A DNA stretch of 64,000 nucleotides from Plantibacter sp. VKM Ac-2880 (GTDB lineage Bacteria > Actinomycetota > Actinomycetes > Actinomycetales > Microbacteriaceae), in contig NZ_JADKSJ010000002.1 of NCBI RefSeq assembly GCF_015351235.1, positions 992,001 to 1,056,000 of the forward strand. The letters are read 5' to 3'. Under the pieces are notes generated by a model. It was not told the DNA's origin and ran no database searches. It saw only the letters and a program-made list of their open reading frames with translations. This document shows positions 1 to 64,000 of the stretch, piece after piece. Position 1 is the first letter of the stretch, and the number at the start of each line of letters is the position of its first letter. A program made the position numbers and the translations under genes.

Positions 1-216
1 AACGTGGTGGACCTCGTCGCCGTCGACCCGACCGTCTGGTCCGCCGAGATCGAGGACCCGTCGATCGCGGAGTACGTGCCCGGTGGTTCCCGGGGCGGCG
101 CCTCCTTCAACCCCGGCCTGCAACCCCTCGCCGTCGGCAGCACCGAAGTCACGCTGACGAACCGCTCCGACGACTCGACCGTCGTCTTCACCCTCGAGGT
201 CGTCGCAGGACCCTGA
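1..216 (+). CDS. C-terminal part of an unidentified, probably exported beta-rich protein (5' truncated by window edge)
   Basis: The reading frame is open from the first base of the window to a TGA at 214-216, so only about the last 71 residues are visible and the start lies upstream. The visible part is beta-rich and ends with a pattern (AVGSTEVTLTN, then VVFTLEVV) that loosely recalls the last strands of chagasin-like protease inhibitors or bacterial Ig-like folds. That likeness is by eye and weak. There is no catalytic motif. It is followed directly by an intergenic repeat cluster. Confidence 0.6.
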   Translation, partial: NVVDLVAVDPTVWSAEIEDPSIAEYVPGGSRGGASFNPGLQPLAVGSTEVTLTNRSDDSTVVFTLEVVAGP

Positions 217-237
217 GCGGACGCTGCCCGTGAGCGG

Positions 238-372
238 ACCGGTCCCTGAGCAGACCCGGTCCCTGAGCCTGTCGAAGGGCAGCCGAACCCACCGGTCCCT
301 GAGCCTGTCGACACTTCGACAAGCTCAGTGACCAAGGCGCTCCGGTCCCTGAGCCTGTCGAAGGGCAGCCGC
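238..372. repeat. Cluster of dispersed intergenic repeat (GGTCCCTGAGCCTGTCGAAG type)
   Basis: Full or partial copies of GGTCCCTGAGCCTGTCGAAG begin near 241, 258, 294 and 342, and an inverted copy lies at about 312-333 (CTTCGACAAGCTCAGTGACC). The direct and inverted copies could pair in RNA. The same element recurs near 9.1, 14.5, 16.7, 21.4 and 30.2 kb. It separates two convergent genes. No coding potential is apparent. Confidence 0.85.
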
Positions 373-380
373 TCAGCCGC

Positions 381-677
381 TCAGATGTCCAGGTACCGGC
401 AGAGGTAGGCGGTGGCGACCTCCACGTGGACCTGGAAGCTGCTGCTCCCCGGGACGCTGAACTGGGCGTCCGGGCCGAAGTCCTGCCAGGCGCTGGTGTT
501 GGGCAACAGGACGCGGAGCCGGCCGGAGATGACGGACATCTCCTCGGCCTTCCCGGTGGTGAAGGTGTACTCCCCCGGCGCCATGACCCCGATGCTCGCC
601 GACTCGGCTCCCGGCTCGTGCGTGGCGAAGCCGATCGACTTCACGTTGCCGTCGAAGTACTCGTTGCTCGTCAGCAT
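381..677 (-). CDS. ppnP: Pyrimidine/purine nucleoside phosphorylase (PpnP, DUF1255 cupin)
   Basis: This 98-residue single-domain cupin has the family's usual length (about 94-105). Its N-terminus (MLTSNEYFDGNVKSIGF) and the stretch VMAPGEYTFTTGKAEEMSVISG are typical of PpnP/YaiE. Family members phosphorolyse several nucleosides to base plus (deoxy)ribose 1-phosphate in the cytoplasm. The ATG at 677 was chosen because a GGGAGG ribosome-binding site lies just upstream and the family N-terminus begins there; a longer open frame upstream is not family-like. It is a single gene between the repeat cluster and the thiamine operon. Confidence 0.9.
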   Translation of the reverse strand: MLTSNEYFDGNVKSIGFATHEPGAESASIGVMAPGEYTFTTGKAEEMSVISGRLRVLLPNTSAWQDFGPDAQFSVPGSSSFQVHVEVATAYLCRYLDI

Positions 678-723
678 CAGGGGCCTCCCTCGTGGTCCAC
701 GACCGCGGTGGCCGATCCGCCAT

Positions 724-2295
724 TCATCGTATCGGCTCGGCGAAGAAGGCCTCCTCGTGTGCAGCAGAGGCCAGGAACGCCCGGCGCATCGCCCGCCGTC
801 CCGTCGCGTCCGCGCGCTCCGCCGCCTCGGCGACGATCTCGATCGCGCGGGCGGTGGCGACCGCGAAGGCCGGGTCGGCGTAGGTGTCGAGCCACGCGGC
901 GAACGGGTGCTCGGCATGCGACGCCTGGACGAGCCGCTCCCCCAGATCCTGATAGATCCAGTAGCAGGGCAGAACCGCGGCGATCACCCGACCGTAGTCG
1001 CCGTCGACACCCGCGGCGTGCAGGTGGTCGAGGTAGGCCGTCGTGGTCGACGACGGTTCCGCCTCCTCCCCGGCCGCGGCGGAGGCGTCGAGCCAGGTGC
1101 GGTGGAGTTCCATCTCGGCCTCGATCGAGCCGGCGGCGCCCGTCGCCCAGAACACCTGTTCCTCGGGGGTCGGGGCCAGCGCGCTCGCTCGCGCGAGCAC
1201 CCGGGAGTAGGCGCGGAGGTAGATCGCATCCTGCTGCAGGTACCACGCGAACCGGGCCGGATCGAGGGTGCCGTCGGCGAGCGTGGCGACGAACGGCAAC
1301 CGGTCGATCCGCGCCCGCAGCTCCGCGATCTCGTCCCACCATCCCGCGACGAGCTCAGCACCGTCTGCTGGGCGCACACCGAGGCCCGCCGACTCCCACA
1401 ACGTGGCGAAGTGGTTGATGGGCCCGCTCCCCGCACCGACCTCGAGCGCGTCCGCCGCCTCCAGACTCGAGGTGAGCCACGCCTTGGCCGTGCCGAGCGC
1501 CTCCGACCAGGACCCGGTGCGTGCGAGGAGGGTCGCCATCGCGCTCGACAGGGAACAGCCGGTCCCGTGGGTGTTGGTCGTGGAGACCCGCGGTCCGTCG
1601 AACTCGATCAACGAGCGGCCGTCACCGAGACCGCCGCGGGCGTCGACGAGGGCGTCCGGGCAGTCCACCACCCCGGACAGGTGCCCGCCCTTCACGAGCA
1701 CGATCACCCCGGCCCGTTCCGACACCCGCCGCGCCTGCGCGAGGGCGTCGGCCCAGCGCTCCGCCACCGGTTCGTCCGCGAGCACGGCGAGCTCGGGGAG
1801 GTTCGGGGTGACGAGGTCGACGAGCGGCAGGAGCGCGCGCATGGCGGCTTCCGCGTCCTGCCGGAGGAGGCGGTCACCGCTCGTCGCCACCATGACGGGG
1901 TCGAGGACGACGGGTCCGGTCGTCGTCTCGCGGAGCCACGTGGCGACGGTCTCGATGATCCGCGCGCCGCCCAGCATGCCGACCTTGACGGCGTCGATGA
2001 CGACGTCGTCGGCCACGGCGTCCAGCTGCGCCCTCAGGAATCCGACGGGCGGGGTGTGCACGGAACGGACGCCGCGGGTGTTCTGCGCGACGAGCGCCGT
2101 CACGACCGCCATGCCGTATCCGCCGTTCGCGGCGATGCTCTTGAGGTCGGCCTGGACACCGGCGCCGCCGGTCGGGTCGGTGCCGGCGATGCTCAACACC
2201 CGCGGTGTGGTCCTCGTGACGAGCGGGCGTCGCCCGATCCCGGCATCGACGGACGAGCGGGCCGGGGCTGTCCTCAGCGAGTCGGTGGCGCTCAC
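724..2295 (-). CDS. thiD: Bifunctional HMP-phosphate kinase / TenA-type thiaminase II fusion (ThiD-TenA)
   Basis: This 523-residue protein fuses two enzymes of thiamine metabolism. Residues about 25-290 are ThiD-like (VLSIAGTDPTGGAGVQADLK, LDPVMVATSGDRLL, a GTGCSLSSA anion-hole motif), phosphorylating hydroxymethylpyrimidine and its phosphate. Residues about 300-520 are TenA-like (FVATLADGTLDPARFAWYLQQD), which hydrolyses aminopyrimidines or thiamine for pyrimidine salvage. The GTG start at 2295 overlaps the thiE stop as GTGA, implying translational coupling. It is last in the riboswitch-controlled thiM-thiE-thiD/tenA operon. Such fusions are known in actinobacteria and fungi. Confidence 0.93.
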   Translation of the reverse strand: MSATDSLRTAPARSSVDAGIGRRPLVTRTTPRVLSIAGTDPTGGAGVQADLKSIAANGGYGMAVVTALVAQNTRGVRSVHTPPVGFLRAQLDAVADDVVIDAVKVGMLGGARIIETVATWLRETTTGPVVLDPVMVATSGDRLLRQDAEAAMRALLPLVDLVTPNLPELAVLADEPVAERWADALAQARRVSERAGVIVLVKGGHLSGVVDCPDALVDARGGLGDGRSLIEFDGPRVSTTNTHGTGCSLSSAMATLLARTGSWSEALGTAKAWLTSSLEAADALEVGAGSGPINHFATLWESAGLGVRPADGAELVAGWWDEIAELRARIDRLPFVATLADGTLDPARFAWYLQQDAIYLRAYSRVLARASALAPTPEEQVFWATGAAGSIEAEMELHRTWLDASAAAGEEAEPSSTTTAYLDHLHAAGVDGDYGRVIAAVLPCYWIYQDLGERLVQASHAEHPFAAWLDTYADPAFAVATARAIEIVAEAAERADATGRRAMRRAFLASAAHEEAFFAEPIR

Positions 2296-3002
2296 GCGGG
2301 CGCCTCGTCCCACGCGGCACGGAACGCGCGAGCCGCCGCGGCCGGGTCGTCGGCGGCGCAGATGGCGGACACCACCGCGAGCCCGGCGGCACCCGCCGAT
2401 CGGAGGGCCGCGGTGTCGGCGAGGCCGACCCCGCCGATCGCGACGCAGGGCAACTCGGTCGCGGCGGCGATCGCGGCGAACCCGTCCACGCCGAGCGGCT
2501 CCGGGTGGTCCGGTTTCGTCGCGGTCGGGCGGATCACGCCGACGCCGAGGTAGTCGACGGTCCCCCCGGGCAGGGCGGCCACCGCGGCGAGGTGGGCGGG
2601 CGTGTTCGCCGTCAGCCCCACCACCGCCGCGTCACCCACGATCCGGCGGACCGCGTCGACCGGGAGGTCGCTCTGCCCGACGTGGACACCGTGGACGACG
2701 GCTCCGGCGGAACGGGCGGCGAGGAAGACGTCGACCCGGTCGTCGACGAGGAGCAGGGCTCGACCGGAGACGAGCTCGGCGGCACGGAGCGTGAGGTCGA
2801 ACAGCTCGCGGGCCGTCGCGGTCTTCTCACGCAGTTGCACCGCGGTCACCCCGCCGTCGACGGCCCGGCGCACGACGTCGAGGACCCCCCGAGCACCGCT
2901 CGCCGAGGCGTCCGTGACGAGGTACGTCACCATGGCCCGGCGGACGAGGGCGGCGTGCGAACGGGCGGCGTCCACCCCGTCGGACACTGTCTCGGCGCTC
3001 AC
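2292..3002 (-). CDS. thiE: Thiamine-phosphate synthase
   Basis: This 236-residue TIM-barrel enzyme joins HMP pyrophosphate to thiazole phosphate, giving thiamine monophosphate. ThiE motifs are visible: [19 protein letters not shown] near the N-terminus, [30 protein letters not shown] and the phosphate-binding end [19 protein letters not shown]. The GTG at 3002 was chosen because it overlaps the thiM stop as GTGA and its product has family length. The 3' end overlaps thiD/tenA in the same way, so the three genes form one coupled operon. Confidence 0.93.
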
Positions 3003-3850
3003 GCCACCACCGCCAGTCGGCGGACGGTCTCCGCGTCGAGGAGGTGGAGGTGGTCGAGGAAGGCCGGGGCGAACGACCCGGGCCCGCGGCTCTCCGCCGC
3101 GGCCAGCTGAGCGGCGACCGTGTACACGCTCGTGGCGGCCACCGTCGTCAACAGCCGGTCCTCGCCGAGCGAGGCGAACGCGGCGAACACGGCACCGAGC
3201 GCGCACCCGCCGCCCGTCACGAGGGTGAGCCACGGGTGTCCGTTCGAGCAGCGGACGATGCGCTCACCGTCGGTGATGACGTCCGTCGGTCCGGAGATCG
3301 CCACGACGGCTCCCGAAGTGCGCGCGATCGCGGTCGCCGCCTCGATCGCGCTGTCGACGGAGTCGGTGCTGTCGACACCACGACCGCCGGCGCCCAGGCC
3401 GGCGAGCGCGATGATCTCGCTCGCATTGCCCCGGACGATCGTCGGCCGGAGCGCCAAGAGCTCCGCGGCGAGCGCCGTCCGGACGGGGAGGGACCCGACC
3501 GCGACGGGGTCGAGCACCCACGGGGTGCCCACCTCGTTCGCGGCGGTCGCCGCTTCGATCATGGCCTCGCGCTGCTCCGCCTGGGGCGTCCCGAGGTTGA
3601 GGAGCACGCCGGAGGCGATGCGGGCGAACGGACCGGCCTCCGTGGGGATGTCGGTCATCGCCGGGGCGGCGCCGACGGCGAGGAGGACGTTCGCCGTGAA
3701 GTTCGTGACCACGGCGTTCGTGATCGATTGGACGAGCGGGGTGCGCTCGCGCAGCCGGTCGAGGAGGTCCCCCGCGGCGGTCGCGAACCCGCCGGCGGCG
3801 GACTCGTCGGTGGACGGGTGGACAGACTGCTGCGGTGTGCGAATGCTCAT
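2999..3850 (-). CDS. thiM: Hydroxyethylthiazole kinase
   Basis: This 283-residue member of the ribokinase-like ThiM family phosphorylates the thiazole alcohol for thiamine salvage. Visible motifs are [20 protein letters not shown] near the N-terminus, [26 protein letters not shown] and the substrate loop [15 protein letters not shown], with the Cys typical of ThiM. The ATG at 3850 was chosen because it lies 8 bases after a GAAGGG ribosome-binding site that also forms the 3' end of the TPP riboswitch. Earlier in-frame ATGs fall inside the riboswitch and are unlikely starts. It is first in the salvage operon. Confidence 0.93.
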
Positions 3851-3856
3851 TCGCGA

Positions 3857-3938
3857 CATCCCTTCGCTCGGACTAACGAGATCAGGTTCGACGGGTGTGT
3901 TCTCAGCCGGTCGTCTTGCGATCGGCACCCCGTGTCAC
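3857..3938 (-). promoter_or_regulatory. TPP (thiamine pyrophosphate) riboswitch, THI element
   Basis: Read on the minus strand, this leader holds the conserved thi-box pieces in order: ACGGGGTGCC (3933-3924), GGCTGAGA (near 3908-3901), ACCCGTCGAACCTGATCT and finally GCGAAGGGATG next to the thiM start. In this class TPP binding closes the structure. Because the last helix overlaps the GAAGGG ribosome-binding site of thiM, translational repression by sequestering that site is the likely mechanism (inferred). Confidence 0.95.
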
Positions 3939-4002
3939 TCGCGACCACCATAGCGGGTCGGTGCCGCTTCCCGTCCGTCGAGGCGACGAGGATGATGGGC
4001 GC

Positions 4003-4494
4003 ATGGACTTCTTCGAGCTCGTCACCATCGTCTTCGAGGTCGCCGGTGTCGGGGCGATGGTCGTGGGGTTCGTGATCGCCGTCGCCCTCTCGGCCCGCCT
4101 GTGGCTCCGCACCCGCGACGGCGGGCGGGCCTTCCGGATGCTGCGGGAGACGATCGGCTCGGTGATCCTGCTCGGGCTCGAGATCCTCGTGGCCGCCGAC
4201 CTCGTGAAGACGGTCACGTCGACCCCGTCGCTGACCGATGCGCTCGTGCTGGCGATCATCGTCGTCATCCGCACGCTGCTGAGCTTCTCCCTGCAGATCG
4301 AGATCGAGGGGACCCTGCCCTGGAGACGCCTCGCGACGACGGGACCGCAGGCGTTCGGCCAGGCCGTCGCGCGCGGCGGCGAGCGGCCACGGCGGTCCAC
4401 CGAGGAGCAGCCCGTGACGGCGCCGGTCGCCGACCAAGCAACGCACATGCCGGATGACGACAGCCGGTTCCCGGAACTCCGCAGTCGCGGCTAG
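4003..4494 (+). CDS. DUF1622 family membrane protein
   Basis: This 163-residue protein matches the small DUF1622 family. A first hydrophobic helix (VTIVFEVAGVGAMVVGFVIA) is followed by RLRT-like basic residues, then a block with two more helices (LLGLEILVAADLVKTV and ALVLAIIVVIRTLLSFSLQIE). The family is membrane-embedded and has no known function. The ATG at 4003 fits the conserved N-terminus. The stop TAG overlaps the stop of the convergent HAD gene by three bases. Confidence 0.82.
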   Translation: MDFFELVTIVFEVAGVGAMVVGFVIAVALSARLWLRTRDGGRAFRMLRETIGSVILLGLEILVAADLVKTVTSTPSLTDALVLAIIVVIRTLLSFSLQIEIEGTLPWRRLATTGPQAFGQAVARGGERPRRSTEEQPVTAPVADQATHMPDDDSRFPELRSRG

Positions 4495-5177
4495 CGCGTC
4501 GCGGCGGTTTCCGCCCAGGTGTCGCGGATGAGGTCGGGCAGCTCACGCATGTCGTCGAAGACGTGGGTGCCGTCGCCGACGAGCCGCTCGGCCGGGGTCA
4601 TGCCACCGGCGTAGGCGTACACGATCATTCCCGCGGCCCGGGCGGCGAGGACGCCGACGACGCTGTCCTCGACGACCGCGCACCGCTCGGGGGCGGTGTC
4701 GAAGTCGGCGGCCGCGTGCAGGAAGAGGTCCGGGGCCGGCTTACCGACGGCGACGTCGGTCGCGCTGAAGATCCGCCCGGCGAACCGGTCGTGGATGCCC
4801 ACCTGGCCGAGGTTCCGGACGACGTCGTGGAGCATGCCGTTCGAGGCGACGCACAACGGCACCCCGGTCGCCGCGATGCCGTCGAGCGCGTCGACGACGC
4901 CGTCGACCGCTTCCAGCTCGCGCTCGCAGATGCCGCGGAACATGTCGCTCCAGCGTTGGATCCAGTCGGCCTCCAACGGCTTGCCGAGCCGTGCTTCGAC
5001 GAGCGTCGCGTAGGTCTCGAGCGATGCGCCGACGAACAGTTCCCGCACCTCGGCCTCGGTGTAGTCGCCGCCGACCTCGTTGAGGAGCTGCAGGTTCACC
5101 CGCACCGAGATGCGTTCCGTGTCGACGAGGGTGCCGTCGCAGTCGAAGATGACGAGGTCCGGATAGTCGACTGGCAT
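4491..5177 (-). CDS. HAD-superfamily sugar-phosphatase-like hydrolase (subfamily IA, beta-phosphoglucomutase/YieH-like)
   Basis: This 228-residue protein has all HAD motifs: the nucleophile DxD in FDCDGTLVDTE (motif I), VASNG (motif II), the Lys of AVGKPAPDLFL (motif III) and VVEDSVVGVLAARAAGM (motif IV). A helical cap domain lies at about residues 20-90. The family dephosphorylates small sugar phosphates or isomerises beta-glucose 1-phosphate; the substrate cannot be read from sequence. It is monocistronic and converges on the DUF1622 gene with overlapping stop codons. Confidence 0.88.
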   Translation of the reverse strand: MPVDYPDLVIFDCDGTLVDTERISVRVNLQLLNEVGGDYTEAEVRELFVGASLETYATLVEARLGKPLEADWIQRWSDMFRGICERELEAVDGVVDALDGIAATGVPLCVASNGMLHDVVRNLGQVGIHDRFAGRIFSATDVAVGKPAPDLFLHAAADFDTAPERCAVVEDSVVGVLAARAAGMIVYAYAGGMTPAERLVGDGTHVFDDMRELPDLIRDTWAETAATR

Positions 5178-5256
5178 GCTCCGAGCCTAAACGACGCCGC
5201 CTGCGTCCACGCCGGGCGCGTCTCCGGGAAGCGGCCGGCATCGTGACCGACGGCGA

Positions 5257-6534
5257 TCAGCGGGAGACGCCGACACCCTGCCGCTGCCAGGTGACGATCA
5301 TGCGTCGCGCATACTGAGTCGCCGCGACGAAGTGCCCGACGAGCCCGAGGAGGATCGCGACGAACCCGATGCCGCCGAATACGCGGGACAGCGCCGACGC
5401 CGGATCACCACCGCCGAGGGCGAGCCCCGTGAGCAGCGCGAAGAAGCCGACGAAGAGGAACACCGTGCGGATCTTGCCGGCGAGGCTCACCGGCACCTCG
5501 GGTGTCCCGCGGAACGCGACGACCGCGATGAATGCGAGGAGGAGGTCGGGCACGATCATGACCACGAACACCTGCCACGGGATGATCTGCGCGACGGCGA
5601 AGGAGGCCGCGACCACGACGACGGTCAAGCGGTCGGCGACGCCGTCGAGCCAGGTGCCGAGCGCCGAGACGGTCCCCATCCGGCGCGCGATCTGCCCGTC
5701 GGCGACGTCACTCAGGAACACGACCGCCCCGACGACGAGCGCCGCCAGGGAGGAGCCGGTGATGACGAGGACTGCGAAGACGGGGAGCAGGAGGATGCGT
5801 CCCGCCGTGATCGCGTTGGGCAGGTTGCGCCAGTCGTCGTCCGCGAAGAGCTGGGTGCGGAGGCGCGCGATCGGCGTCTTCTCGTGCAGGGTCACCGGGA
5901 TCATCGCCTCGTCGCCCGGGATCGCGAGTCCCCGGCGAGCTCGGACGATCGCGACGATCGACACCACGACGACGAGTGCGAGCAGAAGCACCCACCCGGC
6001 GGAACCGAGGTACTGACGGACTCCCTCGAGCACGGCGCGCACGAGCGAACCGACGCCGACGAAGACGGCGGACCACAGGAGCGACCCGAGCACCGACGCG
6101 AGGAGGAACGACCGGTACGGTACGCGGGCGACCCCGGCCGCGGCCGGCGTCAGGCACCGGAGCACGGGGACGAGCCGGGTGAGGAAGACGGCCTGGGCTC
6201 CGCGCCGCTCGAGCGCCTCGACCGCGCGGTCCCATCCGCCGACGCCGAGCCGCCGGACGACGGTCGTGTCGCGGAGACGCCCGCCGCTCCGACGACCGAT
6301 GAGGAAGCCGAGGTGGTCTCCCAGCGATCCACCGAGGGCGACGGCGAGGAACAGGACGAGCGCGGCAGGGCCGGAGTCGAGCATCGCAGAGAGGAGGAGC
6401 ACGACGGGCTCGCCAGGCACCAGCAGACCGAGCCAGAGCCCTGACTCCGCCACGGCGAAGAGGAGGCCGACCAGCCAGATCATCGGATCGGGCAACACCG
6501 TCGTGGCGCCGTCCACCCAGCCGATGACGTCCAC
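5257..6534 (-). CDS. DedA-family membrane protein fused to a CDP-alcohol phosphatidyltransferase
   Basis: This 425-residue membrane protein has two parts. Residues about 1-195 are DedA-like (GEPVVLLLSAML, GDHLGFLIGRRSGG, FLTRLVPVLRCLTPAAAG), a family linked to lipid scrambling and flipping. Residues about 235-410 are a CDP-alcohol phosphatidyltransferase with the full catalytic pattern D-x2-D-G-x2-A-R-x8-G-x3-D-x3-D (starts DVADGQIARR), usual in PgsA-type enzymes making phosphatidylglycerophosphate or related lipids. The GTG at 6534 was chosen where similarity starts. The fusion suggests coupled phospholipid synthesis and transbilayer movement, which is inference. Confidence 0.85.
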   Translation of the reverse strand: MDVIGWVDGATTVLPDPMIWLVGLLFAVAESGLWLGLLVPGEPVVLLLSAMLDSGPAALVLFLAVALGGSLGDHLGFLIGRRSGGRLRDTTVVRRLGVGGWDRAVEALERRGAQAVFLTRLVPVLRCLTPAAAGVARVPYRSFLLASVLGSLLWSAVFVGVGSLVRAVLEGVRQYLGSAGWVLLLALVVVVSIVAIVRARRGLAIPGDEAMIPVTLHEKTPIARLRTQLFADDDWRNLPNAITAGRILLLPVFAVLVITGSSLAALVVGAVVFLSDVADGQIARRMGTVSALGTWLDGVADRLTVVVVAASFAVAQIIPWQVFVVMIVPDLLLAFIAVVAFRGTPEVPVSLAGKIRTVFLFVGFFALLTGLALGGGDPASALSRVFGGIGFVAILLGLVGHFVAATQYARRMIVTWQRQGVGVSR

Positions 6535-6868
6535 GGGTCCCCGTTCACGAATACGATCCGCGCCCTGGTCGGAGCGCGGCTCGCCCAAGTCTACGGACGA
6601 GCCGGGTGCTCCGATCCCCTTCGGGACGACCGGGCGGCCGATCAGCGAGGCACGCCTGCCGACGGAGCACACCGGGATCTCCGGCGGCAGGGCTCAGCCA
6701 CCCGTGGCACGTGCCCGTGGCACCGCCGACCCACGGACCGTGCATCAGGGGTGGTCCCGCAGGACGACGGAAGATCGGGCGCGCGGGCGATCCGCCACGG
6801 ACCCGATCGGAGGAGGCTTGCAGCATCAACCGAAGAGCTCCGCAACCGCGGAGGAAGGAACGAAGCCC
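6535..6868. other. Intergenic region without recognisable gene
   Basis: These 334 bases separate the divergent DedA fusion and DUF4190-like genes. Open frames here are short, arginine/proline-rich and unsupported by ribosome-binding sites. The promoters of both flanking genes must lie here, but no clear -35/-10 pair or operator palindrome was recognised. Confidence 0.5.
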
Positions 6869-7333
6869 ATGTCCGCCTCAGCCACCACCGAGTCCCCCAC
6901 GACCTCGCCCGCCGAGGACGTGACCCTGGCCGACGCCCCGACCGAATCGTTCGGAACGGACCCGCTCGCCCAGACGACGCCCCTCCCGGATCCGACGACA
7001 CCCGTCGAGACGGTCCCCACCAACCAGACCACCGCGCTCGCCGCCGTCCCACCGGTGCCACCCACCGCGGAGGCCGACCGCGAGAGCTCCACGCAGACGC
7101 TGTCGATCATCGCGTTCGCGCTGTCGATCGCGGCGATCGTGGCCCCCTCGTTCGTCCTCCTCCCGATCGCCTCGCTCGTCATGGGCATCATCGCCCTGGC
7201 CCGCAAACCGCGGTCGAAGGGCTTCGCGCTCACCGCCGTCATCATCTCGGGCACCATGCTCGCGTTGGCCCTGATCGTCGCCGCCGGTGCCGCCCTGCTG
7301 CTCGGCGTCTCGATGGTCGCCTCCATCAACTGA
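6869..7333 (+). CDS. DUF4190-like small membrane protein
   Basis: This 154-residue protein has a Thr/Pro/Ala-rich, probably disordered N-terminal half (to about residue 70). Two transmembrane helices follow (LSIIAFALSIAAIVAPSFVLLPIASLVMG and the C-terminal AVIISGTMLALALIVAAGAALLLG), joined by a short basic loop (ALARKPRSKGFA). This layout is the DUF4190 pattern; function is unknown. The ATG at 6869 follows GAGGAAGGA at a suitable distance. A stable inverted repeat lies just after the stop. Confidence 0.75.
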   Translation: MSASATTESPTTSPAEDVTLADAPTESFGTDPLAQTTPLPDPTTPVETVPTNQTTALAAVPPVPPTAEADRESSTQTLSIIAFALSIAAIVAPSFVLLPIASLVMGIIALARKPRSKGFALTAVIISGTMLALALIVAAGAALLLGVSMVASIN

Positions 7334-7345
7334 TCCGACAACCCG

Positions 7346-7384
7346 ACGGCGCCCGCCTCCTCCTCGAGTCGGCGGGCGTCGTCG
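7346..7384 (+). terminator. Hairpin terminator after the DUF4190-like gene
   Basis: A 13-base stem with one mismatch (GACGGCGCCCGCC at 7346-7358 against GGCGGGCGTCGTC at 7372-7384) and a 13-base loop lies right after the stop codon. There is no T-tract, as is usual in high-GC actinobacteria. Confidence 0.65.
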
Positions 7385-7411
7385 CGCGCGGACCCCATAC
7401 CTCGGGCGTTG

Positions 7412-7424
7412 ATTGTTACACAAT
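7412..7424 (+). promoter_or_regulatory. Candidate GntR (FCD type) operator upstream of the EamA exporter
   Basis: The perfect inverted repeat ATTGT-TAC-ACAAT lies 19 bases before the exporter start. It fits the FCD-subfamily consensus TnGTnnnACnA exactly. The regulator of that subfamily is the second gene of the same operon, so autoregulation of exporter plus regulator is the simple reading. Confidence 0.7.
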
Positions 7425-7443
7425 CCTCCGCCAGGCTGTCCTC

Positions 7444-8427
7444 ATGACCCGATCGACGATCTCGGCCGACCTGAGCGCTCCAGCCCGGGCGCAGCGCCTC
7501 CCGGTCGCGGCCGCGATCCTCGCCGCCGTGTGCTTCGGCACGACGGGGACGGTGCACGCCCTCCTCCCCATCGAGGTCGACTCGGTCGCCTTCGGCGCCG
7601 CACGGATCGTGTTCGGTGGCGCTCTACTCGTCGTGGTGTGGGCCATTGCGGCGAAGCGGGCGTCGGCGGCCCACACCGGCTCACCTTCCTCGCCTCGTCC
7701 GCGGGTCACGGCACTCGGGCGGCCGGCGCTCATCGCGGCGATCGTCCTCGGCACCGTCGGCGTCGCCGCGTACCAACCGTTCTTCTTCCTCGGCGCGGAA
7801 CGCAACGGCGTCGCGATCGGCACCCTCACCGCGCTCGGCTCGGCGCCCGCGATCACCGGACTCCTCGAATGGGCGATCCGTCGACGTCGCCCGAGCGCCC
7901 GCTGGTTCCTCGCGACCGCGGTCGCGGCCGCCGGCGTCGCCGTCCTGTCCGGCGTCACCGGCGGCGTCGGGGAGGTCACCGTGGACGGACTGCTCGCCTC
8001 CGTGGGCGCCGGTGCCTCGTACGCCCTCTACACGCTCTGCAGCAAGGCGCTCATCGACCACGGCTGGAGCCCCCTCGGCGCCATGGCGACCCTCTTCGGC
8101 TCGGCCGCGGTCGTCTCCCTGCCCGTGCTGCTCTCCACCGAGGTCGCCTGGATCGCCACCGTCCCCGGAGCGCTCGCGGTCGCCTGGCTCGCGCTCGTGA
8201 ACACGCTCGCCGGATACCTCCTCTTCGGCTACGCGCTCGGCGGACTGCCCGCATCACGGGTCGCGACGCTGACCCTCTTCGAACCCATGACGGCCACCCT
8301 GCTGGGCATCCTGCTGCTCGGCGAGTCGTTCGGACCGACCACCGTCGTCGGTGCCGCGCTCCTGCTCGTCGGGCTGGCGATCCTCGTGACGCCGGCGCGC
8401 GGGAGCCGTCGCCCGGGCATCCGATGA
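7444..8427 (+). CDS. EamA/DMT-family transporter, probable exporter
   Basis: This 327-residue protein has about ten hydrophobic helices in two EamA repeats (first begins AAILAAVCFGTTGTVHALLP, second near VDGLLASVGAGASYALYTL), the usual length for drug/metabolite superfamily carriers. The motif PASRVATLTLFEPMTATLLGILLLGE in the second half is typical. DMT proteins export amino acids, nucleotides or metabolites across the inner membrane; the substrate is unknown. It overlaps the downstream GntR gene by ATGA, and an FCD-type operator lies just upstream, so its expression probably responds to an acid metabolite. Confidence 0.88.
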   Translation: MTRSTISADLSAPARAQRLPVAAAILAAVCFGTTGTVHALLPIEVDSVAFGAARIVFGGALLVVVWAIAAKRASAAHTGSPSSPRPRVTALGRPALIAAIVLGTVGVAAYQPFFFLGAERNGVAIGTLTALGSAPAITGLLEWAIRRRRPSARWFLATAVAAAGVAVLSGVTGGVGEVTVDGLLASVGAGASYALYTLCSKALIDHGWSPLGAMATLFGSAAVVSLPVLLSTEVAWIATVPGALAVAWLALVNTLAGYLLFGYALGGLPASRVATLTLFEPMTATLLGILLLGESFGPTTVVGAALLLVGLAILVTPARGSRRPGIR

Positions 8428-9062
8428 CCGCCGTCGAGACCGTTGCGCACGCGCTGCGAGAAGGCATCCTGGACGGCCGACCCGGCGCGGGTGAGCCCCT
8501 CCGGGAGGCCGCCCTCACCACCCGGTTCGGCGTCAACCGGCACACCGTCCGCGCGGCGCTCCAGATGCTCGCGGCCGAACGGCTCGTCACGTTCGAGGCC
8601 TACCGCGGCGCACGGGTGCGGTCGTTCAGCGACGCGGACGTCCTGGCCCTCATGGAATACCGCACGGCGATCGAGGTCGAGGCGCTCCGGCTGCTCCGGA
8701 CGCGATCGGCGTCCGAACCGCGACCACCGGACGCGGTCATCGCGGCGAACGAGGCGCTCCGGCGGGCCTGCGCTGCACGACCCCACGACCAGCGCCGCAT
8801 CGAACAGACCCACGCCGATCTGCACCACGCGATCGTGGCCGCCGCGGGCAGTCCGAGGTTGCTCGAAGCCCACGCCGGGCTGCTCGCCGAACTCGGGCTG
8901 TTCATGGTGCAGCTCCGCAGCGTCCTCCCACCGGAGGAACTCATCAGTCAGCACGACCGGCTCGTCGACGCACTGCTGAGGGACCACGCCGAGACGGAAC
9001 TGCGCGCGCACCTGACGCACTCGGCCGAGCAACTCGTGGCGCTCCGCTGCACCGCCGGCTGA
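8424..9062 (+). CDS. GntR-family transcriptional regulator, FCD (FadR-like) subfamily
   Basis: This 212-residue protein has a winged helix at about residues 5-70 (LREGILDGRPGAGEPLREAALTTRFGVNRHTVRAAL) and a helical FCD effector domain at about 75-205, with the His/Asp pattern (HADLHHAIVAAAGS, QHDRLVDALL) that binds a metal and an organic acid in the family. The ATG overlaps the EamA stop. It probably binds the palindrome at 7412-7424 and controls its own operon. It is unrelated in sequence detail to the other two FCD regulators in the window. Confidence 0.9.
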   Translation: MTAVETVAHALREGILDGRPGAGEPLREAALTTRFGVNRHTVRAALQMLAAERLVTFEAYRGARVRSFSDADVLALMEYRTAIEVEALRLLRTRSASEPRPPDAVIAANEALRRACAARPHDQRRIEQTHADLHHAIVAAAGSPRLLEAHAGLLAELGLFMVQLRSVLPPEELISQHDRLVDALLRDHAETELRAHLTHSAEQLVALRCTAG

Positions 9063-9063
9063 G

Positions 9064-9180
9064 GCCGCACCTCGACAAGCTCGGTGACCGGGGTGGGTGG
9101 GTCGGTGACCGGGCTGGGTGGGTCGGTGACCGGGTGGGGACGATGGTCCCCCGGCCCCTGAGCCTGTCGAAGGGCTGGGA
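9064..9180. repeat. Dispersed intergenic repeat, tandem GGTCGGTGACCGGG variant
   Basis: Short tandem units of the form GGGTGGGTCGGTGACCGGG occur three times, flanked by CCTCGACAAGCTCGGTGACC (about 9069-9088) and CCCTGAGCCTGTCGAAGGG (near 9157-9175). The two flanks are oppositely oriented halves of the repeat family seen across the window. It lies between two convergent genes. Confidence 0.8.
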
Positions 9181-9184
9181 CGGG

Positions 9185-10819
9185 TCAGGGGCGGGCCGAG
9201 GAGACCTCGCCCGGGCGCACCGCGGCCGCGCCACCGGCCGACGACCGGACGGCCGGGTGCTCGTCGGACGGCCCCGACCACGGCAACGTCACCGTGAACG
9301 TGGTGCCGGCTGGCGAGGACGCGACCTCGATCGCCCCTTCGTGCCCTTCGGCGATCGACAGCGCGATCGCCAGGCCGAGTCCCGTGCTGCCTGCGGCCCG
9401 CGACCGGGACGAGTCCGCCCTCGCGAAGCGGTCGAACAGCTCCGGGAGGAACGACTCGTCGATGCCGGGGCCGTCGTCCGCGATCGTCAGGGCCGCGCGC
9501 TGCGGCTCGTCGACACTCTTCGGCGCGGCGATCCGCGTCACCACCGAGGTGCCCGCCGGGGTGTGGACCGCGGCGTTCGACAGCAGGTTGACGACCAGCT
9601 GGTGCAAGCGCTCGCGGTCGCCTCGGACGATGATCGCGCGCTCCGGCACGTCGACCGACCAGTGGTGCCCGGGAGCCGAGACGGCCGCGTCGCTCACCGC
9701 GGCGGCGACCAGGTCGCTCAGGTCCACGTCGTCGAGGTGGAGGTCCTGACCCTCGTCGAGCCGCGCGAGCAGGAGCAGCTCGCTCACGAGCGAACTCATG
9801 CGGGTCGCCTCCGACTCGATGCGGGCGAGGGCGTGCTCCGTCATCGGCGGGAGGTTCTCGCTGTCCTGGCGCGTGAGCTCCGCGTAGCCCTGGATCGCGG
9901 CCAGCGGCGTCCGCAGCTCATGGCTCGCGTCGGTGACGAAACGCCGCATGCGCTTGTCCGTGGCCGCGCGCACGGCGAGCGCCCGGTCGACGTGATCGAT
10001 GAGGCCGTTGAGCGCCTCGCCGACCTTGCCGATCTCCGTCCGTGGGTCGGTGTCCGCCTGATCCACGCGCACGTCGATCCCCGTGTCCCCGCGCTCGAGT
10101 TGCAGCGTCGAGACCTCGGCTGCGGCTGCGGCGACGCGTGACAGCGGACGGAGCGCGAGTCGGACCACGATGATCGCCCCGACGATGGTGACGGCGAGGG
10201 CGAGGACGGCGAGGATCGCGATGACGATCGCCTCCTGCTGCACGGCCGCGCGAGGTGTCGCGAGGGAGACCCCGGCGACGAGGGTCTCGCCGTCGCCGTG
10301 GTCGAGGAACTCGAGCCGGTACCCGCCGAGCGACCCGAGGCCGATGTTCTGCCGTTCGGAACCCCCGGCGGCTGCGGCCTCCTCGATGAGCGCCTGCGTG
10401 CGGACATCGAGCGCCTTCGCGTTCGACTGGGTGAACCGTGCCGAGTCGACCACTTGGCCGTCGGCGATGAGGGCGATGAGGGTCCCCGGACCGTGACCGA
10501 CGTAGTCGACGAACGGTTTCACGTAGCCGGGCTCGCCCCGCGTCGCGTCCGGGTCGGCGACGGCGCCGTCACGAGCCTGCTGGTCGTGGAACTTCACGAC
10601 GGAGTGCTCGAAGGCTTCCATGGAACCGGTGAGCTGCGTGTCGACGACCTCGGTGACCGACGCCTCCACCGTGATGACGGTCAAGACACCGGAGACCGCG
10701 AGGACCGCGGCGATGACGGCGGCGATCCCGGTCACCAGGCGGCGCTGGAGGGTCCACGGGTGTCGCTGCTTCGGCGGGGACGTCGGGACGCCCGCAGTCG
10801 GAACCGCTCCGGTGCTCAT
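9185..10819 (-). CDS. Sensor histidine kinase of an OmpR-type two-component system
   Basis: This 544-residue kinase has a transmembrane helix at about 28-51, an extracytoplasmic sensor region to about 195, a second helix at about 197-222 and a HAMP region to about 285. The phosphoacceptor is His300 in ASHELRTPLAAIQGY, and the ATPase domain contains DDGPGIDESFLPELFDRF and TGLGLAIALSIAEGH. The extracellular signal is unknown. Its ATG overlaps the stop of the response-regulator gene (ATGA), so the two are cotranscribed with the regulator first. The architecture resembles MprB/TcrY-like actinobacterial kinases. Confidence 0.93.
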   Translation of the reverse strand: MSTGAVPTAGVPTSPPKQRHPWTLQRRLVTGIAAVIAAVLAVSGVLTVITVEASVTEVVDTQLTGSMEAFEHSVVKFHDQQARDGAVADPDATRGEPGYVKPFVDYVGHGPGTLIALIADGQVVDSARFTQSNAKALDVRTQALIEEAAAAGGSERQNIGLGSLGGYRLEFLDHGDGETLVAGVSLATPRAAVQQEAIVIAILAVLALAVTIVGAIIVVRLALRPLSRVAAAAAEVSTLQLERGDTGIDVRVDQADTDPRTEIGKVGEALNGLIDHVDRALAVRAATDKRMRRFVTDASHELRTPLAAIQGYAELTRQDSENLPPMTEHALARIESEATRMSSLVSELLLLARLDEGQDLHLDDVDLSDLVAAAVSDAAVSAPGHHWSVDVPERAIIVRGDRERLHQLVVNLLSNAAVHTPAGTSVVTRIAAPKSVDEPQRAALTIADDGPGIDESFLPELFDRFARADSSRSRAAGSTGLGLAIALSIAEGHEGAIEVASSPAGTTFTVTLPWSGPSDEHPAVRSSAGGAAAVRPGEVSSARP

Positions 10820-11607
10820 TCGACGGGCCGCAGCACGTATCCGACACCGCGGACGGTGTGGATCATCGGCGCGCGGTCGGCGTCGATCTTCTTCCGCAGG
10901 TAGGAGACGTAGAGGTCGACGATGCTGGCCTTGCCCGCGAAGTCGTAGTTCCACACCCGGTCGAGGATCTGCGCGCGGCTCAGCACCCGCTTCGGGTTGC
11001 GCATGAAGTAGCGCAACAGTTCGAACTCGGTGGTGGTGAGCGCGACCGGCTCGCCGTCGCGGCTGACCTCGTAGCTGCGCTCGTCGAGGAAGAGGCCGCC
11101 GATCGTGATGCGCGAGTCGTCGTCGGACACGACGTGTGCGGTCCGGCGCAGCAGGCCGCGGAGGCGCGCGACGAGCTCCTCGAGCGAGAAGGGCTTCGTC
11201 ATGTAGTCGTCGCCGCCGGCGGTGAGGCCCATGATGCGGTCGTCCACGGAGTCCCGCGCCGTGAGGAACAGCGTCGGCGTCCCAGACTCCGGCTCACCCT
11301 GCGAGAAGCTGCGGAGCTGGCGCAGCACGCTCAAGCCGTCCATGTCCGGCAGCATGATGTCGAGCACGACGACGTCGGGTCGCTCGGCGCGGTACCGCTG
11401 CACGGCCTCGCGACCGTTGGTGGCGACGTCCACGACCCACCCCTCGTAGCCGAGGGCGAGGCTCACGAGGTCGGTGAGGACCGCCTCGTCGTCGACGAGG
11501 AGGACACGGATCGGCGAGCCGTCGGCCCGGTACATCCGCGGAAGCTTGGCGAGGACCGCCCGGCGGCGCCCCGAGTCGACGATCTGCGTCGGCAGGTCGG
11601 AGGGCAT
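10816..11607 (-). CDS. OmpR/PhoB-family response regulator
   Basis: This 263-residue regulator has a receiver domain at about 33-150 with acidic pocket Asp39/Asp40, phosphoacceptor Asp83 (VVVLDIMLPDMDG) and the Lys of YMTKPFSLEELVARL. A winged-helix DNA-binding domain follows at about 170-262 (LTTTEFELLRYFMRNPKRVLSR, VSYLRKKID, HTVRGVGYVLRP). About 30 extra N-terminal residues precede the receiver, so the true start may be an internal site. It precedes and overlaps its cognate kinase gene. Confidence 0.93.
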   Translation of the reverse strand: MPSDLPTQIVDSGRRRAVLAKLPRMYRADGSPIRVLLVDDEAVLTDLVSLALGYEGWVVDVATNGREAVQRYRAERPDVVVLDIMLPDMDGLSVLRQLRSFSQGEPESGTPTLFLTARDSVDDRIMGLTAGGDDYMTKPFSLEELVARLRGLLRRTAHVVSDDDSRITIGGLFLDERSYEVSRDGEPVALTTTEFELLRYFMRNPKRVLSRAQILDRVWNYDFAGKASIVDLYVSYLRKKIDADRAPMIHTVRGVGYVLRPVE

Positions 11608-11690
11608 GGTTCGATTATCCGTCGTCCGGTGGCGGGAACGCGCAGCGACCGGCGATTCATAGAGGGCTCATATCTTTTCAGGCCGAGCGC

Positions 11691-12491
11691 ATGAGCGAGG
11701 TGCCTACCGTGGAGGGCATGACCCGAGCAGAGCCCCTGGGCACGCCGTACACCTCCCGCCCTCGCAGGCGGCTCGGTGACGCGCCGGGAGCCACGGAGCG
11801 CGTGCGGGTCACCCTCGGTGGGGCCGTGCGGGCACTCCGTCCGCTGATCCCTGCGGTGGTCTCGCGCCCCCGATTCCTGCGTGGCCCGCGGATCCAGGCG
11901 CCGGTCGATGCGCACCCGATCCGCACCGAACGCCTCGTCCTGCGTCGTCACCGCCTGGAGGACGCGGACGCCTGGTACCGCATCCAGTCCTCCCCCGAGG
12001 TCGTCGAGCACCTCCCGTGGCCGGTGCGCGACCGTCAGGCGTCCCTGGAGCACCTGCGTCATCGCATGGGGCACCGTCGCCTGTGGCAGTCCGGCGACTT
12101 CCTCGCACTGGCCGTGGAGCGGGACGGGTATCTCGTGGGTGACGTCTCCCTGCACCTGCGCGACGTGCAGCCGGCCGAGCGCTCGGTGGAGATCGGCTGG
12201 GTGTTCGACCCGGCGGCCGGCGGCCGTGGGTTCGCGAGCGAGGCCTCGGCCGCGATGCTCGACCTGGCGTTCACGGAGGTCAAGGCGAAGACGGTGACGG
12301 CGGTCATCGAACCCGGGAACACCCGGTCCATCGCCCTCGCGGAACGCCTCGGCTTCCTCCGGGAGGACGCACGGCGCCGCTCGTCGAGCATCACCTTCGC
12401 GATCACGCCGTCCCTGCTCGCCGCTCGCCGTGCCGAACGCGCCGCCGCCGGCATGCCGCAGGGGGACGACCGCGCGGCACGTCGCCCCTGA
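11691..12491 (+). CDS. GNAT acetyltransferase, RimJ/RimL-like
   Basis: This protein of up to 266 residues has a GNAT domain at about residues 78-240. Its start IRTERLVLRRHRLEDADAW is the standard RimJ/RimL beginning, and the acetyl-CoA loop region is EIGWVFDPAAGGRGFASEAS followed by VIEPGNTRSIALAERLGF. The family acetylates protein N-termini or small molecules; the substrate is unknown. The first 75 residues are basic and not conserved-looking, so the start is uncertain: ATG 11718, preceded by GGAGGG at a short spacing, is an alternative. It diverges from the two-component operon. Confidence 0.85.
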   Translation: MSEVPTVEGMTRAEPLGTPYTSRPRRRLGDAPGATERVRVTLGGAVRALRPLIPAVVSRPRFLRGPRIQAPVDAHPIRTERLVLRRHRLEDADAWYRIQSSPEVVEHLPWPVRDRQASLEHLRHRMGHRRLWQSGDFLALAVERDGYLVGDVSLHLRDVQPAERSVEIGWVFDPAAGGRGFASEASAAMLDLAFTEVKAKTVTAVIEPGNTRSIALAERLGFLREDARRRSSSITFAITPSLLAARRAERAAAGMPQGDDRAARRP

Positions 12492-12496
12492 CGCTC

Positions 12497-12574
12497 GCCG
12501 TCCCGATCGCCGAACCTGTCGGGGCCGTGTCTCCCCCACACTGGCCCCGGCAGGTTCAGCCATCGGGACGGCGA
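12497..12574 (+). terminator. Very long hairpin (31-base stem) after the acetyltransferase gene
   Basis: Bases 12497-12527 and 12544-12574 are inverted copies of each other with three mismatches over 31 bases, separated by a 16-base loop. It begins 5 bases after the acetyltransferase stop, so termination or mRNA stabilisation is likely. The length is unusual for a simple terminator. Confidence 0.75.
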
Positions 12575-12688
12575 TGCGTGTTCACAACGCAGGAGCGCCT
12601 CGGCGTGCCGCCGCAGACCGACGCCCGTCGTCGGCGACGCACCGGCGGCCTCCTGAGTTGCGCCCATAGGGTTCCGGTCGGTTCCAAT

Positions 12689-12700
12689 ATCCTATAGGAT
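12689..12700. promoter_or_regulatory. Palindromic operator ATCCTATAGGAT upstream of the kinase arm
   Basis: A perfect 12-base palindrome lies 57 bases before the DhaK-DhaL gene. The same sequence (11 of 12 bases) lies upstream of the opposite arm at 21323-21334. It is the best candidate site for the GntR regulator encoded at 15922. It includes TAGGAT, which could serve as a -10 element, so binding would block the promoter. Confidence 0.75.
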
Positions 12701-12756
12701 TATCGCGATGTACCGGCTGGTGCCGGATCGACGGACTCGATGACGAGGAGATGCAG

Positions 12757-14487
12757 ATGACCAGGCTCTGGAACCGGCCGGCGGACTTCGCCGATGAGAT
12801 GGTGGACGGGTTCGTCCGAGCCAACGGTCGTTGGGTGCGCAAGGTCTCCGGTGGCGTCTCCCGGTCCACGCGATCCGCCGAGCCCGAGGTCGCGCTCGTC
12901 ATCGGCGGCGGGTCGGGGCACTACCCCGCGTTCGCCGGCCTGGTCGGCCCCGGCCTCGCCCACGGTGCGGCGATGGGCAACCTGTTCGCCTCCCCCTCGG
13001 CCCACCAGGTCGAGAGCGTCATCCGCGCGAGCGAACAGGGCGAAGGCGTCCTGCTCAGCTACGGCAACTACGCGGGAGACGTGCTGCACTTCACCGCCGC
13101 GCAGGACGCCGTGCGCGCCGACGGCATCGACTGCCGCACGGTCACCGTGACCGACGACATCTTCAGCGCCCCGCCGACGGAACTCCAGAAGCGCCGCGGG
13201 ATCGCCGGCGACCTCACCGTCTTCAAGGTGGCGGGCGGGGCAGCCTCCAGCGGCTACCGCATCGACGACGTCGAGCGCGTCGCGATCCTCACGAACGCCC
13301 GCACCCGCTCGATGGGCGTCGCGTTCTCCGGGTGCACCCTGCCTGGTGCCGACGAGCCCCTGTTCTCCGTCCCGGAAGGGCGTATGGCCGTCGGGCTCGG
13401 CATCCACGGCGAGCCCGGCATCGACGAGACCGACATCCCGTCCGCCGACGGCCTCGCCGAGCTGTTCGTGCAGCACCTGCTCGACGACGCCGAGATCCCC
13501 GAGGGCGTCACGGTGGACGGCGCGCGCGTCGTCCCCATCCTCAACGGCCTCGGCTCGGTGAAGTCCGAGGAACTCTTCGTCGTCTACGACCGCGTCGCGA
13601 CGCTGCTCGAGGACGCGGGCGTCACCCTCGTGGACCCGCAGGTCGGTGAATTCTGCACAAGCTTCGACATGGCCGGCGTCTCCCTGACGCTGCTGTGGGT
13701 CGATGAAGAGCTCGAACAGCTGTGGAGCGCGCCCGCCGACACCCCGGCCTACCGCACCGGCGCGGTGGACACCGGCGCCCTCGAGACCGTGACCGCCGAG
13801 GACACCGAAGCCGCCGAGTTCGTCGTTCCGGAGGCGTCCGCCGAGTCACAGGAGTCCGCAGCCGTCGTCGCCACGGCCATCACGGCCATCCACGAGCTGA
13901 TCGCCGAGCACGCCGACGAACTCGGCCGACTCGACGCCATCGTCGGCGACGGCGACCACGGCATCGGGATGGACCGGGGGGCGACCGCAGCCGCCGAGGA
14001 GGCCGAACGTCTGCGAGCGGCCGGCGCCGGCGTCGCGACCGTGCTCGACCGAGCGGGCGACGCCTGGTCCGACCGGGCCGGCGGCACGTCCGGAGCCCTC
14101 TGGGGCGTCATGCTGCGCACCCTGGGCGAACGCCTCGGCGACACCGAGCGCCCGTCGGCCACCGCGGTCAGCGAGGGCGTCACCGCCGCGAAGGACGCCG
14201 TCATGCGCTACGGCAAGGCCTCCGTCGGCGACAAGACCCTCGTGGACGCCCTCGTGCCCTTCGCCGACACCCTCGCCGAACGGGTCACCGCGGGCGACGA
14301 CCTCCCCACCGCCTGGGCCACGGCGGCCGCAGTGGCCACCACCGCCGCCCACGACACGGCCGGACTCATGCCCGGCATGGGCCGCGCCCGCTCGCACGGC
14401 TCGAAGGCCGTCGGCGTCGAGGACCCCGGAGCCGTCTCCCTCGCCCTCATCGTCGAACGCGTCGGCGCCCTGCTGTCCGACCACTGA
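12757..14487 (+). CDS. Dihydroxyacetone-kinase-family fusion (DhaK-DhaL), probable erythrulose kinase
   Basis: This 576-residue protein joins a DhaK substrate domain (about 1-330; IGGGSGHYPAFAGL, GNYAGDVLHF, and His217 in GLGIHGEPG, the residue that covalently holds the keto sugar) to a DhaL nucleotide domain (about 355-575; DAIVGDGDHGIGMDRG Mg-ATP aspartates, DRAGGTSGALWG). Such fusions are ATP-dependent kinases of dihydroxyacetone or of tetruloses (LerK/DerK). The neighbours, two phosphotetrulose-type isomerases, favour erythrulose. The ATG at 12757 was preferred over 12751 because GAGGAG sits 6 bases before it. It is first in the arm. Confidence 0.88.
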   Translation: MTRLWNRPADFADEMVDGFVRANGRWVRKVSGGVSRSTRSAEPEVALVIGGGSGHYPAFAGLVGPGLAHGAAMGNLFASPSAHQVESVIRASEQGEGVLLSYGNYAGDVLHFTAAQDAVRADGIDCRTVTVTDDIFSAPPTELQKRRGIAGDLTVFKVAGGAASSGYRIDDVERVAILTNARTRSMGVAFSGCTLPGADEPLFSVPEGRMAVGLGIHGEPGIDETDIPSADGLAELFVQHLLDDAEIPEGVTVDGARVVPILNGLGSVKSEELFVVYDRVATLLEDAGVTLVDPQVGEFCTSFDMAGVSLTLLWVDEELEQLWSAPADTPAYRTGAVDTGALETVTAEDTEAAEFVVPEASAESQESAAVVATAITAIHELIAEHADELGRLDAIVGDGDHGIGMDRGATAAAEEAERLRAAGAGVATVLDRAGDAWSDRAGGTSGALWGVMLRTLGERLGDTERPSATAVSEGVTAAKDAVMRYGKASVGDKTLVDALVPFADTLAERVTAGDDLPTAWATAAAVATTAAHDTAGLMPGMGRARSHGSKAVGVEDPGAVSLALIVERVGALLSDH

Positions 14488-14507
14488 CCCGTCCCACCCA
14501 CCGACCC

Positions 14508-14572
14508 TCGAACGGCATCCCCGGTCCCTGAATCGACACCCCGGTCCCTGAGCTTGTCGAAGGGCCACCCAC
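14508..14572. repeat. Dispersed intergenic repeat between kinase and isomerase genes
   Basis: Two copies of CCCGGTCCCTGA are present, the second continuing as GAGCTTGTCGAAGGGC at about 14549-14564. The repeat sits inside what looks like a single operon (96-base gap), so it is probably transcribed. Confidence 0.75.
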
Positions 14573-14584
14573 GAAAGGCACACC

Positions 14585-15046
14585 ATGACCCGCACCTGGC
14601 GAATCGTCATCGGCTCGGATGACGCCGGCTACGACTACAAGGAGATCCTCAAGCGTGACCTCGAGGCGAGCGACCTGGTCGCCTCCGTGGTCGACGTCGG
14701 GGTCGACGCCGACGGCCACACCAACTACCCGACCGTCGCCGTGACGGCCGCAGAGATCGTCGCCCGCGGCGAGGCCGACCGGGCCCTGCTCATCTGCGGC
14801 ACGGGCCTCGGCGTCGCGATCGCGGCGAACAAGGTCCAGGGCATCCGGGCCGTCACCGCCCACGACGGCTTCTCCGTCGAACGCGCCGTGCTCTCCAACG
14901 ACGCCCAGGTGCTCTGCATGGGCCAGCGCGTCGTCGGCATCGAGCTGGCCCGCCGCAACGTCCGCGAATGGCTCACCTACGAGTTCGACACCACCAGCGC
15001 GTCGAACGACAAGGTGCAGGAGATCAGCGCGTACGAAGCCTCCTGA
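14585..15046 (+). CDS. RpiB/LacAB-family sugar-phosphate isomerase, probable D-erythrulose 4-phosphate isomerase (DerI/EryI-like)
   Basis: This 153-residue protein has the RpiB fold signature: [17 protein letters not shown] at the start (Asp instead of the usual His before AG), [40 protein letters not shown] with the catalytic Cys, and [33 protein letters not shown]. RpiB paralogs in tetritol pathways convert D-erythrulose 4-phosphate to D-erythrose 4-phosphate. That role is inferred from the adjacent kinase and TIM-like gene; ribose 5-phosphate isomerase remains possible. Its stop overlaps the next start by one base. Confidence 0.87.
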
Positions 15047-15855
15047 TGACCGACCACCCCCGCCCCATCCTCGTCGGCGTGAGTCTGAAGATGTACTTCG
15101 GCCACGTGCAGACGCTCGACTGGTGCTCGGCCGTCGCGGGGGTCACGGCCGAGCACCACGCCCTCCGGAGCGGCGCCGCCGAGCTGTTCGTCATCCCCGG
15201 TTACCTCTCGGTGACCGGAGCGGTCGAACGGCTCCGCGGCGTCGCGTCCGTCGGCGGTCAGGACCTCGCCACCGAGGACGCCGGTGCGTTCACGGGCGAG
15301 GTCAGCGGCGCGGCGCTCCGCGAGGTCGGCTGCGAGGTCGTCGAGGTCGGGCACGCCGAGCGTCGTCGACTGTTCGGCGAGACGCCCGACGTCGTCCGAG
15401 CGAAGACCACCGCCGCCCTCCGCAACGGGCTCGCTCCCGTGCTGTGCATCGGCGAGGCCACTCAGGAGGCCCCGGAGGACGCGGCCGCCTCATGCATCGA
15501 CCAACTCGACGACGCCCTCGCCGGAGCGGTGGCCGCGGGGATCGTCGGGCGGGTCATCGTCGCCTACGAGCCGCACTGGGCCATCGGCGCCGCCGAGCCC
15601 GCCGCCCCCGACCACATCAGGACGGTGTGCGCACGGCTCCGCGGCCATCTCGACGCGCTCGCCGAGCAAAGAGCGGTCAGCGCGTCCTCGGCCGTCATCT
15701 ACGGCGGCAGCGCCGGCCCCGGACTGTTGGCCACCATCGGCGACGCCGTGGACGGCCTCTTCCTCGGTCGCTTCGCCCACGACCCGGCGGCGCTCGCGCT
15801 CGTCCTCGATGAAGCGGCCGCCCTGCGGAGCACGGACGCCGACCTGCCGCGATGA
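15046..15855 (+). CDS. Triose-phosphate-isomerase-family protein, probable L-erythrulose 1-phosphate isomerase (LerI/EryH-like)
   Basis: This 269-residue TIM barrel keeps the catalytic residues: Lys15 (GVSLKMYF), His103 (EVVEVGHAERRRLFGE) and Glu175 (VAYEPHWAIG), plus the phosphate loop YGGSAGPGLL. The canonical N-W-K-M motif is replaced by S-L-K-M, which marks the paralog group found in sugar-alcohol operons rather than glycolytic TpiA. In that pathway it converts L-erythrulose 1-phosphate to D-erythrulose 4-phosphate. The assignment rests on motif plus context. It overlaps the RpiB-like gene (TGATG). Confidence 0.85.
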   Translation: MTDHPRPILVGVSLKMYFGHVQTLDWCSAVAGVTAEHHALRSGAAELFVIPGYLSVTGAVERLRGVASVGGQDLATEDAGAFTGEVSGAALREVGCEVVEVGHAERRRLFGETPDVVRAKTTAALRNGLAPVLCIGEATQEAPEDAAASCIDQLDDALAGAVAAGIVGRVIVAYEPHWAIGAAEPAAPDHIRTVCARLRGHLDALAEQRAVSASSAVIYGGSAGPGLLATIGDAVDGLFLGRFAHDPAALALVLDEAAALRSTDADLPR

Positions 15856-15921
15856 CGCCTGACGGCCCCGTAAACTGGACCTCGACGATCATCGCGGCAG
15901 CTCGACCGGGGGTCCCCCTCC

Positions 15922-16671
15922 GTGACGACGCCCCGAGCACACATTTCGGAGACCGCCGTGGTTGATGCCGTCTTCCCGCTCGGCGCCTCCTCCTCGCTCG
16001 AACGCCGCGGGCTCCGCGACCGGGTCTACGAGCTCGTGCTCGACATGCTCCTCAGCTCGGGCATCGAGCCCGGCGCCCGGCTGTCGATCGACGCCATCGC
16101 CCGCGACCTCGACGTCTCCCCGACGCCCGTCCGCGAAGCGCTCGTCCAGCTGGAGCGCACGGGCCTCGTCACCCGCGTCACGCACAAGGGCTACCGCGTC
16201 GCCCCGCCCCTCGCCGACGACCAGCTCGAGTCGCTGTTCGACGCACGCATCGTGCTCGAGAGCGGCGCGACCGCCCTCGCCGCAGCCCAGGCCGACGACC
16301 TCGTCCCAGCACTCGAGGTCGCCCTCGCCCGACACGTCGAGATGACCGCCAGGGTGCGGGCATCGGCGTCGACCGGCGAGATCCCTGTCGCCCTCCTGCG
16401 GGAGTACTTCGCGGTCGACTGGAACTTCCACCACCTCATCTTCGAAGGCACCCGCAACCCGTTCCTCCTCGACATGTCCGAGGGCATCTCGACCCGCGTG
16501 CACCGCATGCGCCAGACGGTGGAGACGGGCGTCACCGACGCCGACCAGGCCGTGGTCGAGCACCGGGCGATCCTCGACGCCTTCTCCGAGGGGCCGGAGG
16601 CCGCCGCGGCCGCCATGCGCTCCCACATCGAGCTCGTCCGGATGCGCGCCCGGAGCGACGCCGAGCACTGA
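15922..16671 (+). CDS. GntR-family regulator, FCD subfamily, probable regulator of the sugar-acid island
   Basis: This 249-residue regulator has an N-terminal winged helix at about 25-95 (SLERRGLRDRVYELVLDMLL, ARDLDVSPTPVREALVQLE) and an FCD effector domain at about 100-235 (FDARIVLESGATALAAAQA, DWNFHHLIFEGTRNPFL, EHRAILDAF). FCD proteins usually sense organic or sugar acids. It is last gene of the kinase arm and is the natural candidate for binding ATCCTATAGGAT at both ends of the island. The GTG start follows GGGGG at suitable spacing; GTG 15958 is an alternative. Confidence 0.9.
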   Translation: MTTPRAHISETAVVDAVFPLGASSSLERRGLRDRVYELVLDMLLSSGIEPGARLSIDAIARDLDVSPTPVREALVQLERTGLVTRVTHKGYRVAPPLADDQLESLFDARIVLESGATALAAAQADDLVPALEVALARHVEMTARVRASASTGEIPVALLREYFAVDWNFHHLIFEGTRNPFLLDMSEGISTRVHRMRQTVETGVTDADQAVVEHRAILDAFSEGPEAAAAAMRSHIELVRMRARSDAEH

Positions 16672-16787
16672 GCCACCCTGCCCCGCCCGGTCCCTCAGCC
16701 ACCCTGCCCCGCCCGGTCCCTGAGCCACCCTGCCCCGCCCGGTCCCTGAGCCACCCTGCCCCGGTCCCTGAGCTTGTCGAAGGGCGC
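16672..16787. repeat. Tandem repeat, four units of about 25 bases
   Basis: Four units of the form CCACCCTGCCCCGCCCGGTC followed by CCTGAG lie head to tail; the last lacks CGCCC and runs into GGTCCCTGAGCTTGTCGAAG. The unit therefore contains the start of the dispersed GGTCCCTGAG element. It lies between convergent genes. Units are contiguous with no unique spacers, so this is not CRISPR. Confidence 0.85.
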
Positions 16788-16792
16788 GCGAA

Positions 16793-16824
16793 ACGGGGCC
16801 GACCGCGTGAGCGATCGACCCCGT
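16793..16824. terminator. Bidirectional hairpin between the two arms of the island
   Basis: A 14-base stem with two mismatches (ACGGGGCCGACCGC against GCGATCGACCCCGT) and a GTGA loop lies 18 bases downstream of the MFS stop on the minus strand and also downstream of the GntR gene on the plus strand. Confidence 0.7.
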
Positions 16825-16842
16825 CCGGGTGCTGCCTCGTGA

Positions 16843-18213
16843 CTAGTGCGTACGGTTCGCCGTCGTCTCGAGCAGATCGTCCGCCTTCGCCCCGCGGAAG
16901 TACCTCGTGCAGTACAGCATCGCCGCCGCGAGGAACGCGAACACACCGAGCGACACCACGCCCCACGCGCCGCTGTCGGTCGGGACGCTCTCGTTGATCC
17001 CGGTGCGCATGATCGGCGCCACGAAGCCGCCGAGGTTACCGAGCGAGTTGATGAGGCCGATGCCGGCCGCTGCAGCGGTTCCGGTGAGGAACGCCGTCGG
17101 GTAGGCCCACGTGATCGGCCCGACCGAGAGGAAGCTCGCCACGGCGATCGTGATGAACAGGATGCCGAGGAACGGCTGGTTGTTCGCGCCGGCCCAGGCC
17201 GAGGCCAGGATGAAGACACCGGTCGAGATGTAGAACATCGTTCCCCAGGTGCGGCGGCGGACGACGGTGTTCGCGTTGCGGCCCACGTAGTAGCACGCGA
17301 ACAGACCCACGAGCCACGGGATGGCCGCCACGAGACCGACCTGCCAGCCGACGTCCTGACCGATGAGGTTGGAGACCTGCTGCGGCAGGTAGAAGGTCGT
17401 CCCGTAGACCGCGATCTGGAGGCAGAAGTAGATGATGGTGAAGTACCACACCTTCCAGCTCGTCATCGCCTTCACGATGCCGGTCGGGCCGTCCGACTGC
17501 CTCACGGTGTCCTCGCGTTCCATCGCGGCCGTCAACGAGTCCTTCTCCGACTGGTTCAGCCACTTCGCCTGTTGTGGCGAGTTGGTGAGGAAGTAGAGCG
17601 CCGCGAGTCCGGCGAGGACCGCGAGCATGCCCTCGGCGAAGAACATCACCTGCCAGCCGTGCCACGGGGTCAGGGCGTCCCCGAAGCTGATGAGGCCACC
17701 GCTGAGCGGGGCTCCGAGCATCTGCGAGAACGGCTGCGCCAGGTAGAAGATCGAGAACATCTGGACACGGACCTTGTTGGGGAACCACTCCGACAGGAAC
17801 ATGATGACGCCCGGGAAGAGACCGGCCTCGGTCACGCCCAACAGGAACCGCAGGATGATGAACATCGTGTCGCCCGTGGTGAACGCGAACAGGGCCGCCA
17901 CGATGCCCCAGGTCACCGCGATGCGGGCGAGCCAGAAGCGGGCGCCGAACTTCTTCAGCAACAGGTTGCTGGGGATCTCGAAGATCGCGTAGCCGATGAA
18001 GAAGATGCCGGCACCGAGGGCGAAGGCGCCGTTGGAGATGCCTCGGTCGACGCTGAGCGCCTCTTCGGCGAATCCGACGTTCGTGCGGTCGAGGAACGCG
18101 ACGAAGTACAGGATGACGAGCATGGGCATCAGGTGCTTCGACGCCTTGCGGATCGCCGACTTCAGGGCCGGATCGTTGGTCGATCCGATCGCCGGCGGAT
18201 TGGGTGTGGACAA
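16843..18213 (-). CDS. MFS transporter of the anion:cation symporter (ACS) type, probable sugar-acid importer
   Basis: This 456-residue, 12-helix MFS protein has the ACS hallmarks: LYFVAFLDRTNVGFAEEAL in helix 1, GYAIFEIPSNLLLKKFGARFW, and LLGVTEAGLFPGVIMFLSEWFP in helix 4. ACS carriers (tartrate, galactonate, glucarate, 4-hydroxyphenylacetate transporters) import organic anions with protons. This supports a carboxylated substrate for the island, unlike the neutral polyols of classical tetritol operons. It is last in the minus-strand arm, 68 bases after the small membrane peptide gene. Confidence 0.9.
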   Translation of the reverse strand: MSTPNPPAIGSTNDPALKSAIRKASKHLMPMLVILYFVAFLDRTNVGFAEEALSVDRGISNGAFALGAGIFFIGYAIFEIPSNLLLKKFGARFWLARIAVTWGIVAALFAFTTGDTMFIILRFLLGVTEAGLFPGVIMFLSEWFPNKVRVQMFSIFYLAQPFSQMLGAPLSGGLISFGDALTPWHGWQVMFFAEGMLAVLAGLAALYFLTNSPQQAKWLNQSEKDSLTAAMEREDTVRQSDGPTGIVKAMTSWKVWYFTIIYFCLQIAVYGTTFYLPQQVSNLIGQDVGWQVGLVAAIPWLVGLFACYYVGRNANTVVRRRTWGTMFYISTGVFILASAWAGANNQPFLGILFITIAVASFLSVGPITWAYPTAFLTGTAAAAGIGLINSLGNLGGFVAPIMRTGINESVPTDSGAWGVVSLGVFAFLAAAMLYCTRYFRGAKADDLLETTANRTH

Positions 18214-18280
18214 GACACTCTCCTTTGAGATGACTGGTGCGGGTGGGTGCTGCTGGTACTGCTGCTGCTGCGTGAGGTGG

Positions 18281-18391
18281 TCAGGAGACCAGTGACGGGA
18301 TGATCATCCAGAGGCCGATGCCGACGAAGACGATGCCGAGACCGAGGAAGATCAGCCGAGACTTGGTCCACTGACCGGTGAGGTGCTGCAT
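18281..18391 (-). CDS. 36-residue single-helix membrane peptide next to the MFS importer
   Basis: Translation on the minus strand from ATG 18391 gives 36 residues: a polar start (MQHLTGQWTKSR) and one strong hydrophobic segment (LIFLGLGIVFVGIGLWMII). A GGAG ribosome-binding site lies 8 bases upstream. The frame sits between the SDR and MFS genes in the same direction, so it is probably in the operon. An accessory small subunit of the transporter is a reasonable guess; the sequence shows no more than a one-pass membrane peptide. Confidence 0.65.
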   Translation of the reverse strand: MQHLTGQWTKSRLIFLGLGIVFVGIGLWMIIPSLVS

Positions 18392-18479
18392 GGTGCTGCT
18401 CCGTTCGCTCGTGGTGCGGGGTGGTGCGTGCACCGGCCGCACCCGGGATCGGGGCGGCCGGCTCGGTGCGGGAGACGAC

Positions 18480-19253
18480 TCAGTGCATGTAGAGGCCGCC
18501 GTCGACGTTCAGCGTCTGGCCGGTGACGAAGCCGGCGTCCTCACTGATGAGGTAGGCGATCGCGGCGGCGATGTCGCGCGGGGTGCCGATACGCGGGAGG
18601 ACGCCGTCGGCGGCCATCGCCGTCTTGCGCTCCTCCGTCAGGGTGCCGCCCATGATGTCGGTGTCGATGGGGCCGGGCGAGATGGCGTTGACGGTGATGC
18701 CGTCGTGACCGAGTTCGCGCGCGACGCTGCGGGTGAAGCCGATGACGCCGGCCTTCGCCGCCGAGTAGGCCGTCTTGCTGAACGTGCCGCCGCCGCGCTG
18801 GGCGGAGACGGACGACAGGCTGACGACGCGCCCGACGCCGTTCGCCACCATCGACTCCACGGCACGACGGGTCGTGTAGTGGACGCCGTTGAGGTTGATG
18901 TCGATGACGCGCTTCCACTCGTCCGCGCTCACCTCGAGGTACGGCACTGGCGAGGCCACACCGGCGAGGTTGACGAGCGCGACGAGCTGCGGGAGGGCTG
19001 CCTCGAGGGCGTCGAACGCGGCACGCACCTGCGCCTCGTCGGCGACGTTCGCGCCGGCGCCGGCCGCCTGCACACCGTGCTGCTCCGCGATCTCCGCGGC
19101 GACGGCTTGCGCGGCCGCCTTGTCGAGGTCGATGATCCCGATGTTCCACCCCAGCTCGGCGAGGTGGTGGGCGGACGCGCGCCCGATGCCGCGCGGGGAA
19201 GCCGCCCCGGTGAGGACGACGGTCTTGGACTCGGGGAACGTGGTGGCGGTCAT
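18480..19253 (-). CDS. Short-chain dehydrogenase/reductase (SDR)
   Basis: This 257-residue classical SDR has the NAD(P) motif TGAASPRGIGRASA, an acidic residue after strand 2 (IIDLDKA, suggesting NAD preference), NLAGVA, the catalytic Ser in SLSSVSAQRGG and YSAAK for Tyr/Lys. It ends DVDGG-like in LNVDGGLYMH. SDRs in tetritol and sugar-acid clusters oxidise a secondary alcohol; the exact step here is unknown. AAAGG precedes the ATG. It lies between the 3-hydroxyacyl-CoA-dehydrogenase-like gene and the small membrane peptide in the minus-strand arm. Confidence 0.9.
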   Translation of the reverse strand: MTATTFPESKTVVLTGAASPRGIGRASAHHLAELGWNIGIIDLDKAAAQAVAAEIAEQHGVQAAGAGANVADEAQVRAAFDALEAALPQLVALVNLAGVASPVPYLEVSADEWKRVIDINLNGVHYTTRRAVESMVANGVGRVVSLSSVSAQRGGGTFSKTAYSAAKAGVIGFTRSVARELGHDGITVNAISPGPIDTDIMGGTLTEERKTAMAADGVLPRIGTPRDIAAAIAYLISEDAGFVTGQTLNVDGGLYMH

Positions 19254-19315
19254 GGCCGGCCTTTCTGCGTGAGGGGGTCGAGGGCTGCGGTGTCCGGCTG
19301 GACCGGACGGCCTGC

Positions 19316-20269
19316 TCAGTGGATGGGGGCCGGCCCGAGCTCGTCCATGAGCTGCTTGATCGCGACGTAGGCCTTGTTGCGGTAGGCGATGAGTTCCGGC
19401 GTGCGGTCGGCGGGCACGTCGAGGTAGCCGGCTCCGGACTTGGTGCCGAACTTGCCGGCGTCGACGAGCTCCTTGAGGGAGTCCGGCGTGGCGAAGCGCT
19501 CGGGCCAGCGGGTCTGGAGCGAGGCGTAGCAGAACGAGTACACGTCGAGCCCGGCCATGTCGGCGATCGCGAACGGCCCGAAGACGGGCAGCCGGAAACC
19601 GAACGTCGTGCGCACGATGGTGTCGATGTCCTCCGCCGTCGCGACGCCTTCCTCGACGAGCTGCGTCGCCTCGTGGAACAGGGCGTACTGCAGGCGGTTG
19701 AGCACGAAGCCGGTGGAGTCCTTGACCCGGGCGGTCTCCTTGCCGGTGGCGGCGACGATCTCCTCGACGGTCGCGATCGCCGCGTCGGCGGTGGTCTCGT
19801 GGGGGATCAGCTCGACGCCCGGGATGAACGGTGCCGGGTTCGAGAAGTGGACGCCGAGGAACCGTTCCGGGTTCGTGACGGCCTCGGCGAGCGAGCCGAT
19901 GAGGATGGTCGAGGTGTTCGAACCGATGATCGCGTCGGGCGAGGCAGCCGCACTGATGCGGCGGAGGGTCTCGTGCTTGATCTCGATCTTCTCTGGGACG
20001 GCCTCCTCGATGAAGTCGGCACCGGTCACGGCCTCCTCGATGGACGCGGCCGGCGAGACGTTCGCGCGGATCCGCTCGACGGCGTCGGCGGGGAAGAGGC
20101 CGTCGGCGACGAACTGCTCGGCCTCGGCGATGAGGCGGTCGTAGTTCTTGCGCGCGATCTCCTCAGAGATGTCGGCGATGCGGACGGTGGCGCCGGACAG
20201 TGCGAGCACCTGGGCGATGCCGCCGCCCATGTAACCCGATCCGACGACGGCGATGGTGTGTGCAGTCAT
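19316..20269 (-). CDS. 3-hydroxyacyl-CoA-dehydrogenase-family oxidoreductase, probable sugar-acid 3-dehydrogenase or oxidoisomerase
   Basis: This 317-residue protein has an N-terminal Rossmann domain (AVVGSGYMGGGIAQVLALSG) and the family helix-rich C-terminal domain (VKDSTGFVLNRLQYALFHEA, FGFRLPVFGPFAIADMAGLD). The canonical sites are present: SNTSTI and the His of GVHFSNPAP. No other fatty-acid genes are near. Relatives such as L-gulonate 3-dehydrogenase oxidise the C3 hydroxyl of sugar acids, and the downstream AP-endonuclease-2-like gene could decarboxylate the 3-keto product. That role is inferred; a true acyl-CoA substrate is not excluded. The ATG at 20269 is where similarity begins. Confidence 0.85.
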   Translation of the reverse strand: MTAHTIAVVGSGYMGGGIAQVLALSGATVRIADISEEIARKNYDRLIAEAEQFVADGLFPADAVERIRANVSPAASIEEAVTGADFIEEAVPEKIEIKHETLRRISAAASPDAIIGSNTSTILIGSLAEAVTNPERFLGVHFSNPAPFIPGVELIPHETTADAAIATVEEIVAATGKETARVKDSTGFVLNRLQYALFHEATQLVEEGVATAEDIDTIVRTTFGFRLPVFGPFAIADMAGLDVYSFCYASLQTRWPERFATPDSLKELVDAGKFGTKSGAGYLDVPADRTPELIAYRNKAYVAIKQLMDELGPAPIH

Positions 20270-20294
20270 GGGGTTGCTCCTGTGATCGTTTCGG

Positions 20295-21266
20295 TCAGGC
20301 CTGCGGCAGCAGGGTCCTGATGTACTTCTGGTTGGTGGAACACATGCCGAGGCTGTCGCCGCCGTAGTGCTCGGCCAGGATGATGCCGTTGAAGCCGAGT
20401 TCGACGGCGTCGCGGAAGACCTGGCGGTAGTTGATGAGGCCGGCCTCCATGGTGGAGGGGACGGACGTCGCCCAGCTGCCGTCGGCCGCCTCGTCACGCG
20501 TGTAGTTCTTCACGTGCATGTAGTTGGCGTACGGCAGGGTCTTGGCGAACAGCTCGCGCCAATCCTCGACGGGGCGGTGCAGGCGGATGAGGTTCGCGAC
20601 GTCGGGGTTCAGGCCCACGTTGTCAAGGCCGACCTCCTCCACGAACCGGACCGCGCTGTCGGCGGTGCCGAGGTAGGTGTCCTCGTACAGCTCGAGGGCG
20701 AGGGGCAGCCCGACGTCCGCGGCGTGCTTGCCGAGCTCGCGGATGCGGCTGACGGCGGCGTTCCAGACCTCCGGGTCGTCGGGGTCCTTCGGCCCCTGCG
20801 CCGTCCAGAACCAGAGCGCCTTCCGCTGCGCCTCGCTGAAGGGCTGGTGCAGGCCGGTGGAGAAGACCCGCATGCCCCACTCCGCAGCGGCGTCGATGGT
20901 GCGGTGCGCGTACTCGAGGTTGCGCTCCTCGTGGCCGGGCATGATGACGCTCTGGCGCTGCAGGTGGACGGAGGGGACACCGACGCCGTGCGACTTCGCG
21001 ATGGCGAGGAACTCGTCACGACGCGAGGGCTCGAGGTCGGCCGGGCGCACGTGGCTGTCCGGCAGCTCGGCGAGGGTGAAGCCGACGCCGGCGACCTGCG
21101 CGAAGAGGTCGTCCCAGGCTTCCGGCTCGGCGTCGTGCAGCGAGACGCCATTGCGGTCGACCGGCGGGATGCCGTGGAGGCAGGTGGCGATGGGCCAGGT
21201 CTCAGCGGTCCAGGTGGTCTTCGACGACGCCGGGTTCGGCGATGCGGTCGCGTTCGTATCCGTCAT
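20295..21266 (-). CDS. AP-endonuclease-2-like TIM barrel (sugar-phosphate isomerase/epimerase fold), candidate 3-keto sugar-acid decarboxylase
   Basis: This 323-residue protein has the xylose-isomerase-like TIM-barrel pattern with metal ligands in likely positions: LAELPDSHV, SVHLQRQSV, LALELYEDTYLG (Glu), LNPDVANL (Asp), MHVKNYTRDE (His) and IILAEHYGG (Glu). Members include epimerases, isomerases and 3-oxo-isoapionate decarboxylase (OiaC), which forms L-erythrulose. Given the erythrulose-type kinase and isomerases in the other arm, the OiaC-like role is the most economical, but it is inferred. GGAG precedes the ATG. It is the first gene of the minus-strand arm. Confidence 0.82.
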   Translation of the reverse strand: MTDTNATASPNPASSKTTWTAETWPIATCLHGIPPVDRNGVSLHDAEPEAWDDLFAQVAGVGFTLAELPDSHVRPADLEPSRRDEFLAIAKSHGVGVPSVHLQRQSVIMPGHEERNLEYAHRTIDAAAEWGMRVFSTGLHQPFSEAQRKALWFWTAQGPKDPDDPEVWNAAVSRIRELGKHAADVGLPLALELYEDTYLGTADSAVRFVEEVGLDNVGLNPDVANLIRLHRPVEDWRELFAKTLPYANYMHVKNYTRDEAADGSWATSVPSTMEAGLINYRQVFRDAVELGFNGIILAEHYGGDSLGMCSTNQKYIRTLLPQA

Positions 21267-21322
21267 GATGCTCCATTGCGCTCAGGGATTGCTGCCCGGG
21301 GGTGATGCTCCCGGTGAAAAAG

Positions 21323-21334
21323 ATCCTATAGGAA
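21323..21334. promoter_or_regulatory. Operator ATCCTATAGGAA upstream of the minus-strand arm
   Basis: This site matches the palindrome at 12689-12700 in 11 of 12 bases and lies 57 bases before the start of the first gene of this arm, the same distance as at the other arm. An adjacent AAACCGTTTCC at about 21340-21350 could be a second, different element. The shared spacing supports coordinate control of both arms. Confidence 0.75.
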
Positions 21335-21360
21335 ATAGTAAACCGTTTCCGGGAATACGC

Positions 21361-21484
21361 AAGAGCACCTCGACAGGCTCTGTGACCGGTCGTGCTGACG
21401 ACCCCGCCGACCGCCGGGTTCCGGGGTCACCGAGCCCGAACCGGTCACCGAGCCCAACCCGGTCACCGAGCTTGTCGAGGTGCG
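21361..21484. repeat. Dispersed intergenic repeat, GGTCACCGAGCC variant
   Basis: An ACCTCGACAGGCTCTGTGACC copy is followed by three tandem GGTCACCGAGC units, the last continuing TTGTCGAGGTGC. It is the inverted-orientation form of the repeat family and lies at the boundary of the sugar-acid island. Confidence 0.75.
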
Positions 21485-21490
21485 GCCGCC

Positions 21491-22186
21491 TCAGCTGTCG
21501 AGGATGTCCCAGTCCTCGTCGTCCGCGTCGGCGATGCCGCCCGCGATGAACGCCTCGCCGGCCTCGGTCGCGCGATCGCGCACCGCGAGCAGCAACTCCT
21601 CGAGGGAGCCTGCCGAGAGGAACCGCATCTGGTCGAGCTCGCTCACGGGCGCGATGCCCGCGAGCTGCCATGACGACTCGAGCGGGTCGTCGGCGAGCTC
21701 GACCACCGAAGCCCACTGCTGCTCACTGAACTCACTCGCCACCGCGAGCGAGCGACGGACGGCCGCCTCGGTCTCGCCGCGCAGCGACTCGAACCGGTCG
21801 TCCCACTCCAGGTCGTCGAGCGTTCGGATCTCGGCACGTGGATACGGGTCGTCGGGCAACCAGTCGGTGACCTCGAAACGCTGACCACCCTCGGCGATCA
21901 CCGCGACGAACCCCTCGCCGCCGTCGACCTCGACGATCTCGGCGACCGTGCCCGTCCGGAAGCGGTGTTCGCCGCCACCCGTCTCCCGGCCGCGCTCGAT
22001 GAGCACCACGCCGAACGCCGGGTCCTCCGCTTCGAGGAGGTGGGCGAGCATCGTGAGGTAGCGCTCCTCGAACAGCCGGAGCGCGAGCGGCATGTGCGGG
22101 AACAGCACGGAGCCGAGCGGGAACATCGGGAGTTCGAGGACGGGGAGTCCTGAGGCCCAGGGCTCGGGACTGAGGGGGTCGGTCAT
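21491..22186 (-). CDS. LON substrate-binding-domain protein
   Basis: This 231-residue protein is a stand-alone LON N-terminal domain: LPVLELPMFPLGSVLFPHMPLALRLFEERYLTML near the start and FGVVLIERGRETGGGEHRFRTGTVAEI are typical. There is no ATPase or Ser/Lys protease domain. Such proteins are cytoplasmic and of uncertain role (possibly chaperone-like or substrate-recognition). The C-terminal half is acidic and helical. The start is at the conserved beginning, 100 bases from the next gene. Confidence 0.88.
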   Translation of the reverse strand: MTDPLSPEPWASGLPVLELPMFPLGSVLFPHMPLALRLFEERYLTMLAHLLEAEDPAFGVVLIERGRETGGGEHRFRTGTVAEIVEVDGGEGFVAVIAEGGQRFEVTDWLPDDPYPRAEIRTLDDLEWDDRFESLRGETEAAVRRSLAVASEFSEQQWASVVELADDPLESSWQLAGIAPVSELDQMRFLSAGSLEELLLAVRDRATEAGEAFIAGGIADADDEDWDILDS

Positions 22187-22288
22187 GTCAGCGTCCCTTC
22201 GTCCCGTCGACCGGCGGCGCTGCCGGAGCTTCCCCGGCGTCCTGCCCGAATCGTCCTGCGATCATAGCCGCCGGACGCCGGAGCGGAC

Positions 22289-22510
22289 TCAGGCGGCGAG
22301 GAGGGCACGTAGCGCCTGGTCGAAGCGGATGGCGCGGTCGACCTCGACGGCCGTGTCGTATTCGGTTCCGCGGAGGGCGACGTGGAGCGGCCCGTCGACG
22401 TCGATGAACCCGATGCGACGGTCGCCGATGAACACCCCGAAGCGGTCGGCCGCGAGCTGTTCGACCCACGCTCGTCGGAGGTCGGGGGTCGGCCCGTCGG
22501 CGGAGTCCAT
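22289..22510 (-). CDS. Small hypothetical protein
   Basis: This 73-residue protein is not recognised. It begins MDSADGPTPDLRRAWVEQL and has a short beta-hairpin-like middle (GVFIGDRRIGFIDVDGPLHVAL). ATG 22510 was chosen because GAGGG lies about 8 bases upstream; a GTG at 22561 would add 17 residues. It has no signal peptide or membrane helix. It lies 100 bases upstream of the LON-domain gene in the same direction and may be cotranscribed. Confidence 0.6.
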   Translation of the reverse strand: MDSADGPTPDLRRAWVEQLAADRFGVFIGDRRIGFIDVDGPLHVALRGTEYDTAVEVDRAIRFDQALRALLAA

Positions 22511-22717
22511 GGAACGCCCTCTCTCGACGGATGCGGGATCGGGACGAGACATGTGGTTCACGATACCTCGACTGTCTAGCTATCTCCGCCGGGGTTCATC
22601 ATGACAGCCGAGCGCGGCTTGGACAACTCCCCCAGCCGGCGCCGGTCGAGGCCCCCGAGGACATCGTTGCGAGATCGTGGCGCGATGGTGCGCGGATCTT
22701 CAGGAACCGTCCGTAGG

Positions 22718-22936
22718 ATGCTGATCGTGGGGTGGAAGTGGCCGTGGGGACGCAAGCGCATCGTCGATGCGCCGGTCGATGCCGGGTCCGATCCCTACCT
22801 CCAGTACCTGGAGTGGGTGCGTCTGGGCAAGCCGTCGCTCGCCTCTCCCGACGATCCGCCGCTGACCTTCGACCCCCGGTTCGCACCGAGGCTCGCCTCC
22901 GACGCGGTCAACTCCTCTCGAGCTGACGGCGTCTGA
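22718..22936 (+). CDS. Small hypothetical protein
   Basis: This is a 72-residue open frame beginning MLIVGWKWPWGRKR, with a Pro/Asp-rich middle (DPYLQYLEWVRLGKPSLASP). Its start lacks a good ribosome-binding site, so leaderless expression or another start within the longer upstream-open frame (from 22601) is possible. A strong hairpin follows its stop, which supports it being a real transcription unit. No family is recognised. Confidence 0.45.
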   Translation: MLIVGWKWPWGRKRIVDAPVDAGSDPYLQYLEWVRLGKPSLASPDDPPLTFDPRFAPRLASDAVNSSRADGV

Positions 22937-22969
22937 CCCACCAGGCCTGGAGCACCCCGGGCACCGCAC

Positions 22970-22998
22970 AGCGCCCGACACCAGTGGTGCCGGGCGCT
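22970..22998. terminator. Strong bidirectional hairpin
   Basis: A 14-base stem with one mismatch (AGCGCCCGACACCA against TGGTGCCGGGCGCT) and a minimal loop lies between the convergent small hypothetical gene and msrA. Confidence 0.8.
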
Positions 22999-23008
22999 GC
23001 GATGGAGA

Positions 23009-23557
23009 CTACGCGGTGGCCTGCTCCGTGGCCGCCTCACGACGCGGGAGCTTCCAGCCCGGGCGCACGAAGTGGCAGGTGTAGCCCCACGGGATGCGCT
23101 CCAGGTAGTCCTGGTGCTCGGGCTCGGCCTCCCAGAACTCGGACACCGGCTCGACCTCGGTGACGACCTTGGCCGGCCACAGCCCGGAGGCGTCGACATC
23201 GGCGATGGTGTCGCGTGCGACGCGCTCCTGCTCGGGCGAGGTGAAGAAGATCGCCGAACGGTAGCTCAGACCGACGTCGTTGCCCTGACGGTTCTTCGTC
23301 GACGGGTCGTGGATCTGGAAGAAGAACTCCAGGAGCTCACGGAAGGACAGCCGGCTCGGGTCGAACACGACCTCGAGCGCCTCCGCGTGGGTGCCGTGGT
23401 TCCGGTAGGTGGCGTTCGGGACGTCGCCGCCGCTGTAGCCGACACGCGTTGAGATGACGCCGGGCATCTTGCGGACGAGGTCTTCCATGCCCCAGAAACA
23501 TCCGCCGGCCAGGACGGCGCGCTCGGTGGTCCTGCCCTGCTCGTCTGCTGCACTCAT
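23009..23557 (-). CDS. msrA: Peptide-methionine (S)-S-oxide reductase
   Basis: This 182-residue enzyme repairs oxidised methionine in proteins using thioredoxin. The catalytic motif GCFWG (Cys20) is near the N-terminus, followed by the typical [55 protein letters not shown] and [26 protein letters not shown]. No additional C-terminal resolving Cys beyond that in YTCHF is seen. It is monocistronic with a terminator hairpin downstream. Confidence 0.96.
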
Positions 23558-23704
23558 CGTGACTCCTCCTTCGTGCCGAGCACCGTGCGGGGTCCCCGCG
23601 TGCTCCGGTCTTCGGCTCCATGGTATGCAACAGCAGGTGCTTCCGGACTGTTCCGCGCGGGGGTTGCACTCAGGAGTCCCCCAGGTGCGCGGAGGCGGCC
23701 GTTC

Positions 23705-24352
23705 TCAGAGGTTCGCCTTGCGACGAAGCTGCTTGATCGATTCGTGGATCTCGGGGGCCAGCGCAACGGCGCCCGCGCGCTCCGACTGTTCGAGCGTGAC
23801 GGCCTGGGCCTCGTCGGCCGCGGCGAACCAGGAGGCGATGGTCACCCCGTGGCCGGGCTGCCGGACGATCTCGATCGCGTCGCCCGCCTGCACCGTCCCG
23901 CTCTTGACGACTTTGAGGTAGGCACCGGGCCGGGCGGCGTCGGCGAAGCGCTTCACCCAGCGCGGCTCGCGGAGCCGGCGCTGGAACGTGCCGCACGGGG
24001 TGCGCGGGCACGTCACCTCGACGACGAGGGTGTCGCCGATGCGCCAGCGTTCGCCGATCTCGGCGCCGTTCACATCGAGCCCCTGCGTGCGGAGGTTCTC
24101 GCCGAACAGCCCGGGGGTGATCTCACGACCGAGCTCGCCCTCCCAGAACCGCGCGTCCTCCTCGGCGTAGGCGTAGAGCGCCTTGGTGAGGCCGCCGTGG
24201 TGCTTGCGGTCGGCCTGCACGTCGCCGTAGAGCCCCATGGGCCGGACGTGGAGCGGCTCCTCGACCGCGCGCTTGTCGATGGCGGTGACGCCGATCGACC
24301 CGTCGTCCATGTGCAGGGCTTCGACACGGCAGAGGGCGAGGAGTTCAGGCAT
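23705..24352 (-). CDS. MOSC-domain protein (YiiM-like)
   Basis: This 215-residue protein has the MOSC core: RPMGLYGDVQADRKHHGGLTKALYAYAEEDARFWE, PGLFGENLRTQGLDVNGAEIGERWRIGD and the conserved Cys in CPRTPCGTFQRRL. MOSC proteins handle sulfur for molybdenum-cofactor chemistry or reduce N-hydroxylated compounds; YiiM-type members act with Moco. Substrate is unknown. The ATG at 24352 (MPELLALCRVEAL) was chosen because similarity starts there. It ends next to the LacI gene with a 54-base gap and could be its downstream neighbour. Confidence 0.88.
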   Translation of the reverse strand: MPELLALCRVEALHMDDGSIGVTAIDKRAVEEPLHVRPMGLYGDVQADRKHHGGLTKALYAYAEEDARFWEGELGREITPGLFGENLRTQGLDVNGAEIGERWRIGDTLVVEVTCPRTPCGTFQRRLREPRWVKRFADAARPGAYLKVVKSGTVQAGDAIEIVRQPGHGVTIASWFAAADEAQAVTLEQSERAGAVALAPEIHESIKQLRRKANL

Positions 24353-24406
24353 GGGACCAGTCTGCCGTGTCCTCGCCACCGGCAGCGGCACGGCGCCCGG
24401 CAGACC

Positions 24407-25510
24407 TCAGGCGGACTCGCGCACGACGAGCGAGACGCCCACCGTCCGCCGGACCGTCGGCCCCGTCAGCGGGAGCGCGCCGGACATCATGCCGTCGAGC
24501 AGCTCCAGGCTCAGTCGGGCGAGGTCGCGCTTGTCGACGGCGACGCTCGTCAGCTCCGGGGTGACGAATCGACCGAGATCGAGGCCGTCGATGCCGATCA
24601 CCGCGACGTCCTCCGGCACGCGGACCCCGGCGCGCGCGAACCCCTTGAGCACCCCGACCGCCATGACGTCGTTGAAGACGAGGACCGCGTCGACCTCGGG
24701 GAAGGCGTCGCGACAGCGGAGGGCCGCGGCGACACCGCCCTGGTGGGTGTCGTCCGCCCACGTCTCCGAGGCCTCCGACCAGGGCAGGTCGTGCTCCGCG
24801 AGGAACGCCCGGTAGGCGAGGCGGCGCCCGGACGGCTCGGCCGAGGCGTCGATCATCGCGATGGAGCGCCGACCGGTGGCTGTGAAGTGGGCGATGGCCT
24901 GACGGATGCCGTCGTCGAAGTCGATGTCGACGCCGGCCACCGGTGCCGCAGCCGATTCCCCCGCCGCAGCGTGATCGTCGTGCTCACGGGCGCGCTGGTC
25001 GCCGAGGGACACGAAGGGGATGGCCGCGAACGCCCCCTGCAGGGCTCCGTGGTCGGCGCCGTTGCGTCCGACGACCGCGTCGACCTGTCTCGCGAGTTCG
25101 GCAAGCTGCGCGCGTTCGGCGTCGGGGAGCTCCGGCCCTCGATCCGCCGCGGCCGATCGCTCACCCGAGGCGACGCCCGCTCCCCCGACCTCGGCGACCA
25201 ACACGGTCCACCCGCGCTCGGCGGCCTGCTGCACGAGCGCCGCGGCGAGTTCCGGGTAGTAGGGGTTCCGCAGGTCGTCGACGACGAGACCGAGGGTCGT
25301 CGTGCGCCCGCTGACGAGATGCTGCGCAGCCCGGTTCGGTCGGTAGTTGAGTGACGCCGCGACCTCGATGACGCGCTGCCTGGTGGCCTCGCTGACGTCG
25401 CGCATGCCGTTGAGCGACCGGGTCACGGTCTGCCTGGAGACCCCGGCGACCCGGGCGACGTCGATGATCGTCGCTCGCGCGGGAGCCTGATCGTCGCGGG
25501 GTCTGGTCAT
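24407..25510 (-). CDS. LacI-family transcriptional regulator
   Basis: This 367-residue regulator has the LacI helix-turn-helix at about 14-60 (ATIIDVARVAGVSRQTVTRSL and RPNRAAQHLVSG hinge) and a periplasmic-binding-like effector domain (TTTLGLVVDDLRNPYYPELAAAL, VFNDVMAVGVLKGFARAGVRVPEDVAVIGIDG). A Ser/Gly/Ala/Asp-rich insertion around 115-210 makes it slightly longer than usual. It is divergent from the Gfo/Idh-AKR fusion gene, and a perfect 16-base LacI-type palindrome lies between them, so it probably represses both genes. Confidence 0.92.
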   Translation of the reverse strand: MTRPRDDQAPARATIIDVARVAGVSRQTVTRSLNGMRDVSEATRQRVIEVAASLNYRPNRAAQHLVSGRTTTLGLVVDDLRNPYYPELAAALVQQAAERGWTVLVAEVGGAGVASGERSAAADRGPELPDAERAQLAELARQVDAVVGRNGADHGALQGAFAAIPFVSLGDQRAREHDDHAAAGESAAAPVAGVDIDFDDGIRQAIAHFTATGRRSIAMIDASAEPSGRRLAYRAFLAEHDLPWSEASETWADDTHQGGVAAALRCRDAFPEVDAVLVFNDVMAVGVLKGFARAGVRVPEDVAVIGIDGLDLGRFVTPELTSVAVDKRDLARLSLELLDGMMSGALPLTGPTVRRTVGVSLVVRESA

Positions 25511-25534
25511 GGACACATCGTACTGATACCATCG

Positions 25535-25550
25535 CCGTGAACGTTCACGG
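25535..25550. promoter_or_regulatory. LacI-family operator, perfect 16-base palindrome
   Basis: CCGTGAACGTTCACGG is a perfect palindrome with the central CG typical of LacI-family sites. A half-site GCGTTCAC follows at about 25553-25560. It lies between the divergent regulator (start 25510) and the fusion gene (start 25604). Confidence 0.88.
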
Positions 25551-25603
25551 TAGCGTTCACGAGGACCACAGAACCGCCGATCAACGTCGAGGAGCATCAC
25601 CAC

Positions 25604-27595
25604 ATGGAACACGTCGCCTGGGGAATCATCGGACCCGGAACCATCGCGGAGCGCTTCGCGACGCAACTGCGCGAGAGTCGCACTGGGCGCCTCGCGGCCG
25701 TCGCCAGTCGCGATGCCGCACGCGCGCAGGACTTCGGCGATCGCTTCGGCGACGGTACGGCACCCGTCCGCGCCTACGGCTCCGTCGCCGAGCTCCTGGC
25801 AGACCCGGACGTCGACGCCGTGTACATCGCGACCCCGCACACCGAGCACGTCCGGCTCGTCATCGAAGCCGCCGAGGCCGGCAAGCACATCATCAGCGAG
25901 AAGCCGCTCTCGGTGAACCGCGCCGGAGCGATGCTCGCCGTGGAGACCGCCCGCCGCGCCGGGGTCTACCTCGCCGAGGCGTTCATGTACCGCTTCCACC
26001 CGCAGACGGCCAAGCTCATCGAGCTGGTGTCCTCGGGCACCATCGGCGAGGTCCAGCACGTCGAAGCCTCCTTCGCCTTCGCCGCGGACCTGCCCGCCGA
26101 CCACCGACTCATGAACCCGGACCTCGCCGGCGGCGGCATCCTCGACGTCGGCGGGTACCCCGTCTCGATCGCGCGCCTCATCGCCGGTGCCGCCGTTGGC
26201 GCACCCTTCGCCGACCCGACGGAGGTCACCGGCACCGGGACCATCGGTTCGACCGGCGTCGACGAGTGGGCCAGCGCGTCCCTCGTCTTCCCCTCCGGCA
26301 TCACCGCGCACGTCACGAGCGGTGTCCGCGTGCAGGACGACAACCGTGTCGTCGTCACGGGGTCGGCCGGTCAGCTCATCGTCGCCGACCCGTGGCTGCC
26401 CTCCGTCGAGGACGGCTCGACGATCGAGGTCCGCACCGTCACGGGCACCGAGTCGATCCTGATCCCCGGAGCGCCCCAGTACGCCATCCAGGCCGACGCT
26501 CTCGCCGAGTTCGCCGATGCCGGACAGGCGCCGCAGATGCGCTGGGCCGACTCGATCGGCAACGCCGCCACCCTCGATCGCTGGCGCGCCGCGATCGGCC
26601 TCGAGTACCCCTTCGAGTCGATCGAAACGGACGTCCCGACCGGCTCCGGCCGCCCGCTCACCGTGCGTGCCGAACTGCCGATGCCCACCGGTCGGATCGC
26701 CGGCATCGACCACGACATCTCGCGACTGGTCATGGGCGTCGACAACCAGGAGACCCTGCCGCAGGCCTCCGCGATGTTCGACGACTTCTTCGAGCGCGGC
26801 GGTAACGCCTTCGACACCGCCTGGCTCTACGGCGACGGCCTCCAGGAGCAGCTCCTCGGGCGGTGGCTCGCGAACCGTGGCGTCCGCGACGACGTCGTCG
26901 TGATCGGGAAGGGTGCGCACACGCCGTTCTGCGATCCCGAGTCGATCTCACGTCAGCTGTTCGAGAGCCTCGAGCGGCTCGGAACCGACCACCTCGACCT
27001 GTACCTCATGCACCGAGACAACCCGGAGGTGCCGGTCGGCGAGTTCGTCGACGTGCTGAACGAGCACGCCGAGGCCGGCCGCATCCGCGCCTTCGGCGGG
27101 TCGAACTGGTCGATCGAGCGGTTCGAGGAGGCGAACGCGTACGCCGCAGCACACGGGAAGCGCGGCTTCGCGGCGCTGAGCAACCACTTCGGTCTCGCTC
27201 GGGCGCTCGACGTGCCGTGGGCGGGTTGCGTGGAGGTGACCGACCCGACCAGCCGCGCCTGGCTCGAGGAGACGAAGACGCCGTTGCTGCCGTGGTCGTC
27301 GCAGGCTCGCGGGTTCTTCACGGGCCGTGCCGAGCCCGAGGACCTGTCCGATCCCGACCTCGTGCGCTGCTACTACAGCGACGACAACTTCGAGCGCTTG
27401 GCCCGTGCCCGTCAGCTCGGTTCGGAGCTCGGTGTCGCGCCGACGGCGATCGCCCTGGCGTACGTGCTGGCGCAGGACTTCCCGACCTTCGCGCTCATCG
27501 GGCCGCGGTCGATCGAGGAGACCCGCTCGTCGACCGATGCCCTGTCCTTGCAGCTGACGCCGGAGCAGGTCGCCTGGCTCGACCTCCGCGTCTGA
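25604..27595 (+). CDS. Gfo/Idh/MocA oxidoreductase fused to an aldo/keto reductase
   Basis: This 663-residue protein carries two complete NAD(P)-dependent enzymes. Residues about 1-345 are Gfo/Idh/MocA type (WGIIGPGTIAERFATQLRES, the EKPL motif in HIISEKPLSVNRAG, GGGILDVGGYPVSIARLI). Residues about 365-660 are an aldo/keto reductase (RLVMGVDNQETLPQAS, FDTAWLYGDGLQEQLLGRWL, IGKGAH, YLMHRDNP, FGGSNWSIERF, LLPWSSQARGFF). Acting in series on one sugar, they could oxidise one carbon and reduce another, giving redox-neutral isomerisation or epimerisation; that is inference. GGAG is present upstream. It is controlled by the divergent LacI regulator. Confidence 0.9.
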   Translation: MEHVAWGIIGPGTIAERFATQLRESRTGRLAAVASRDAARAQDFGDRFGDGTAPVRAYGSVAELLADPDVDAVYIATPHTEHVRLVIEAAEAGKHIISEKPLSVNRAGAMLAVETARRAGVYLAEAFMYRFHPQTAKLIELVSSGTIGEVQHVEASFAFAADLPADHRLMNPDLAGGGILDVGGYPVSIARLIAGAAVGAPFADPTEVTGTGTIGSTGVDEWASASLVFPSGITAHVTSGVRVQDDNRVVVTGSAGQLIVADPWLPSVEDGSTIEVRTVTGTESILIPGAPQYAIQADALAEFADAGQAPQMRWADSIGNAATLDRWRAAIGLEYPFESIETDVPTGSGRPLTVRAELPMPTGRIAGIDHDISRLVMGVDNQETLPQASAMFDDFFERGGNAFDTAWLYGDGLQEQLLGRWLANRGVRDDVVVIGKGAHTPFCDPESISRQLFESLERLGTDHLDLYLMHRDNPEVPVGEFVDVLNEHAEAGRIRAFGGSNWSIERFEEANAYAAAHGKRGFAALSNHFGLARALDVPWAGCVEVTDPTSRAWLEETKTPLLPWSSQARGFFTGRAEPEDLSDPDLVRCYYSDDNFERLARARQLGSELGVAPTAIALAYVLAQDFPTFALIGPRSIEETRSSTDALSLQLTPEQVAWLDLRV

Positions 27596-27599
27596 GCGG

Positions 27600-27960
27600 G
27601 TCCCTCGGGTGGTGCCAGCGCGGTGCGCTGACGCGAGCGCGGGTCTGTGGCGGGGCGCCAGCGCGGTGCGCTGACGTCACCGCGGTTCATGGGCGTGAGC
27701 GCGGGTCTCCAGAGACCCGCGCTCAGTCGTGCGGGACGCGCCCACGCCGAGTCACTCCATCTCACGTCAGCGCACCGCGCTGATCCGAGCGCGGGGTGCG
27801 GGGCGCGACCACGCGTGACCCGGCGCCAGCGCGGCGCGCTGGGCCTCACCGCGGGTCGTGGGCGTGAGCGCGGGTCTCCGGAGACCCGCGCCCACGCGTG
27901 TGGGGTGCGCTCACGCCGAGTCGCGACGTGTCACGTCAGCGCACCGCGCTGGCCCGACCA
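27600..27960. repeat. Two-unit GC-rich intergenic repeat with internal hairpins
   Basis: This 391-base gap between convergent genes contains two related units of roughly 175 bases. Each has CCAGCGCGGTGCGCTGA or close variant, GGGCGTGAGCGCGGGTCTCC, its inverted partner GAGACCCGCGCCCACG (or GCTCAG variant) and an end CACGTCAGCGCACCGCGCTG that is the inverse of the beginning. The units could fold into long hairpins. Related sequence recurs near 46.5 and 58.5 kb. No gene is seen. Confidence 0.8.
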
Positions 27961-27986
27961 ACCACCCGAGCGAGACCCGGCGGACG

Positions 27987-29096
27987 TCAGGTGAGGGGTT
28001 TGCGGGCTCGATCGCGCGCGAGGAGGACACCGAGCAGCAGGATCAGGATGAGGACGACCCCGCGCGCGAGGCCCTGCCAGTAGAAGGACAGGCCGATGAG
28101 GTTCATCCCGTTCGTCAGCAACGCGAAGATGAGCACTCCGACGAGCGTGCCGAAGAGGTTCGGCCGCCCGGTCCGGCTGAGCGTCGTCCCGATGAACACC
28201 GCACCGATCGAGTCGAGCACGTAGAGCTGCCCGCTGTTCGCGACGAAGCCGTTGCTCCGCGCCGCGAGGATCAGTCCGGCGATCGCCGCGATCCCCGCCG
28301 CGAAGACGAACGCGGTCGCCATCGACGTCCCCGCCATCCGTCCGGCGATCCGCGTGGCGGTCGGCTGCTCCCCGGCGGCCGTCAGCACGCGCCCCCAACG
28401 ACTCCGCTCGAGCGCCGCCCACACGATGAGGAGGACGATCACGGCGATGACGATGGGCGCGGCCACCCCGAGCACCGATCCGGCGCCCAGCCACGCGAAC
28501 TCGTCCGGCACACTGCTGCGCGACAGGTAGATGGGCGAGCCGCCGTCGGTCGCGACCTGCTGCACCCCGCCACCGATGAACCAGACGCTCAACGTGGCGA
28601 GGAACGGCCGGATGCGCAGCACGACGACGAGGAACGCGTTCACCGCACCCACGAGGAGGCCGACGACCAGTCCGCCGACGATCGCGACCCAGGCGACGTA
28701 GTCGTCCGCGAGGAGCGCCGAGGCGGTCAGCGCCGCGAGGTCGATGGCGACCCCGATCGACAGGTCGATGCCGCCGGCCCGCACGACGACCGTCATCGCC
28801 ACCGCCGCCAGCAGGAGCAGGGCGTTCTGGTTGAGCACGCCAAGGAGGTTGTCGGCGGTCAGGAACGACGGCGACAGGATCGCGAACACGATGAGGAGGA
28901 CGGCGAGCACGGTCGGGGCGAGGGCCTGCGGGACGGCCGCCCCGAGTCCGCTGACCGTCAGCGTGGAGAGCGGACCGCCGGCCCGCTTGTCCGAGCCGCT
29001 CCCCCGGCGCCCCTGGGTGTCGCTCCGCCGGCGCCCGCCGGTGGTGGTGGACGAGTCGGCGGCGGGCGTCGCATCCTCCCGGGTGTCGATGCTCAT
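27987..29096 (-). CDS. Ribose-type sugar ABC transporter permease (RbsC family), second subunit
   Basis: This 369-residue membrane protein has about ten hydrophobic segments and family motifs of the branched BPD_transp_2 group: LLGVLNQNALLLLAAVAMTVVVRAGGIDLSIG and TTLSRTGRPNLFGTLVGVLIFALLTNGMNLIGLSFYWQGLARG. The first 60 residues are polar and Ser/Arg-rich. It forms the membrane channel with the preceding permease. It is last in the four-gene operon; its start overlaps the previous stop by ATGA. Confidence 0.92.
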   Translation of the reverse strand: MSIDTREDATPAADSSTTTGGRRRSDTQGRRGSGSDKRAGGPLSTLTVSGLGAAVPQALAPTVLAVLLIVFAILSPSFLTADNLLGVLNQNALLLLAAVAMTVVVRAGGIDLSIGVAIDLAALTASALLADDYVAWVAIVGGLVVGLLVGAVNAFLVVVLRIRPFLATLSVWFIGGGVQQVATDGGSPIYLSRSSVPDEFAWLGAGSVLGVAAPIVIAVIVLLIVWAALERSRWGRVLTAAGEQPTATRIAGRMAGTSMATAFVFAAGIAAIAGLILAARSNGFVANSGQLYVLDSIGAVFIGTTLSRTGRPNLFGTLVGVLIFALLTNGMNLIGLSFYWQGLARGVVLILILLLGVLLARDRARKPLT

Positions 29097-30106
29097 CGCT
29101 TGACGCTCCGTTCACGGATCGCGGCGACCGCGAGGACCAGCAGGATCAGCACACCCTTGGTGATGCCGATCCACTGGCTCGGGACGCCGAGCTGACTGAA
29201 CCCGTTCGTGAGGATCGCGACGAACACCGCACTGAAGAGCGTGCCCGTGATCGTCACGACCAGACGACGGGAGAAGGCGATCGAGAGGAAGGTCGCGAGC
29301 AGGATGTCGATCAACGACTGCTCCCCGATCCCCGGGAGGGCAGCGGAGAGCCGGCTCGTCATCAGCACACCGGCGATGCCCGCGAGCACGGCGGCGAGCA
29401 CGTAGCTGCCGACGAGATGGCGGTTCACGCTGATCCCGGCGACCCGCGCGGCGGTGGGGTTCTGACCGACGGCCGCGTTCCGCACACCCCAGCTGGTGCG
29501 ACCGGTGGCGAAGGCGACGATCGCGAAGACGATCACCAGCACCACGACCGCGGCAGGGAGCCCGAGCACGTGACCGCTGCGCAGCCAGACGAGTCCACCG
29601 TCGGACACGGGCACCTTCACGTTGTCGGTGATGACGATCGTGAGACTCGTGACGATGCTCATCATGGCGAGCGTGACGAGCAACGGCCGGATCCCGGCGA
29701 CCACGACGAGCCCGTTCACGAGTCCGATGAGCGCGGTGGCACCGAGCCCGAGGAGCAGGGCGAGCGGTAGGCCGAGCTGGGCCTGCAGCAGGACCGCGAC
29801 GAGTGCACCGGAGAAGCCCAGGACGGCGCCGATCGAGAGGTCGATGCCGCCACGCACGACATCCTCGCCACCCGTCACGACGACGACGGACAAGCCGAAG
29901 GCGGCGATGGCGTAGACCGCGGACTGGGTGAGGATCGTCGCGAGGTTCGCGGGATCGAGGAAGCCGGGCGACGCGACGGCGAAGACGACGATCTCGATCA
30001 CGACGATCGCGTAGCCGATCAGCCCCAGCCGGGACACCGGTCGGCGCTTCGTCGTGGACTCCGCGGCCGCCGAGGGGGCGGCGGGCGGTGCGGACAGGGC
30101 GGTCAT
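29093..30106 (-). CDS. Ribose-type sugar ABC transporter permease (RbsC family), first subunit
   Basis: This 337-residue protein with about ten transmembrane helices has the family patterns FGLSVVVVTGGEDVVRGGIDLSIGAVLGFSG and LLATFLSIAFSRRLVVTITGTLFSAVFVAILTNGF. The extended EDVVRGGIDLS loop replaces the usual GGIDLS, suggesting a specialised subgroup. Two different permeases imply a heterodimeric channel, as in autoinducer-2 or rhamnose importers. Both ends overlap neighbours by four bases. Confidence 0.92.
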   Translation of the reverse strand: MTALSAPPAAPSAAAESTTKRRPVSRLGLIGYAIVVIEIVVFAVASPGFLDPANLATILTQSAVYAIAAFGLSVVVVTGGEDVVRGGIDLSIGAVLGFSGALVAVLLQAQLGLPLALLLGLGATALIGLVNGLVVVAGIRPLLVTLAMMSIVTSLTIVITDNVKVPVSDGGLVWLRSGHVLGLPAAVVVLVIVFAIVAFATGRTSWGVRNAAVGQNPTAARVAGISVNRHLVGSYVLAAVLAGIAGVLMTSRLSAALPGIGEQSLIDILLATFLSIAFSRRLVVTITGTLFSAVFVAILTNGFSQLGVPSQWIGITKGVLILLVLAVAAIRERSVKR

Positions 30107-31839
30107 GCGGAGGCTCCTCGGGTGGGCGATGCTGCGTTCCGGGAGGTGGTCGAGTGCCCTTCGACAGGCTCAGGGACCGGGGTCGACTCAGGGACCGGGG
30201 TCGACTCAGGGACCGGGGTCGACTCAGGGACCGGAGTGGGCTCGGGAGCGTCGGAGACCGGGGCGAGCTCGGCGACGCCCGTCGACCACGCGAGGATCGT
30301 GTCGGCGGTCGCCTGCGCCCGCTGGAGTTCGGTACGGATCGTGCCGCGGTACAGCACGAGCACGCGGTCGGCGAGTCCGATGAGTTCCTCGAGGTCGACG
30401 CTCACGAGCAACACGCCGGCCCCCTGGGCGACGAGCGCGTCGATCTCCGCATAGATCTGCTGGCGCGAGCCGATGTCGACCCCGGAGGTGGGCTGATCGA
30501 GCACGAACACCGTCGATCCGGCGGCCAGCCAGCGACCGAGGACGACCTTCTGCTGGTTGCCGCCGGACAGACTGCCGGCGACGGCGGCGTCGTTCGCCGG
30601 TCGGATGTCGAGACGGTCGACGAGGTCGGCGGCGATCGCGCGCTCGCGTCGACCGCGCAGGATGCCTCCGAGGCCCGTGATGCGGTCGAGCGCGGCGAGC
30701 GTCAGGTTCTCCCGCACGGACTGCCGGTTGAGGATGCCGTCGCGGTGGCGGTTCGCCGGCACGTAGGCGCCGCCGGCACGGACGAAGGCGCGCGGCGAGC
30801 GGATCGTGCCGGCGGCGCCGAGGCGCACCGTTCCGCCGTGGGCGCGGAGGCCGACGACGGCGTCGGCGAGCTCCTCGAGCCCCGAGCCGACGAGCCCGGT
30901 GACCCCGACGATCTCGCCGGGCCGAACCGTGATCGAGACGCCGTGGAGGCGGTCCGGCACCATCAGCGCGTCGATCGCGAGGACCGGCTCGCTCCCGGCG
31001 TCCGCCGCGACGCGTTCCCCGTCGCCGAACTCCGCGACACTCCGGCCGACCATGAGCTGCACGATGGCGTCGAGCGTCGCGTCGGGTTCGGCGAGATCGA
31101 GCGCACCGACGCGTTCGCCGTTGCGGAGGACGACGACACGGGACGCGATGTCGCGCACCTCCTGGAGGTAGTGGGAGATGTAGATGACGGCGACGCCCTC
31201 GGCCTGCAACGCGCGGACGGTGCGGAACAAGCGCTCCACGTCCCCCGCGGCGAGCGGGGCCGTGGGCTCGTCGAGCACGAGGATGCGCGGGCGCGTGATC
31301 GTCGCGATCGCCAGCTGCAGGAGTTGCTGCTCGGCCACGCTGAGTTCGTCGACGAGGGTGCTGCCCGGGACGTCGAGTCCGACGAGGTCGAGGAGCTCCT
31401 GCTCCGCCCGGCGGTCGAGCTGCCGGCCGGTGAGGAACGCGGTGCGCGAGCCGAGGAACAGCTGCTCGGCGACGGTGAGTCGTCCGGCGAGGTGGCGGTC
31501 CTGGTGGATGACCCGGATGCCGAGGCGTTCGGCGTCGCCGGGGTTCCGGATGACGGCGGGTTCGCCGTCGATCTCGATGGATCCCTCGCTCGCCGTGTAG
31601 AGCCCGGTGAGGATCTTGATGAGCGTCGACTTGCCGGCGCCGTTCTCGCCGACGAGGGCGACGACCTCTCCCGGCAGCACCTCGAGGTCGACGTCGTGCA
31701 GCACGCGGACGCCGCCGAAGTCCTTCGCGATGCCCCGCATGGTCACCGCCGGCGCGGGTGAGCCGGAAGCAGCCGCGCCGGGTCGACCGTCCAGCGTGCG
31801 CTGGGCGGTCGACTCGTCGGTCGAGGTGCGGTCCGTCAT
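30103..31839 (-). CDS. Sugar ABC transporter ATP-binding protein with two nucleotide-binding domains
   Basis: This 578-residue protein belongs to the RbsA/MglA/LsrA type. The first domain has Walker A GENGAGKST and Walker B ILVLDEPTAPL; the second keeps LSGGNQQKVVLGRWLA and VFVLDQPTSGVD but has a degenerate Walker A (GLVGSGLEELADAVVG), as usual. The C-terminus is abnormal: after the normal end near ILAWSTG, about 55 Pro/Glu/Thr-rich residues follow with PVPEST repeated and PVPEPVEG, translated from the dispersed DNA repeat. The ATG at 31839 overlaps the binding-protein stop; the stop overlaps the permease start. Confidence 0.93.
   Translation of the reverse strand: MTDRTSTDESTAQRTLDGRPGAAASGSPAPAVTMRGIAKDFGGVRVLHDVDLEVLPGEVVALVGENGAGKSTLIKILTGLYTASEGSIEIDGEPAVIRNPGDAERLGIRVIHQDRHLAGRLTVAEQLFLGSRTAFLTGRQLDRRAEQELLDLVGLDVPGSTLVDELSVAEQQLLQLAIATITRPRILVLDEPTAPLAAGDVERLFRTVRALQAEGVAVIYISHYLQEVRDIASRVVVLRNGERVGALDLAEPDATLDAIVQLMVGRSVAEFGDGERVAADAGSEPVLAIDALMVPDRLHGVSITVRPGEIVGVTGLVGSGLEELADAVVGLRAHGGTVRLGAAGTIRSPRAFVRAGGAYVPANRHRDGILNRQSVRENLTLAALDRITGLGGILRGRRERAIAADLVDRLDIRPANDAAVAGSLSGGNQQKVVLGRWLAAGSTVFVLDQPTSGVDIGSRQQIYAEIDALVAQGAGVLLVSVDLEELIGLADRVLVLYRGTIRTELQRAQATADTILAWSTGVAELAPVSDAPEPTPVPESTPVPESTPVPESTPVPEPVEGHSTTSRNAASPTRGASA
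30150..30244 (-). repeat. Dispersed repeat translated as part of the ABC ATPase tail
   Basis: CCCTTCGACAGGCTCAGGGACCGG followed by three further tandem 18-base units (GTCGACTCAGGGACCGGG) is the reverse complement of the intergenic repeat, here inside a coding frame. On the minus strand it reads ESTPVP repeats ending PVPEPVEG. The frame stays open and the downstream ATGA overlap is intact. Confidence 0.85.
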
Positions 31840-32870
31840 TCCAGGCCGAGCCGCTTGCGCTCGTCGGCGACGTTCGCCTTGTCGATGAACACGGCGTCGA
31901 GATAGGTGCTCAGTGGCACCTCGTCCTGCTGTCCACCGAGGTACCGGGCGACGTTGTCCGCGCTCGTGGTGCCGAACAGGGTCGGCTGCTGCGCCACGGT
32001 GAACTGGTAGACCGAGGCGGGGTCCTCGATGAGGTCGAGCGCACCGGGCTCGGCGTCGACGCCGTACACCTTGATCTCGTTGCGACCCGCTGCGTCGATG
32101 GCCTGCGCGGCGCCGATCGCGGGGAGGTCCCAGCACGACCAGACGGCCGAGATCTCACCCTTGGGGTAGCGGGTCAGGGCGTCGTTCGTCTTCTGCTTGG
32201 CGTCCTCGATGGTGCCCTCGTAGACGTCCTGCAGCTCGGGCTCGATGACCTCGATGTTCGGGTAGTTCTTCAGCACCAGCTTGAACTCGTCGTAGCGGAT
32301 CTGGCAGGGGGTGACGTCGTAGAAGCCGTTGAAGACGAGCACCTTGCCCTTCCCGCCGATGTCCTCGGCGAGCGTGCGGGCGAGCGTGGAACCGATCTGC
32401 CAGTTGTCGGAACCGATGTTGTTCACCGAGTTCTCGCTGGCGTGGTCGATGGTGAAGACGGGGATGTCGGCGTCCTTCGCCTGCTGCAGCGCCGGCGCGA
32501 GCGTCGTGGCGTCGCCGAGGATGACGACGATCGCGTCGACCTTCTGCGAGACGAGGTTCTCGACGTTGGCGAGGTGCTTGTCGTCCTGCGCGTCGGCCTG
32601 GGTCGCGACCACCTTCGCGCCGAGCTCCTCCAAGCGGTCCTGGACGCCCTGGTAGGTGAGGCGACCGAAGTCGCGCACGACGTCCTTCGCGGCCACGCCG
32701 ACGGTCTTGCCCTCGAGCGAGGGGACGTCGGCGTCGGACGCCGCGGCGCTGGCGGCGGGTCCGCTCGTCGACCCGCCGGACGAGGACTGCTTCAACGAAC
32801 AGCCGGTGGCGAGACCGGCCACGACGGCCAGCGAGATGATGGACAGCGCGAGGCGCGATCGACGACGCAT
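31836..32870 (-). CDS. Sugar ABC transporter substrate-binding lipoprotein (ribose/AI-2-type)
   Basis: This 344-residue lipoprotein has a signal peptide with lipobox (LATGC, Cys24), a Ser/Gly/Ala linker, then a periplasmic-binding type I fold: GKTVGVAAKDVVRDFGRLTYQGVQDRLEELGAKVV, LVSQKVDAIVVILGD, VFTIDHASENSVNNIGSDNWQIGSTLA. Sugar type cannot be read from sequence. It is the first gene of the transporter operon and is divergent from a FadR-like GntR gene that probably controls it. Confidence 0.93.
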   Translation of the reverse strand: MRRRSRLALSIISLAVVAGLATGCSLKQSSSGGSTSGPAASAAASDADVPSLEGKTVGVAAKDVVRDFGRLTYQGVQDRLEELGAKVVATQADAQDDKHLANVENLVSQKVDAIVVILGDATTLAPALQQAKDADIPVFTIDHASENSVNNIGSDNWQIGSTLARTLAEDIGGKGKVLVFNGFYDVTPCQIRYDEFKLVLKNYPNIEVIEPELQDVYEGTIEDAKQKTNDALTRYPKGEISAVWSCWDLPAIGAAQAIDAAGRNEIKVYGVDAEPGALDLIEDPASVYQFTVAQQPTLFGTTSADNVARYLGGQQDEVPLSTYLDAVFIDKANVADERKRLGLE

Positions 32871-33145
32871 GGGGACTCCAGAGGACGGTGGGGCGCGGGA
32901 CGGTGCGGGGGGAGGGGGTGGGTCGGGGCCGCCGTCCGCTGTCGGTGCGGTGGTGACCTGCACCGGGACGTCGGGGTTGCAGTAACAGTAGGGACGGACG
33001 GGGAGGGCCGCGAGAGGGCGCTCAACCTGACGTAACACAACGCCTGGCGGGGACCAGCAGCGGGGCCCGCCCAACCGAAACGTCGGATGTATCATGGCGC
33101 GAGGCGGTGCGACCGACGACCGCCGCGCATGAGCAGGGGGTCTCC

Positions 33146-33817
33146 ATGGCAGTCACCGACGAAGCGATCGCGAGGATCCAGGCGATGATCGTCTCGGGCG
33201 ATCTCAAGCCGGGCCAACGGCTCCCGCCGGAGAAGGAACTCAGTGAGACGCTCGGGTTGTCGCGCAGCTCACTCCGCGAGGCCGTGAAGGCGCTGGAACT
33301 CATCCGCGTGCTCGATGTGCGTCGCGGCGACGGCACCTACGTCACGACGCTCGAACCGAGCCTGCTGCACGAGGCGATGTCGTTCGTCATCGACATGCAC
33401 GCCGACGGCTCCCTCATCGAGATGTTCGAGGTGCGCCGGATCCTCGAACCGTCCGCGTCGGTCATGGCGATCCAGCACCTCGACGACGCGAAGATCGCCG
33501 AACTGCGCAGCATGGTGGACGAGGTGGACGAGTCGACCACGGTCGAGGACCTCGTCGCGCACGATCTCCAGTTCCACGCCCGCGTGATCGAGCTGAGCGG
33601 CAACGCCTACCTTGCGAGCCTGCTCGCCGCCCTCGGCAGCAAGACGGTCCGCGCCCGCATCTGGCGCGGCCTGACCGAGGAGAAGGCCGTCGCCCGAACG
33701 CTGCAGGAGCACCACGCGATCGTCGACGCCCTCGAGCGACGCGACATCGAACTCACCCGGGCCCTGGTGACGGTGCACGTGAGCGGCGTGGAGAGCTGGC
33801 TCCGCCGCTCGATGTGA
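33146..33817 (+). CDS. GntR-family regulator, FCD (FadR/LldR-like) subfamily
   Basis: This 223-residue protein has the GntR winged helix at about 1-70 (LKPGQRLPPEKELSETLGLSRSSLREAVKALELI) and an FCD domain at about 85-215 (FEVRRILEPSASVMAIQHL, HDLQFHARVIELSGNAYLASLL, EHHAIVDALERRD). ATG 33146 follows GGGGG at good spacing; a GTG-type upstream extension is unlikely. It is divergent from the sugar ABC operon with a 275-base gap. A near-match to the FCD site (TTGTGTTACGT on the minus strand, near 33031-33041) lies in the gap but is not a full palindrome. Confidence 0.9.
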   Translation: MAVTDEAIARIQAMIVSGDLKPGQRLPPEKELSETLGLSRSSLREAVKALELIRVLDVRRGDGTYVTTLEPSLLHEAMSFVIDMHADGSLIEMFEVRRILEPSASVMAIQHLDDAKIAELRSMVDEVDESTTVEDLVAHDLQFHARVIELSGNAYLASLLAALGSKTVRARIWRGLTEEKAVARTLQEHHAIVDALERRDIELTRALVTVHVSGVESWLRRSM

Positions 33818-33853
33818 CCGAGGCCCGCGACCCGGGGCGGGTAGCGTGTGGGC

Positions 33854-34921
33854 ATGGACGGCACGATCGACACCCGAGCGCTCATCGACCCCATCGACGG
33901 CGAGGCCATGGCGAAGGCGCCCGCATACCACCGCACGCCGTCCGCGCGGCTGTTCATCGGCCTGATCGCGGGCGTCATCGTGGTCGCCGTCGCCTGCCTC
34001 GTCCTGTTGGGGATGCTGTCGTCTTCCTCACGAGGCGGCTCCGGCCCGACGCCGCTGCTCGGGATCGGACTCCTCGCGGCCGCCGCCGTCGCGGTCGTCG
34101 CAGTCCTCTCCTGGCGCACGAGACGCATCAAGCGCTTCCGCCTCTCCCAGTTCGCCGCAGCCAACGGGATGACGTACACCTCCGACCTCAGCTACCCGCC
34201 GTTCCCCGGCATGATCTTCGGGATCGGATCGTCGCGGCAGGCCACCGACGTGCTGCGGGGCGGTCGTCCCCGCCCCGTGGAGTTCGGCAACTACCGGTAC
34301 ACGGTCCGCCACGGGAAGAGTTCGACGACGCACCACTGGGGGTACGTCGCGGTGAAGCTCGACGTGCCGCTGCCGAACATCGTGCTCGACGCGATCGGCA
34401 ACAACGGCTTCGGCTCGAACCTCCCGGCGGCGTTCCAGCGTGCCCAGCGGCTGTCCCTCGAAGGCGACTTCGACCAGCACTTCACGCTCTACTGCCCTGC
34501 GGGCTACGAACGCGATGCCCTGTACCTGTTCACGCCGGACATCATGGCGCGGTTCATCGACCATGCCGCCGAGCTCGACGTCGAGATCATCGACGACTGG
34601 ATGTTCCTGTACACGAAACGGGAGGTGTCGACGCTCGATCCCGACACCTGGGCCTGGCTGTTCAGCGTCGTCGACGCGCTGATGACGAAGTTGGACCAGT
34701 GGGCGCGGTGGCGAGACGACCGCCTCCTGCCGCCGTCACCAGGAGCGCTGGAGCAGCCGCCGGCATCGCGTGCTCGGAGCGGTTCCCCCGCGCTCGGACT
34801 CCTCAAGCCGCCGCCGGGGGTCGCTCCGTCCGGCCGCAGGTTGCGACGATCCGGCACGTGGATCCCGGTCGCCTTCGTCGTCGGAACGGTCATCGTCTGG
34901 ATCGTCATGCGCATGAACTGA
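33854..34921 (+). CDS. Unrecognised membrane protein with large cytoplasmic domain
   Basis: This protein of about 355 residues has two N-terminal helices (LFIGLIAGVIVVAVACLVLLGML and GIGLLAAAAVAVVAVLSW), a central soluble domain at about 95-290 (RLSQFAAANGMTYTSDLSYPPFPGMIF, HHWGYVAVKLDVPLPNIVLDAIG, DFDQHFTLYCPAGYERDALYLFTPDIMARFIDHA) and a C-terminal helix (IPVAFVVGTVIVWIVM). The soluble part resembles DUF3137-like domains by eye. Function is unknown. It starts 36 bases after the GntR gene and may be cotranscribed with it. Confidence 0.75.
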   Translation: MDGTIDTRALIDPIDGEAMAKAPAYHRTPSARLFIGLIAGVIVVAVACLVLLGMLSSSSRGGSGPTPLLGIGLLAAAAVAVVAVLSWRTRRIKRFRLSQFAAANGMTYTSDLSYPPFPGMIFGIGSSRQATDVLRGGRPRPVEFGNYRYTVRHGKSSTTHHWGYVAVKLDVPLPNIVLDAIGNNGFGSNLPAAFQRAQRLSLEGDFDQHFTLYCPAGYERDALYLFTPDIMARFIDHAAELDVEIIDDWMFLYTKREVSTLDPDTWAWLFSVVDALMTKLDQWARWRDDRLLPPSPGALEQPPASRARSGSPALGLLKPPPGVAPSGRRLRRSGTWIPVAFVVGTVIVWIVMRMN

Positions 34922-35039
34922 CCCCCTGGTCCGCGCGCATGTCGAGGACGTCTGGTGATCGACAGACGAGGACGGAACAGCCCGGTTGCTGGGATGGCTG
35001 GGTGACCGACACCGGTCACTCGTCAGAAAGGACCATCCC

Positions 35040-35494
35040 ATGCGCAGATCAGCCGCCCTCGGCTTCGCCGTCCCCGTCCTCGCCCTCATGCTGGGGCTCA
35101 CCGCCTGCTCCGGGACGTCGGACGCGCCGTCCGGCGGTGGTGGGTCGCCGTCGACCGCCGACGCCTACGCCCAGGCGTTCGACGACTACACGATCTCCCT
35201 CGCGGGTTGCCTGCGCGACCACGGGGTCGACGTCACGGACCCGGAACCCGGCACGGCGACACGACCGACGGCAGCGACGCGATGAACCAGGCCTACGACG
35301 CCTGCACCACCGAACTCGGCACACCGCCAGTGAACCCCGATCAGCCCAGCAGGGCGGAGATCTCCGACGAACTGCGACTTCGCGCCCAGTGCCTGCGCGA
35401 CCAGGGCTTCGACGTCCCCGACCCCGACGCGGACGGCGCCTGGGACCTGCCGGAGGACCTGTTCGACGAGGCCAGGGCCTGCGCCGTGCAGTGA
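35040..35494 (+). pseudogene. Small lipoprotein gene with apparent frameshift
   Basis: The 5' part (35040-35285) encodes a lipoprotein signal peptide with lipobox LTAC (Cys23) and CLRDHGVDVTDPEPG, then runs into a short alien tail and a TGA. A second frame carries the natural continuation (TDGSDAMNQAYDAC, then CLRDQGFDVPDPDADG to 35494). A one-base change near 35260 would join them into one protein with two related CLRD-x2-(V/F)DV-x-DP repeats. Alternatively the second part starts at ATG 35282, which overlaps the first stop as ATGA. A sequencing error is possible. Function is unknown. Confidence 0.65.
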
Positions 35495-35511
35495 CGACCG
35501 CTCCGACCGGA

Positions 35512-35543
35512 ACGGCCGACCGATCCGTTGATCGGTCGGCCGT
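35512..35543. terminator. Perfect 13-base-stem hairpin
   Basis: ACGGCCGACCGAT (35512-35524) pairs exactly with ATCGGTCGGCCGT (35531-35543) around a six-base loop. It lies between the convergent lipoprotein gene and the histidine kinase gene and probably serves both. Confidence 0.88.
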
Positions 35544-35558
35544 CTCGTCGTTCCGGGG

Positions 35559-36731
35559 TCAGGCGTCGTCCGGCTCGGGAGCGTGCACGGCGGGCAGCAG
35601 CACGGTCACCTCGAGCCCGCCGGCAGGCAGCGGCGCGAGGCGCAGCGAACCTCCGTGCAGCTCGACGATCCGCGCACCGAGCGTCAGCCCGAGCCCGTTG
35701 CCCCGGTCGGCCCCGGCGGCGCGCGCGATCCTCGCGTCGTGGCGATCGAACGGCTCGACGAACCGAGCGACCTCGTCGTCGCCGAGGAGCGGTCCTGAGT
35801 TGCTGACGACCACGACCGCGCGGCCAGCCGCGGACGGGTCGGCGTGCGGATCCCCGCCCACCCACACCGAGACCCATCCGCCCGGACCGCTGTTGTACCG
35901 CACGGCGTTCGACAGCAGGTTCGTCAGCAGCTGCTGGAGGAGCACGCGATTGCCGAGCACGGCGGTGCTCCTGAGGGTCGAGGAGATCGTGACGCCGGCG
36001 TGGGCGACGTCCGGTGCGACGAGCTGCGACGCGTCGCGGGCCACCGCCGCCAGGTCGACGGGCGAGGTCACGAGCGGTCGGCGGTCGAGCTGGTTCAGCT
36101 GCAGCAGGGCTTCCACGATCGCGATCCCCCGCTCGTTCGTCTCGTGCAGTCGGCGGAGCGCGCGGTCGACGTCACGGCCCTCCGGGTCGGCCTGCGCCAC
36201 CTCGATGAGCATCTTCATCGTCGCGAGCGGCGTACGCAGCTCGTGCGAGGCGTTGGCCGCGAAGCGCTTCTGCGTGAGGAACGACTGCTCCAGGCGCGCG
36301 AGCATGTCGTCGAAGCGGTCGGCGAGCTCACGGAACTCGTCGCGCGGACCCGTCATCGCGATGCGGTGGTCGAGCGAGCCCGCCGCGGCAGCCCGCACTG
36401 CGTCGTTGAGATCGCGCAGTGGTCGCAGGACCCGACCGGCGACGATCCAGCCGACACCGGTGCCGATCACGGCCATCGCGATGAGCGCGAGCATCGAGTA
36501 GTTGATGAGCGAATCACGGATCTCGCCACGGGTGATGCCGGACAACTGCTCCGGATCGCCGGCTGGCGCGATCGGGTAGTCGGGGAAGCGCCAGATGATG
36601 ACGTTGATGACGATCAGTGCGACGAGACCCGTGACGACGGTGAAGGCGGCATACGTCGCAGTGAGCTTGACTCGGGCCGTGATGCGTGCCGGTCGGGACG
36701 AGACCGGGCGAGCTGGCGAATCGGTGGTCAT
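35559..36731 (-). CDS. Sensor histidine kinase
   Basis: This 390-residue kinase has transmembrane helices at about 26-48 and 79-100 with a short (about 30-residue) external loop, a HAMP domain to about 152, phosphoacceptor His163 in ASHELRTPLATMKML, and an ATPase domain with NLLSNAVRYN, an atypical G1-box region (VVVVSNSGPLL, lacking the usual DNGxG) and GNGLGLTLGARIVELHGG. The short loop suggests an intramembrane or cell-wall stress sensor. The ATG overlaps the regulator stop as ATGA. A VanY-like carboxypeptidase gene is divergent from the operon, hinting at a wall-related signal. Confidence 0.9.
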   Translation of the reverse strand: MTTDSPARPVSSRPARITARVKLTATYAAFTVVTGLVALIVINVIIWRFPDYPIAPAGDPEQLSGITRGEIRDSLINYSMLALIAMAVIGTGVGWIVAGRVLRPLRDLNDAVRAAAAGSLDHRIAMTGPRDEFRELADRFDDMLARLEQSFLTQKRFAANASHELRTPLATMKMLIEVAQADPEGRDVDRALRRLHETNERGIAIVEALLQLNQLDRRPLVTSPVDLAAVARDASQLVAPDVAHAGVTISSTLRSTAVLGNRVLLQQLLTNLLSNAVRYNSGPGGWVSVWVGGDPHADPSAAGRAVVVVSNSGPLLGDDEVARFVEPFDRHDARIARAAGADRGNGLGLTLGARIVELHGGSLRLAPLPAGGLEVTVLLPAVHAPEPDDA

Positions 36732-37423
36732 TCGCCGTCCGCCCTCGTGAGCTCGTCCTCGCCCGGCGGGAGCACCCGGTACCCGACGCCCGGCACAGTA
36801 TGGATGACCCACGGCTCGCCGAGGACCTTCCGCAGCGTCGACATCGTCACCCGCACGGCGTTCGTGAACGGGTCCGCGTGCTCGTCCCAGGCCCGTTCGA
36901 GCAGGTCTTCAGCACTCACGACACCCCCTCTGGCCGCGAGGAGGATCTCCAGCACGGCGAACTGCTTCTTCGCCAGGCGCACGTAGCGCCCGTCGCGGTA
37001 CACCTCGCGGCGGAACGGGTCGAGCCGCACCCCGGCGTACTCGAGCACCGGCGGCAGGGAAGCGGCCGGCCGGCGAGCCAGCGAGCGCAGCCGGAGTACG
37101 AGCTCGCGCAGCTCGAAGGGTTTCGTCAGGTAGTCGTCGGCGCCGATCTCGAACCCGCTCTCCTTGTCGTCGAGCTCGGCGGCGGCGGTGAGCATGAGCA
37201 CGCGGCAGGGCAGCTCCCGCGCGACGATCCAGCGGCAGACGTCGTCGCCGTGCGTGCCGGGGAGGTCTCGGTCGAGGACGACGACGTCGTAGGTGTTGAC
37301 CGCGAGCCGTTCGAGCGCGGCGTCGCCGTCGAACACGAGGTCGGCGGCGAGCCCCTCGTGCTGCAGCCCCTCGAGGATGCTCTCGGCCAGGTACTGCTCG
37401 TCCTCGGCGATCAAGACACGCAT
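36728..37423 (-). CDS. OmpR-family response regulator
   Basis: This 231-residue regulator has receiver residues Glu7/Asp8, phosphoacceptor Asp51 (DVVVLDRDLPGTHGD), the Lys of YLTKPFELRELVLRL, and a winged-helix output domain (LAKKQFAVLEILLAARGGVVSAEDLLERAWDE, HTVPGVGYRVLPP). The ATG at 37423 begins MRVLIAEDEQ as in the family and follows GGAGG. It is the first gene of the two-component operon and is divergent from the VanY-like gene, which may be a target. Confidence 0.93.
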   Translation of the reverse strand: MRVLIAEDEQYLAESILEGLQHEGLAADLVFDGDAALERLAVNTYDVVVLDRDLPGTHGDDVCRWIVARELPCRVLMLTAAAELDDKESGFEIGADDYLTKPFELRELVLRLRSLARRPAASLPPVLEYAGVRLDPFRREVYRDGRYVRLAKKQFAVLEILLAARGGVVSAEDLLERAWDEHADPFTNAVRVTMSTLRKVLGEPWVIHTVPGVGYRVLPPGEDELTRADGE

Positions 37424-37577
37424 GGAACCTCCGGTCGTCTGGGCGTGTGTCGATCGTAGGCGGCCGGATGTTTCGGAACCGTCTGGCGATCGCCCGACGC
37501 CCACGAGACCCCCGGGCGGCTGGACTGGGACCACGATCATCGGACGTCGACCCGCGACGATCCGTGGAGGAGGAACC

Positions 37578-38246
37578 ATGCGACACCACGACCTCGACCG
37601 GCGGCGACAGCAGGCGACGCGACAGCCTGCGCCCGCCCGGCGCACCTCGAACCGGGCCGTCATCGTCCTCGCGGTCTCCGCCGTCGCCCTCGCCGCCGCG
37701 ATCGCCCTGGTCGCGTGCTCCGGTGTCGCGCCCGCGATCACGCGTGCGATCACGTCCTCGGCCGGGCAGCCCGATCCGGACGACGGCGCTGGAAGCATGA
37801 CCGACGGCCGGTTCGGGACTGCCGACGGCGTGCTCGACGAGAACCGCTTCACGGTGGACGACGTCGAGCTGCCCGGCATCGCGAACCTCGACCCGGACCT
37901 CCTCGAGGCCGTCCGTCAGGCGACCGAAGCCGCTGCCGACGACGACATCACGCTGTTCATCAGCTCGGGATGGCGGAGCACGGCCTACCAGCAGCATCTG
38001 CTCGACGAGGCGATCCTGCGGTACGGCAGCGAGGAGGCGGCACGGCAGGTCGTCGCCACCCCCGAAGGTTCCTCGCACACTCGCGGAGCCGCCGTCGACA
38101 TCGGTGCGACCGACGCCGACTACTGGCTCATTGAGCACGGTTCCGCGTTCGGCCTCTGCCAGACCTACGCGAACGAGATCTGGCACTTCGAACTGGCGAC
38201 CACCCCGGGCGGCGAATGCCCGGAGCTCCTCCCCGACGCCGGCTGA
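37578..38246 (+). CDS. VanY-like D-alanyl-D-alanine carboxypeptidase (M15 family), membrane-anchored
   Basis: This 222-residue protein has an N-terminal hydrophobic segment at about 26-48 ending VACSG (signal anchor or lipobox-like). The M15B/VanY catalytic domain lies at about 90-215: ITLFISSGWRSTAYQQHLLDEA, the zinc motif SSHTRGAAVDIG (His and Asp) and EIWHFEL (catalytic Glu and His). These enzymes trim the terminal D-Ala of peptidoglycan stems outside the membrane. GGAGGAGGA precedes the ATG. It stands divergently from the two-component operon, a VanRS-like arrangement. Confidence 0.87.
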   Translation: MRHHDLDRRRQQATRQPAPARRTSNRAVIVLAVSAVALAAAIALVACSGVAPAITRAITSSAGQPDPDDGAGSMTDGRFGTADGVLDENRFTVDDVELPGIANLDPDLLEAVRQATEAAADDDITLFISSGWRSTAYQQHLLDEAILRYGSEEAARQVVATPEGSSHTRGAAVDIGATDADYWLIEHGSAFGLCQTYANEIWHFELATTPGGECPELLPDAG

Positions 38247-38253
38247 GCCTTCG

Positions 38254-38952
38254 TCAGGCCGGCCGGTCCAGCGACTCGGCGCGAGGCTCCGCGGGCACCG
38301 GCGCCAATCGGCTGACGAACTCGTCCACCCGGATCCGGAGGTCGCGGAACGCCTCGTCGAACGCCTCATCGGTGGCCGACAGGGCGGGGTCTGGGACGGA
38401 CCAGTGCAGGTCGTCGTGCCCGGCGAGTTCCTCGTGCGCCCGGTTGCAGACGGTGATGATGAAGTCGTCCGGCTGGAGCACGTCCTGCGTCCCGCGCGGG
38501 TGCTGCGAACCGATCCGGACGCCGTGTCGCGCTGCCGCCCGCACTGCTCCCGGGTTCACCTCGTCGGCGGGGCGGCTGCCCGCCGAGGCGACGGGCACCG
38601 TGCTGCGGTCCAGCCACAGCGCCTCGGCCATCCGGGACCGCGCGGAGTTGGCCGTGCAGACGAAGACCACGCGGCTCGGGACGCTGATCGGTTCCGGTGC
38701 AAGGCGGTCGAAGGCGCCGGGGACGAGGCGGACGTAGTTGCGACGCCCGTCGGATTCCGAGCGCGACCGCGACAGGATCCCCGCCTTCTGCAGGACGCTC
38801 AGGTGATGGGCGACCAGGTTCGAGCTCATCCCGAGCACCGCCTGGATCTCTGTCGGCGACAGGTCGCCGAGCGCGAGGAGGTCCACGATGCGCAGGCGGG
38901 CTGGCTCGGCGAGCGCAGCGAACTTCGACGCCCTTACCGCCAGCGACTCCAC
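38254..38952 (-). CDS. ArsR-type repressor fused to a low-molecular-weight phosphatase (arsenate-reductase-like)
   Basis: This 232-residue protein joins an ArsR winged helix (about 1-80; KFAALAEPARLRIVDLLALGDLSP, SSNLVAHHLSVLQKAGIL) to an LMW protein-tyrosine-phosphatase/arsenate-reductase domain (about 92-215) with the P-loop VCTANSARSRM (Cys99, Arg105) and the general-acid Asp in WSVPDP. GTG 38952 was chosen because GGGGG lies 8 bases upstream and two operator palindromes lie just before it. ArsR-LMWP fusions occur in actinobacteria. No arsenite pump is nearby, so the true ligand and substrate are open. Confidence 0.87.
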   Translation of the reverse strand: MESLAVRASKFAALAEPARLRIVDLLALGDLSPTEIQAVLGMSSNLVAHHLSVLQKAGILSRSRSESDGRRNYVRLVPGAFDRLAPEPISVPSRVVFVCTANSARSRMAEALWLDRSTVPVASAGSRPADEVNPGAVRAAARHGVRIGSQHPRGTQDVLQPDDFIITVCNRAHEELAGHDDLHWSVPDPALSATDEAFDEAFRDLRIRVDEFVSRLAPVPAEPRAESLDRPA

Positions 38953-38965
38953 CGACACAACCCCC

Positions 38966-38991
38966 GTTGACTCAACCACGATTGACTCAAT
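38966..38991. promoter_or_regulatory. Tandem TTGACTCAA palindromes, probable ArsR-type operator
   Basis: GTTGACTCAAC (38966-38976) and ATTGACTCAAT (38981-38991) are two perfect odd palindromes with centres 15 bases apart, placed 14 bases before the chosen start of the ArsR fusion. The spacing fits two dimers on one face of the helix or a cooperative pair. Autorepression is the likely outcome. Confidence 0.85.
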
Positions 38992-39067
38992 AATAGGCTG
39001 AGGTACCCGTCGGTCACGCTCGAGCACACCCGCTCGACGCCCGGGTCACCTGGAGAAGGAGCTTGTC

Positions 39068-39328
39068 ATGGGTATCGGAACCGGAATCGCCCTGATCGTC
39101 ATCGGAGCCATTCTCGCCTTCGCCGTCGACGTCGACGTCCCCGCCGTGGACCTCACGCTCATCGGGTACATCCTCATGGCGGCCGGCGCCGTCGTGTTCC
39201 TCATCTCGCTCGTCCTCGTGCTGCGTCACCGCCAGGTGTCGTCTACGACGCGTTCCGCCGTCGACCCGAGCAGCGGCGAGCGCGTGACCCGCCGGAGCAC
39301 CACCGACAACGACGGTCCCGTCCTCTGA
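39068..39328 (+). CDS. Small two-helix membrane protein (DUF6458-like)
   Basis: This 86-residue protein has two hydrophobic helices (GTGIALIVIGAILAFAV and LTLIGYILMAAGAVVFLISLVLVL) separated by DVDVPAVD, then a polar Arg/Ser/Thr tail (RSAVDPSSGERVTRR). This arrangement is a common small actinobacterial family of unknown function. GGAGAAGGAG lies upstream of the ATG. It is divergent from the ArsR fusion and 23 bases upstream of the kinase gene, so possibly in that operon. Confidence 0.85.
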   Translation: MGIGTGIALIVIGAILAFAVDVDVPAVDLTLIGYILMAAGAVVFLISLVLVLRHRQVSSTTRSAVDPSSGERVTRRSTTDNDGPVL

Positions 39329-39351
39329 GGACCGGGCGGACCGCAGCACCC

Positions 39352-40680
39352 ATGGCCGAACCAGGCGTCGACGACCCGCGCACCGGCGACCTCCTCGACG
39401 GACGCTATCGCCTCGGAGGACGCATCGGTGCCGGTGGGATGGCGACCGTCCATCTGGCGACCGACGAGACGCTCGGACGCCAGGTCGCGGTGAAACTGTT
39501 CCGCCCCGGCACGACCGACGCGTCACTCGGGGCGCGGACCGCCTCGGAGACGCGTCTGCTCGCGTCGCTCAACCATCACGCCCTCGTCACCCTCTTCGAC
39601 GCACGCGTCACCTCCGGCGACGGCTCCTACCTCGTCATGGAGTACGTCGACGGGCCGACGCTGTCGCAACGCATCAGCCGGTCGCCGCTGCCCGCTCATG
39701 AGGTCGCTGCGATGGCGGTCGATCTCGCGGAGGCGCTGCACACGGTCCACGCGGCCAGGGTCGTCCACCGCGACATCAAGCCGTCGAACGTGTTGTTGCG
39801 CCGATCGGTCCTCCCGCATCAGGAGTATCGGGCGAAGCTCGCCGACTTCGGCATCGCCCACCTCATCGACAGCACCCGCATGACCGCGCCCGGCTCCCTG
39901 ATGGGCACCGTCGCCTACCTCAGCCCCGAGCTCGTCCGCGGCGCCGATCCGGCCACGCCCGCCGACGTGTACGCCCTCGGACTCGTCCTGCTCGAAGCCC
40001 TGACGGGCCGCCGCGCCTACCCGCAGACCAGCACCCACGAATCCCTCATGGCGCGCCTGAACGCGTCGCCGACGATCCCCGGTGCGCTCGGGTACCAGTG
40101 GAAGTCCCTGCTGACGGCGATGACCGCGTCGGATCCGGCCGCGCGCCCGACGGCACTCGAGGTCGCCATGGCCGCGCGCGACCTCGGCCCGCTGCTCGAC
40201 CAGGCGACGGACCCGGCGACCGCGACGATGGCGATGTCGGCCGGGTCGGCGTCGCCGACGGACGCGACCACTCCTGCCACCGCGATGGCGTTGGCCCCGA
40301 CGGCGACGACGGAACGGTTCGACGCGCCGGCCCCGACGGCGACGACGGAGCGGTTCGACGCGCCGGGCCCGCCCGTCGATCCCACACTGGTGCTCCCGAT
40401 CGGGCCGCGCGGCGGTGAAGGGCTCGCCACGACGACCGTGCTCGATGACTCCCCACGCTCGACACATCGGGTCGACGAGCGCGCTCGACGCGCCGCCGTC
40501 GAGCGGCGTTCGCGAACGATCCGGGTCTGGGTGCTCCTCGGCGTGATCCTGCTCGTGGCGGCTGTCGCCCTCGTGTGGTTCCTCGTCTCGTCGGCGCAAC
40601 CCTCCGTGCCGGCCCTGCCTGAGCTGCCGGATCCGCTGTCGACGCACCTGGACGAGCTGATGCGGGAGGTGACCCCGTGA
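39352..40680 (+). CDS. PknB-like transmembrane serine/threonine protein kinase
   Basis: This 442-residue kinase has an N-terminal catalytic domain (about 19-275): glycine loop GRIGAGGMATV, Lys48 (VAVKLF), catalytic VVHRDIKPSNVLL (Asp141, Lys143, Asn146), and Mg-binding DFG (Asp165). A Thr/Ala/Pro-rich linker contains the direct repeat PTATTERFDAP twice. One transmembrane helix lies near 390-412 (VWVLLGVILLVAAVALVWFLV), leaving only about 28 residues outside, with no PASTA domain. GTGA overlap with the next gene indicates an operon with a lipoprotein and an SRPBCC protein. Confidence 0.93.
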   Translation: MAEPGVDDPRTGDLLDGRYRLGGRIGAGGMATVHLATDETLGRQVAVKLFRPGTTDASLGARTASETRLLASLNHHALVTLFDARVTSGDGSYLVMEYVDGPTLSQRISRSPLPAHEVAAMAVDLAEALHTVHAARVVHRDIKPSNVLLRRSVLPHQEYRAKLADFGIAHLIDSTRMTAPGSLMGTVAYLSPELVRGADPATPADVYALGLVLLEALTGRRAYPQTSTHESLMARLNASPTIPGALGYQWKSLLTAMTASDPAARPTALEVAMAARDLGPLLDQATDPATATMAMSAGSASPTDATTPATAMALAPTATTERFDAPAPTATTERFDAPGPPVDPTLVLPIGPRGGEGLATTTVLDDSPRSTHRVDERARRAAVERRSRTIRVWVLLGVILLVAAVALVWFLVSSAQPSVPALPELPDPLSTHLDELMREVTP

Positions 40681-41186
40681 CGCGGCCGGGGAACCGCGCT
40701 CGGGTGCTGTTCGCAGCTCCCCTGCTCGTCGTGGCGCTGCTCGGCGGTTGCGCGTCGCCGGACGCCGGACTCGAGGCGGACACCGGTCGGGAGCTGCAAC
40801 AGGGGGTCGTCCTGGTCGCCGATGCCGCCGCAGCCGGCGACATCACCGGTGCCATCGCGGCGTTGGACGCCCTCGAGGCGCGGCTGGCCGAGGCGGAGGC
40901 GGACGGTTCCGTCTCCGCGAGTCGGCTGACGGACATCCGCGCGGCCATCGCCGCCGTCAGGGCCGACCTCTCCCCCGTCGTCGAGACGCCCACGCCCACC
41001 CCGCAGCCCAGTTCGGTCGAACCGGCGGAGCCTGTCGCTCCGGTGGACGACGGCGCGGACGAGCCTGGAGACGACGACGACAAGGGGAACGGCGACGGGA
41101 ACGACGGCGACAAGGGTGACAACGGCAAGAACGGTGACAAGGGCAACAACGGCAAGGGCAACGGGAACGGCAAGAAGGACAAATGA
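40677..41186 (+). CDS. Lipoprotein with low-complexity Lys/Gly/Asn/Asp tail
   Basis: This 169-residue protein has a signal peptide and lipobox (LGGC, Cys25), a helical alanine-rich domain (about 30-105; LQQGVVLVADAAAAGDITGAIAALDALEARLAEAEADG), a Pro/Thr/Glu linker and a charged tail of about 38 residues made of DKG, GDNGK and GNG units. The tail could bind wall polymers. The GTG start overlaps the kinase stop, and the stop overlaps the next ATG, so it is translated with the kinase; it may be its external partner. No named family is recognised. Confidence 0.85.
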   Translation: MTRPGNRARVLFAAPLLVVALLGGCASPDAGLEADTGRELQQGVVLVADAAAAGDITGAIAALDALEARLAEAEADGSVSASRLTDIRAAIAAVRADLSPVVETPTPTPQPSSVEPAEPVAPVDDGADEPGDDDDKGNGDGNDGDKGDNGKNGDKGNNGKGNGNGKKDK

Positions 41187-41749
41187 GACGACGAGGCATG
41201 TCAGCAGCGGCAGCGGACGACGAGCCCGGCACCGGGCCGGACGATGAACAGTCGGCGAAACGCGACCGCCGGGATAGCGACGGGGTGTCGACCGTGCAGC
41301 ACAGCGTCGTCGTCGACCTCCCCATCGCCGCCGTCTACAAGCAGTGGGTCGACTTCGAGTCGTACCCGGAGTTCCTGCCGGCGGTGCGCGAGGTGACGAC
41401 GACCGGCGAGGTCTACAGTCGCTGGACCGTCGCGATCAGCAAACTCTCGCGGCAGTTCCTCGTCGAGATCCTGGAGCAGCTTCCCGAGGAGCGTCTGGTC
41501 TGGCGCACCATCGAGGGCGACGTCTGGTTCAGTGGTGACGCCGCGTTCGAGGCGGTCGACAAGCAGCACACCCGCGTGGACGTCACGGTGCACTGGAAGC
41601 CGGTGACCGCGGTGGAGCGGACCGCGGCGGCGCTCGGGCTCGCCGGGCGGGCCGTCCGCGGGACGCTCGAGGCGTTCAAGACCTACATCGAGTCGACCGG
41701 GGGCCCCTCGGGTCACTCCCGGATCAAGGTCGTCTCCCCGAAGGGCTAG
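41183..41749 (+). CDS. SRPBCC-superfamily (polyketide cyclase/START-like) protein
   Basis: This 188-residue protein has an SRPBCC fold at about 38-165: STVQHSVVVDLPIAAVYKQWVDFESYPEFLPAVREV, ISKLSRQFLVEILEQLPEERLVWRTIEG and RVDVTVHWKPVT. This subgroup resembles coenzyme-Q-binding COQ10-like proteins. The N-terminal 37 residues are acidic and probably disordered. It is last in the kinase operon (ATGA overlap with the lipoprotein gene). A ligand is unknown. Confidence 0.85.
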   Translation: MRRRGMSAAAADDEPGTGPDDEQSAKRDRRDSDGVSTVQHSVVVDLPIAAVYKQWVDFESYPEFLPAVREVTTTGEVYSRWTVAISKLSRQFLVEILEQLPEERLVWRTIEGDVWFSGDAAFEAVDKQHTRVDVTVHWKPVTAVERTAAALGLAGRAVRGTLEAFKTYIESTGGPSGHSRIKVVSPKG

Positions 41750-41767
41750 CCGTCCGCCGCACGACAG

Positions 41768-41799
41768 ACGGCCCCGGGACCTGAGGTGCCGGGGCCGTC
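41768..41799. terminator. Bidirectional hairpin between SRPBCC and MFS genes
   Basis: A perfect 11-base stem (GACGGCCCCGG with CCGGGGCCGTC) around a 10-base loop lies between two convergent genes. Confidence 0.88.
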
Positions 41800-41818
41800 G
41801 TCATCCGACCGGTTGCGG

Positions 41819-44928
<3,110 letters not shown>

Positions 44929-45037
44929 ACCGGTTTGAGCCGATGCCTCCCGGCACTCCCGAGACATATGTCGGTGTAGGCATATCTGCTCTGTGGATAA
45001 CCCTGGGACGGGTTCCGGCCGCGCCTAGCGTCGAGGG

Positions 45038-45607
45038 ATGCCAGTCACTCCACGTCCTCGCACCCACTCCGCCTTCGCCCTCGTGGCGGGCCTGCTCGCC
45101 CTGACGGCGTGCTCAGGCCCGGATCCCGCGCCGCCGCCGAGCAGCGCCCCTCCGGTCTTCGCGAGCGAGGAGGAGGCCCTCGCCGCGGTAACGGAGACGT
45201 ACCAGGAATACATGCGGATCTCGAACACGATCCTTCTGGAGGGTGGCGTGGAGGTCCAACGAATCGACCTGATCGTTGGGGAGGAGCTCGCCGACTTCGA
45301 GCATGGAAGTCTCGTCGAACTTGCCACCGCAGGAAAGACAGTCGTCGGAGCACCGACCCTCGTCTCGACGAACCTTTCAGAGTGGTACTCCGGCCCGGAT
45401 GCCCTGGGCGTCATTGCGAAGGCGAAGTCCTGCATCGATCTCAGCAATGTCGATGTTCTCGACGCGGCGGGCAACTCGACGGTGCGTCCTGACCGCCCGC
45501 GGACTCGAACCTGGGCTTACGACATAGGCATGGGTGGCAGGGATCAATCGGAACTCGTCCTCATCAACCACGTTGCAGTCGCCGAAGGAGAGACATGCGA
45601 AATCTGA
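45038..45607 (+). CDS. Secreted lipoprotein of unknown function
   Basis: This 189-residue protein has a signal peptide and lipobox LTAC (Cys25), a Pro-rich linker, and a mixed alpha/beta domain (about 40-185) starting EEEALAAVTETYQEYMRISNTILLEGG, with two further Cys residues (KSCIDL and the terminal GETCEI) that may form a disulfide. The 3' half has visibly lower GC than its surroundings. The stop overlaps the next gene by 13 bases, so the two form an operon. A small palindrome GACATATGTC (44963-44972) lies upstream. No family is recognised beyond its pairing with the next gene. Confidence 0.82.
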   Translation: MPVTPRPRTHSAFALVAGLLALTACSGPDPAPPPSSAPPVFASEEEALAAVTETYQEYMRISNTILLEGGVEVQRIDLIVGEELADFEHGSLVELATAGKTVVGAPTLVSTNLSEWYSGPDALGVIAKAKSCIDLSNVDVLDAAGNSTVRPDRPRTRTWAYDIGMGGRDQSELVLINHVAVAEGETCEI

Positions 45608-46440
45608 GGTGCGCTTTCGTAGCTGCAACAGCCCTCGTCGTTGCACTCACGCTCGCACCCGCGAACGTGGCGATCGCCTCCTCCTGCGGATCGGAGGGCC
45701 AACTGGAAGGTGCTTGTATCGGGAGCGGCTCGATCGACATCGGTGGCAGTGTCGAGCGGCCCGGGTCCGGTGGGGGCGGTGCCGGCGGCTCTAGTGGTGG
45801 CGACAGCGGCGGCGGTTCGGTCGAGCTTCCGCCCGGCGTCACCGACGGGCCCAACGGCGAGCGCACCGTGTGCAGTCTCGTGCGTCCCGACGACTGCTAC
45901 ACCTTCACCCCGGGCGAGCTGATCCCCGGCTTCGAGCCGACGCCGGTCGCACAACCGGTCACCATCCGGGAGCTCGTCAGCTTCGCACCCGCCGCCCCGA
46001 CCGTCACCACCGAACCGGGCGGCTGGGGTGTGCGCGGGCTGCACACGAACGTGATCGCCGGTGCGTCCGGCCACACCCGATCGGGCACCTTGCTCGGTCA
46101 GACGGCGGAGGTGAACTTCATCCCCGTGGGCTTCACCTTCGACTACGGCGACGGAACCACCGTCACCAGTCGTACCGGAGGCGGGAGCTGGGCGTCCCTC
46201 GGGCTCCCCGAGTTCTCCAAGACCCCGACCAGTCACCGCTACACGACCGTCGGCGCCAAGACGATCACGGTGGAGGTCGAGTACGCCGCCGAGTACCGCG
46301 TCGGCGACAGCGGCTGGCTCCCCGTCATCGGAACCCTGACCATCCCGACGGACACCCCGCACCCCATCCAGATCGTCAGGAACTCGACCGTCGGCGTCGA
46401 CAAGCCCTGCCGACCCGGTAAGCCGACCGTCGGCTGCTGA
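45595..46440 (+). CDS. Secreted PKD-like protein of unknown function
   Basis: This 281-residue protein has a signal peptide (about 1-29, cleaved near AIASS), a Gly/Ser-rich segment (about 50-75), a short Cys-bounded stretch (VCSLVRPDDCY) and a domain with PKD-like features: TIRELVSFAPAAPTVTTEPGGWGVRGLHTNVIA, FTFDYGDGTTV and TSHRYTTVGAKTITVEVEY. The YGDG turn is the PKD hallmark. I recall similar secreted proteins being common in Microbacteriaceae, without known function. It overlaps the lipoprotein gene, so the two products probably act together at the surface. Confidence 0.82.
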   Translation: MRNLRCAFVAATALVVALTLAPANVAIASSCGSEGQLEGACIGSGSIDIGGSVERPGSGGGGAGGSSGGDSGGGSVELPPGVTDGPNGERTVCSLVRPDDCYTFTPGELIPGFEPTPVAQPVTIRELVSFAPAAPTVTTEPGGWGVRGLHTNVIAGASGHTRSGTLLGQTAEVNFIPVGFTFDYGDGTTVTSRTGGGSWASLGLPEFSKTPTSHRYTTVGAKTITVEVEYAAEYRVGDSGWLPVIGTLTIPTDTPHPIQIVRNSTVGVDKPCRPGKPTVGC

Positions 46441-46454
46441 ATCCGGCACCCGAT

Positions 46455-46595
46455 CACCGCCGTGAGCGTGCCCCCGGCGGCGTGAGCGCACCTCTCCGGA
46501 GGCCCGTGCTCACGTCGCCGGGGCACGCCCCCGTGCCCGCAGCACCGCGCTCGCACCAGCGCGCCGCGCCGACACTCCACGCTGACGCAGACCTC
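46455..46595. repeat. GC-rich intergenic repeat, diverged copy
   Basis: This gap between convergent genes contains GGCGTGAGCGCACCTCTCCGG followed by CCCGTGCTCACGTCGCCGG, an inverted repeat, and GCACCGCGCTCGCACCAGCGCG. These elements recall the repeat units at 27600-27960 and 58450-58620, but this copy is more diverged. No gene is seen. Confidence 0.6.
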
Positions 46596-46608
46596 CGGAG
46601 GAAGACCG

Positions 46609-48072
46609 TCAGGAGTGGGTGAAGACCGAGACCCGCGCGATGCGCGGCTGCGCACGAGATGCGGTGATCGTGACGCGCAACTCGGTCGTCTCGACTGCGT
46701 CGAACCGGAGGATCCGCTGGGCGCCCACGGTCGCCGCCGAAGCGAGCACCCGCGGCACCCCGTCGGAGCCCCGCACCGAGACCTCGACCCCCTCGACCAC
46801 CTGGCCGTGCGCGATCGCCTCCCGCACGCTCACTCCGGACACGAGCTGCGGTCGATCCCAACGGAACCGCAGGGTCGGCAGCGTGTCGTCGTCGGCCGGA
46901 TGCCACGACACCGCGTCCAGCTGCGACCCGGTCCCCGTGATCGAGGCGGCCGGCACCGGAGCACTCGACATCGTGAGCAACGCGGAGCCCGCGACGTCGA
47001 GCCGCTCCAGGTCGTCGATCAGTCGGCCGAGACCGGCGAGGCTCTCGAGGTCGGGCTCCGCGATCAGGCCGTCGCGGGTCGGTGGCAGGTTGAGCAGGAA
47101 CGTCGCGTTCCCGCCGACGCTGCGCTCGTAGATGTCGAACAGCTCCTCGGCCGAACGGACCATGCCGTCCTCCACAGGGTGGTGGAACCAGCCCGGACGG
47201 ATCGAAGTGTTGACCTCGGCCGGGTACCAGACGAGCGGCTCCGTGGTCGCGAGGATCGCGGCGCGACTCCCGAGATCCTCCTCGTCGGACTGCACCGCCC
47301 GCGAGAAGAGCCCGTCGTCGACCTGCTGCGAGCGGTCGGCGGTGCGTTCCGCATCACGCAACGACGCCGGCACCACACTCCACTCGTCCGCTCGGGTGGA
47401 GCCGGCCTCGTTCCCGCACCAGCGCACGTCCGGCCCGCACACGCTGATCGCGGCGTTCGGCTGGAGTTCGCGGACGACGGCGTAGTAGCGGTCCCAGTCG
47501 TACAGCTGCTTCTTGCCGTTCGGCCCCTCGCCGTTGGCGCCGTCGAACCAGACCGAGAACAACTCGCCGTAGCCGGTGAGAAGTTCGGTGAGCTGGGCGA
47601 CGAAGAAGTCGTCATAGGCCTCGCCCGAGCCGTAGCTCGGCTCGGCGCGGTCCCAGGGCGACAGGTAGACGCCGAACGCCAACCCTGCCGCGCGACACGC
47701 GTCCGCGACCTCGGCCACGAGGTCGCCTCCACCGTCGCGCCACGGGCTCGACGCGACGGAGTGGTCGCTCACGGCGGTCGGCCACAGCGCGAATCCGTCG
47801 TGGTGCTTGCACGTGAGGATGAGCCCGCGCATGCCGGCGCTCTTCGCCGCGGCGACCCACTGCTCGGCATCGACGCTGGACGGATCGAACACGGCGGGCG
47901 ATTCGGTGCCGTCACCCCACTCGCGGTCGGTCATCGTGTTCACGCCGAAGTGGATGAAGCCGTACACCTCGAGGCGCTGCCAGGCGAGCTGCCGCGGCGA
48001 CGGGACGACGGCGACCGCCTCCGCCAGGCGTGCGGTGGCGGCGGCATCCATTGGGCGTGACGAGGTCGACAT
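46609..48072 (-). CDS. Glycoside hydrolase family 29 alpha-L-fucosidase
   Basis: This 487-residue protein has GH29 motifs: YGFIHFGVNTMTDREWGDG, LILTCKHHDGFALWPT, FGVYLSPWDRAEPSYG and the nucleophile Asp177 in LFSVWFDGANGEG. A C-terminal beta-sandwich (about 360-487; RFRWDRPQLVSGVSVREAI) resembles a carbohydrate-binding module. There is no signal peptide, so it probably acts in the cytoplasm on imported fucosylated oligosaccharides. It starts 5 bases after the aldo/keto reductase stop, forming a two-gene operon. ATG 48051 is an alternative start. Confidence 0.92.
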   Translation of the reverse strand: MSTSSRPMDAAATARLAEAVAVVPSPRQLAWQRLEVYGFIHFGVNTMTDREWGDGTESPAVFDPSSVDAEQWVAAAKSAGMRGLILTCKHHDGFALWPTAVSDHSVASSPWRDGGGDLVAEVADACRAAGLAFGVYLSPWDRAEPSYGSGEAYDDFFVAQLTELLTGYGELFSVWFDGANGEGPNGKKQLYDWDRYYAVVRELQPNAAISVCGPDVRWCGNEAGSTRADEWSVVPASLRDAERTADRSQQVDDGLFSRAVQSDEEDLGSRAAILATTEPLVWYPAEVNTSIRPGWFHHPVEDGMVRSAEELFDIYERSVGGNATFLLNLPPTRDGLIAEPDLESLAGLGRLIDDLERLDVAGSALLTMSSAPVPAASITGTGSQLDAVSWHPADDDTLPTLRFRWDRPQLVSGVSVREAIAHGQVVEGVEVSVRGSDGVPRVLASAATVGAQRILRFDAVETTELRVTITASRAQPRIARVSVFTHS

Positions 48073-48077
48073 GTCGC

Positions 48078-49127
48078 TCAGAGGAGTCCTTCGCGACCGC
48101 CCGACACCCAGTTCGGATCGGCGGAACGCGGGCCACTCACCTGCTCGGCGTAGGTGTCGATCTCGGCACGGATCTCGTCGGTCAGTTCGACGTCGAAGGC
48201 GGCGAGGTTCGCCCGCAGATGGGCGACGCTGCGGGTACCGGGGATGGAGACGACGCGGGCGCCGAGCTGCTGCCCGCGGTCGTGCACCCACGCGAGCGCG
48301 AGCGCCTCGGCGGTCGTCCCCAAGCGGTGGGCGAGGGTCCGGAACCGGGCGGCAAGTTCGAGGTTCGCCGCGAGGTGCTCCGGCTGGAACCGCGGGAAGT
48401 TGGCGCGCGTCCCACCGAGCGGCACGGTCTCGGCGGTGAAGTCCTCCGTGAACAGCCCGCGCGACAGCGGCGAGAACGCGACGACCGTGACGCCCAACTC
48501 GGCGGCCGTCGGCACCACGTAGGTCTCGATATCGCGGCTCACGATGCTCCACTCCGACTGGATCGCAGCGATCGGGTGCACGGCGTGGGCACGGCGGAGT
48601 TCGTCACCGGTCGCCTCCGACAGGCCGATGCGGAGCACCTTGCCGGCGGTCACGAGTTCGGCGAGCGCCCCCACGGTCTCCTCGATGGGGATGTTCGGGT
48701 CGACCCGGTGCTGGTAGTAGAGGTCGAGGTGGTCGGTGCCGAGTCGGGCGAGCGAGCGGTCGATCTGCTCGTGGAGGTGGGCGCGATCGCCGCGGACACC
48801 CCGCTTGCCGATGCCGCCACCGGTCACGATGCCGACCTTCGACGCGAGGAACACCTCGTCGCGACGCCCGGCCAGGTATCGGCCGAGGAGTTCCTCGCTC
48901 CGGCCGTCGCCGTAGACGTTCGCGGTGTCGATGAGGTTCGCCCCGCCCGCCAGGGTCGCGTCGAGGACCGCGGTGACGTCGGCTTCGGCGATCGCGCCGT
49001 AGGTGCCTGCGATCGACATCGCGCCGTAGCCGATGGCGCCGACCTCGGCGGCGTCACCGCCCGTCCCGATGGTCGTGGTGGGCAGGGCGGTCGTCGACGG
49101 TGCGGTCGTCAGGGGTGCTTCGCTCAT
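48078..49127 (-). CDS. Aldo/keto reductase
   Basis: This 349-residue (beta/alpha)8 oxidoreductase has the AKR elements IGYGAMSIAGTYG, the Asp/Tyr pair in LIDTANVYGDGRSEELLG, the Lys in FLASKVGI and the His of LDLYYQHRVDPNIPIEETVGAL, plus the NADP-binding VVSIPGTRSVAHLRANL. It is closest in appearance to the AKR13/YakC-like group. Partnering with a fucosidase suggests a sugar or sugar-lactone substrate, but this is only context. It is the first gene of the pair. Confidence 0.92.
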   Translation of the reverse strand: MSEAPLTTAPSTTALPTTTIGTGGDAAEVGAIGYGAMSIAGTYGAIAEADVTAVLDATLAGGANLIDTANVYGDGRSEELLGRYLAGRRDEVFLASKVGIVTGGGIGKRGVRGDRAHLHEQIDRSLARLGTDHLDLYYQHRVDPNIPIEETVGALAELVTAGKVLRIGLSEATGDELRRAHAVHPIAAIQSEWSIVSRDIETYVVPTAAELGVTVVAFSPLSRGLFTEDFTAETVPLGGTRANFPRFQPEHLAANLELAARFRTLAHRLGTTAEALALAWVHDRGQQLGARVVSIPGTRSVAHLRANLAAFDVELTDEIRAEIDTYAEQVSGPRSADPNWVSGGREGLL

Positions 49128-49185
49128 GGACTCACCGTATTGGCTCACCGTCGCCGCGAGGCCCCGATCGTCATGCGCGGCAATC

Positions 49186-50178
49186 TCAGACGCGGGCTGC
49201 GGCGCGGGCCACGAGCGCCTGCAGGAGCGCGGCCGGTTCCTCGGGGTCGTCGATCGTGATCGCGAACTGCTTGCCGGAGGCGGTCGTGACCACGAGGCCG
49301 GGACCGGAGCGCAACACGACGGCCGAGCGGCCGGGCATGATCCGGTATCCCCAGCCACCCCAGTCCATCGGGCGGATGTCGGTCGCCTCGACGACGTCGA
49401 CCTGGTCGAGCGGGATGCGCTTCATCGGGATGCCGAAGAGCGAGACGACACGGAGGCCGCGCCAGTCGACGCTGACGCGCAGACGGATGAACGAGGCGCA
49501 GAGGAGGGTCGCGAGGGTGAGGATCGACAGACCGAGCGTCGCGACACCCGACTCGCCACCCAGCAGGATCGGCGTGTACGCGACGGCACCGATCGCGACG
49601 AGGGCGAGGGTGAGCCACAGGAACAAGAGGGCCGTGACGCTCCGACTCCAGGCGCCGACCTCGGTCTCCCCGAGGTCCATCGGCGCCGGTCGTGCAGTTG
49701 CACCGGCGAGTAGCGGCTGGGCCGGCAGGATCGCCGCGGGGATGACTCCCCAGAGCGAGCATGCGGCGAGCGGGACGATCCACCAGCCGAGGACGGCACC
49801 GTCGACCGATCCCGCCTGGATGGTGAGCCATGTCGGGATGACCCAGACGGCGGCGGCCGATCCCGCGGCGATGCCGAGGATCAGGACGATCATGCGCTTG
49901 GTCCGCCTGGCGGGCCGCGGTAGGGCGAGCAGGATGATGGCTGCGATCGCGGCGACGGACGCGATGATCAACGTCACGACGAAGACACCCGCGGCGGGCT
50001 GGGAGTCGTCCGGTGCCCCGGTGCCCGACCAATGCGAGGCGACGTCGACCGGGAGCGCATCGCCCCAGACGAGCCGGGTGATGGCGATCGCGATCGCAGG
50101 GACAGCCATGGCGAGGGCGGCCAGAGCGGTGCGTCCGCGAGCTGGTGCTGCCGGTGGCGGTGTGGTGGTGTCGTGCAT
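49186..50178 (-). CDS. DUF1648/PH-like multi-pass membrane protein
   Basis: This 330-residue protein begins with a helix, then the DUF1648 motif (DALPVDVASHWSGTGAPDD), followed by six or so further helices to about residue 230 and a soluble PH-like end (RVSVDWRGLRVVSLFGIPMKRIPLDQVDVVEA). Proteins of this build accompany small YtrA-type GntR regulators in Gram-positives and are linked to envelope stress or immunity (SdpI-like), though function here is unknown. The regulator gene lies 76 bases upstream in the same direction. Confidence 0.85.
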   Translation of the reverse strand: MHDTTTPPPAAPARGRTALAALAMAVPAIAIAITRLVWGDALPVDVASHWSGTGAPDDSQPAAGVFVVTLIIASVAAIAAIILLALPRPARRTKRMIVLILGIAAGSAAAVWVIPTWLTIQAGSVDGAVLGWWIVPLAACSLWGVIPAAILPAQPLLAGATARPAPMDLGETEVGAWSRSVTALLFLWLTLALVAIGAVAYTPILLGGESGVATLGLSILTLATLLCASFIRLRVSVDWRGLRVVSLFGIPMKRIPLDQVDVVEATDIRPMDWGGWGYRIMPGRSAVVLRSGPGLVVTTASGKQFAITIDDPEEPAALLQALVARAAARV

Positions 50179-50254
50179 GTGCTCCCCCTGAGCTACTGCG
50201 GTGATCGGCGATGCTGCTGCGCGGACGGTCGGTGTCGCGTGGTGGATGGACCGG

Positions 50255-50602
50255 TCAGGTGCGTTCGATCATCCGGTTGAGGTCCTGGGGCGAGATCCCG
50301 AGCTTGCGGGCCTCGGCGACCAGTTGGGTGACGAGCTCCTCGACCCGCACGAGGCCGGGGACGGCGTCCTCCCGCACCCAAGCGCCTCGCCCCTGTCGCA
50401 TCCCGATGAGTCCGGCGTCGCGGAGCTCCCCATAGGCGCGGAGGACCGTGTGCATGTTGATCTGCAGCGCCCGGGCGAGGTCGCGGGCGGGCGGCAGGCG
50501 CTCCCCCGGAGAGAGGTCGCCCGAGGCGATCCCCGACCGCACCTGCACCGCGATCTGCTCGGCGAGGGAGGTCGTCGAGGTCGGATCGATGCGGAACAAC
50601 AT
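50255..50602 (-). CDS. GntR-family regulator, YtrA subfamily
   Basis: This 115-residue protein has the GntR winged helix at about 8-75 (LAEQIAVQVRSGIASGDLSPGERLPPARDLARALQINMHTVLRAYGELRDAGLI) and only a short C-terminal segment for dimerisation (VRVEELVTQLVAEARKLGIS), the YtrA architecture. Such repressors usually control a downstream membrane protein or ABC exporter, here the DUF1648 protein. ATG 50602 (MLFRIDPTS) is the family start. Confidence 0.9.
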   Translation of the reverse strand: MLFRIDPTSTTSLAEQIAVQVRSGIASGDLSPGERLPPARDLARALQINMHTVLRAYGELRDAGLIGMRQGRGAWVREDAVPGLVRVEELVTQLVAEARKLGISPQDLNRMIERT

Positions 50603-50663
50603 GTTTGCAATGCTACTAGAACAATGCACTCCTTGCCAGTGACACCTGTCGGCTTGGAGGACG

Positions 50664-51479
50664 TCAGAGGGCGACGACGTGCACCGCGATGTCGGCCGCG
50701 GCCAGCCGCTCGAGTTCGGCAGGATCGGCCGAGGCATCCGTCACGAGATCGTGGATCTGCCCGAGGTCCGCCATGCGCGCGAGCGTGACGCGCCCGACCT
50801 TCGAGCCGTCGGCGACGACGATCACCCGTTGCGCGTGCGTCACCATCGCGAGGTTCGTCCGCGCCTCACGTTCGTCGTGGGTCGTCGCCCCGCCGGACGC
50901 ACTGATGCCGTCGGTCCCGAGGATCGCGGTCCCCACGTTGATCGCACTGAAGGTGTTCTCGGCGAGCGCCCCGACGGCCTCGAACGACGAGGAGCGCACC
51001 AGACCGCCCGTCATGATGACCTGCAGGTTCGGCCTCGACGCGATCTCCGTCGCCGTCGTGAGCGAGTTCGTCACGATCGTGAGCTCGGAACGGTTGCTGA
51101 GCTCCTTGGCGACGGCCGCCGTCGTCGTCCCGCCACTCAAGGCGATGGCGTAGGGGCCGGCGGGGATCATGTCGGCGACCCGACGGGCGATACGACGCTT
51201 CGCATCCCGGAACTGGGTGTCGCGGAACCGGACCGGCACCTCGTCGCGTGCGTCGATCGCCCGGGCGCCTCCGTGGGTGCGGAGCACGAGACCGAGGTCG
51301 TCGAGGTCGGCGAGGTCGCGTCGGATCGTCGGAGCGGAGACGGCCAGCCGGGTCGTCAGCTCGTCGATCGAGACCACCGCGTCGGCGGCGGCCAGCTGCG
51401 CGAGGATGTCGCGCATCCGCTGACTGCGCTTCCCCGACGGCGCACGCTGCGACAACTCCGCCGCGGTGGGTCCCTGCAT
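50664..51479 (-). CDS. DeoR-family transcriptional repressor
   Basis: This 271-residue regulator has the DeoR helix-turn-helix at about 20-75 (QRMRDILAQLAAADAVVSIDELTTRLAVSAPTIRRDLADLDDLG) and the sugar-phosphate-sensing DeoRC domain (ALSGGTTTAAVAKELSNRSELTIVTNS, VGTAILGTDGISASGGATTHDEREA, VVADGSKVGRVTLARM). It is divergent from the GH4-ABC-AgaS-kinase operon and probably senses a hexosamine or tagatose phosphate made by it. Confidence 0.93.
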   Translation of the reverse strand: MQGPTAAELSQRAPSGKRSQRMRDILAQLAAADAVVSIDELTTRLAVSAPTIRRDLADLDDLGLVLRTHGGARAIDARDEVPVRFRDTQFRDAKRRIARRVADMIPAGPYAIALSGGTTTAAVAKELSNRSELTIVTNSLTTATEIASRPNLQVIMTGGLVRSSSFEAVGALAENTFSAINVGTAILGTDGISASGGATTHDEREARTNLAMVTHAQRVIVVADGSKVGRVTLARMADLGQIHDLVTDASADPAELERLAAADIAVHVVAL

Positions 51480-51528
51480 GGCTACTCCTCCGTCGTCCCG
51501 TCGCCCGGCGCACCCCGACGCTCAGCGA

Positions 51529-51540
51529 AAGTGATCACTT
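51529..51540. promoter_or_regulatory. Candidate DeoR operator, palindrome AAGTGATCACTT plus direct repeats
   Basis: A perfect 12-base palindrome lies 50 bases from the DeoR start and 59 before the GH4 start. Two further copies of its half (CGATCAACTT near 51552 and CGATCACTG near 51573) follow at roughly 21-base intervals, the helical-repeat spacing seen for DeoR-family sites. They would repress both divergent promoters. Confidence 0.78.
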
Positions 51541-51598
51541 CAGGCAAAATCCGATCAACTTCTTGCTCGGTTCGATCACTGTAGTCGATGATCGCTCC

Positions 51599-52915
51599 AT
51601 GACACGAGTGACTTTCATCGGAGCAGGCAGCGTCGTCTTCACCCGCCAGCTCATCGCCGACCTGCTGCGGTACCGCGAGCTCGCAGGGCTCGAGATCGTG
51701 CTGCACGACATCAACGCGGAACGTCTCGCCGTGGCGGAGGGCACCGCCCGTCAGGTGGACGAGCGTCTCGCCGGTCGCGCCACGATCACCGCCGAATCGG
51801 ACCGCCGCCGGGCACTCGCCGGTGCCGACTTCGTGATCAACATGGTCCAGGTCGGCGGGATCGCTGCCACCTACTCCGACCTCGAGATCCCCGCCGCGCG
51901 CGGTCTCCTGCAGACCATCGGCGACACCACCGGCGTCGGCGGCGTCTTCCGAGCCCTCCGCACCTTCCCCCTGCTCTCGGCGCTGACCGCGGACATGCGG
52001 GAGATCTGCCCCGACGCCCACCTGCTCAACTACACGAACCCGATGGCGATGAACATCTGGTGGGCGTCGGTCGTCGCCCCCGACATCAGCGCGATCGGCC
52101 TCTGCCACAGCGTCTTCTGGACGGTGAACGACCTCTGCGAACTCGTCGGGGTCCCGATCGAGGGCACGACGTACCGCGCCGCCGGCGTCAACCACCAGTC
52201 CTGGCTGCTCGAGTGGACGCACGACGGCCGCGACCTGTACCCGCTGCTGCGTGAGCGCATCCGCAACGACCCCGAGCTCAGCCGTCGCGTGCGCGTCGAG
52301 ATGTTCCGACGCATCGGCTTCTACCCGACGGAGACGAGCGAGCACTCCTCCGAGTACCTGTCGTGGTTCCTCCGCTCCCCCGAGCAGATCGAACGCTACC
52401 GACTCCAGCCGCTCGAGTACCTGGGCATCAGCGAGGAGAACGTCGCAGAGTTCGAGGCGACGAAGGCGGCACTCGCGTCCGGCACCCCGCTGACGCTCGA
52501 GGAGGAGGCCAGCGAGTACGCCCCGCAGCTCATCCACTCCCTCGTCACGGACACCCCGCGCCTCATCCACGGCAACGTCGTCAATCGCGGCCTCATCGAC
52601 AACCTGCCGCAGGGCGCGGTCGTCGAGGTGCCCGTGCAGGTCGACGCGAACGGGATCGCTCCGCAGGCGATGGGCGCGCTGCCCGTGCAGTGCGCCGCGC
52701 TCAACCGCCCCTACGTCTCGGTCGCCGAACTCACGATCGAGGCCGCCCGCACCGGCAACCCGACGCTCATCCGTCAGGCGGTGCTCATGGACCCGAACGC
52801 CTCCTCGACCCTCACGCCCGAGCAGATCTGGGAGCTGTGCAACGACCTCGTCGCCGCACACGGTGACCTCCTGCCGGAGCCGCTGCGGGAGATCATCCCC
52901 GCCGACCGCATCTGA
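51599..52915 (+). CDS. Glycoside hydrolase family 4 (alpha-galactosidase/MelA-like)
   Basis: This 438-residue enzyme uses NAD and a divalent metal. The Rossmann start is VTFIGAGSVVFTRQLIADLL; NYTNPMAMN and the metal ligands Cys169 (GLCHSVF) and His199 (GVNHQSW) follow. The C-H-S signature fits the alpha-galactosidase branch rather than the 6-phospho-glucosidases. Reaction is by C3 oxidation and beta-elimination in the cytoplasm. It heads an operon with a sugar importer, an AgaS-like enzyme and a kinase, so it may release galactose or N-acetylgalactosamine from imported saccharides; specificity is inferred. Confidence 0.92.
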   Translation: MTRVTFIGAGSVVFTRQLIADLLRYRELAGLEIVLHDINAERLAVAEGTARQVDERLAGRATITAESDRRRALAGADFVINMVQVGGIAATYSDLEIPAARGLLQTIGDTTGVGGVFRALRTFPLLSALTADMREICPDAHLLNYTNPMAMNIWWASVVAPDISAIGLCHSVFWTVNDLCELVGVPIEGTTYRAAGVNHQSWLLEWTHDGRDLYPLLRERIRNDPELSRRVRVEMFRRIGFYPTETSEHSSEYLSWFLRSPEQIERYRLQPLEYLGISEENVAEFEATKAALASGTPLTLEEEASEYAPQLIHSLVTDTPRLIHGNVVNRGLIDNLPQGAVVEVPVQVDANGIAPQAMGALPVQCAALNRPYVSVAELTIEAARTGNPTLIRQAVLMDPNASSTLTPEQIWELCNDLVAAHGDLLPEPLREIIPADRI

Positions 52916-52969
52916 CCGCACCGCCGACCCGCACCGTTCCCGAACGATCGACACAGGAGACGACCACCG

Positions 52970-54325
52970 ATGTTCCCACCCCGTTCCACGATCCACGTCC
53001 CAGCCTCGCGTCACGCCCGCCGAGCACGCCGCCTCATCACGGCGACCGCCATCGTCGCCGCAGGAGCCCTCGCGCTCTCCGGCTGCGCCGGCGGCTCCTC
53101 CGGTGCGACGACCCTCGACAAGGAGGCGAAGGTCAAGCTCACGTTCTGGACGGGACAGGCCGACGCCGCCCAGCAGATCCTCACCGGTCTCGTCGACGAG
53201 TTCGAGGAGCTGCACCCGAACGTGACCATCGACGTGTCCTCCGGTGCGCCGTCGACGGAGGACCTCCTGCAGAAGCTCTCCGCGAGCTTCGCCGGCGGCA
53301 ACTACCCGGACGTGTCCTACGCGTTCGGTTCGTGGGCGAGCCGCCTCGAGGCCTCCGGTCGCACCCTCGACATCACCGACCAGGTGGCGGAGCCCGACGT
53401 CAAGTGGGACGAGTTCTCCGAGGCCGCACGCCAGACCGTGCAGCCGACGGGCGAGAAGACCATCGGGTTCCCGGCGGTCGTCGACAACATCTCGCTGCTG
53501 TACAACACGACGGTGTTCGACGCCGCCGGTGTCGCCTACCCGACGGCCGACTGGACCTGGGACGACTTCCGCGAAGCGTCGAAGCAGCTGACCGACCCGG
53601 CGACGAACACCTACGGCTACGCGTACTCCGTCTCGGGCAGCGAGGAGACGACCTGGCAGTTCTGGCCGCACCTCTGGCAGAACGGCGGCTCGATCATCTC
53701 CGATGACGACAAGACCGCCGAGTTCGCCTCCGACGCCGGCGTCGACGCCCTCACCTTCCTCCGCGACATGGCGGTCGAGGACAAGAGCGTCTACCTCGAC
53801 CAGACCGACACGAAGTTCGGCGACCTGTTCGCCAGCGACCGAATCGGCATGATCACCTCCGGCCCGTGGCAGCTCTCCACCCTGCAGACGAAGGGCACGA
53901 AGTACGGCGTCACGGTCCTGCCGGGCACCGACGGCGACCACCAGACGGTCTCCGGTCCGGACGTGTGGGCCCTGTTCGACCACAAGGACAAGAACCGCGA
54001 GTACTGGGCGTACGAGTTCACGAAGTGGCTCACGGACTCCGAGCAGGACCTCAAGTGGAACGTCGCCTACGGCAACCTGCCGCTGCGGTCGAGCGAGATC
54101 GACACCCCCGAGTTCCAGGCGCAGGTGGACAAGCTGCCGGGCCTCGACGTGATGGCCGAGAACGGCGTGAACGCCAAGCAGGCCCGGCCCACCGTCCCGG
54201 GCTACGTCGGACTCTCCGAGGCGATCGGCAAGGCGATCTCCGCGGTCCTGCAGGGGCAGGGTGAGCCGAAGCAGGCGTTGGAGGATGCCGCCAAGGCCGC
54301 GGACGCCGCGCTGGCGGACGACTGA
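52970..54325 (+). CDS. Carbohydrate ABC transporter substrate-binding lipoprotein (family 1)
   Basis: This 451-residue lipoprotein has a long signal peptide with lipobox LSGC (Cys39), then the family-1 binding-protein pattern: KLTFWTGQADAAQQILTGLVDEFEELHPNVTIDV, FAGGNYPDVSYAFGSW, YNTTVFDAAGVAYPTADWTWDDF and MITSGPWQLSTL. It binds an oligosaccharide or amino sugar at the cell surface for the two permeases that follow. The stop overlaps the next start by one base (TGATG). The ATPase is not encoded here and is probably a shared MsiK-like protein. Confidence 0.93.
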   Translation: MFPPRSTIHVPASRHARRARRLITATAIVAAGALALSGCAGGSSGATTLDKEAKVKLTFWTGQADAAQQILTGLVDEFEELHPNVTIDVSSGAPSTEDLLQKLSASFAGGNYPDVSYAFGSWASRLEASGRTLDITDQVAEPDVKWDEFSEAARQTVQPTGEKTIGFPAVVDNISLLYNTTVFDAAGVAYPTADWTWDDFREASKQLTDPATNTYGYAYSVSGSEETTWQFWPHLWQNGGSIISDDDKTAEFASDAGVDALTFLRDMAVEDKSVYLDQTDTKFGDLFASDRIGMITSGPWQLSTLQTKGTKYGVTVLPGTDGDHQTVSGPDVWALFDHKDKNREYWAYEFTKWLTDSEQDLKWNVAYGNLPLRSSEIDTPEFQAQVDKLPGLDVMAENGVNAKQARPTVPGYVGLSEAIGKAISAVLQGQGEPKQALEDAAKAADAALADD

Positions 54326-55284
54326 TGTCGACCACCGCGGAACGCGACACGAAGCGCACGGCGAAGCCGGAGCGGGGTGGACACACGCCCGCCGCGCCCC
54401 GGCCCGGCCGGCGACGCCTCCGCGACAACCTCACCGGCTGGGGCTTCGTCGCCCCGGCCATGCTCATCGTGCTCGGTCTGTCGATCTTCCCCGCGATCTG
54501 GGCGTTCTTCCTGTCGCTCCAGAAGTGGGACGGCTTCAGTGAGCCGGAGCAGGTCGGCCTCGAGAACTACGCCAGCATGATCGGCAACGACGAGCTGCAG
54601 GCGGCCGTCGTGCACACCGTCGTCTACACGCTCCTGTTCGTCCCGGCCTCGCTCGGCCTCGGACTCTTCCTCGCCGTCGCGCTCAACCGCCGGATCCGCT
54701 TCATCGGCGTCTACCGGACGGCGATCTTCGTCCCCTTCGTCGCCTCGGCCGCGGCCACCGGCATCCTCACCACCTACCTGTTCAACCCGCAGTTCGGCCT
54801 CCTCAACACCGTGTTCCGGTTCCTCGGGCTGCCGGCGCAGGGCTGGCTCGAGGACCAGGGGCAGGCGATGGTCGTCATCACGATCATGTCGCTCTGGGGG
54901 CAGGCGGCGTTCACCACCGTCATCTACCTGGCGGCACTCCAGGACATCCCCTCCGAGCTCCTCGAAGCCGCCCGGATCGACGGGGCGAACGCCTGGCAGT
55001 CGTTCTGGCGCATCACCTTCCCGCAGCTCGGGCCGGTCACCGTGTTCGTCGCGATCTGGCAGTTCATCCAGGCGATCCAGCTGTTCGACCTCGTGTACAC
55101 CACCACCAGGGGCGGCCCACTCGGCGCCACCCAGACGATCGTGTTCTACCTGTGGGACGCGGCGTTCAAGCAGTTGCAGTTCGGGTACGGCTCCGCCGTG
55201 GCCTACGGCCTGTTCGCGGTGACCCTCGTCGCCACGATCGGTGTCGTCCTGTACTCCCGCCGGTCCAATGTGGAGGCATTCTGA
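54325..55284 (+). CDS. Carbohydrate ABC transporter permease, MalF/UgpA-like
   Basis: This 319-residue protein has six predicted helices. The EAA loop is present as ELLEAARIDGANAWQSFWRITFPQLGP. The first 45 residues are polar and basic. It forms the channel with the next permease. It is translationally coupled on both sides by one-base overlaps (TGATG). Confidence 0.93.
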   Translation: MSTTAERDTKRTAKPERGGHTPAAPRPGRRRLRDNLTGWGFVAPAMLIVLGLSIFPAIWAFFLSLQKWDGFSEPEQVGLENYASMIGNDELQAAVVHTVVYTLLFVPASLGLGLFLAVALNRRIRFIGVYRTAIFVPFVASAAATGILTTYLFNPQFGLLNTVFRFLGLPAQGWLEDQGQAMVVITIMSLWGQAAFTTVIYLAALQDIPSELLEAARIDGANAWQSFWRITFPQLGPVTVFVAIWQFIQAIQLFDLVYTTTRGGPLGATQTIVFYLWDAAFKQLQFGYGSAVAYGLFAVTLVATIGVVLYSRRSNVEAF

Positions 55285-56180
55285 TGACCGTCCTGACCAC
55301 CCCACCGCGTGGCGATGCCACCACCGGCAAGCCCTCGGTCACCGCACCGCCCGCCGAACGTCGCACCCGTCGGCGCTTCAGCCTCTGGCACCTCGTGCTC
55401 GCGCCGATCGCGATCATCTTCGCGATCCCGTTCGTGCAGATGTTCATCACCTCGGTGACGCCGGAGTCGGAGATCAACACCTTCCCGCCGCGGATCCTCC
55501 CGTCGCACATCACCTTCGACGGCTTCGCGAAGCTGTTCACGGAGTCGGGCATCCTGCTGTGGCTCGGCAACACGGTCATCGTGTCGGCCGTCGCCGTCGC
55601 CTCCCACCTCGTGCTCTGCTCGCTCGCAGGCTATGGCTTCGCCCGGTTGAAGTTCCGCGGGAAGACGATGGGCTTCCTGATGATCGTCGCCACGATCATG
55701 ATCCCCACGCAGCTGCTGATGATCCCGACCTACATCCTGTTCTCGCGGCTCGGACTCATCGACAGCCTCGGTGCGGCGATCGTGCCGTGGCTCGCGTCCG
55801 CGTTCGGCATCTTCCTCATGCGGCAGTTCTTCCTCTCGCTGCCGGCGGAGCTCGAGGAGGCCGCCCTCATCGACGGCTGCACCCGCTTGCAGGTGTTCTT
55901 CCGGGTGATCCTGCCGCTCGCGAAACCGGCTCTGGCGACCCTCGCGATCTTCACCCTGCTGGGTTCGTGGAACGACCTCGTGTGGCCGCTCATCGCGATC
56001 AACAACGACCAGGTCTTCACCCTGCAGCTCGGCATCACGAACTTCCAAGGCGCGCGGCGCACCGACTGGGCGCTGCTCATGGCCGGGAACGTCGTCGCCA
56101 CGCTGCCGCTCATCCTGTTCTTCATGGTCGCTCAGAAGCAGTTCGTCGCGACCATGACCTTCTCGGGCCTCAAGGGGTAG
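55284..56180 (+). CDS. Carbohydrate ABC transporter permease, MalG/UgpE-like
   Basis: This 298-residue protein has six helices and the EAA loop ELEEAALIDGCTRLQVFFRVILPLAKPA. It begins with a 30-residue polar segment and has the family end QKQFVATMTFSGLKG. It pairs with the preceding permease. A 114-base gap follows, then the AgaS-like gene in the same direction. Confidence 0.93.
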   Translation: MTVLTTPPRGDATTGKPSVTAPPAERRTRRRFSLWHLVLAPIAIIFAIPFVQMFITSVTPESEINTFPPRILPSHITFDGFAKLFTESGILLWLGNTVIVSAVAVASHLVLCSLAGYGFARLKFRGKTMGFLMIVATIMIPTQLLMIPTYILFSRLGLIDSLGAAIVPWLASAFGIFLMRQFFLSLPAELEEAALIDGCTRLQVFFRVILPLAKPALATLAIFTLLGSWNDLVWPLIAINNDQVFTLQLGITNFQGARRTDWALLMAGNVVATLPLILFFMVAQKQFVATMTFSGLKG

Positions 56181-56294
56181 TCGCCCATCCCGGCGTGGCA
56201 GGATCACGTCCATCGCCGCGCCTGCAGCTCGGGCACGGCCATCGCAGCCCCACCGCAACCTCCCCACCACTTCGACCCATCCCAGGAGCCACCC

Positions 56295-57455
56295 GTGTCC
56301 ATCACCACCATCGTCGGTTCGGAAGCCACCGTCCGCGAGATCACCCAGCAGCCCGACGTGTGGCTGGAGGCGTCGACGGGGATCGCCGCCCGTCACGACG
56401 AGATCGACGCGTTCCTCGCGCCGCTCCTCGCGCGGCCCGAGCTGCGCATCGTCCTGACCGGCGCGGGGACCTCGGCCTTCATCGGCGAGATCGCGGCGCC
56501 GGCCCTCACCCGGACGCTTCGTCGACGGATCGACGCGGTCGCGACCACCGACATCGTCTCCAACCCGCGGGAGGCGTTCGCGGAGGACGTCCCCCTGCTC
56601 CTCGTGTCCTTCGCGCGTTCGGGCAACAGCCCGGAGAGCGTTGCTGCGACCGAGCTCGCGGACCAGTCGCTCGCCGAGGTCCACCACCTGGTGATCACCT
56701 GCGACGAGAACGGCGAGCTGTACCGACGCCACAACGACCGCGCGTCGTCGCTCACCGTCCTCATGCCCCGGCGCTCCAACGACGAGGGCTTCGCGATGAC
56801 GTCGAGCTTCAGCTCCATGCTGCTCTCGGTGCTGCTCATCCTCGGCGGCGCCGACGTGGCCGCCGTGCAGGCGATCGCGGCCGGCGCGACGACGATCCTC
56901 GACCAGCGCGAGGTGGACATCCGGGCACTCGCCAACGAGGGGTGCGATCGTGTCGTCTACATCGGTAGCGGCCCGCTCACCGGGCTGGCCCGTGAGTCGG
57001 CGCTCAAGCTGCTCGAGCTGACCGCCGGACGCATCGTCACCTACTACGACTCGGCGCTCGGCTTCCGTCACGGCCCGAAGGCGGTCGTCGACGACAGCAC
57101 GCTGGTCGTCGTCTACCTGTCCTCCGATCCGTACACCCGGCGCTACGACCTCGACATCGTCGCCGAGCTGCGCGCGACGCTGACGCCGGAGCGCGTCATC
57201 GCGATCTCCTCCGAGCCGGTCGAGGGCGCCACGACCTCCGACTGGGTGCTGCCCGAACTCGCCGGTCTCGACGACGCGCAGCTCGCCGCCGGCTACGTGC
57301 TCGTGGCGCAGCTGCTCGGGCTGTCGTACTCGCTCCAGCTCGGCGCGACGCCCGACAACCCGTTCCCGAGCGGCACGGTGAACCGCGTCGTGCAGGGCGT
57401 CCGGATCCACCCGGTGGCCACCGACGCAGCGGGTGCCACCTCCGAGGAGCGGTAG
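56295..57455 (+). CDS. SIS-domain sugar isomerase/deaminase, AgaS-like
   Basis: This 386-residue protein has two SIS domains: the first with VLTGAGTSAFIGEI and VSFARSGNSPESVAA, the second with VYIGSGPLTGLARESALKLLELTAGRI and SALGFRHGPKAVVDD. The last motif is typical of AgaS, which deaminates galactosamine 6-phosphate to tagatose 6-phosphate, and of GlmS isomerase domains. No glutaminase domain is present. The GTG start follows CCAGGAGCC. With the following kinase it suggests catabolism of galactosamine or N-acetylgalactosamine; no deacetylase is in the window. Confidence 0.88.
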   Translation: MSITTIVGSEATVREITQQPDVWLEASTGIAARHDEIDAFLAPLLARPELRIVLTGAGTSAFIGEIAAPALTRTLRRRIDAVATTDIVSNPREAFAEDVPLLLVSFARSGNSPESVAATELADQSLAEVHHLVITCDENGELYRRHNDRASSLTVLMPRRSNDEGFAMTSSFSSMLLSVLLILGGADVAAVQAIAAGATTILDQREVDIRALANEGCDRVVYIGSGPLTGLARESALKLLELTAGRIVTYYDSALGFRHGPKAVVDDSTLVVVYLSSDPYTRRYDLDIVAELRATLTPERVIAISSEPVEGATTSDWVLPELAGLDDAQLAAGYVLVAQLLGLSYSLQLGATPDNPFPSGTVNRVVQGVRIHPVATDAAGATSEER

Positions 57456-57457
57456 GG

Positions 57458-58423
57458 GTGTCGCTCTTCCTCGGCGTGGACGGCGGTGGCTCGAAGACCG
57501 CGTTCGTCCTGCTCGACGACGACGGGCGCATCGTCGCCGAAGCGCAGACGGCCAGTTGCTACTACTTCGACGAGGGCATCGAGCTCGTCGGCAGGATCCT
57601 CTCCCAGGGCATCGCGGCGGTCACGTCATCAGCGGATGTCGAGGTGTCCGACATCGATCAGGCCTTCTTCGGCTTGCCCGGGTACGGCGAGGTCAGTTCC
57701 GACGTCGATCGGCTGAACGCGATCCCCGGCGAGGTGCTCGGCCACGGCCGGTACTCGTGCGACAACGACATGGTGTGCGGCTGGGCGGGCTCACTGGGCG
57801 CCGTCGACGGCATCAACGTGATCAGTGGCACGGGCTCGATGACGTACGGCGAGCGCCGGGGCCGCGGGCATCGCGTCGGCGGGTGGAGCGAGCTGTTCGG
57901 CGACGAGGGGTCGGCGTACTGGATCGCGGTGCGCGGGCTGAACGCCTTCACGCGGATGAGCGATGGCCGGCTGCCTCGAGGGCCGCTCGTCGAGCTGGTG
58001 CGGGCGCGGGTCGGGATCACGAGTGATCTCGACGTGATCGACGTCGTCATGAACCGGTGGAAGGGACAGCGCGGCCGCATCGCGGACCTCGCGAAGACGG
58101 TCGTCGCTGCGGCGGAGCAGGGTGACGATGTCGCCGCGGGCATCCTGGCCGATGCGAGCGAGGAGCTGGCGGAGATCGTCGAGGCGACCCGAGTGGAGCT
58201 CGGCTTCGGCGAGGACGAGGTCGTCCCGGTGTCGTACTCGGGCGGAGTGTTCTCCGCCGAGCCCGTGCGGACGGGTTTCGAACGGGCGGTCGCGGCGCTG
58301 CCCGCCCGCTACGACCTCCGGACCCCGCTGTTCGGTCCGGCGGTCGGCGCAGCCCTGTATGCGGCGAAGCGAGCCAGCGCACCGCTCTCCCCCGCCGCCC
58401 TCGAGGCCCTGCGCTCCCGGTAG
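57458..58423 (+). CDS. BadF/BadG-type sugar kinase (N-acetylhexosamine-kinase-like)
   Basis: This 321-residue protein of the ASKHA fold has phosphate-1 motif FLGVDGGGSKTAFVLLDDDG, the phosphate-2/adenosine region INVISGTGSMTYG, GGWSELFGDEGSAYWIA (substrate loop, as in GlcNAc kinases) and VPVSYSGGVFSAEPV. It probably phosphorylates an amino sugar delivered by the ABC importer, giving the substrate for the AgaS-like enzyme. The start is two bases after the AgaS stop. It closes the DeoR-controlled operon. Confidence 0.88.
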   Translation: MSLFLGVDGGGSKTAFVLLDDDGRIVAEAQTASCYYFDEGIELVGRILSQGIAAVTSSADVEVSDIDQAFFGLPGYGEVSSDVDRLNAIPGEVLGHGRYSCDNDMVCGWAGSLGAVDGINVISGTGSMTYGERRGRGHRVGGWSELFGDEGSAYWIAVRGLNAFTRMSDGRLPRGPLVELVRARVGITSDLDVIDVVMNRWKGQRGRIADLAKTVVAAAEQGDDVAAGILADASEELAEIVEATRVELGFGEDEVVPVSYSGGVFSAEPVRTGFERAVAALPARYDLRTPLFGPAVGAALYAAKRASAPLSPAALEALRSR

Positions 58424-58449
58424 TCCTCTCCCTGTCCGGCTGGTGCTTG

Positions 58450-58620
58450 GGCCAGCGCGGTGCGCTGACGTGAGCGCGGGTCTGACGCGTGAGCGCGGGT
58501 CTCCGGAGGGTCGCGCTCATGCGCACGGGGCGCGGTCACGCCGAGTGCGCAGCGCTCGTGCCCGGCGCGTAGCGGCCATGTCGGAGGGGCGCACTCGCGT
58601 CCCAGCACCGCGTTGGCAGC
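58450..58620. repeat. GC-rich intergenic repeat unit
   Basis: CCAGCGCGGTGCGCTGACGT, GAGCGCGGGTCT (twice), GAGCGCGGGTCTCCGGAGG and CACGCCGAGT match parts of the units at 27600-27960. This copy is a single, partly degenerate unit in a 250-base gap. No gene is seen in it. Confidence 0.75.
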
Positions 58621-58637
58621 TCCCCGGTCGGAGGCAC

Positions 58638-58668
58638 TTGACCCTCACGCGACGTGAGGCTTTAGCGT
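58638..58668 (+). promoter_or_regulatory. MerR/TipA-type promoter with 19-base spacer and central inverted repeat
   Basis: TTGACC (58638-58643) and TAGCGT (58663-58668) are separated by 19 bases, longer than the normal 17, as in MerR-activated promoters. The spacer holds CCTCACG-CGA-CGTGAGG, an inverted repeat like the TipAL site. The TipAS-type MerR gene is the next gene. Transcription should begin at or within a base or two of the ATG at 58676, so the mRNA is probably leaderless. Confidence 0.88.
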
Positions 58669-58675
58669 CGACACC

Positions 58676-59569
58676 ATGACGATCACGATCCTCGACACCG
58701 CCCGCGGCATGCGTTCGGTCCTCGACGCACCGGAAGCCGAACGACCCGCGCGACTCCGCGACATGCTCGAGCCCGTCGCCGACATGTACCGGTACTTCCC
58801 CGGCGAGGTCGACCTGCTCGCCATGCACACGATGGGATCCGGGTTCCCGATCGATCGGAGCCGCGAACGTGTCGTCGACGGCCTCGACCGCCTCGTCGCC
58901 GCACACGCCTGGGCGCGGATCGAGCGGGCCCTCGATGAGGCGCTCGCGGTGCAGCTCGACGCGGTCCCCGACCTGGTGGTGCCCGACATCACCGTCCTGC
59001 TCGTCCTCGGCGACCCCGACGACGAGTACTTCATGGACGCCATCCGCGGGTTCATCGGCAACGGCAGTGCGACGGGGTTCATCTCGCTCATCCTCTGGCC
59101 GACGGAGGAGAACCTCAACCGGCTGGAGGCGGCGGCCGTCCACGAGCTCCACCACAACCTGCGATACGCACCGGGTGGGGTCGTCTGGAATCCGGCGACC
59201 GTCGTGGTCGGCGAGCAGGTGGTCTCGGAGGGACTGGCGGACGCGTTCGCCCGGCAGCTGCACGACGTGTCCGGCTACACGCCGATCGGTGTCGCGCACC
59301 TCGAGGACGACGCCGTGTTCGGTCGGGTGGTCGAGGGGCTCGACGTCGGAGGGATGCAGCACTTCGTCTCGTGGGTGCACGGCGACGAGGCCGCCCTGCG
59401 GTTCGGAGGAGAGCCGGTCGGGCTGCCGATGGGCGCCGGATACGCGGTCGGGAACCGCCTGGTGGACGCCTACCTGTCGGCGACCGGGACGACCGCGGCC
59501 GAGGCGCTGCACGTTCCGAGCGCGACGATCATCGAGGTCGCGCTGCGCGAACTGGGCCGAGCCGGCTGA
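58676..59569 (+). CDS. DUF2268-type putative zinc metalloprotease
   Basis: This 297-residue protein has a gluzincin-like motif HELHH at 156-160 (AAAVHELHHNLRY) and a downstream SEGLADAF (Glu185) that could be the third ligand, as in DUF2268 predicted Zn-dependent proteases. There is no signal peptide. There is no ribosome-binding site, which agrees with leaderless expression from the MerR-type promoter. It converges on the TipAS regulator gene. Substrate is unknown; induction by a small molecule through MerR is inferred. Confidence 0.87.
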   Translation: MTITILDTARGMRSVLDAPEAERPARLRDMLEPVADMYRYFPGEVDLLAMHTMGSGFPIDRSRERVVDGLDRLVAAHAWARIERALDEALAVQLDAVPDLVVPDITVLLVLGDPDDEYFMDAIRGFIGNGSATGFISLILWPTEENLNRLEAAAVHELHHNLRYAPGGVVWNPATVVVGEQVVSEGLADAFARQLHDVSGYTPIGVAHLEDDAVFGRVVEGLDVGGMQHFVSWVHGDEAALRFGGEPVGLPMGAGYAVGNRLVDAYLSATGTTAAEALHVPSATIIEVALRELGRAG

Positions 59570-59617
59570 ACTGGCAGAGCTGGCCGCGCCGTCCGCGCCG
59601 GCCGCGCTGGCCTGCGG

Positions 59618-60424
59618 TCACTCCCAGACGGCGGTCTCCGGATCCACGCCGTGGGTGCGTGCGTTCGCGTCGATGAGGGTCGAGAGCCAAGCGGCGAGGC
59701 CGGGCTCGACCCGGTCGTAGGTGTCGGCCATGCCGGGCTCCGTCAGCGCGAGGCGACCGGTGATCACGTGCATGGCCGGCGTGCAGTGGAAGTACTCGCT
59801 GAGGGCCGCCCGATGCCGTTCGGCCAGGGCGTTCGCCCCCTCGGATCCGACGACGATCCCGGCCCGCTTGGCCTCGGCGAGTTCGTCGACGAGGTCCCGG
59901 AGCGGGCCGACGACCGCGCTCCAGTCCTCCGGCGTGCGCTCAGCTGACCGCTCGGCGTACTCGGCCCACTGCGCGGAGTCGCCCCAGCGGGCGCGCGCGG
60001 ACTCCGCCATCGTCGGGTTCCAGTCGTCACCGAAGACGTCGCGGTGCTGGTCCTCCGGGACGAGCACACCGACCTCGTCCGCTTCGAGCAGGCGGTCGAC
60101 GGAACGGGCGACGTCTTCGAGCCGGGCGATCGTGTCGGCGAGTTCGCGGCGCCGCTGCGTGAGTTCGGCGCGACGTTCCGCGGCCGGCGCGGTGAGGAGC
60201 GTGGGGATCCGGGCCAGCGGGACGCCGAGGTCGCGCAGCAGGAGGACGCGTCGGAGTCGAGCGACGTCGACGGGCAGGTAGGAGCGGTAGCCGCTGCTCG
60301 TCCTGCCGGAGGGCCGCGCGACGCCGAGCTCGTCCCAGTGGTGGAGGGTCCGGACACTGACCCCGATCTCGGCCGCCACCCTGCCGACCGTCATGCCGCC
60401 TTCGGTCGCTCCCCGTTCATCCAT
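59618..60424 (-). CDS. MerR-family regulator with TipAS antibiotic-recognition domain
   Basis: This 268-residue protein has a MerR winged helix at about 11-80 (MTVGRVAAEIGVSVRTLHHWDELGV, SSGYRSYLPVDVARLRRVLLLRDLGV), a coiled-coil dimer helix to about 125 and a TipAS-like domain to the end (WGDSAQWAEYAERSAERTPEDWSAVVGPL, YFHCTPAMHVITGRL). TipAS domains bind thiopeptides or other hydrophobic drugs and switch on TTGACC-19-TAnnnT promoters. Its Cys in YFHCTPAMH may be the drug-trapping residue. ATG 60394 is an alternative start. It probably activates the DUF2268 gene. Confidence 0.9.
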   Translation of the reverse strand: MDERGATEGGMTVGRVAAEIGVSVRTLHHWDELGVARPSGRTSSGYRSYLPVDVARLRRVLLLRDLGVPLARIPTLLTAPAAERRAELTQRRRELADTIARLEDVARSVDRLLEADEVGVLVPEDQHRDVFGDDWNPTMAESARARWGDSAQWAEYAERSAERTPEDWSAVVGPLRDLVDELAEAKRAGIVVGSEGANALAERHRAALSEYFHCTPAMHVITGRLALTEPGMADTYDRVEPGLAAWLSTLIDANARTHGVDPETAVWE

Positions 60425-60493
60425 CGCCCCAGCATCGCACTCCTGCCCCGGGCGCGCTGGTGCGCTCCCGGGGCCGTCAGGTGTTGCGGAGGA

Positions 60494-63400
60494 TCAGGCC
60501 GCTCGGCGACGCGTCCGCATCGCGACGAGGACGCCACCGAGCAGGAGCAGGAGCACGCCCGTGCCGATCGTTCCGATGGGCAGCTCCGTGCCGGTCCTGG
60601 CGAGCGACCCGCCAGCAGCCGCACCGTCGACGATCGTCCCGTCGGCTGCCACGACGCGCACCTCGGTCCACCCGATGAGCGAGCCGTCGGCTGCGTAGAC
60701 CGCGACGCGGTGGTCACCCAGCGTCGCGTCGGCCGGGATCGTCGCCAGCAGGTCACCGGCGGAGTTCGTCGTGCCTGCGGCGATGCGCGCAGGCGTCGAG
60801 TACAGCCACACCTCGACGGCCGTGGCCGCGAACCGGTCCTCGAGCCCGACCGTGACGGTCTCGCCACGCCGCACGGTGTCGGCCAGCGTGATCGCACCGC
60901 GGTTGGCCTCGGTGAGGCTCGTCCCTGGCAGCGGTGTGACTCCACCGGTCGGCGGCGTCACGGGCGTGATCGTGCCGGGCAGCGACCCGAGACGCAGAGC
61001 CTCGGAAGCGAAGCCGTCGGCGAACCAGTACACGGGACGCTTCCCGTCGACCGACAGCGAGGCCGGCGCGGTCGCGAAGCCCTCGTTGTTGAGGTCAGGC
61101 AGGCCTGCGGGGCGGGCAACCTGGGCGATGCCGGGCTGCTCGGTCCCGTTCAAGGTGATCTGCGCACCGGTACCGGCGCAACCGTCGTCGCACACGGCCC
61201 ACAGCACGCCGAGGGTCGTGTCGTAGTCGAGCGCCATGACCGCCGGGAGGCCCGGGTCGATCGTCGAGACCAACGTGGCGGAGCCGTCGGCGTTCAGCGC
61301 GAACGCGTACACGTCGCCGGTGTCCTCGACGCCGACGAAGAACAGCCCGTCACCGTGACCCGCATAGTCGGCCGGGTCGTACGTCGCCTTCGTGTTGTCG
61401 TCGAAGAGCTTGCCGACGAGGTCACCGTCGGCCACCCACTCGACCGCTTCGACACCGAGGTTCGCGCCGACCGTCGGCAGCAGGGCCGTGAGGTCCCACT
61501 CCTCGGACGCGACGACGTCCGGTCCGGGCGCGTTCGGGTCGACCTTGAGCACGGCGTTCAGCGTCGTGCCCTTCACGCTGTTGTCGCGCTCCACGCCGAC
61601 ATAGACGGAACCGGTGCCGTCGACCGTGATGCCCTCGGTGTCGGGGCCGGCCGCAGCGGGGTTCGACGCGTCCTTCTGGAAGCGTGCGCGCTTGCCGTTC
61701 TCCCAACCGTCGACGAACGAGACGGAACCGTCAGCGGCGATGGCGAGCTTCCAGAACGTGCCGGTGCCGTTGTCGACAGCCCAGAGGAACGCGCCGTCGG
61801 CGGTGACCTGGGTGTCGAGGCCCGAGCTGTCCTCGAGGAACGTCGGCGTCGTGTCGAGCACGGTGACGTCGGGCGAGCCGGGCCACGGGCCGACGGGGAT
61901 CTCGCCGGCGCACACGTTGGCGGCGCCCTGGTCGACTCGCTGGTCGCGGCGAAGGCACCGGTGGCATCGGGGCAGCGACCCCAGGTGGTGGCCGGGTGTC
62001 CCTCGCCCCAGGTGGTGGAGTCGAGCAGTGCGTCGCCCTCGAAGAGGCGGACCGTGTCACCGCCGCCGAGACCGAAGCCGAGGGCCGCACGCTCGATGAC
62101 GAGGTAGCCGCCGGCCGCGATCGTGGTGCCCGCGGGGATCGCGTAGGCGTGGGTGTCGTCGTCGTCCTTCACGACGATGCCGGAGACGTCGAGCGTGGTG
62201 GCGGTCGGGTTGACGAGTTCGATCCAGTCGTCGGGCGATCCGCCGTCGGACTCGACCTCGTTGATGCGCACCGGGTTGCCGCACGCGTTGCGGAGCCCCT
62301 TGGTGGAGATGGCGGCGTCGGCGAACTCACCGGTGCCGTCAGGGCAGCGGGCGAGGACACCCTCGGCGTGAGCGGCGTAGGCGTGCTGCGCGACGGTCGT
62401 GCCGGCCGCGTTGCGCACCGTGACGGTGTCGCCGTTGCCGAGCCCGAAGACGAAGTCCACGTTCTGGTCGAAGACGAAGTAGGCGCCCGGCTCGAGGATC
62501 GTGCCGGCGGGCAGCGGGGTCGTCTGGTCGGCGTGGCCCACCGGGTCGTCGTCCATGAGGGTCCAGCCGGAGAGGTCGACCGCGGTCGGCTCGAGGTTGA
62601 CGACCTCGACCCAGTCGGTGGCGTCGCCGTTCGACTCGATCTCGTTGATGGCGAGGTTCGGGAGCACGCAGTCGTTCACCGCACCCTTGGTGATGTTGGC
62701 GAGCACGAACGGGCCTTCGCCGTCGGGGCAGCGGGCGAGGGTCGCTGCGAGCGAATCGCCGCCGATCACCGGGTGGCCGCTCCAGGTGCCGGAGCGGTCG
62801 ATGAGTGTGCCGGCGTCGTCGAAGAGGCGGATCTCGTCGGCGCTGCCGATGCCGATCGGGTCGCGGAAGGCCGCTTCCACGCCGCCGACGAGGCCGATGG
62901 TCGACTCCTCGACGACGAGGAACTCGCCCGCGGCGATCGACGTGCCGGGCAGGAACTGCCAGCGGTGGTCGTCGGAATTGTCGCGGATCTCATAGCCGGA
63001 GATGTCCAGCGCCTCGGTGCCCGGGTTGAAGAACTCGACCCAGTCGGCCGGCTGTGAGTCGACCTCGTTGATGCGGATCTCGCCAGGCGTCTCGGGGACC
63101 TCGGGTGCCGTGAAGACGTTCGCGGCGCCCTTCGTCGACTCGGTGGTCTCGGCCCAGCCGGTGCGGTCGGCGGTGACGCCGTAGGTGTTCACGGCGTGGC
63201 CGGTCCACGAGTACTCGTCGGCGAGCGCCGCGGTGGGGTCGAACAGGCGGACCGAGTCCTCCTTGCCGAGGCCGAACCCGAGCTGCTCCTCCTCGACGAC
63301 GAGGAACGCGCCGGGCTCGACGACGGTGCCGGCCGGGAACGCGTAGTTGCTGTCGTCCTTGTTGTCCTTCACGACCCAGCCGTCGAGCGTGATCGCGGTG

Positions 63401-63576
63401 GCGGCGGTGTTGGTGAACTCGATCCAGTCGCCGGGGACGCCCCCGGAGGACTCGACCTCGTTGATCTGGAGCCCCGGCGCTGGGGCGGCGGTGGCGACGG
63501 CGGGCGTCGCGATGAGGGCGGTTGCACCGATGGCGCACGCGGCGGTCATCGTCAACACGCGGTTGAGGCGGGGCAT
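60494..63576 (-). pseudogene. Sortase-anchored protein with four lamin-tail domains and an esterase-like phytase domain, broken by a one-base deletion
   Basis: The repaired product would be about 1027 residues: signal peptide (MPRLNRVLTMTAACAIG, cleaved after AAP), four lamin-tail (LTD) domains beginning LQINEVES, IRINEVDS, LAINEIES and VRINEVES, a beta-propeller-like domain (TPTFLEDSSGLDTQVTADG, GVEDTGDVYAFAL) like esterase-like phytases, and a wall-sorting end (LARTG at the boundary, a hydrophobic helix, then RTRRR). The frame breaks at about 61930: three LTD repeats end STKG/ITKG, but the fourth reads STRAPP because one base of AAG is missing. Downstream frame 60494-61915 continues perfectly. 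A recent mutation or sequencing error is likely. Confidence 0.85.
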
Positions 63577-63741
63577 GGGTCTCCAGGGCACGAAGGGACG
63601 GGGATCTGCACCCATCCCATCGGCGTGGGGTTGCCGGATGGAGGAGCGACGGTGACCGGAAGGTGAACGGCGGGTGGCTTCCCAGGCGACACGTGCCAGG
63701 ATCCGGCAGTTCGGGCGCGGCCCCGGGCTTACGCTCAGCCC

Positions 63742-64000
63742 ATGACCGACCTCGACCACGCTCCGACCGGCGAACTCACCGGCTGGGTGCGGACCCCGTT
63801 CACCGGCGGTGGCGTCACGCACGACCGCTTCGAGCAAGGCTCGGGGCCGGGTGTCGTCCTCATCCCCGAGCTTCCGGGGCTGACGCCCGAGGTCCTCGGG
63901 CTGGCGGAGCACCTCGTCCAGGAGGGGTTCACCGTCTCGATCCCGTCGCCGTTCGGGACACCGGGGCGCGAGGGCACCCTCGGGTACACGCTCGCCAGCG
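63742..64000 (+). CDS. Dienelactone-hydrolase-family protein (3' truncated by window edge)
   Basis: An ATG at 63742 opens a frame that runs to the end of the window without a stop (86 residues). It contains GSGPGVVLIPELPGLTPEVLGLAEHLVQEGF followed by SIPSPFG, the beta-alpha start of the dienelactone hydrolase alpha/beta fold (usual E/H-x-x-G pattern after VVLIPE). The catalytic Cys/Ser, Asp and His lie beyond the window. It is divergent from the LTD-protein gene with a 165-base gap. Confidence 0.8.
   Translation, partial: MTDLDHAPTGELTGWVRTPFTGGGVTHDRFEQGSGPGVVLIPELPGLTPEVLGLAEHLVQEGFTVSIPSPFGTPGREGTLGYTLAS

Follow-up and report, generated by a model that had tools for sequence, protein, structure and literature searches.

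Introduction

L-gulonate 3-dehydrogenase (lambda-crystallin), a member of the HCDH family, acts ahead of a decarboxylation to L-xylulose, and enzymes of the PdxA family oxidise a 3-hydroxyl group. ApnO couples oxidation to a shift of the carbon skeleton. Carter et al. are said to have described in 2018 a D-apionate route that runs via ApnO, OiaC, LerK, LerI and DerI, and Stack et al. reportedly described in 2020 an L-ascorbate pathway with an amidohydrolase lactonase and a PdxA-family decarboxylase. LerK, LerI and DerI appear as tetritol enzymes in an excerpt of PMC10733421, whose scheme requires LerI only where the tetrulose is L-erythrulose and which also presents a transketolase-negative E. 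coli strain for selection, and an extract of PMC11747546 names enzymes of the apiose route, OiaC not among them. Here, we analysed a nine-gene island of Plantibacter sp. VKM Ac-2880, which probably breaks down a sugar acid via enzymes unlike those of the known apiose-acid route. Among the papers listed in literature searches, none, judged by title and the beginning of the abstract, gave an account of this gene set or of a pentonate-to-erythrulose route; we do not claim its absence from print.

Materials and methods

Loci related to the island were gathered by similarity to its AP-endonuclease-2-like protein (APE2). The resulting 125 loci comprised the window (the whole analysed stretch of 64,000 nucleotides), 40 stretches selected from the APE2 matches within the family (88 of its 199 genomes matched, with E <= 1e-3 as threshold), the top 80 of 91 relatives, and 4 plasmid regions taken from 93 records with a match; 9 duplicates were dropped, leaving 116, and L170 and L171 were left out of the counts. 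Locus counts are neither natural frequencies nor independent: Curtobacterium supplies 29 of the 80 named loci. A gene counted as present if it lay within 12 kb and its identity exceeded a cut-off chosen gene by gene; contig or stretch ends truncate several loci, and the count of core sites used slightly different HCDH and PdxA cut-offs from the count of gene presence.

Results

The nine genes form two converging arms, four on the plus strand and five on the minus strand, and their coordinates bear out what a sequence-only reading of this DNA had described (Table 1). The protein families named in that reading were confirmed by Pfam, which returned Dak1 with Dak2, LacAB_rpiB, TIM, and GntR with FCD in one arm and MFS_1, adh_short_C2, 3HCDH_N with 3HCDH, and AP_endonuc_2 in the other, while a Pfam search with the 36-aa peptide gave no match. 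The GntR helix-turn-helix together with the FCD domain places the regulator in the FCD-GntR family. The DhaKL frame is also open from an upstream ATG at 12751; we prefer the ATG at 12757 because GAGGAG lies 6 nt before it and the DhaKL paralogue in L163 starts with MTRLFN. Neither consensus promoters nor intrinsic terminators were found in 12500-21500.

Table 1. Genes and operator sites of the island, with positions in the window
Feature	Position	Strand	Assignment	Family or basis
Operator palindrome before the DhaKL arm	12689-12700		ATCCTATAGGAT	Perfect palindrome
DhaK-DhaL fusion kinase (DhaKL)	12757-14487	+	LerK-like; predicted L-erythrulose 1-kinase	Dak1+Dak2, PRK14479
RpiB-family isomerase	14585-15046	+	Predicted DerI-like	PF02502
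TIM-family isomerase	15046-15855	+	Predicted LerI-like	PF00121
FCD-GntR regulator	15922-16671 (start 15922 or 15958)	+	Presumed palindrome binder	PF07729+PF00392
MFS permease, anion-symporter type	16843-18213	-		PF07690
36-aa single-TM peptide, directly 5′ of the MFS gene	18281-18391	-		Sequence
SDR dehydrogenase	18480-19253	-	Accessory	PF13561
HCDH-family dehydrogenase	19316-20269	-	Proposed sugar-acid 3-dehydrogenase	PF02737+PF00725
APE2, AP-endonuclease-2-like TIM barrel	20295-21266	-	Proposed 3-oxo-acid decarboxylase	PF01261
Operator palindrome before the APE2 arm	21323-21334		ATCCTATAGGAA on the plus strand; TTCCTATAGGAT reading towards APE2	

A palindrome with the core TCCTATAGGA precedes both arms. 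The two copies had been called identical operators; a palindrome does stand before each arm, but the copies are near-identical, not identical. The distance of 57 bases to the start codon is right for both arms when measured from the palindrome's nearer edge and with DhaKL starting at ATG 12757. Within the window we found four strand-matches with at most two mismatches, against 0.45 expected, and at least four were reached in one of 100 shuffles. Across the 4.03-Mb genome, both the 10-bp core and the 12-mer with at most one mismatch occurred only at the island's two sites, while the reversed pattern, used as a control, gave 0 and 1 occurrences per strand. The survey of related loci yielded 139 core sites in 2,318,442 bases, compared with 0, 0, 0, 0, 1 and 0 sites for six other palindromes. 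The core precedes APE2 in 87 of the 116 distinct loci; the other 29, with no core before APE2, count against the sugar-acid regulon reading given below. DhaKL is preceded by the core in 44 of the 92 loci that have this gene. Sorted by position, it has the core in 41 of 52 cases where it heads an operon and in 3 of 42 where it lies behind another island gene. A GntR protein of at least 38% identity is encoded within 12 kb in 98 of the 116 loci. This conservation of the core across related loci supports the earlier proposal of one regulon with a shared operator, and the palindrome and both arms are a conserved regulon. Because the palindrome stands in both promoters, the FCD-GntR protein, which co-occurs with it, is presumably the regulator of the island.

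The genome seems to carry the known apiose-acid route elsewhere, in a separate cluster whose putative ApnO-like (59% to a Pantoea protein) and OiaC-like (50%) genes are accompanied by a LerK-DerI-LerI trio of its own, an SDR and a 639-aa protein; this second cluster has no core palindrome. The kinase, RpiB and TIM of the island are 64, 78 and 61% identical to that trio, and this homology, together with the grouping of the TIM, supports the LerK-DerI-LerI back half that had been proposed for the island. DhaKL matches PRK14479 with 734.6 bits (cut-off 492) and is predicted to be a LerK-like L-erythrulose kinase. The island RpiB, 30% identical to what another RpiB-like place, the genome's third, encodes, passes the cut-off of the actinobacterial ribose-5-phosphate isomerase model RPI_actino (207.6 vs 168.2) and misses that of the rhizobial DerI (138.4 vs 240). 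Three TIM-like places occur in the genome, and the island TIM is 37% identical to the canonical one; in a 24-row tree, built by a quick method and carrying a long-branch warning, it groups with LerI-type TIMs (SH-aLRT 96) and apart from the glycolytic TIM. In the same tree, however, the canonical TIM is joined by the one from a rhizobial apionate-type cluster. Rathayibacter loci are without LerI near by, which counts against the pathway reading.

Pfam likewise supports the proposed front half of a dehydrogenase and a PF01261 barrel. The dehydrogenase has the 3HCDH_N and 3HCDH domains of the HCDH family, and its S-N-T-S, H, E and N motifs, the positions of which we take to be catalytic residues, are retained across 90 distinct sequences. 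In the PDB, its best match is 4om8 (E 2.3e-50), which is named for a free pyridine carboxylate as substrate, not a CoA ester; nearly tied with it, and against the reading of an enzyme for a free acid, is the second, 3mog, a probable 3-hydroxybutyryl-CoA dehydrogenase (E 3.3e-50). The L-gulonate 3-dehydrogenase lambda-crystallin is not the nearest relative, being outscored by other PDB chains. With HCDH and with APE2, every NCBIfam model stayed below its cut-off. The SDR is FabG-like, with FabG-type names in the PDB sequence search and no cut-off reached among the NCBIfam matches listed (25 of 225); it had been taken for a pathway member and is not core, 16 of the 91 HCDH-type loci being without an SDR within 12 kb.

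APE2 matched at E <= 1e-40 in 4 of the 396 genomes of a phylum sample, its own genome included. Of the 116 loci, 91 have an HCDH gene close to APE2; within 12 kb, DhaKL is present in 79 of these 91, TIM in 71 and RpiB in 59. In the 13 PdxA-type sister loci the position of the dehydrogenase beside APE2 is occupied by a PdxA-family enzyme, with an Amidohydro_2 protein in six and DhaKL in nine of them; one locus (L101) has both an HCDH and a PdxA arm, each behind a core palindrome. When the amidohydrolase and PdxA of the sister loci and the OiaC-like barrel were compared with PDB sequences, only general or unrelated family names came up. PdxA enzymes can decarboxylate alone, so APE2 may act otherwise in PdxA loci. 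Neither HCDH nor PdxA passed the cut-offs in 13 of the 116 loci, three of which are rhizobial with an annotated PdxA; one of the other ten (L053) has APE2, the SDR and the whole trio without HCDH. Such loci count against the pathway reading.

Taken together, these results make it reasonably likely that the island is a regulon for a free sugar acid (a C5 L-aldonate is the likeliest candidate) used via 3-oxidation, decarboxylation to L-erythrulose and LerK, LerI and DerI. In the predicted scheme, the MFS permease would import the acid, the HCDH-family enzyme would oxidise its 3-hydroxyl with NAD, and the APE2-like barrel would release CO2 from the resulting 3-oxo acid, leaving L-erythrulose. This would be phosphorylated at C1 by DhaKL (LerK), the TIM-like LerI would form D-erythrulose 4-phosphate, and the RpiB-like DerI would convert this into D-erythrose 4-phosphate, parallel to and separate from the apionate-type cluster.

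We regard it as unlikely that APE2 is instead an epimerase or isomerase, acting on a tetrulose or, as OtnI, from a 2-oxo to a 3-oxo acid, with decarboxylation spontaneous or by the dehydrogenase. APE2, the barrel of a Pantoea operon and the barrel of the second cluster share the positions E-x-YE, D-xx-N, H-x-K and a final E. The ketose 3-epimerase matches show D-xx-H and H-x-S where APE2 has D-xx-N and H-x-K, which speaks against an epimerase and makes a ketose 3-epimerase of the tagatose/psicose type less likely; the D-xx-N/H-x-K pattern is not specific to decarboxylases, because the PF01261 protein 3tva also has it. Moreover, an erythrulose 3-epimerase would make LerI needless, and TIM is present in 71 of the 91 HCDH-type loci.

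The best NCBIfam match of the MFS permease is the D-galactonate transporter model TIGR00893 (259.7 bits, below the cut-off of 395), and its replacements in related loci include GntP (L044, L045, L171) and tripartite tricarboxylate systems, both organic-acid importers, which supports the acid-type importer of the sequence-only reading. Not all neighbouring importers are acid-type, because ABC-type importer genes lie beside the island in L068; their relatives stand beside an SBP_bac_1 protein in L044. Homologues of the 36-aa peptide occur in 25 of the 116 loci. A tetritol or C4 acid as substrate, with the HCDH/APE2 pair on a side branch, would suit the known tetritol role of LerK-LerI-DerI (excerpt of PMC10733421), the existence of a cluster in which DhaK, RpiB and TIM genes accompany alcohol dehydrogenases and an ABC importer, and the 11 of 116 loci with both L-threonate-type genes (threonate-dehydrogenase-like and DUF1537-type kinase) within 12 kb. 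We consider it very unlikely, since the island core has no polyol dehydrogenase family by Pfam, the importers are mostly acid-type, and a C4 acid, once oxidised at C3 and decarboxylated, would end up as dihydroxyacetone, leaving LerI and DerI useless.

The front half had also been matched, in its logic, with the D-apionate route. A Pantoea plasmid operon encodes an MFS permease, a DhaK-family kinase, a TIM, a PF01261 barrel and a PGDH_C protein. We take PGDH_C proteins to be ApnO, in part from their place beside an annotated OiaX, and we infer from context that the barrel, which had no NCBIfam match at E 1e-20, is OiaC. The ApnO-like protein is of the PGDH_C type, while the island dehydrogenase is 3HCDH by Pfam, and BLASTP gave no significant match between the two; nor did it between APE2 and the apionate-operon barrel, which belong to the same Pfam family and share several active-site columns. 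The D-apionate assignment was rejected on this dissimilarity of the two key enzymes and on the separate cluster in the same genome, while the view of the island as a variant pathway is supported. A D-apionate route with non-homologous replacements of ApnO and OiaC, for all its same back half and order of reaction types, the likewise neighbouring dehydrogenase and PF01261 barrel of an apionate-type operon and the common active-site positions, is highly improbable, given the ApnO/OiaC-like cluster with its own trio and without the core palindrome, the 15 of 24 family genomes with an APE2 at least 69% identical that also match the ApnO-like protein, and a skeleton-shifting oxidation foreign to known HCDH enzymes, none of which, to our knowledge, performs it.

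Discussion

Among the named relatives of the locus are many genera associated with plants or soil, such as Curtobacterium, Clavibacter, Rathayibacter, Sinomonas, Arthrobacter and Sinorhizobium, and a widespread plant compound may therefore be the substrate that is still missing. Our leading guess is an L-pentonate from plant ascorbate breakdown. A fuller version, tentative and rather doubtful, would make the island the C5 branch of a regulon that salvages plant ascorbate breakdown products, with APE2 as a new 3-oxo-pentonate decarboxylase yielding L-erythrulose. HCDH would then oxidise C3 of L-xylonate or L-lyxonate, which the SDR may form by reducing 2-keto-L-xylonate, together a redox-neutral shift of the carbonyl from C2 to C3; the sister PdxA arm would turn 2-carboxy-L-lyxonate into the same 3-oxo-L-pentonate, and neighbouring L-threonate genes in some relatives would serve the C4 branch. 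Such a pathway would stand as an alternative to the L-lyxonate route already published and would feed into metabolism at the level of erythrose 4-phosphate.

If the sugar-acid regulon reading is right, L-erythrulose would be a common entry point reached via three unrelated dehydrogenase families (ApnO, HCDH and PdxA), each beside a PF01261 barrel, an uncharacterised barrel family with a solved structure would gain a function, and the sharply defined operator would let the substrate be found through induction. That structure is PDB 5tnv, a xylose-isomerase-like barrel of Mycobacterium smegmatis, the title of which states no function. As in the L-ascorbate pathway, an Amidohydro_2 protein occurs in 6 of the 13 PdxA-type sister loci; these differ from it in carrying APE2 and, in 9 of 13, DhaKL, and the island of the window is without PdxA and amidohydrolase. 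The L-gulonate route resembles the proposed one in that an HCDH enzyme oxidises the 3-hydroxyl of a free aldonate before CO2 is lost, but it leads from C6 to C5, and lambda-crystallin (3f3s) matches the island HCDH at E 2.3e-33 compared with 2.3e-50 for 4om8. Tetritol catabolism through LerK-LerI-DerI, as given in the excerpt of PMC10733421, has the same back half, whereas the island is without a tetritol dehydrogenase and its entry seems to be via an acid. As in the D-apionate route, a dehydrogenase and a PF01261 barrel would feed L-erythrulose into LerK, LerI and DerI, with an MFS gene alongside; unlike it, the island has an HCDH rather than a PGDH_C-type dehydrogenase and a barrel that BLASTP does not match significantly to the OiaC-like barrel, and its genome also contains an ApnO-like cluster apart from the island.

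Results

The island, a nine-gene candidate sugar-acid locus, consists of two convergent arms with one palindrome ahead of each outer gene in the window sequence. The sequence-only reading placed both palindromes 57 bases before a start codon; counted from the near end this holds for both, provided that the DhaK-DhaL fusion kinase (DhaKL) starts at 12757, a start favoured by its ribosome-binding site. The 10-bp core, TCCTATAGGA, is present in the 4.03-Mb genome only at both island sites, and the same was true of the 12-mer with at most one mismatch.

We compared 125 loci with a relative of the AP-endonuclease-2-like PF01261 barrel (APE2), of which the 116 distinct ones are related rather than independent, Curtobacterium contributing 29 of 80 named loci (the best 80 of 91 relatives). 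APE2 of the nearest named loci, from Plantibacter, showed 95-96% identity. The core was found upstream of APE2 in 87 of the 116 loci; 92 loci have DhaKL, and 44 of these carry the core ahead of it. There were 139 core sites in the 2,318,442 bases of collected loci, while six other 10-bp palindromes, including the reversed core, gave 0, 0, 0, 0, 1 and 0 sites in the same bases. The core was present in 41/52 cases where DhaKL headed its own operon and in 3/42 where it lay behind another island gene. Before APE2, it occurred in 80/90 loci with only the 3-hydroxyacyl-CoA-dehydrogenase-family enzyme (HCDH), 6/15 with only PdxA, 1/1 with both and 0/10 with neither. Taken together, these results indicate that the palindrome is conserved in an operator-like manner and that its site tracks operon structure, following operon heads. 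A GntR gene co-occurs in 98 of the 116 related loci, suggesting that the GntR protein may be the palindrome's ligand.

Separately, the near-palindromic repeat CCCTGAGCTTGTCGAAGGG has 7 window copies (at most 2 mismatches) against 0.00 expected; its two exact copies both lie within the island.

Features of the island, the window and compared loci
Feature	Position	Strand	Description
Plus-strand arm, 4 genes		+	DhaKL, RpiB, TIM, FCD-GntR
Minus-strand arm, 5 genes		-	APE2, HCDH, SDR, 36-aa peptide, MFS
36-aa one-TM peptide	18281-18391	-	directly 5' of MFS gene
26-bp tandem repeat	16668-16763		3.7 copies, between the two arms
CCCTGAGCTTGTCGAAGGG repeat copies	261, 312, 347, 9156, 14546, 16766, 30157		window
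Second own-genome cluster	L163:5235-15136 (contig C1 near 397 kb)		FCD-GntR, MFS, LerK, DerI, LerI, OiaC-like, ApnO-like, SDR, 639-aa protein
Two-armed comparison locus	L101:10016-18485		one locus combining an HCDH/SDR/MFS arm with a PdxA/tripartite-tricarboxylate arm; core at each
Locus of the same class, another family	L171:5150-12520		TIM-RpiB-DhaKL-GntR, divergent APE2-HCDH-GntP alongside

L171 has a single core, ahead of DhaKL. On the rhizobial plasmids L153, L154 and L155, GntR, PdxA, TctCBA, APE2 (48-49% identity) and a DhaK-family kinase form one block, a candidate acid-sugar operon. Homologues of the 36-aa peptide occur in 25/116 loci, many of them sharing the motif W-[ST]-K-[SG]-R..FL, and the peptide is possibly a small partner of the MFS permease.

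By homology, DhaKL, TIM and RpiB would correspond to LerK, LerI and DerI of the L-erythrulose module, whose activities are described in PMC10733421. The island DhaKL, RpiB and TIM share 64, 78 and 61% identity with a second own-genome set, which sits beside ApnO-like and OiaC-like genes. A tree built from 18 island TIMs and 6 others (24 rows) placed the island TIMs with those of this apionate-type cluster, a Pantoea apionate-type operon, a Klebsiella plasmid and an Arthrobacter DhaK-RpiB-TIM cluster, and the genome's canonical TIM (37% identity) stood apart. A counter-case comes from a rhizobial apionate-type cluster, whose TIM joined the canonical one, with a program warning that two long branches are joined there.

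The front half had been likened to the D-apionate route (ApnO and OiaC). A Pantoea plasmid carries a row of MFS, DhaK-family kinase, TIM, PF01261 barrel and PGDH_C protein; on a rhizobial plasmid, TIM and RpiB accompany a protein annotated as 'phosphogluconate dehydrogenase C-terminal domain', which adjoins an annotated OiaX. In line with this OiaX-neighbour annotation, we take the Pantoea barrel to be a putative OiaC and its PGDH_C protein to be a putative ApnO. The island HCDH and APE2 gave no significant BLASTP match to these two proteins, and the genome has a separate ApnO/OiaC-like cluster on contig C1, so a D-apionate front half was rejected. The contig C1 relatives reach 50% to the OiaC-like barrel and 59% to the ApnO-like protein; the 639-aa protein there had no Pfam match, and the core palindrome was not found at this cluster. 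The ApnO-like protein was matched in 47 of 199 family genomes (E <= 1e-20), at 55% identity or more in 44 of the 47. Window-like APE2 (at least 69% identity) occurred in 24 family genomes, of which 15 also matched the ApnO-like protein and 9 did not, a partial overlap indicating that the two systems are independent.

If LerI is needed, the tetrulose would be L-erythrulose, which for a linear substrate points to an L-pentonate. L-threonate is one product of plant ascorbate breakdown, and the route via diketogulonate yields 2-carboxy-lactones from which L-lyxonate and L-xylonate slowly form (PMC11066805). Another breakdown product is 2-keto-L-xylonate (PMC6225978), and an L-threonate route is described in Arthrobacter (PMC12540250). 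An L-threonate-type gene pair lies within 12 kb in 11/116 loci, all HCDH-type, comprising a threonate-dehydrogenase-like gene (E 7.5e-70, yet its 235.7 bits fall short of the cut-off, 350) and a DUF1537-type kinase. An amidohydrolase is present in 6/13 PdxA loci, which is reminiscent of a reported bacterial ascorbate pathway. Neither threonate-type nor amidohydrolase genes were found in the window's island. The case for a role in ascorbate-derived pentonate breakdown is circumstantial, and we regard this role as rather unlikely.

Discussion

The island is real and conserved. Its parts are ordinary and their combination is not, and on balance we lean towards a variant acid-sugar-to-L-erythrulose system with HCDH and APE2 as putative front-half enzymes. 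Our confidence in this reading is slightly reduced by a near-tied CoA-type match of HCDH and by the ABC importer of L068, one of the compared loci. Relative to the D-apionate-type operon of Pantoea, in which the dehydrogenase is a PGDH_C protein, the island has an HCDH instead.
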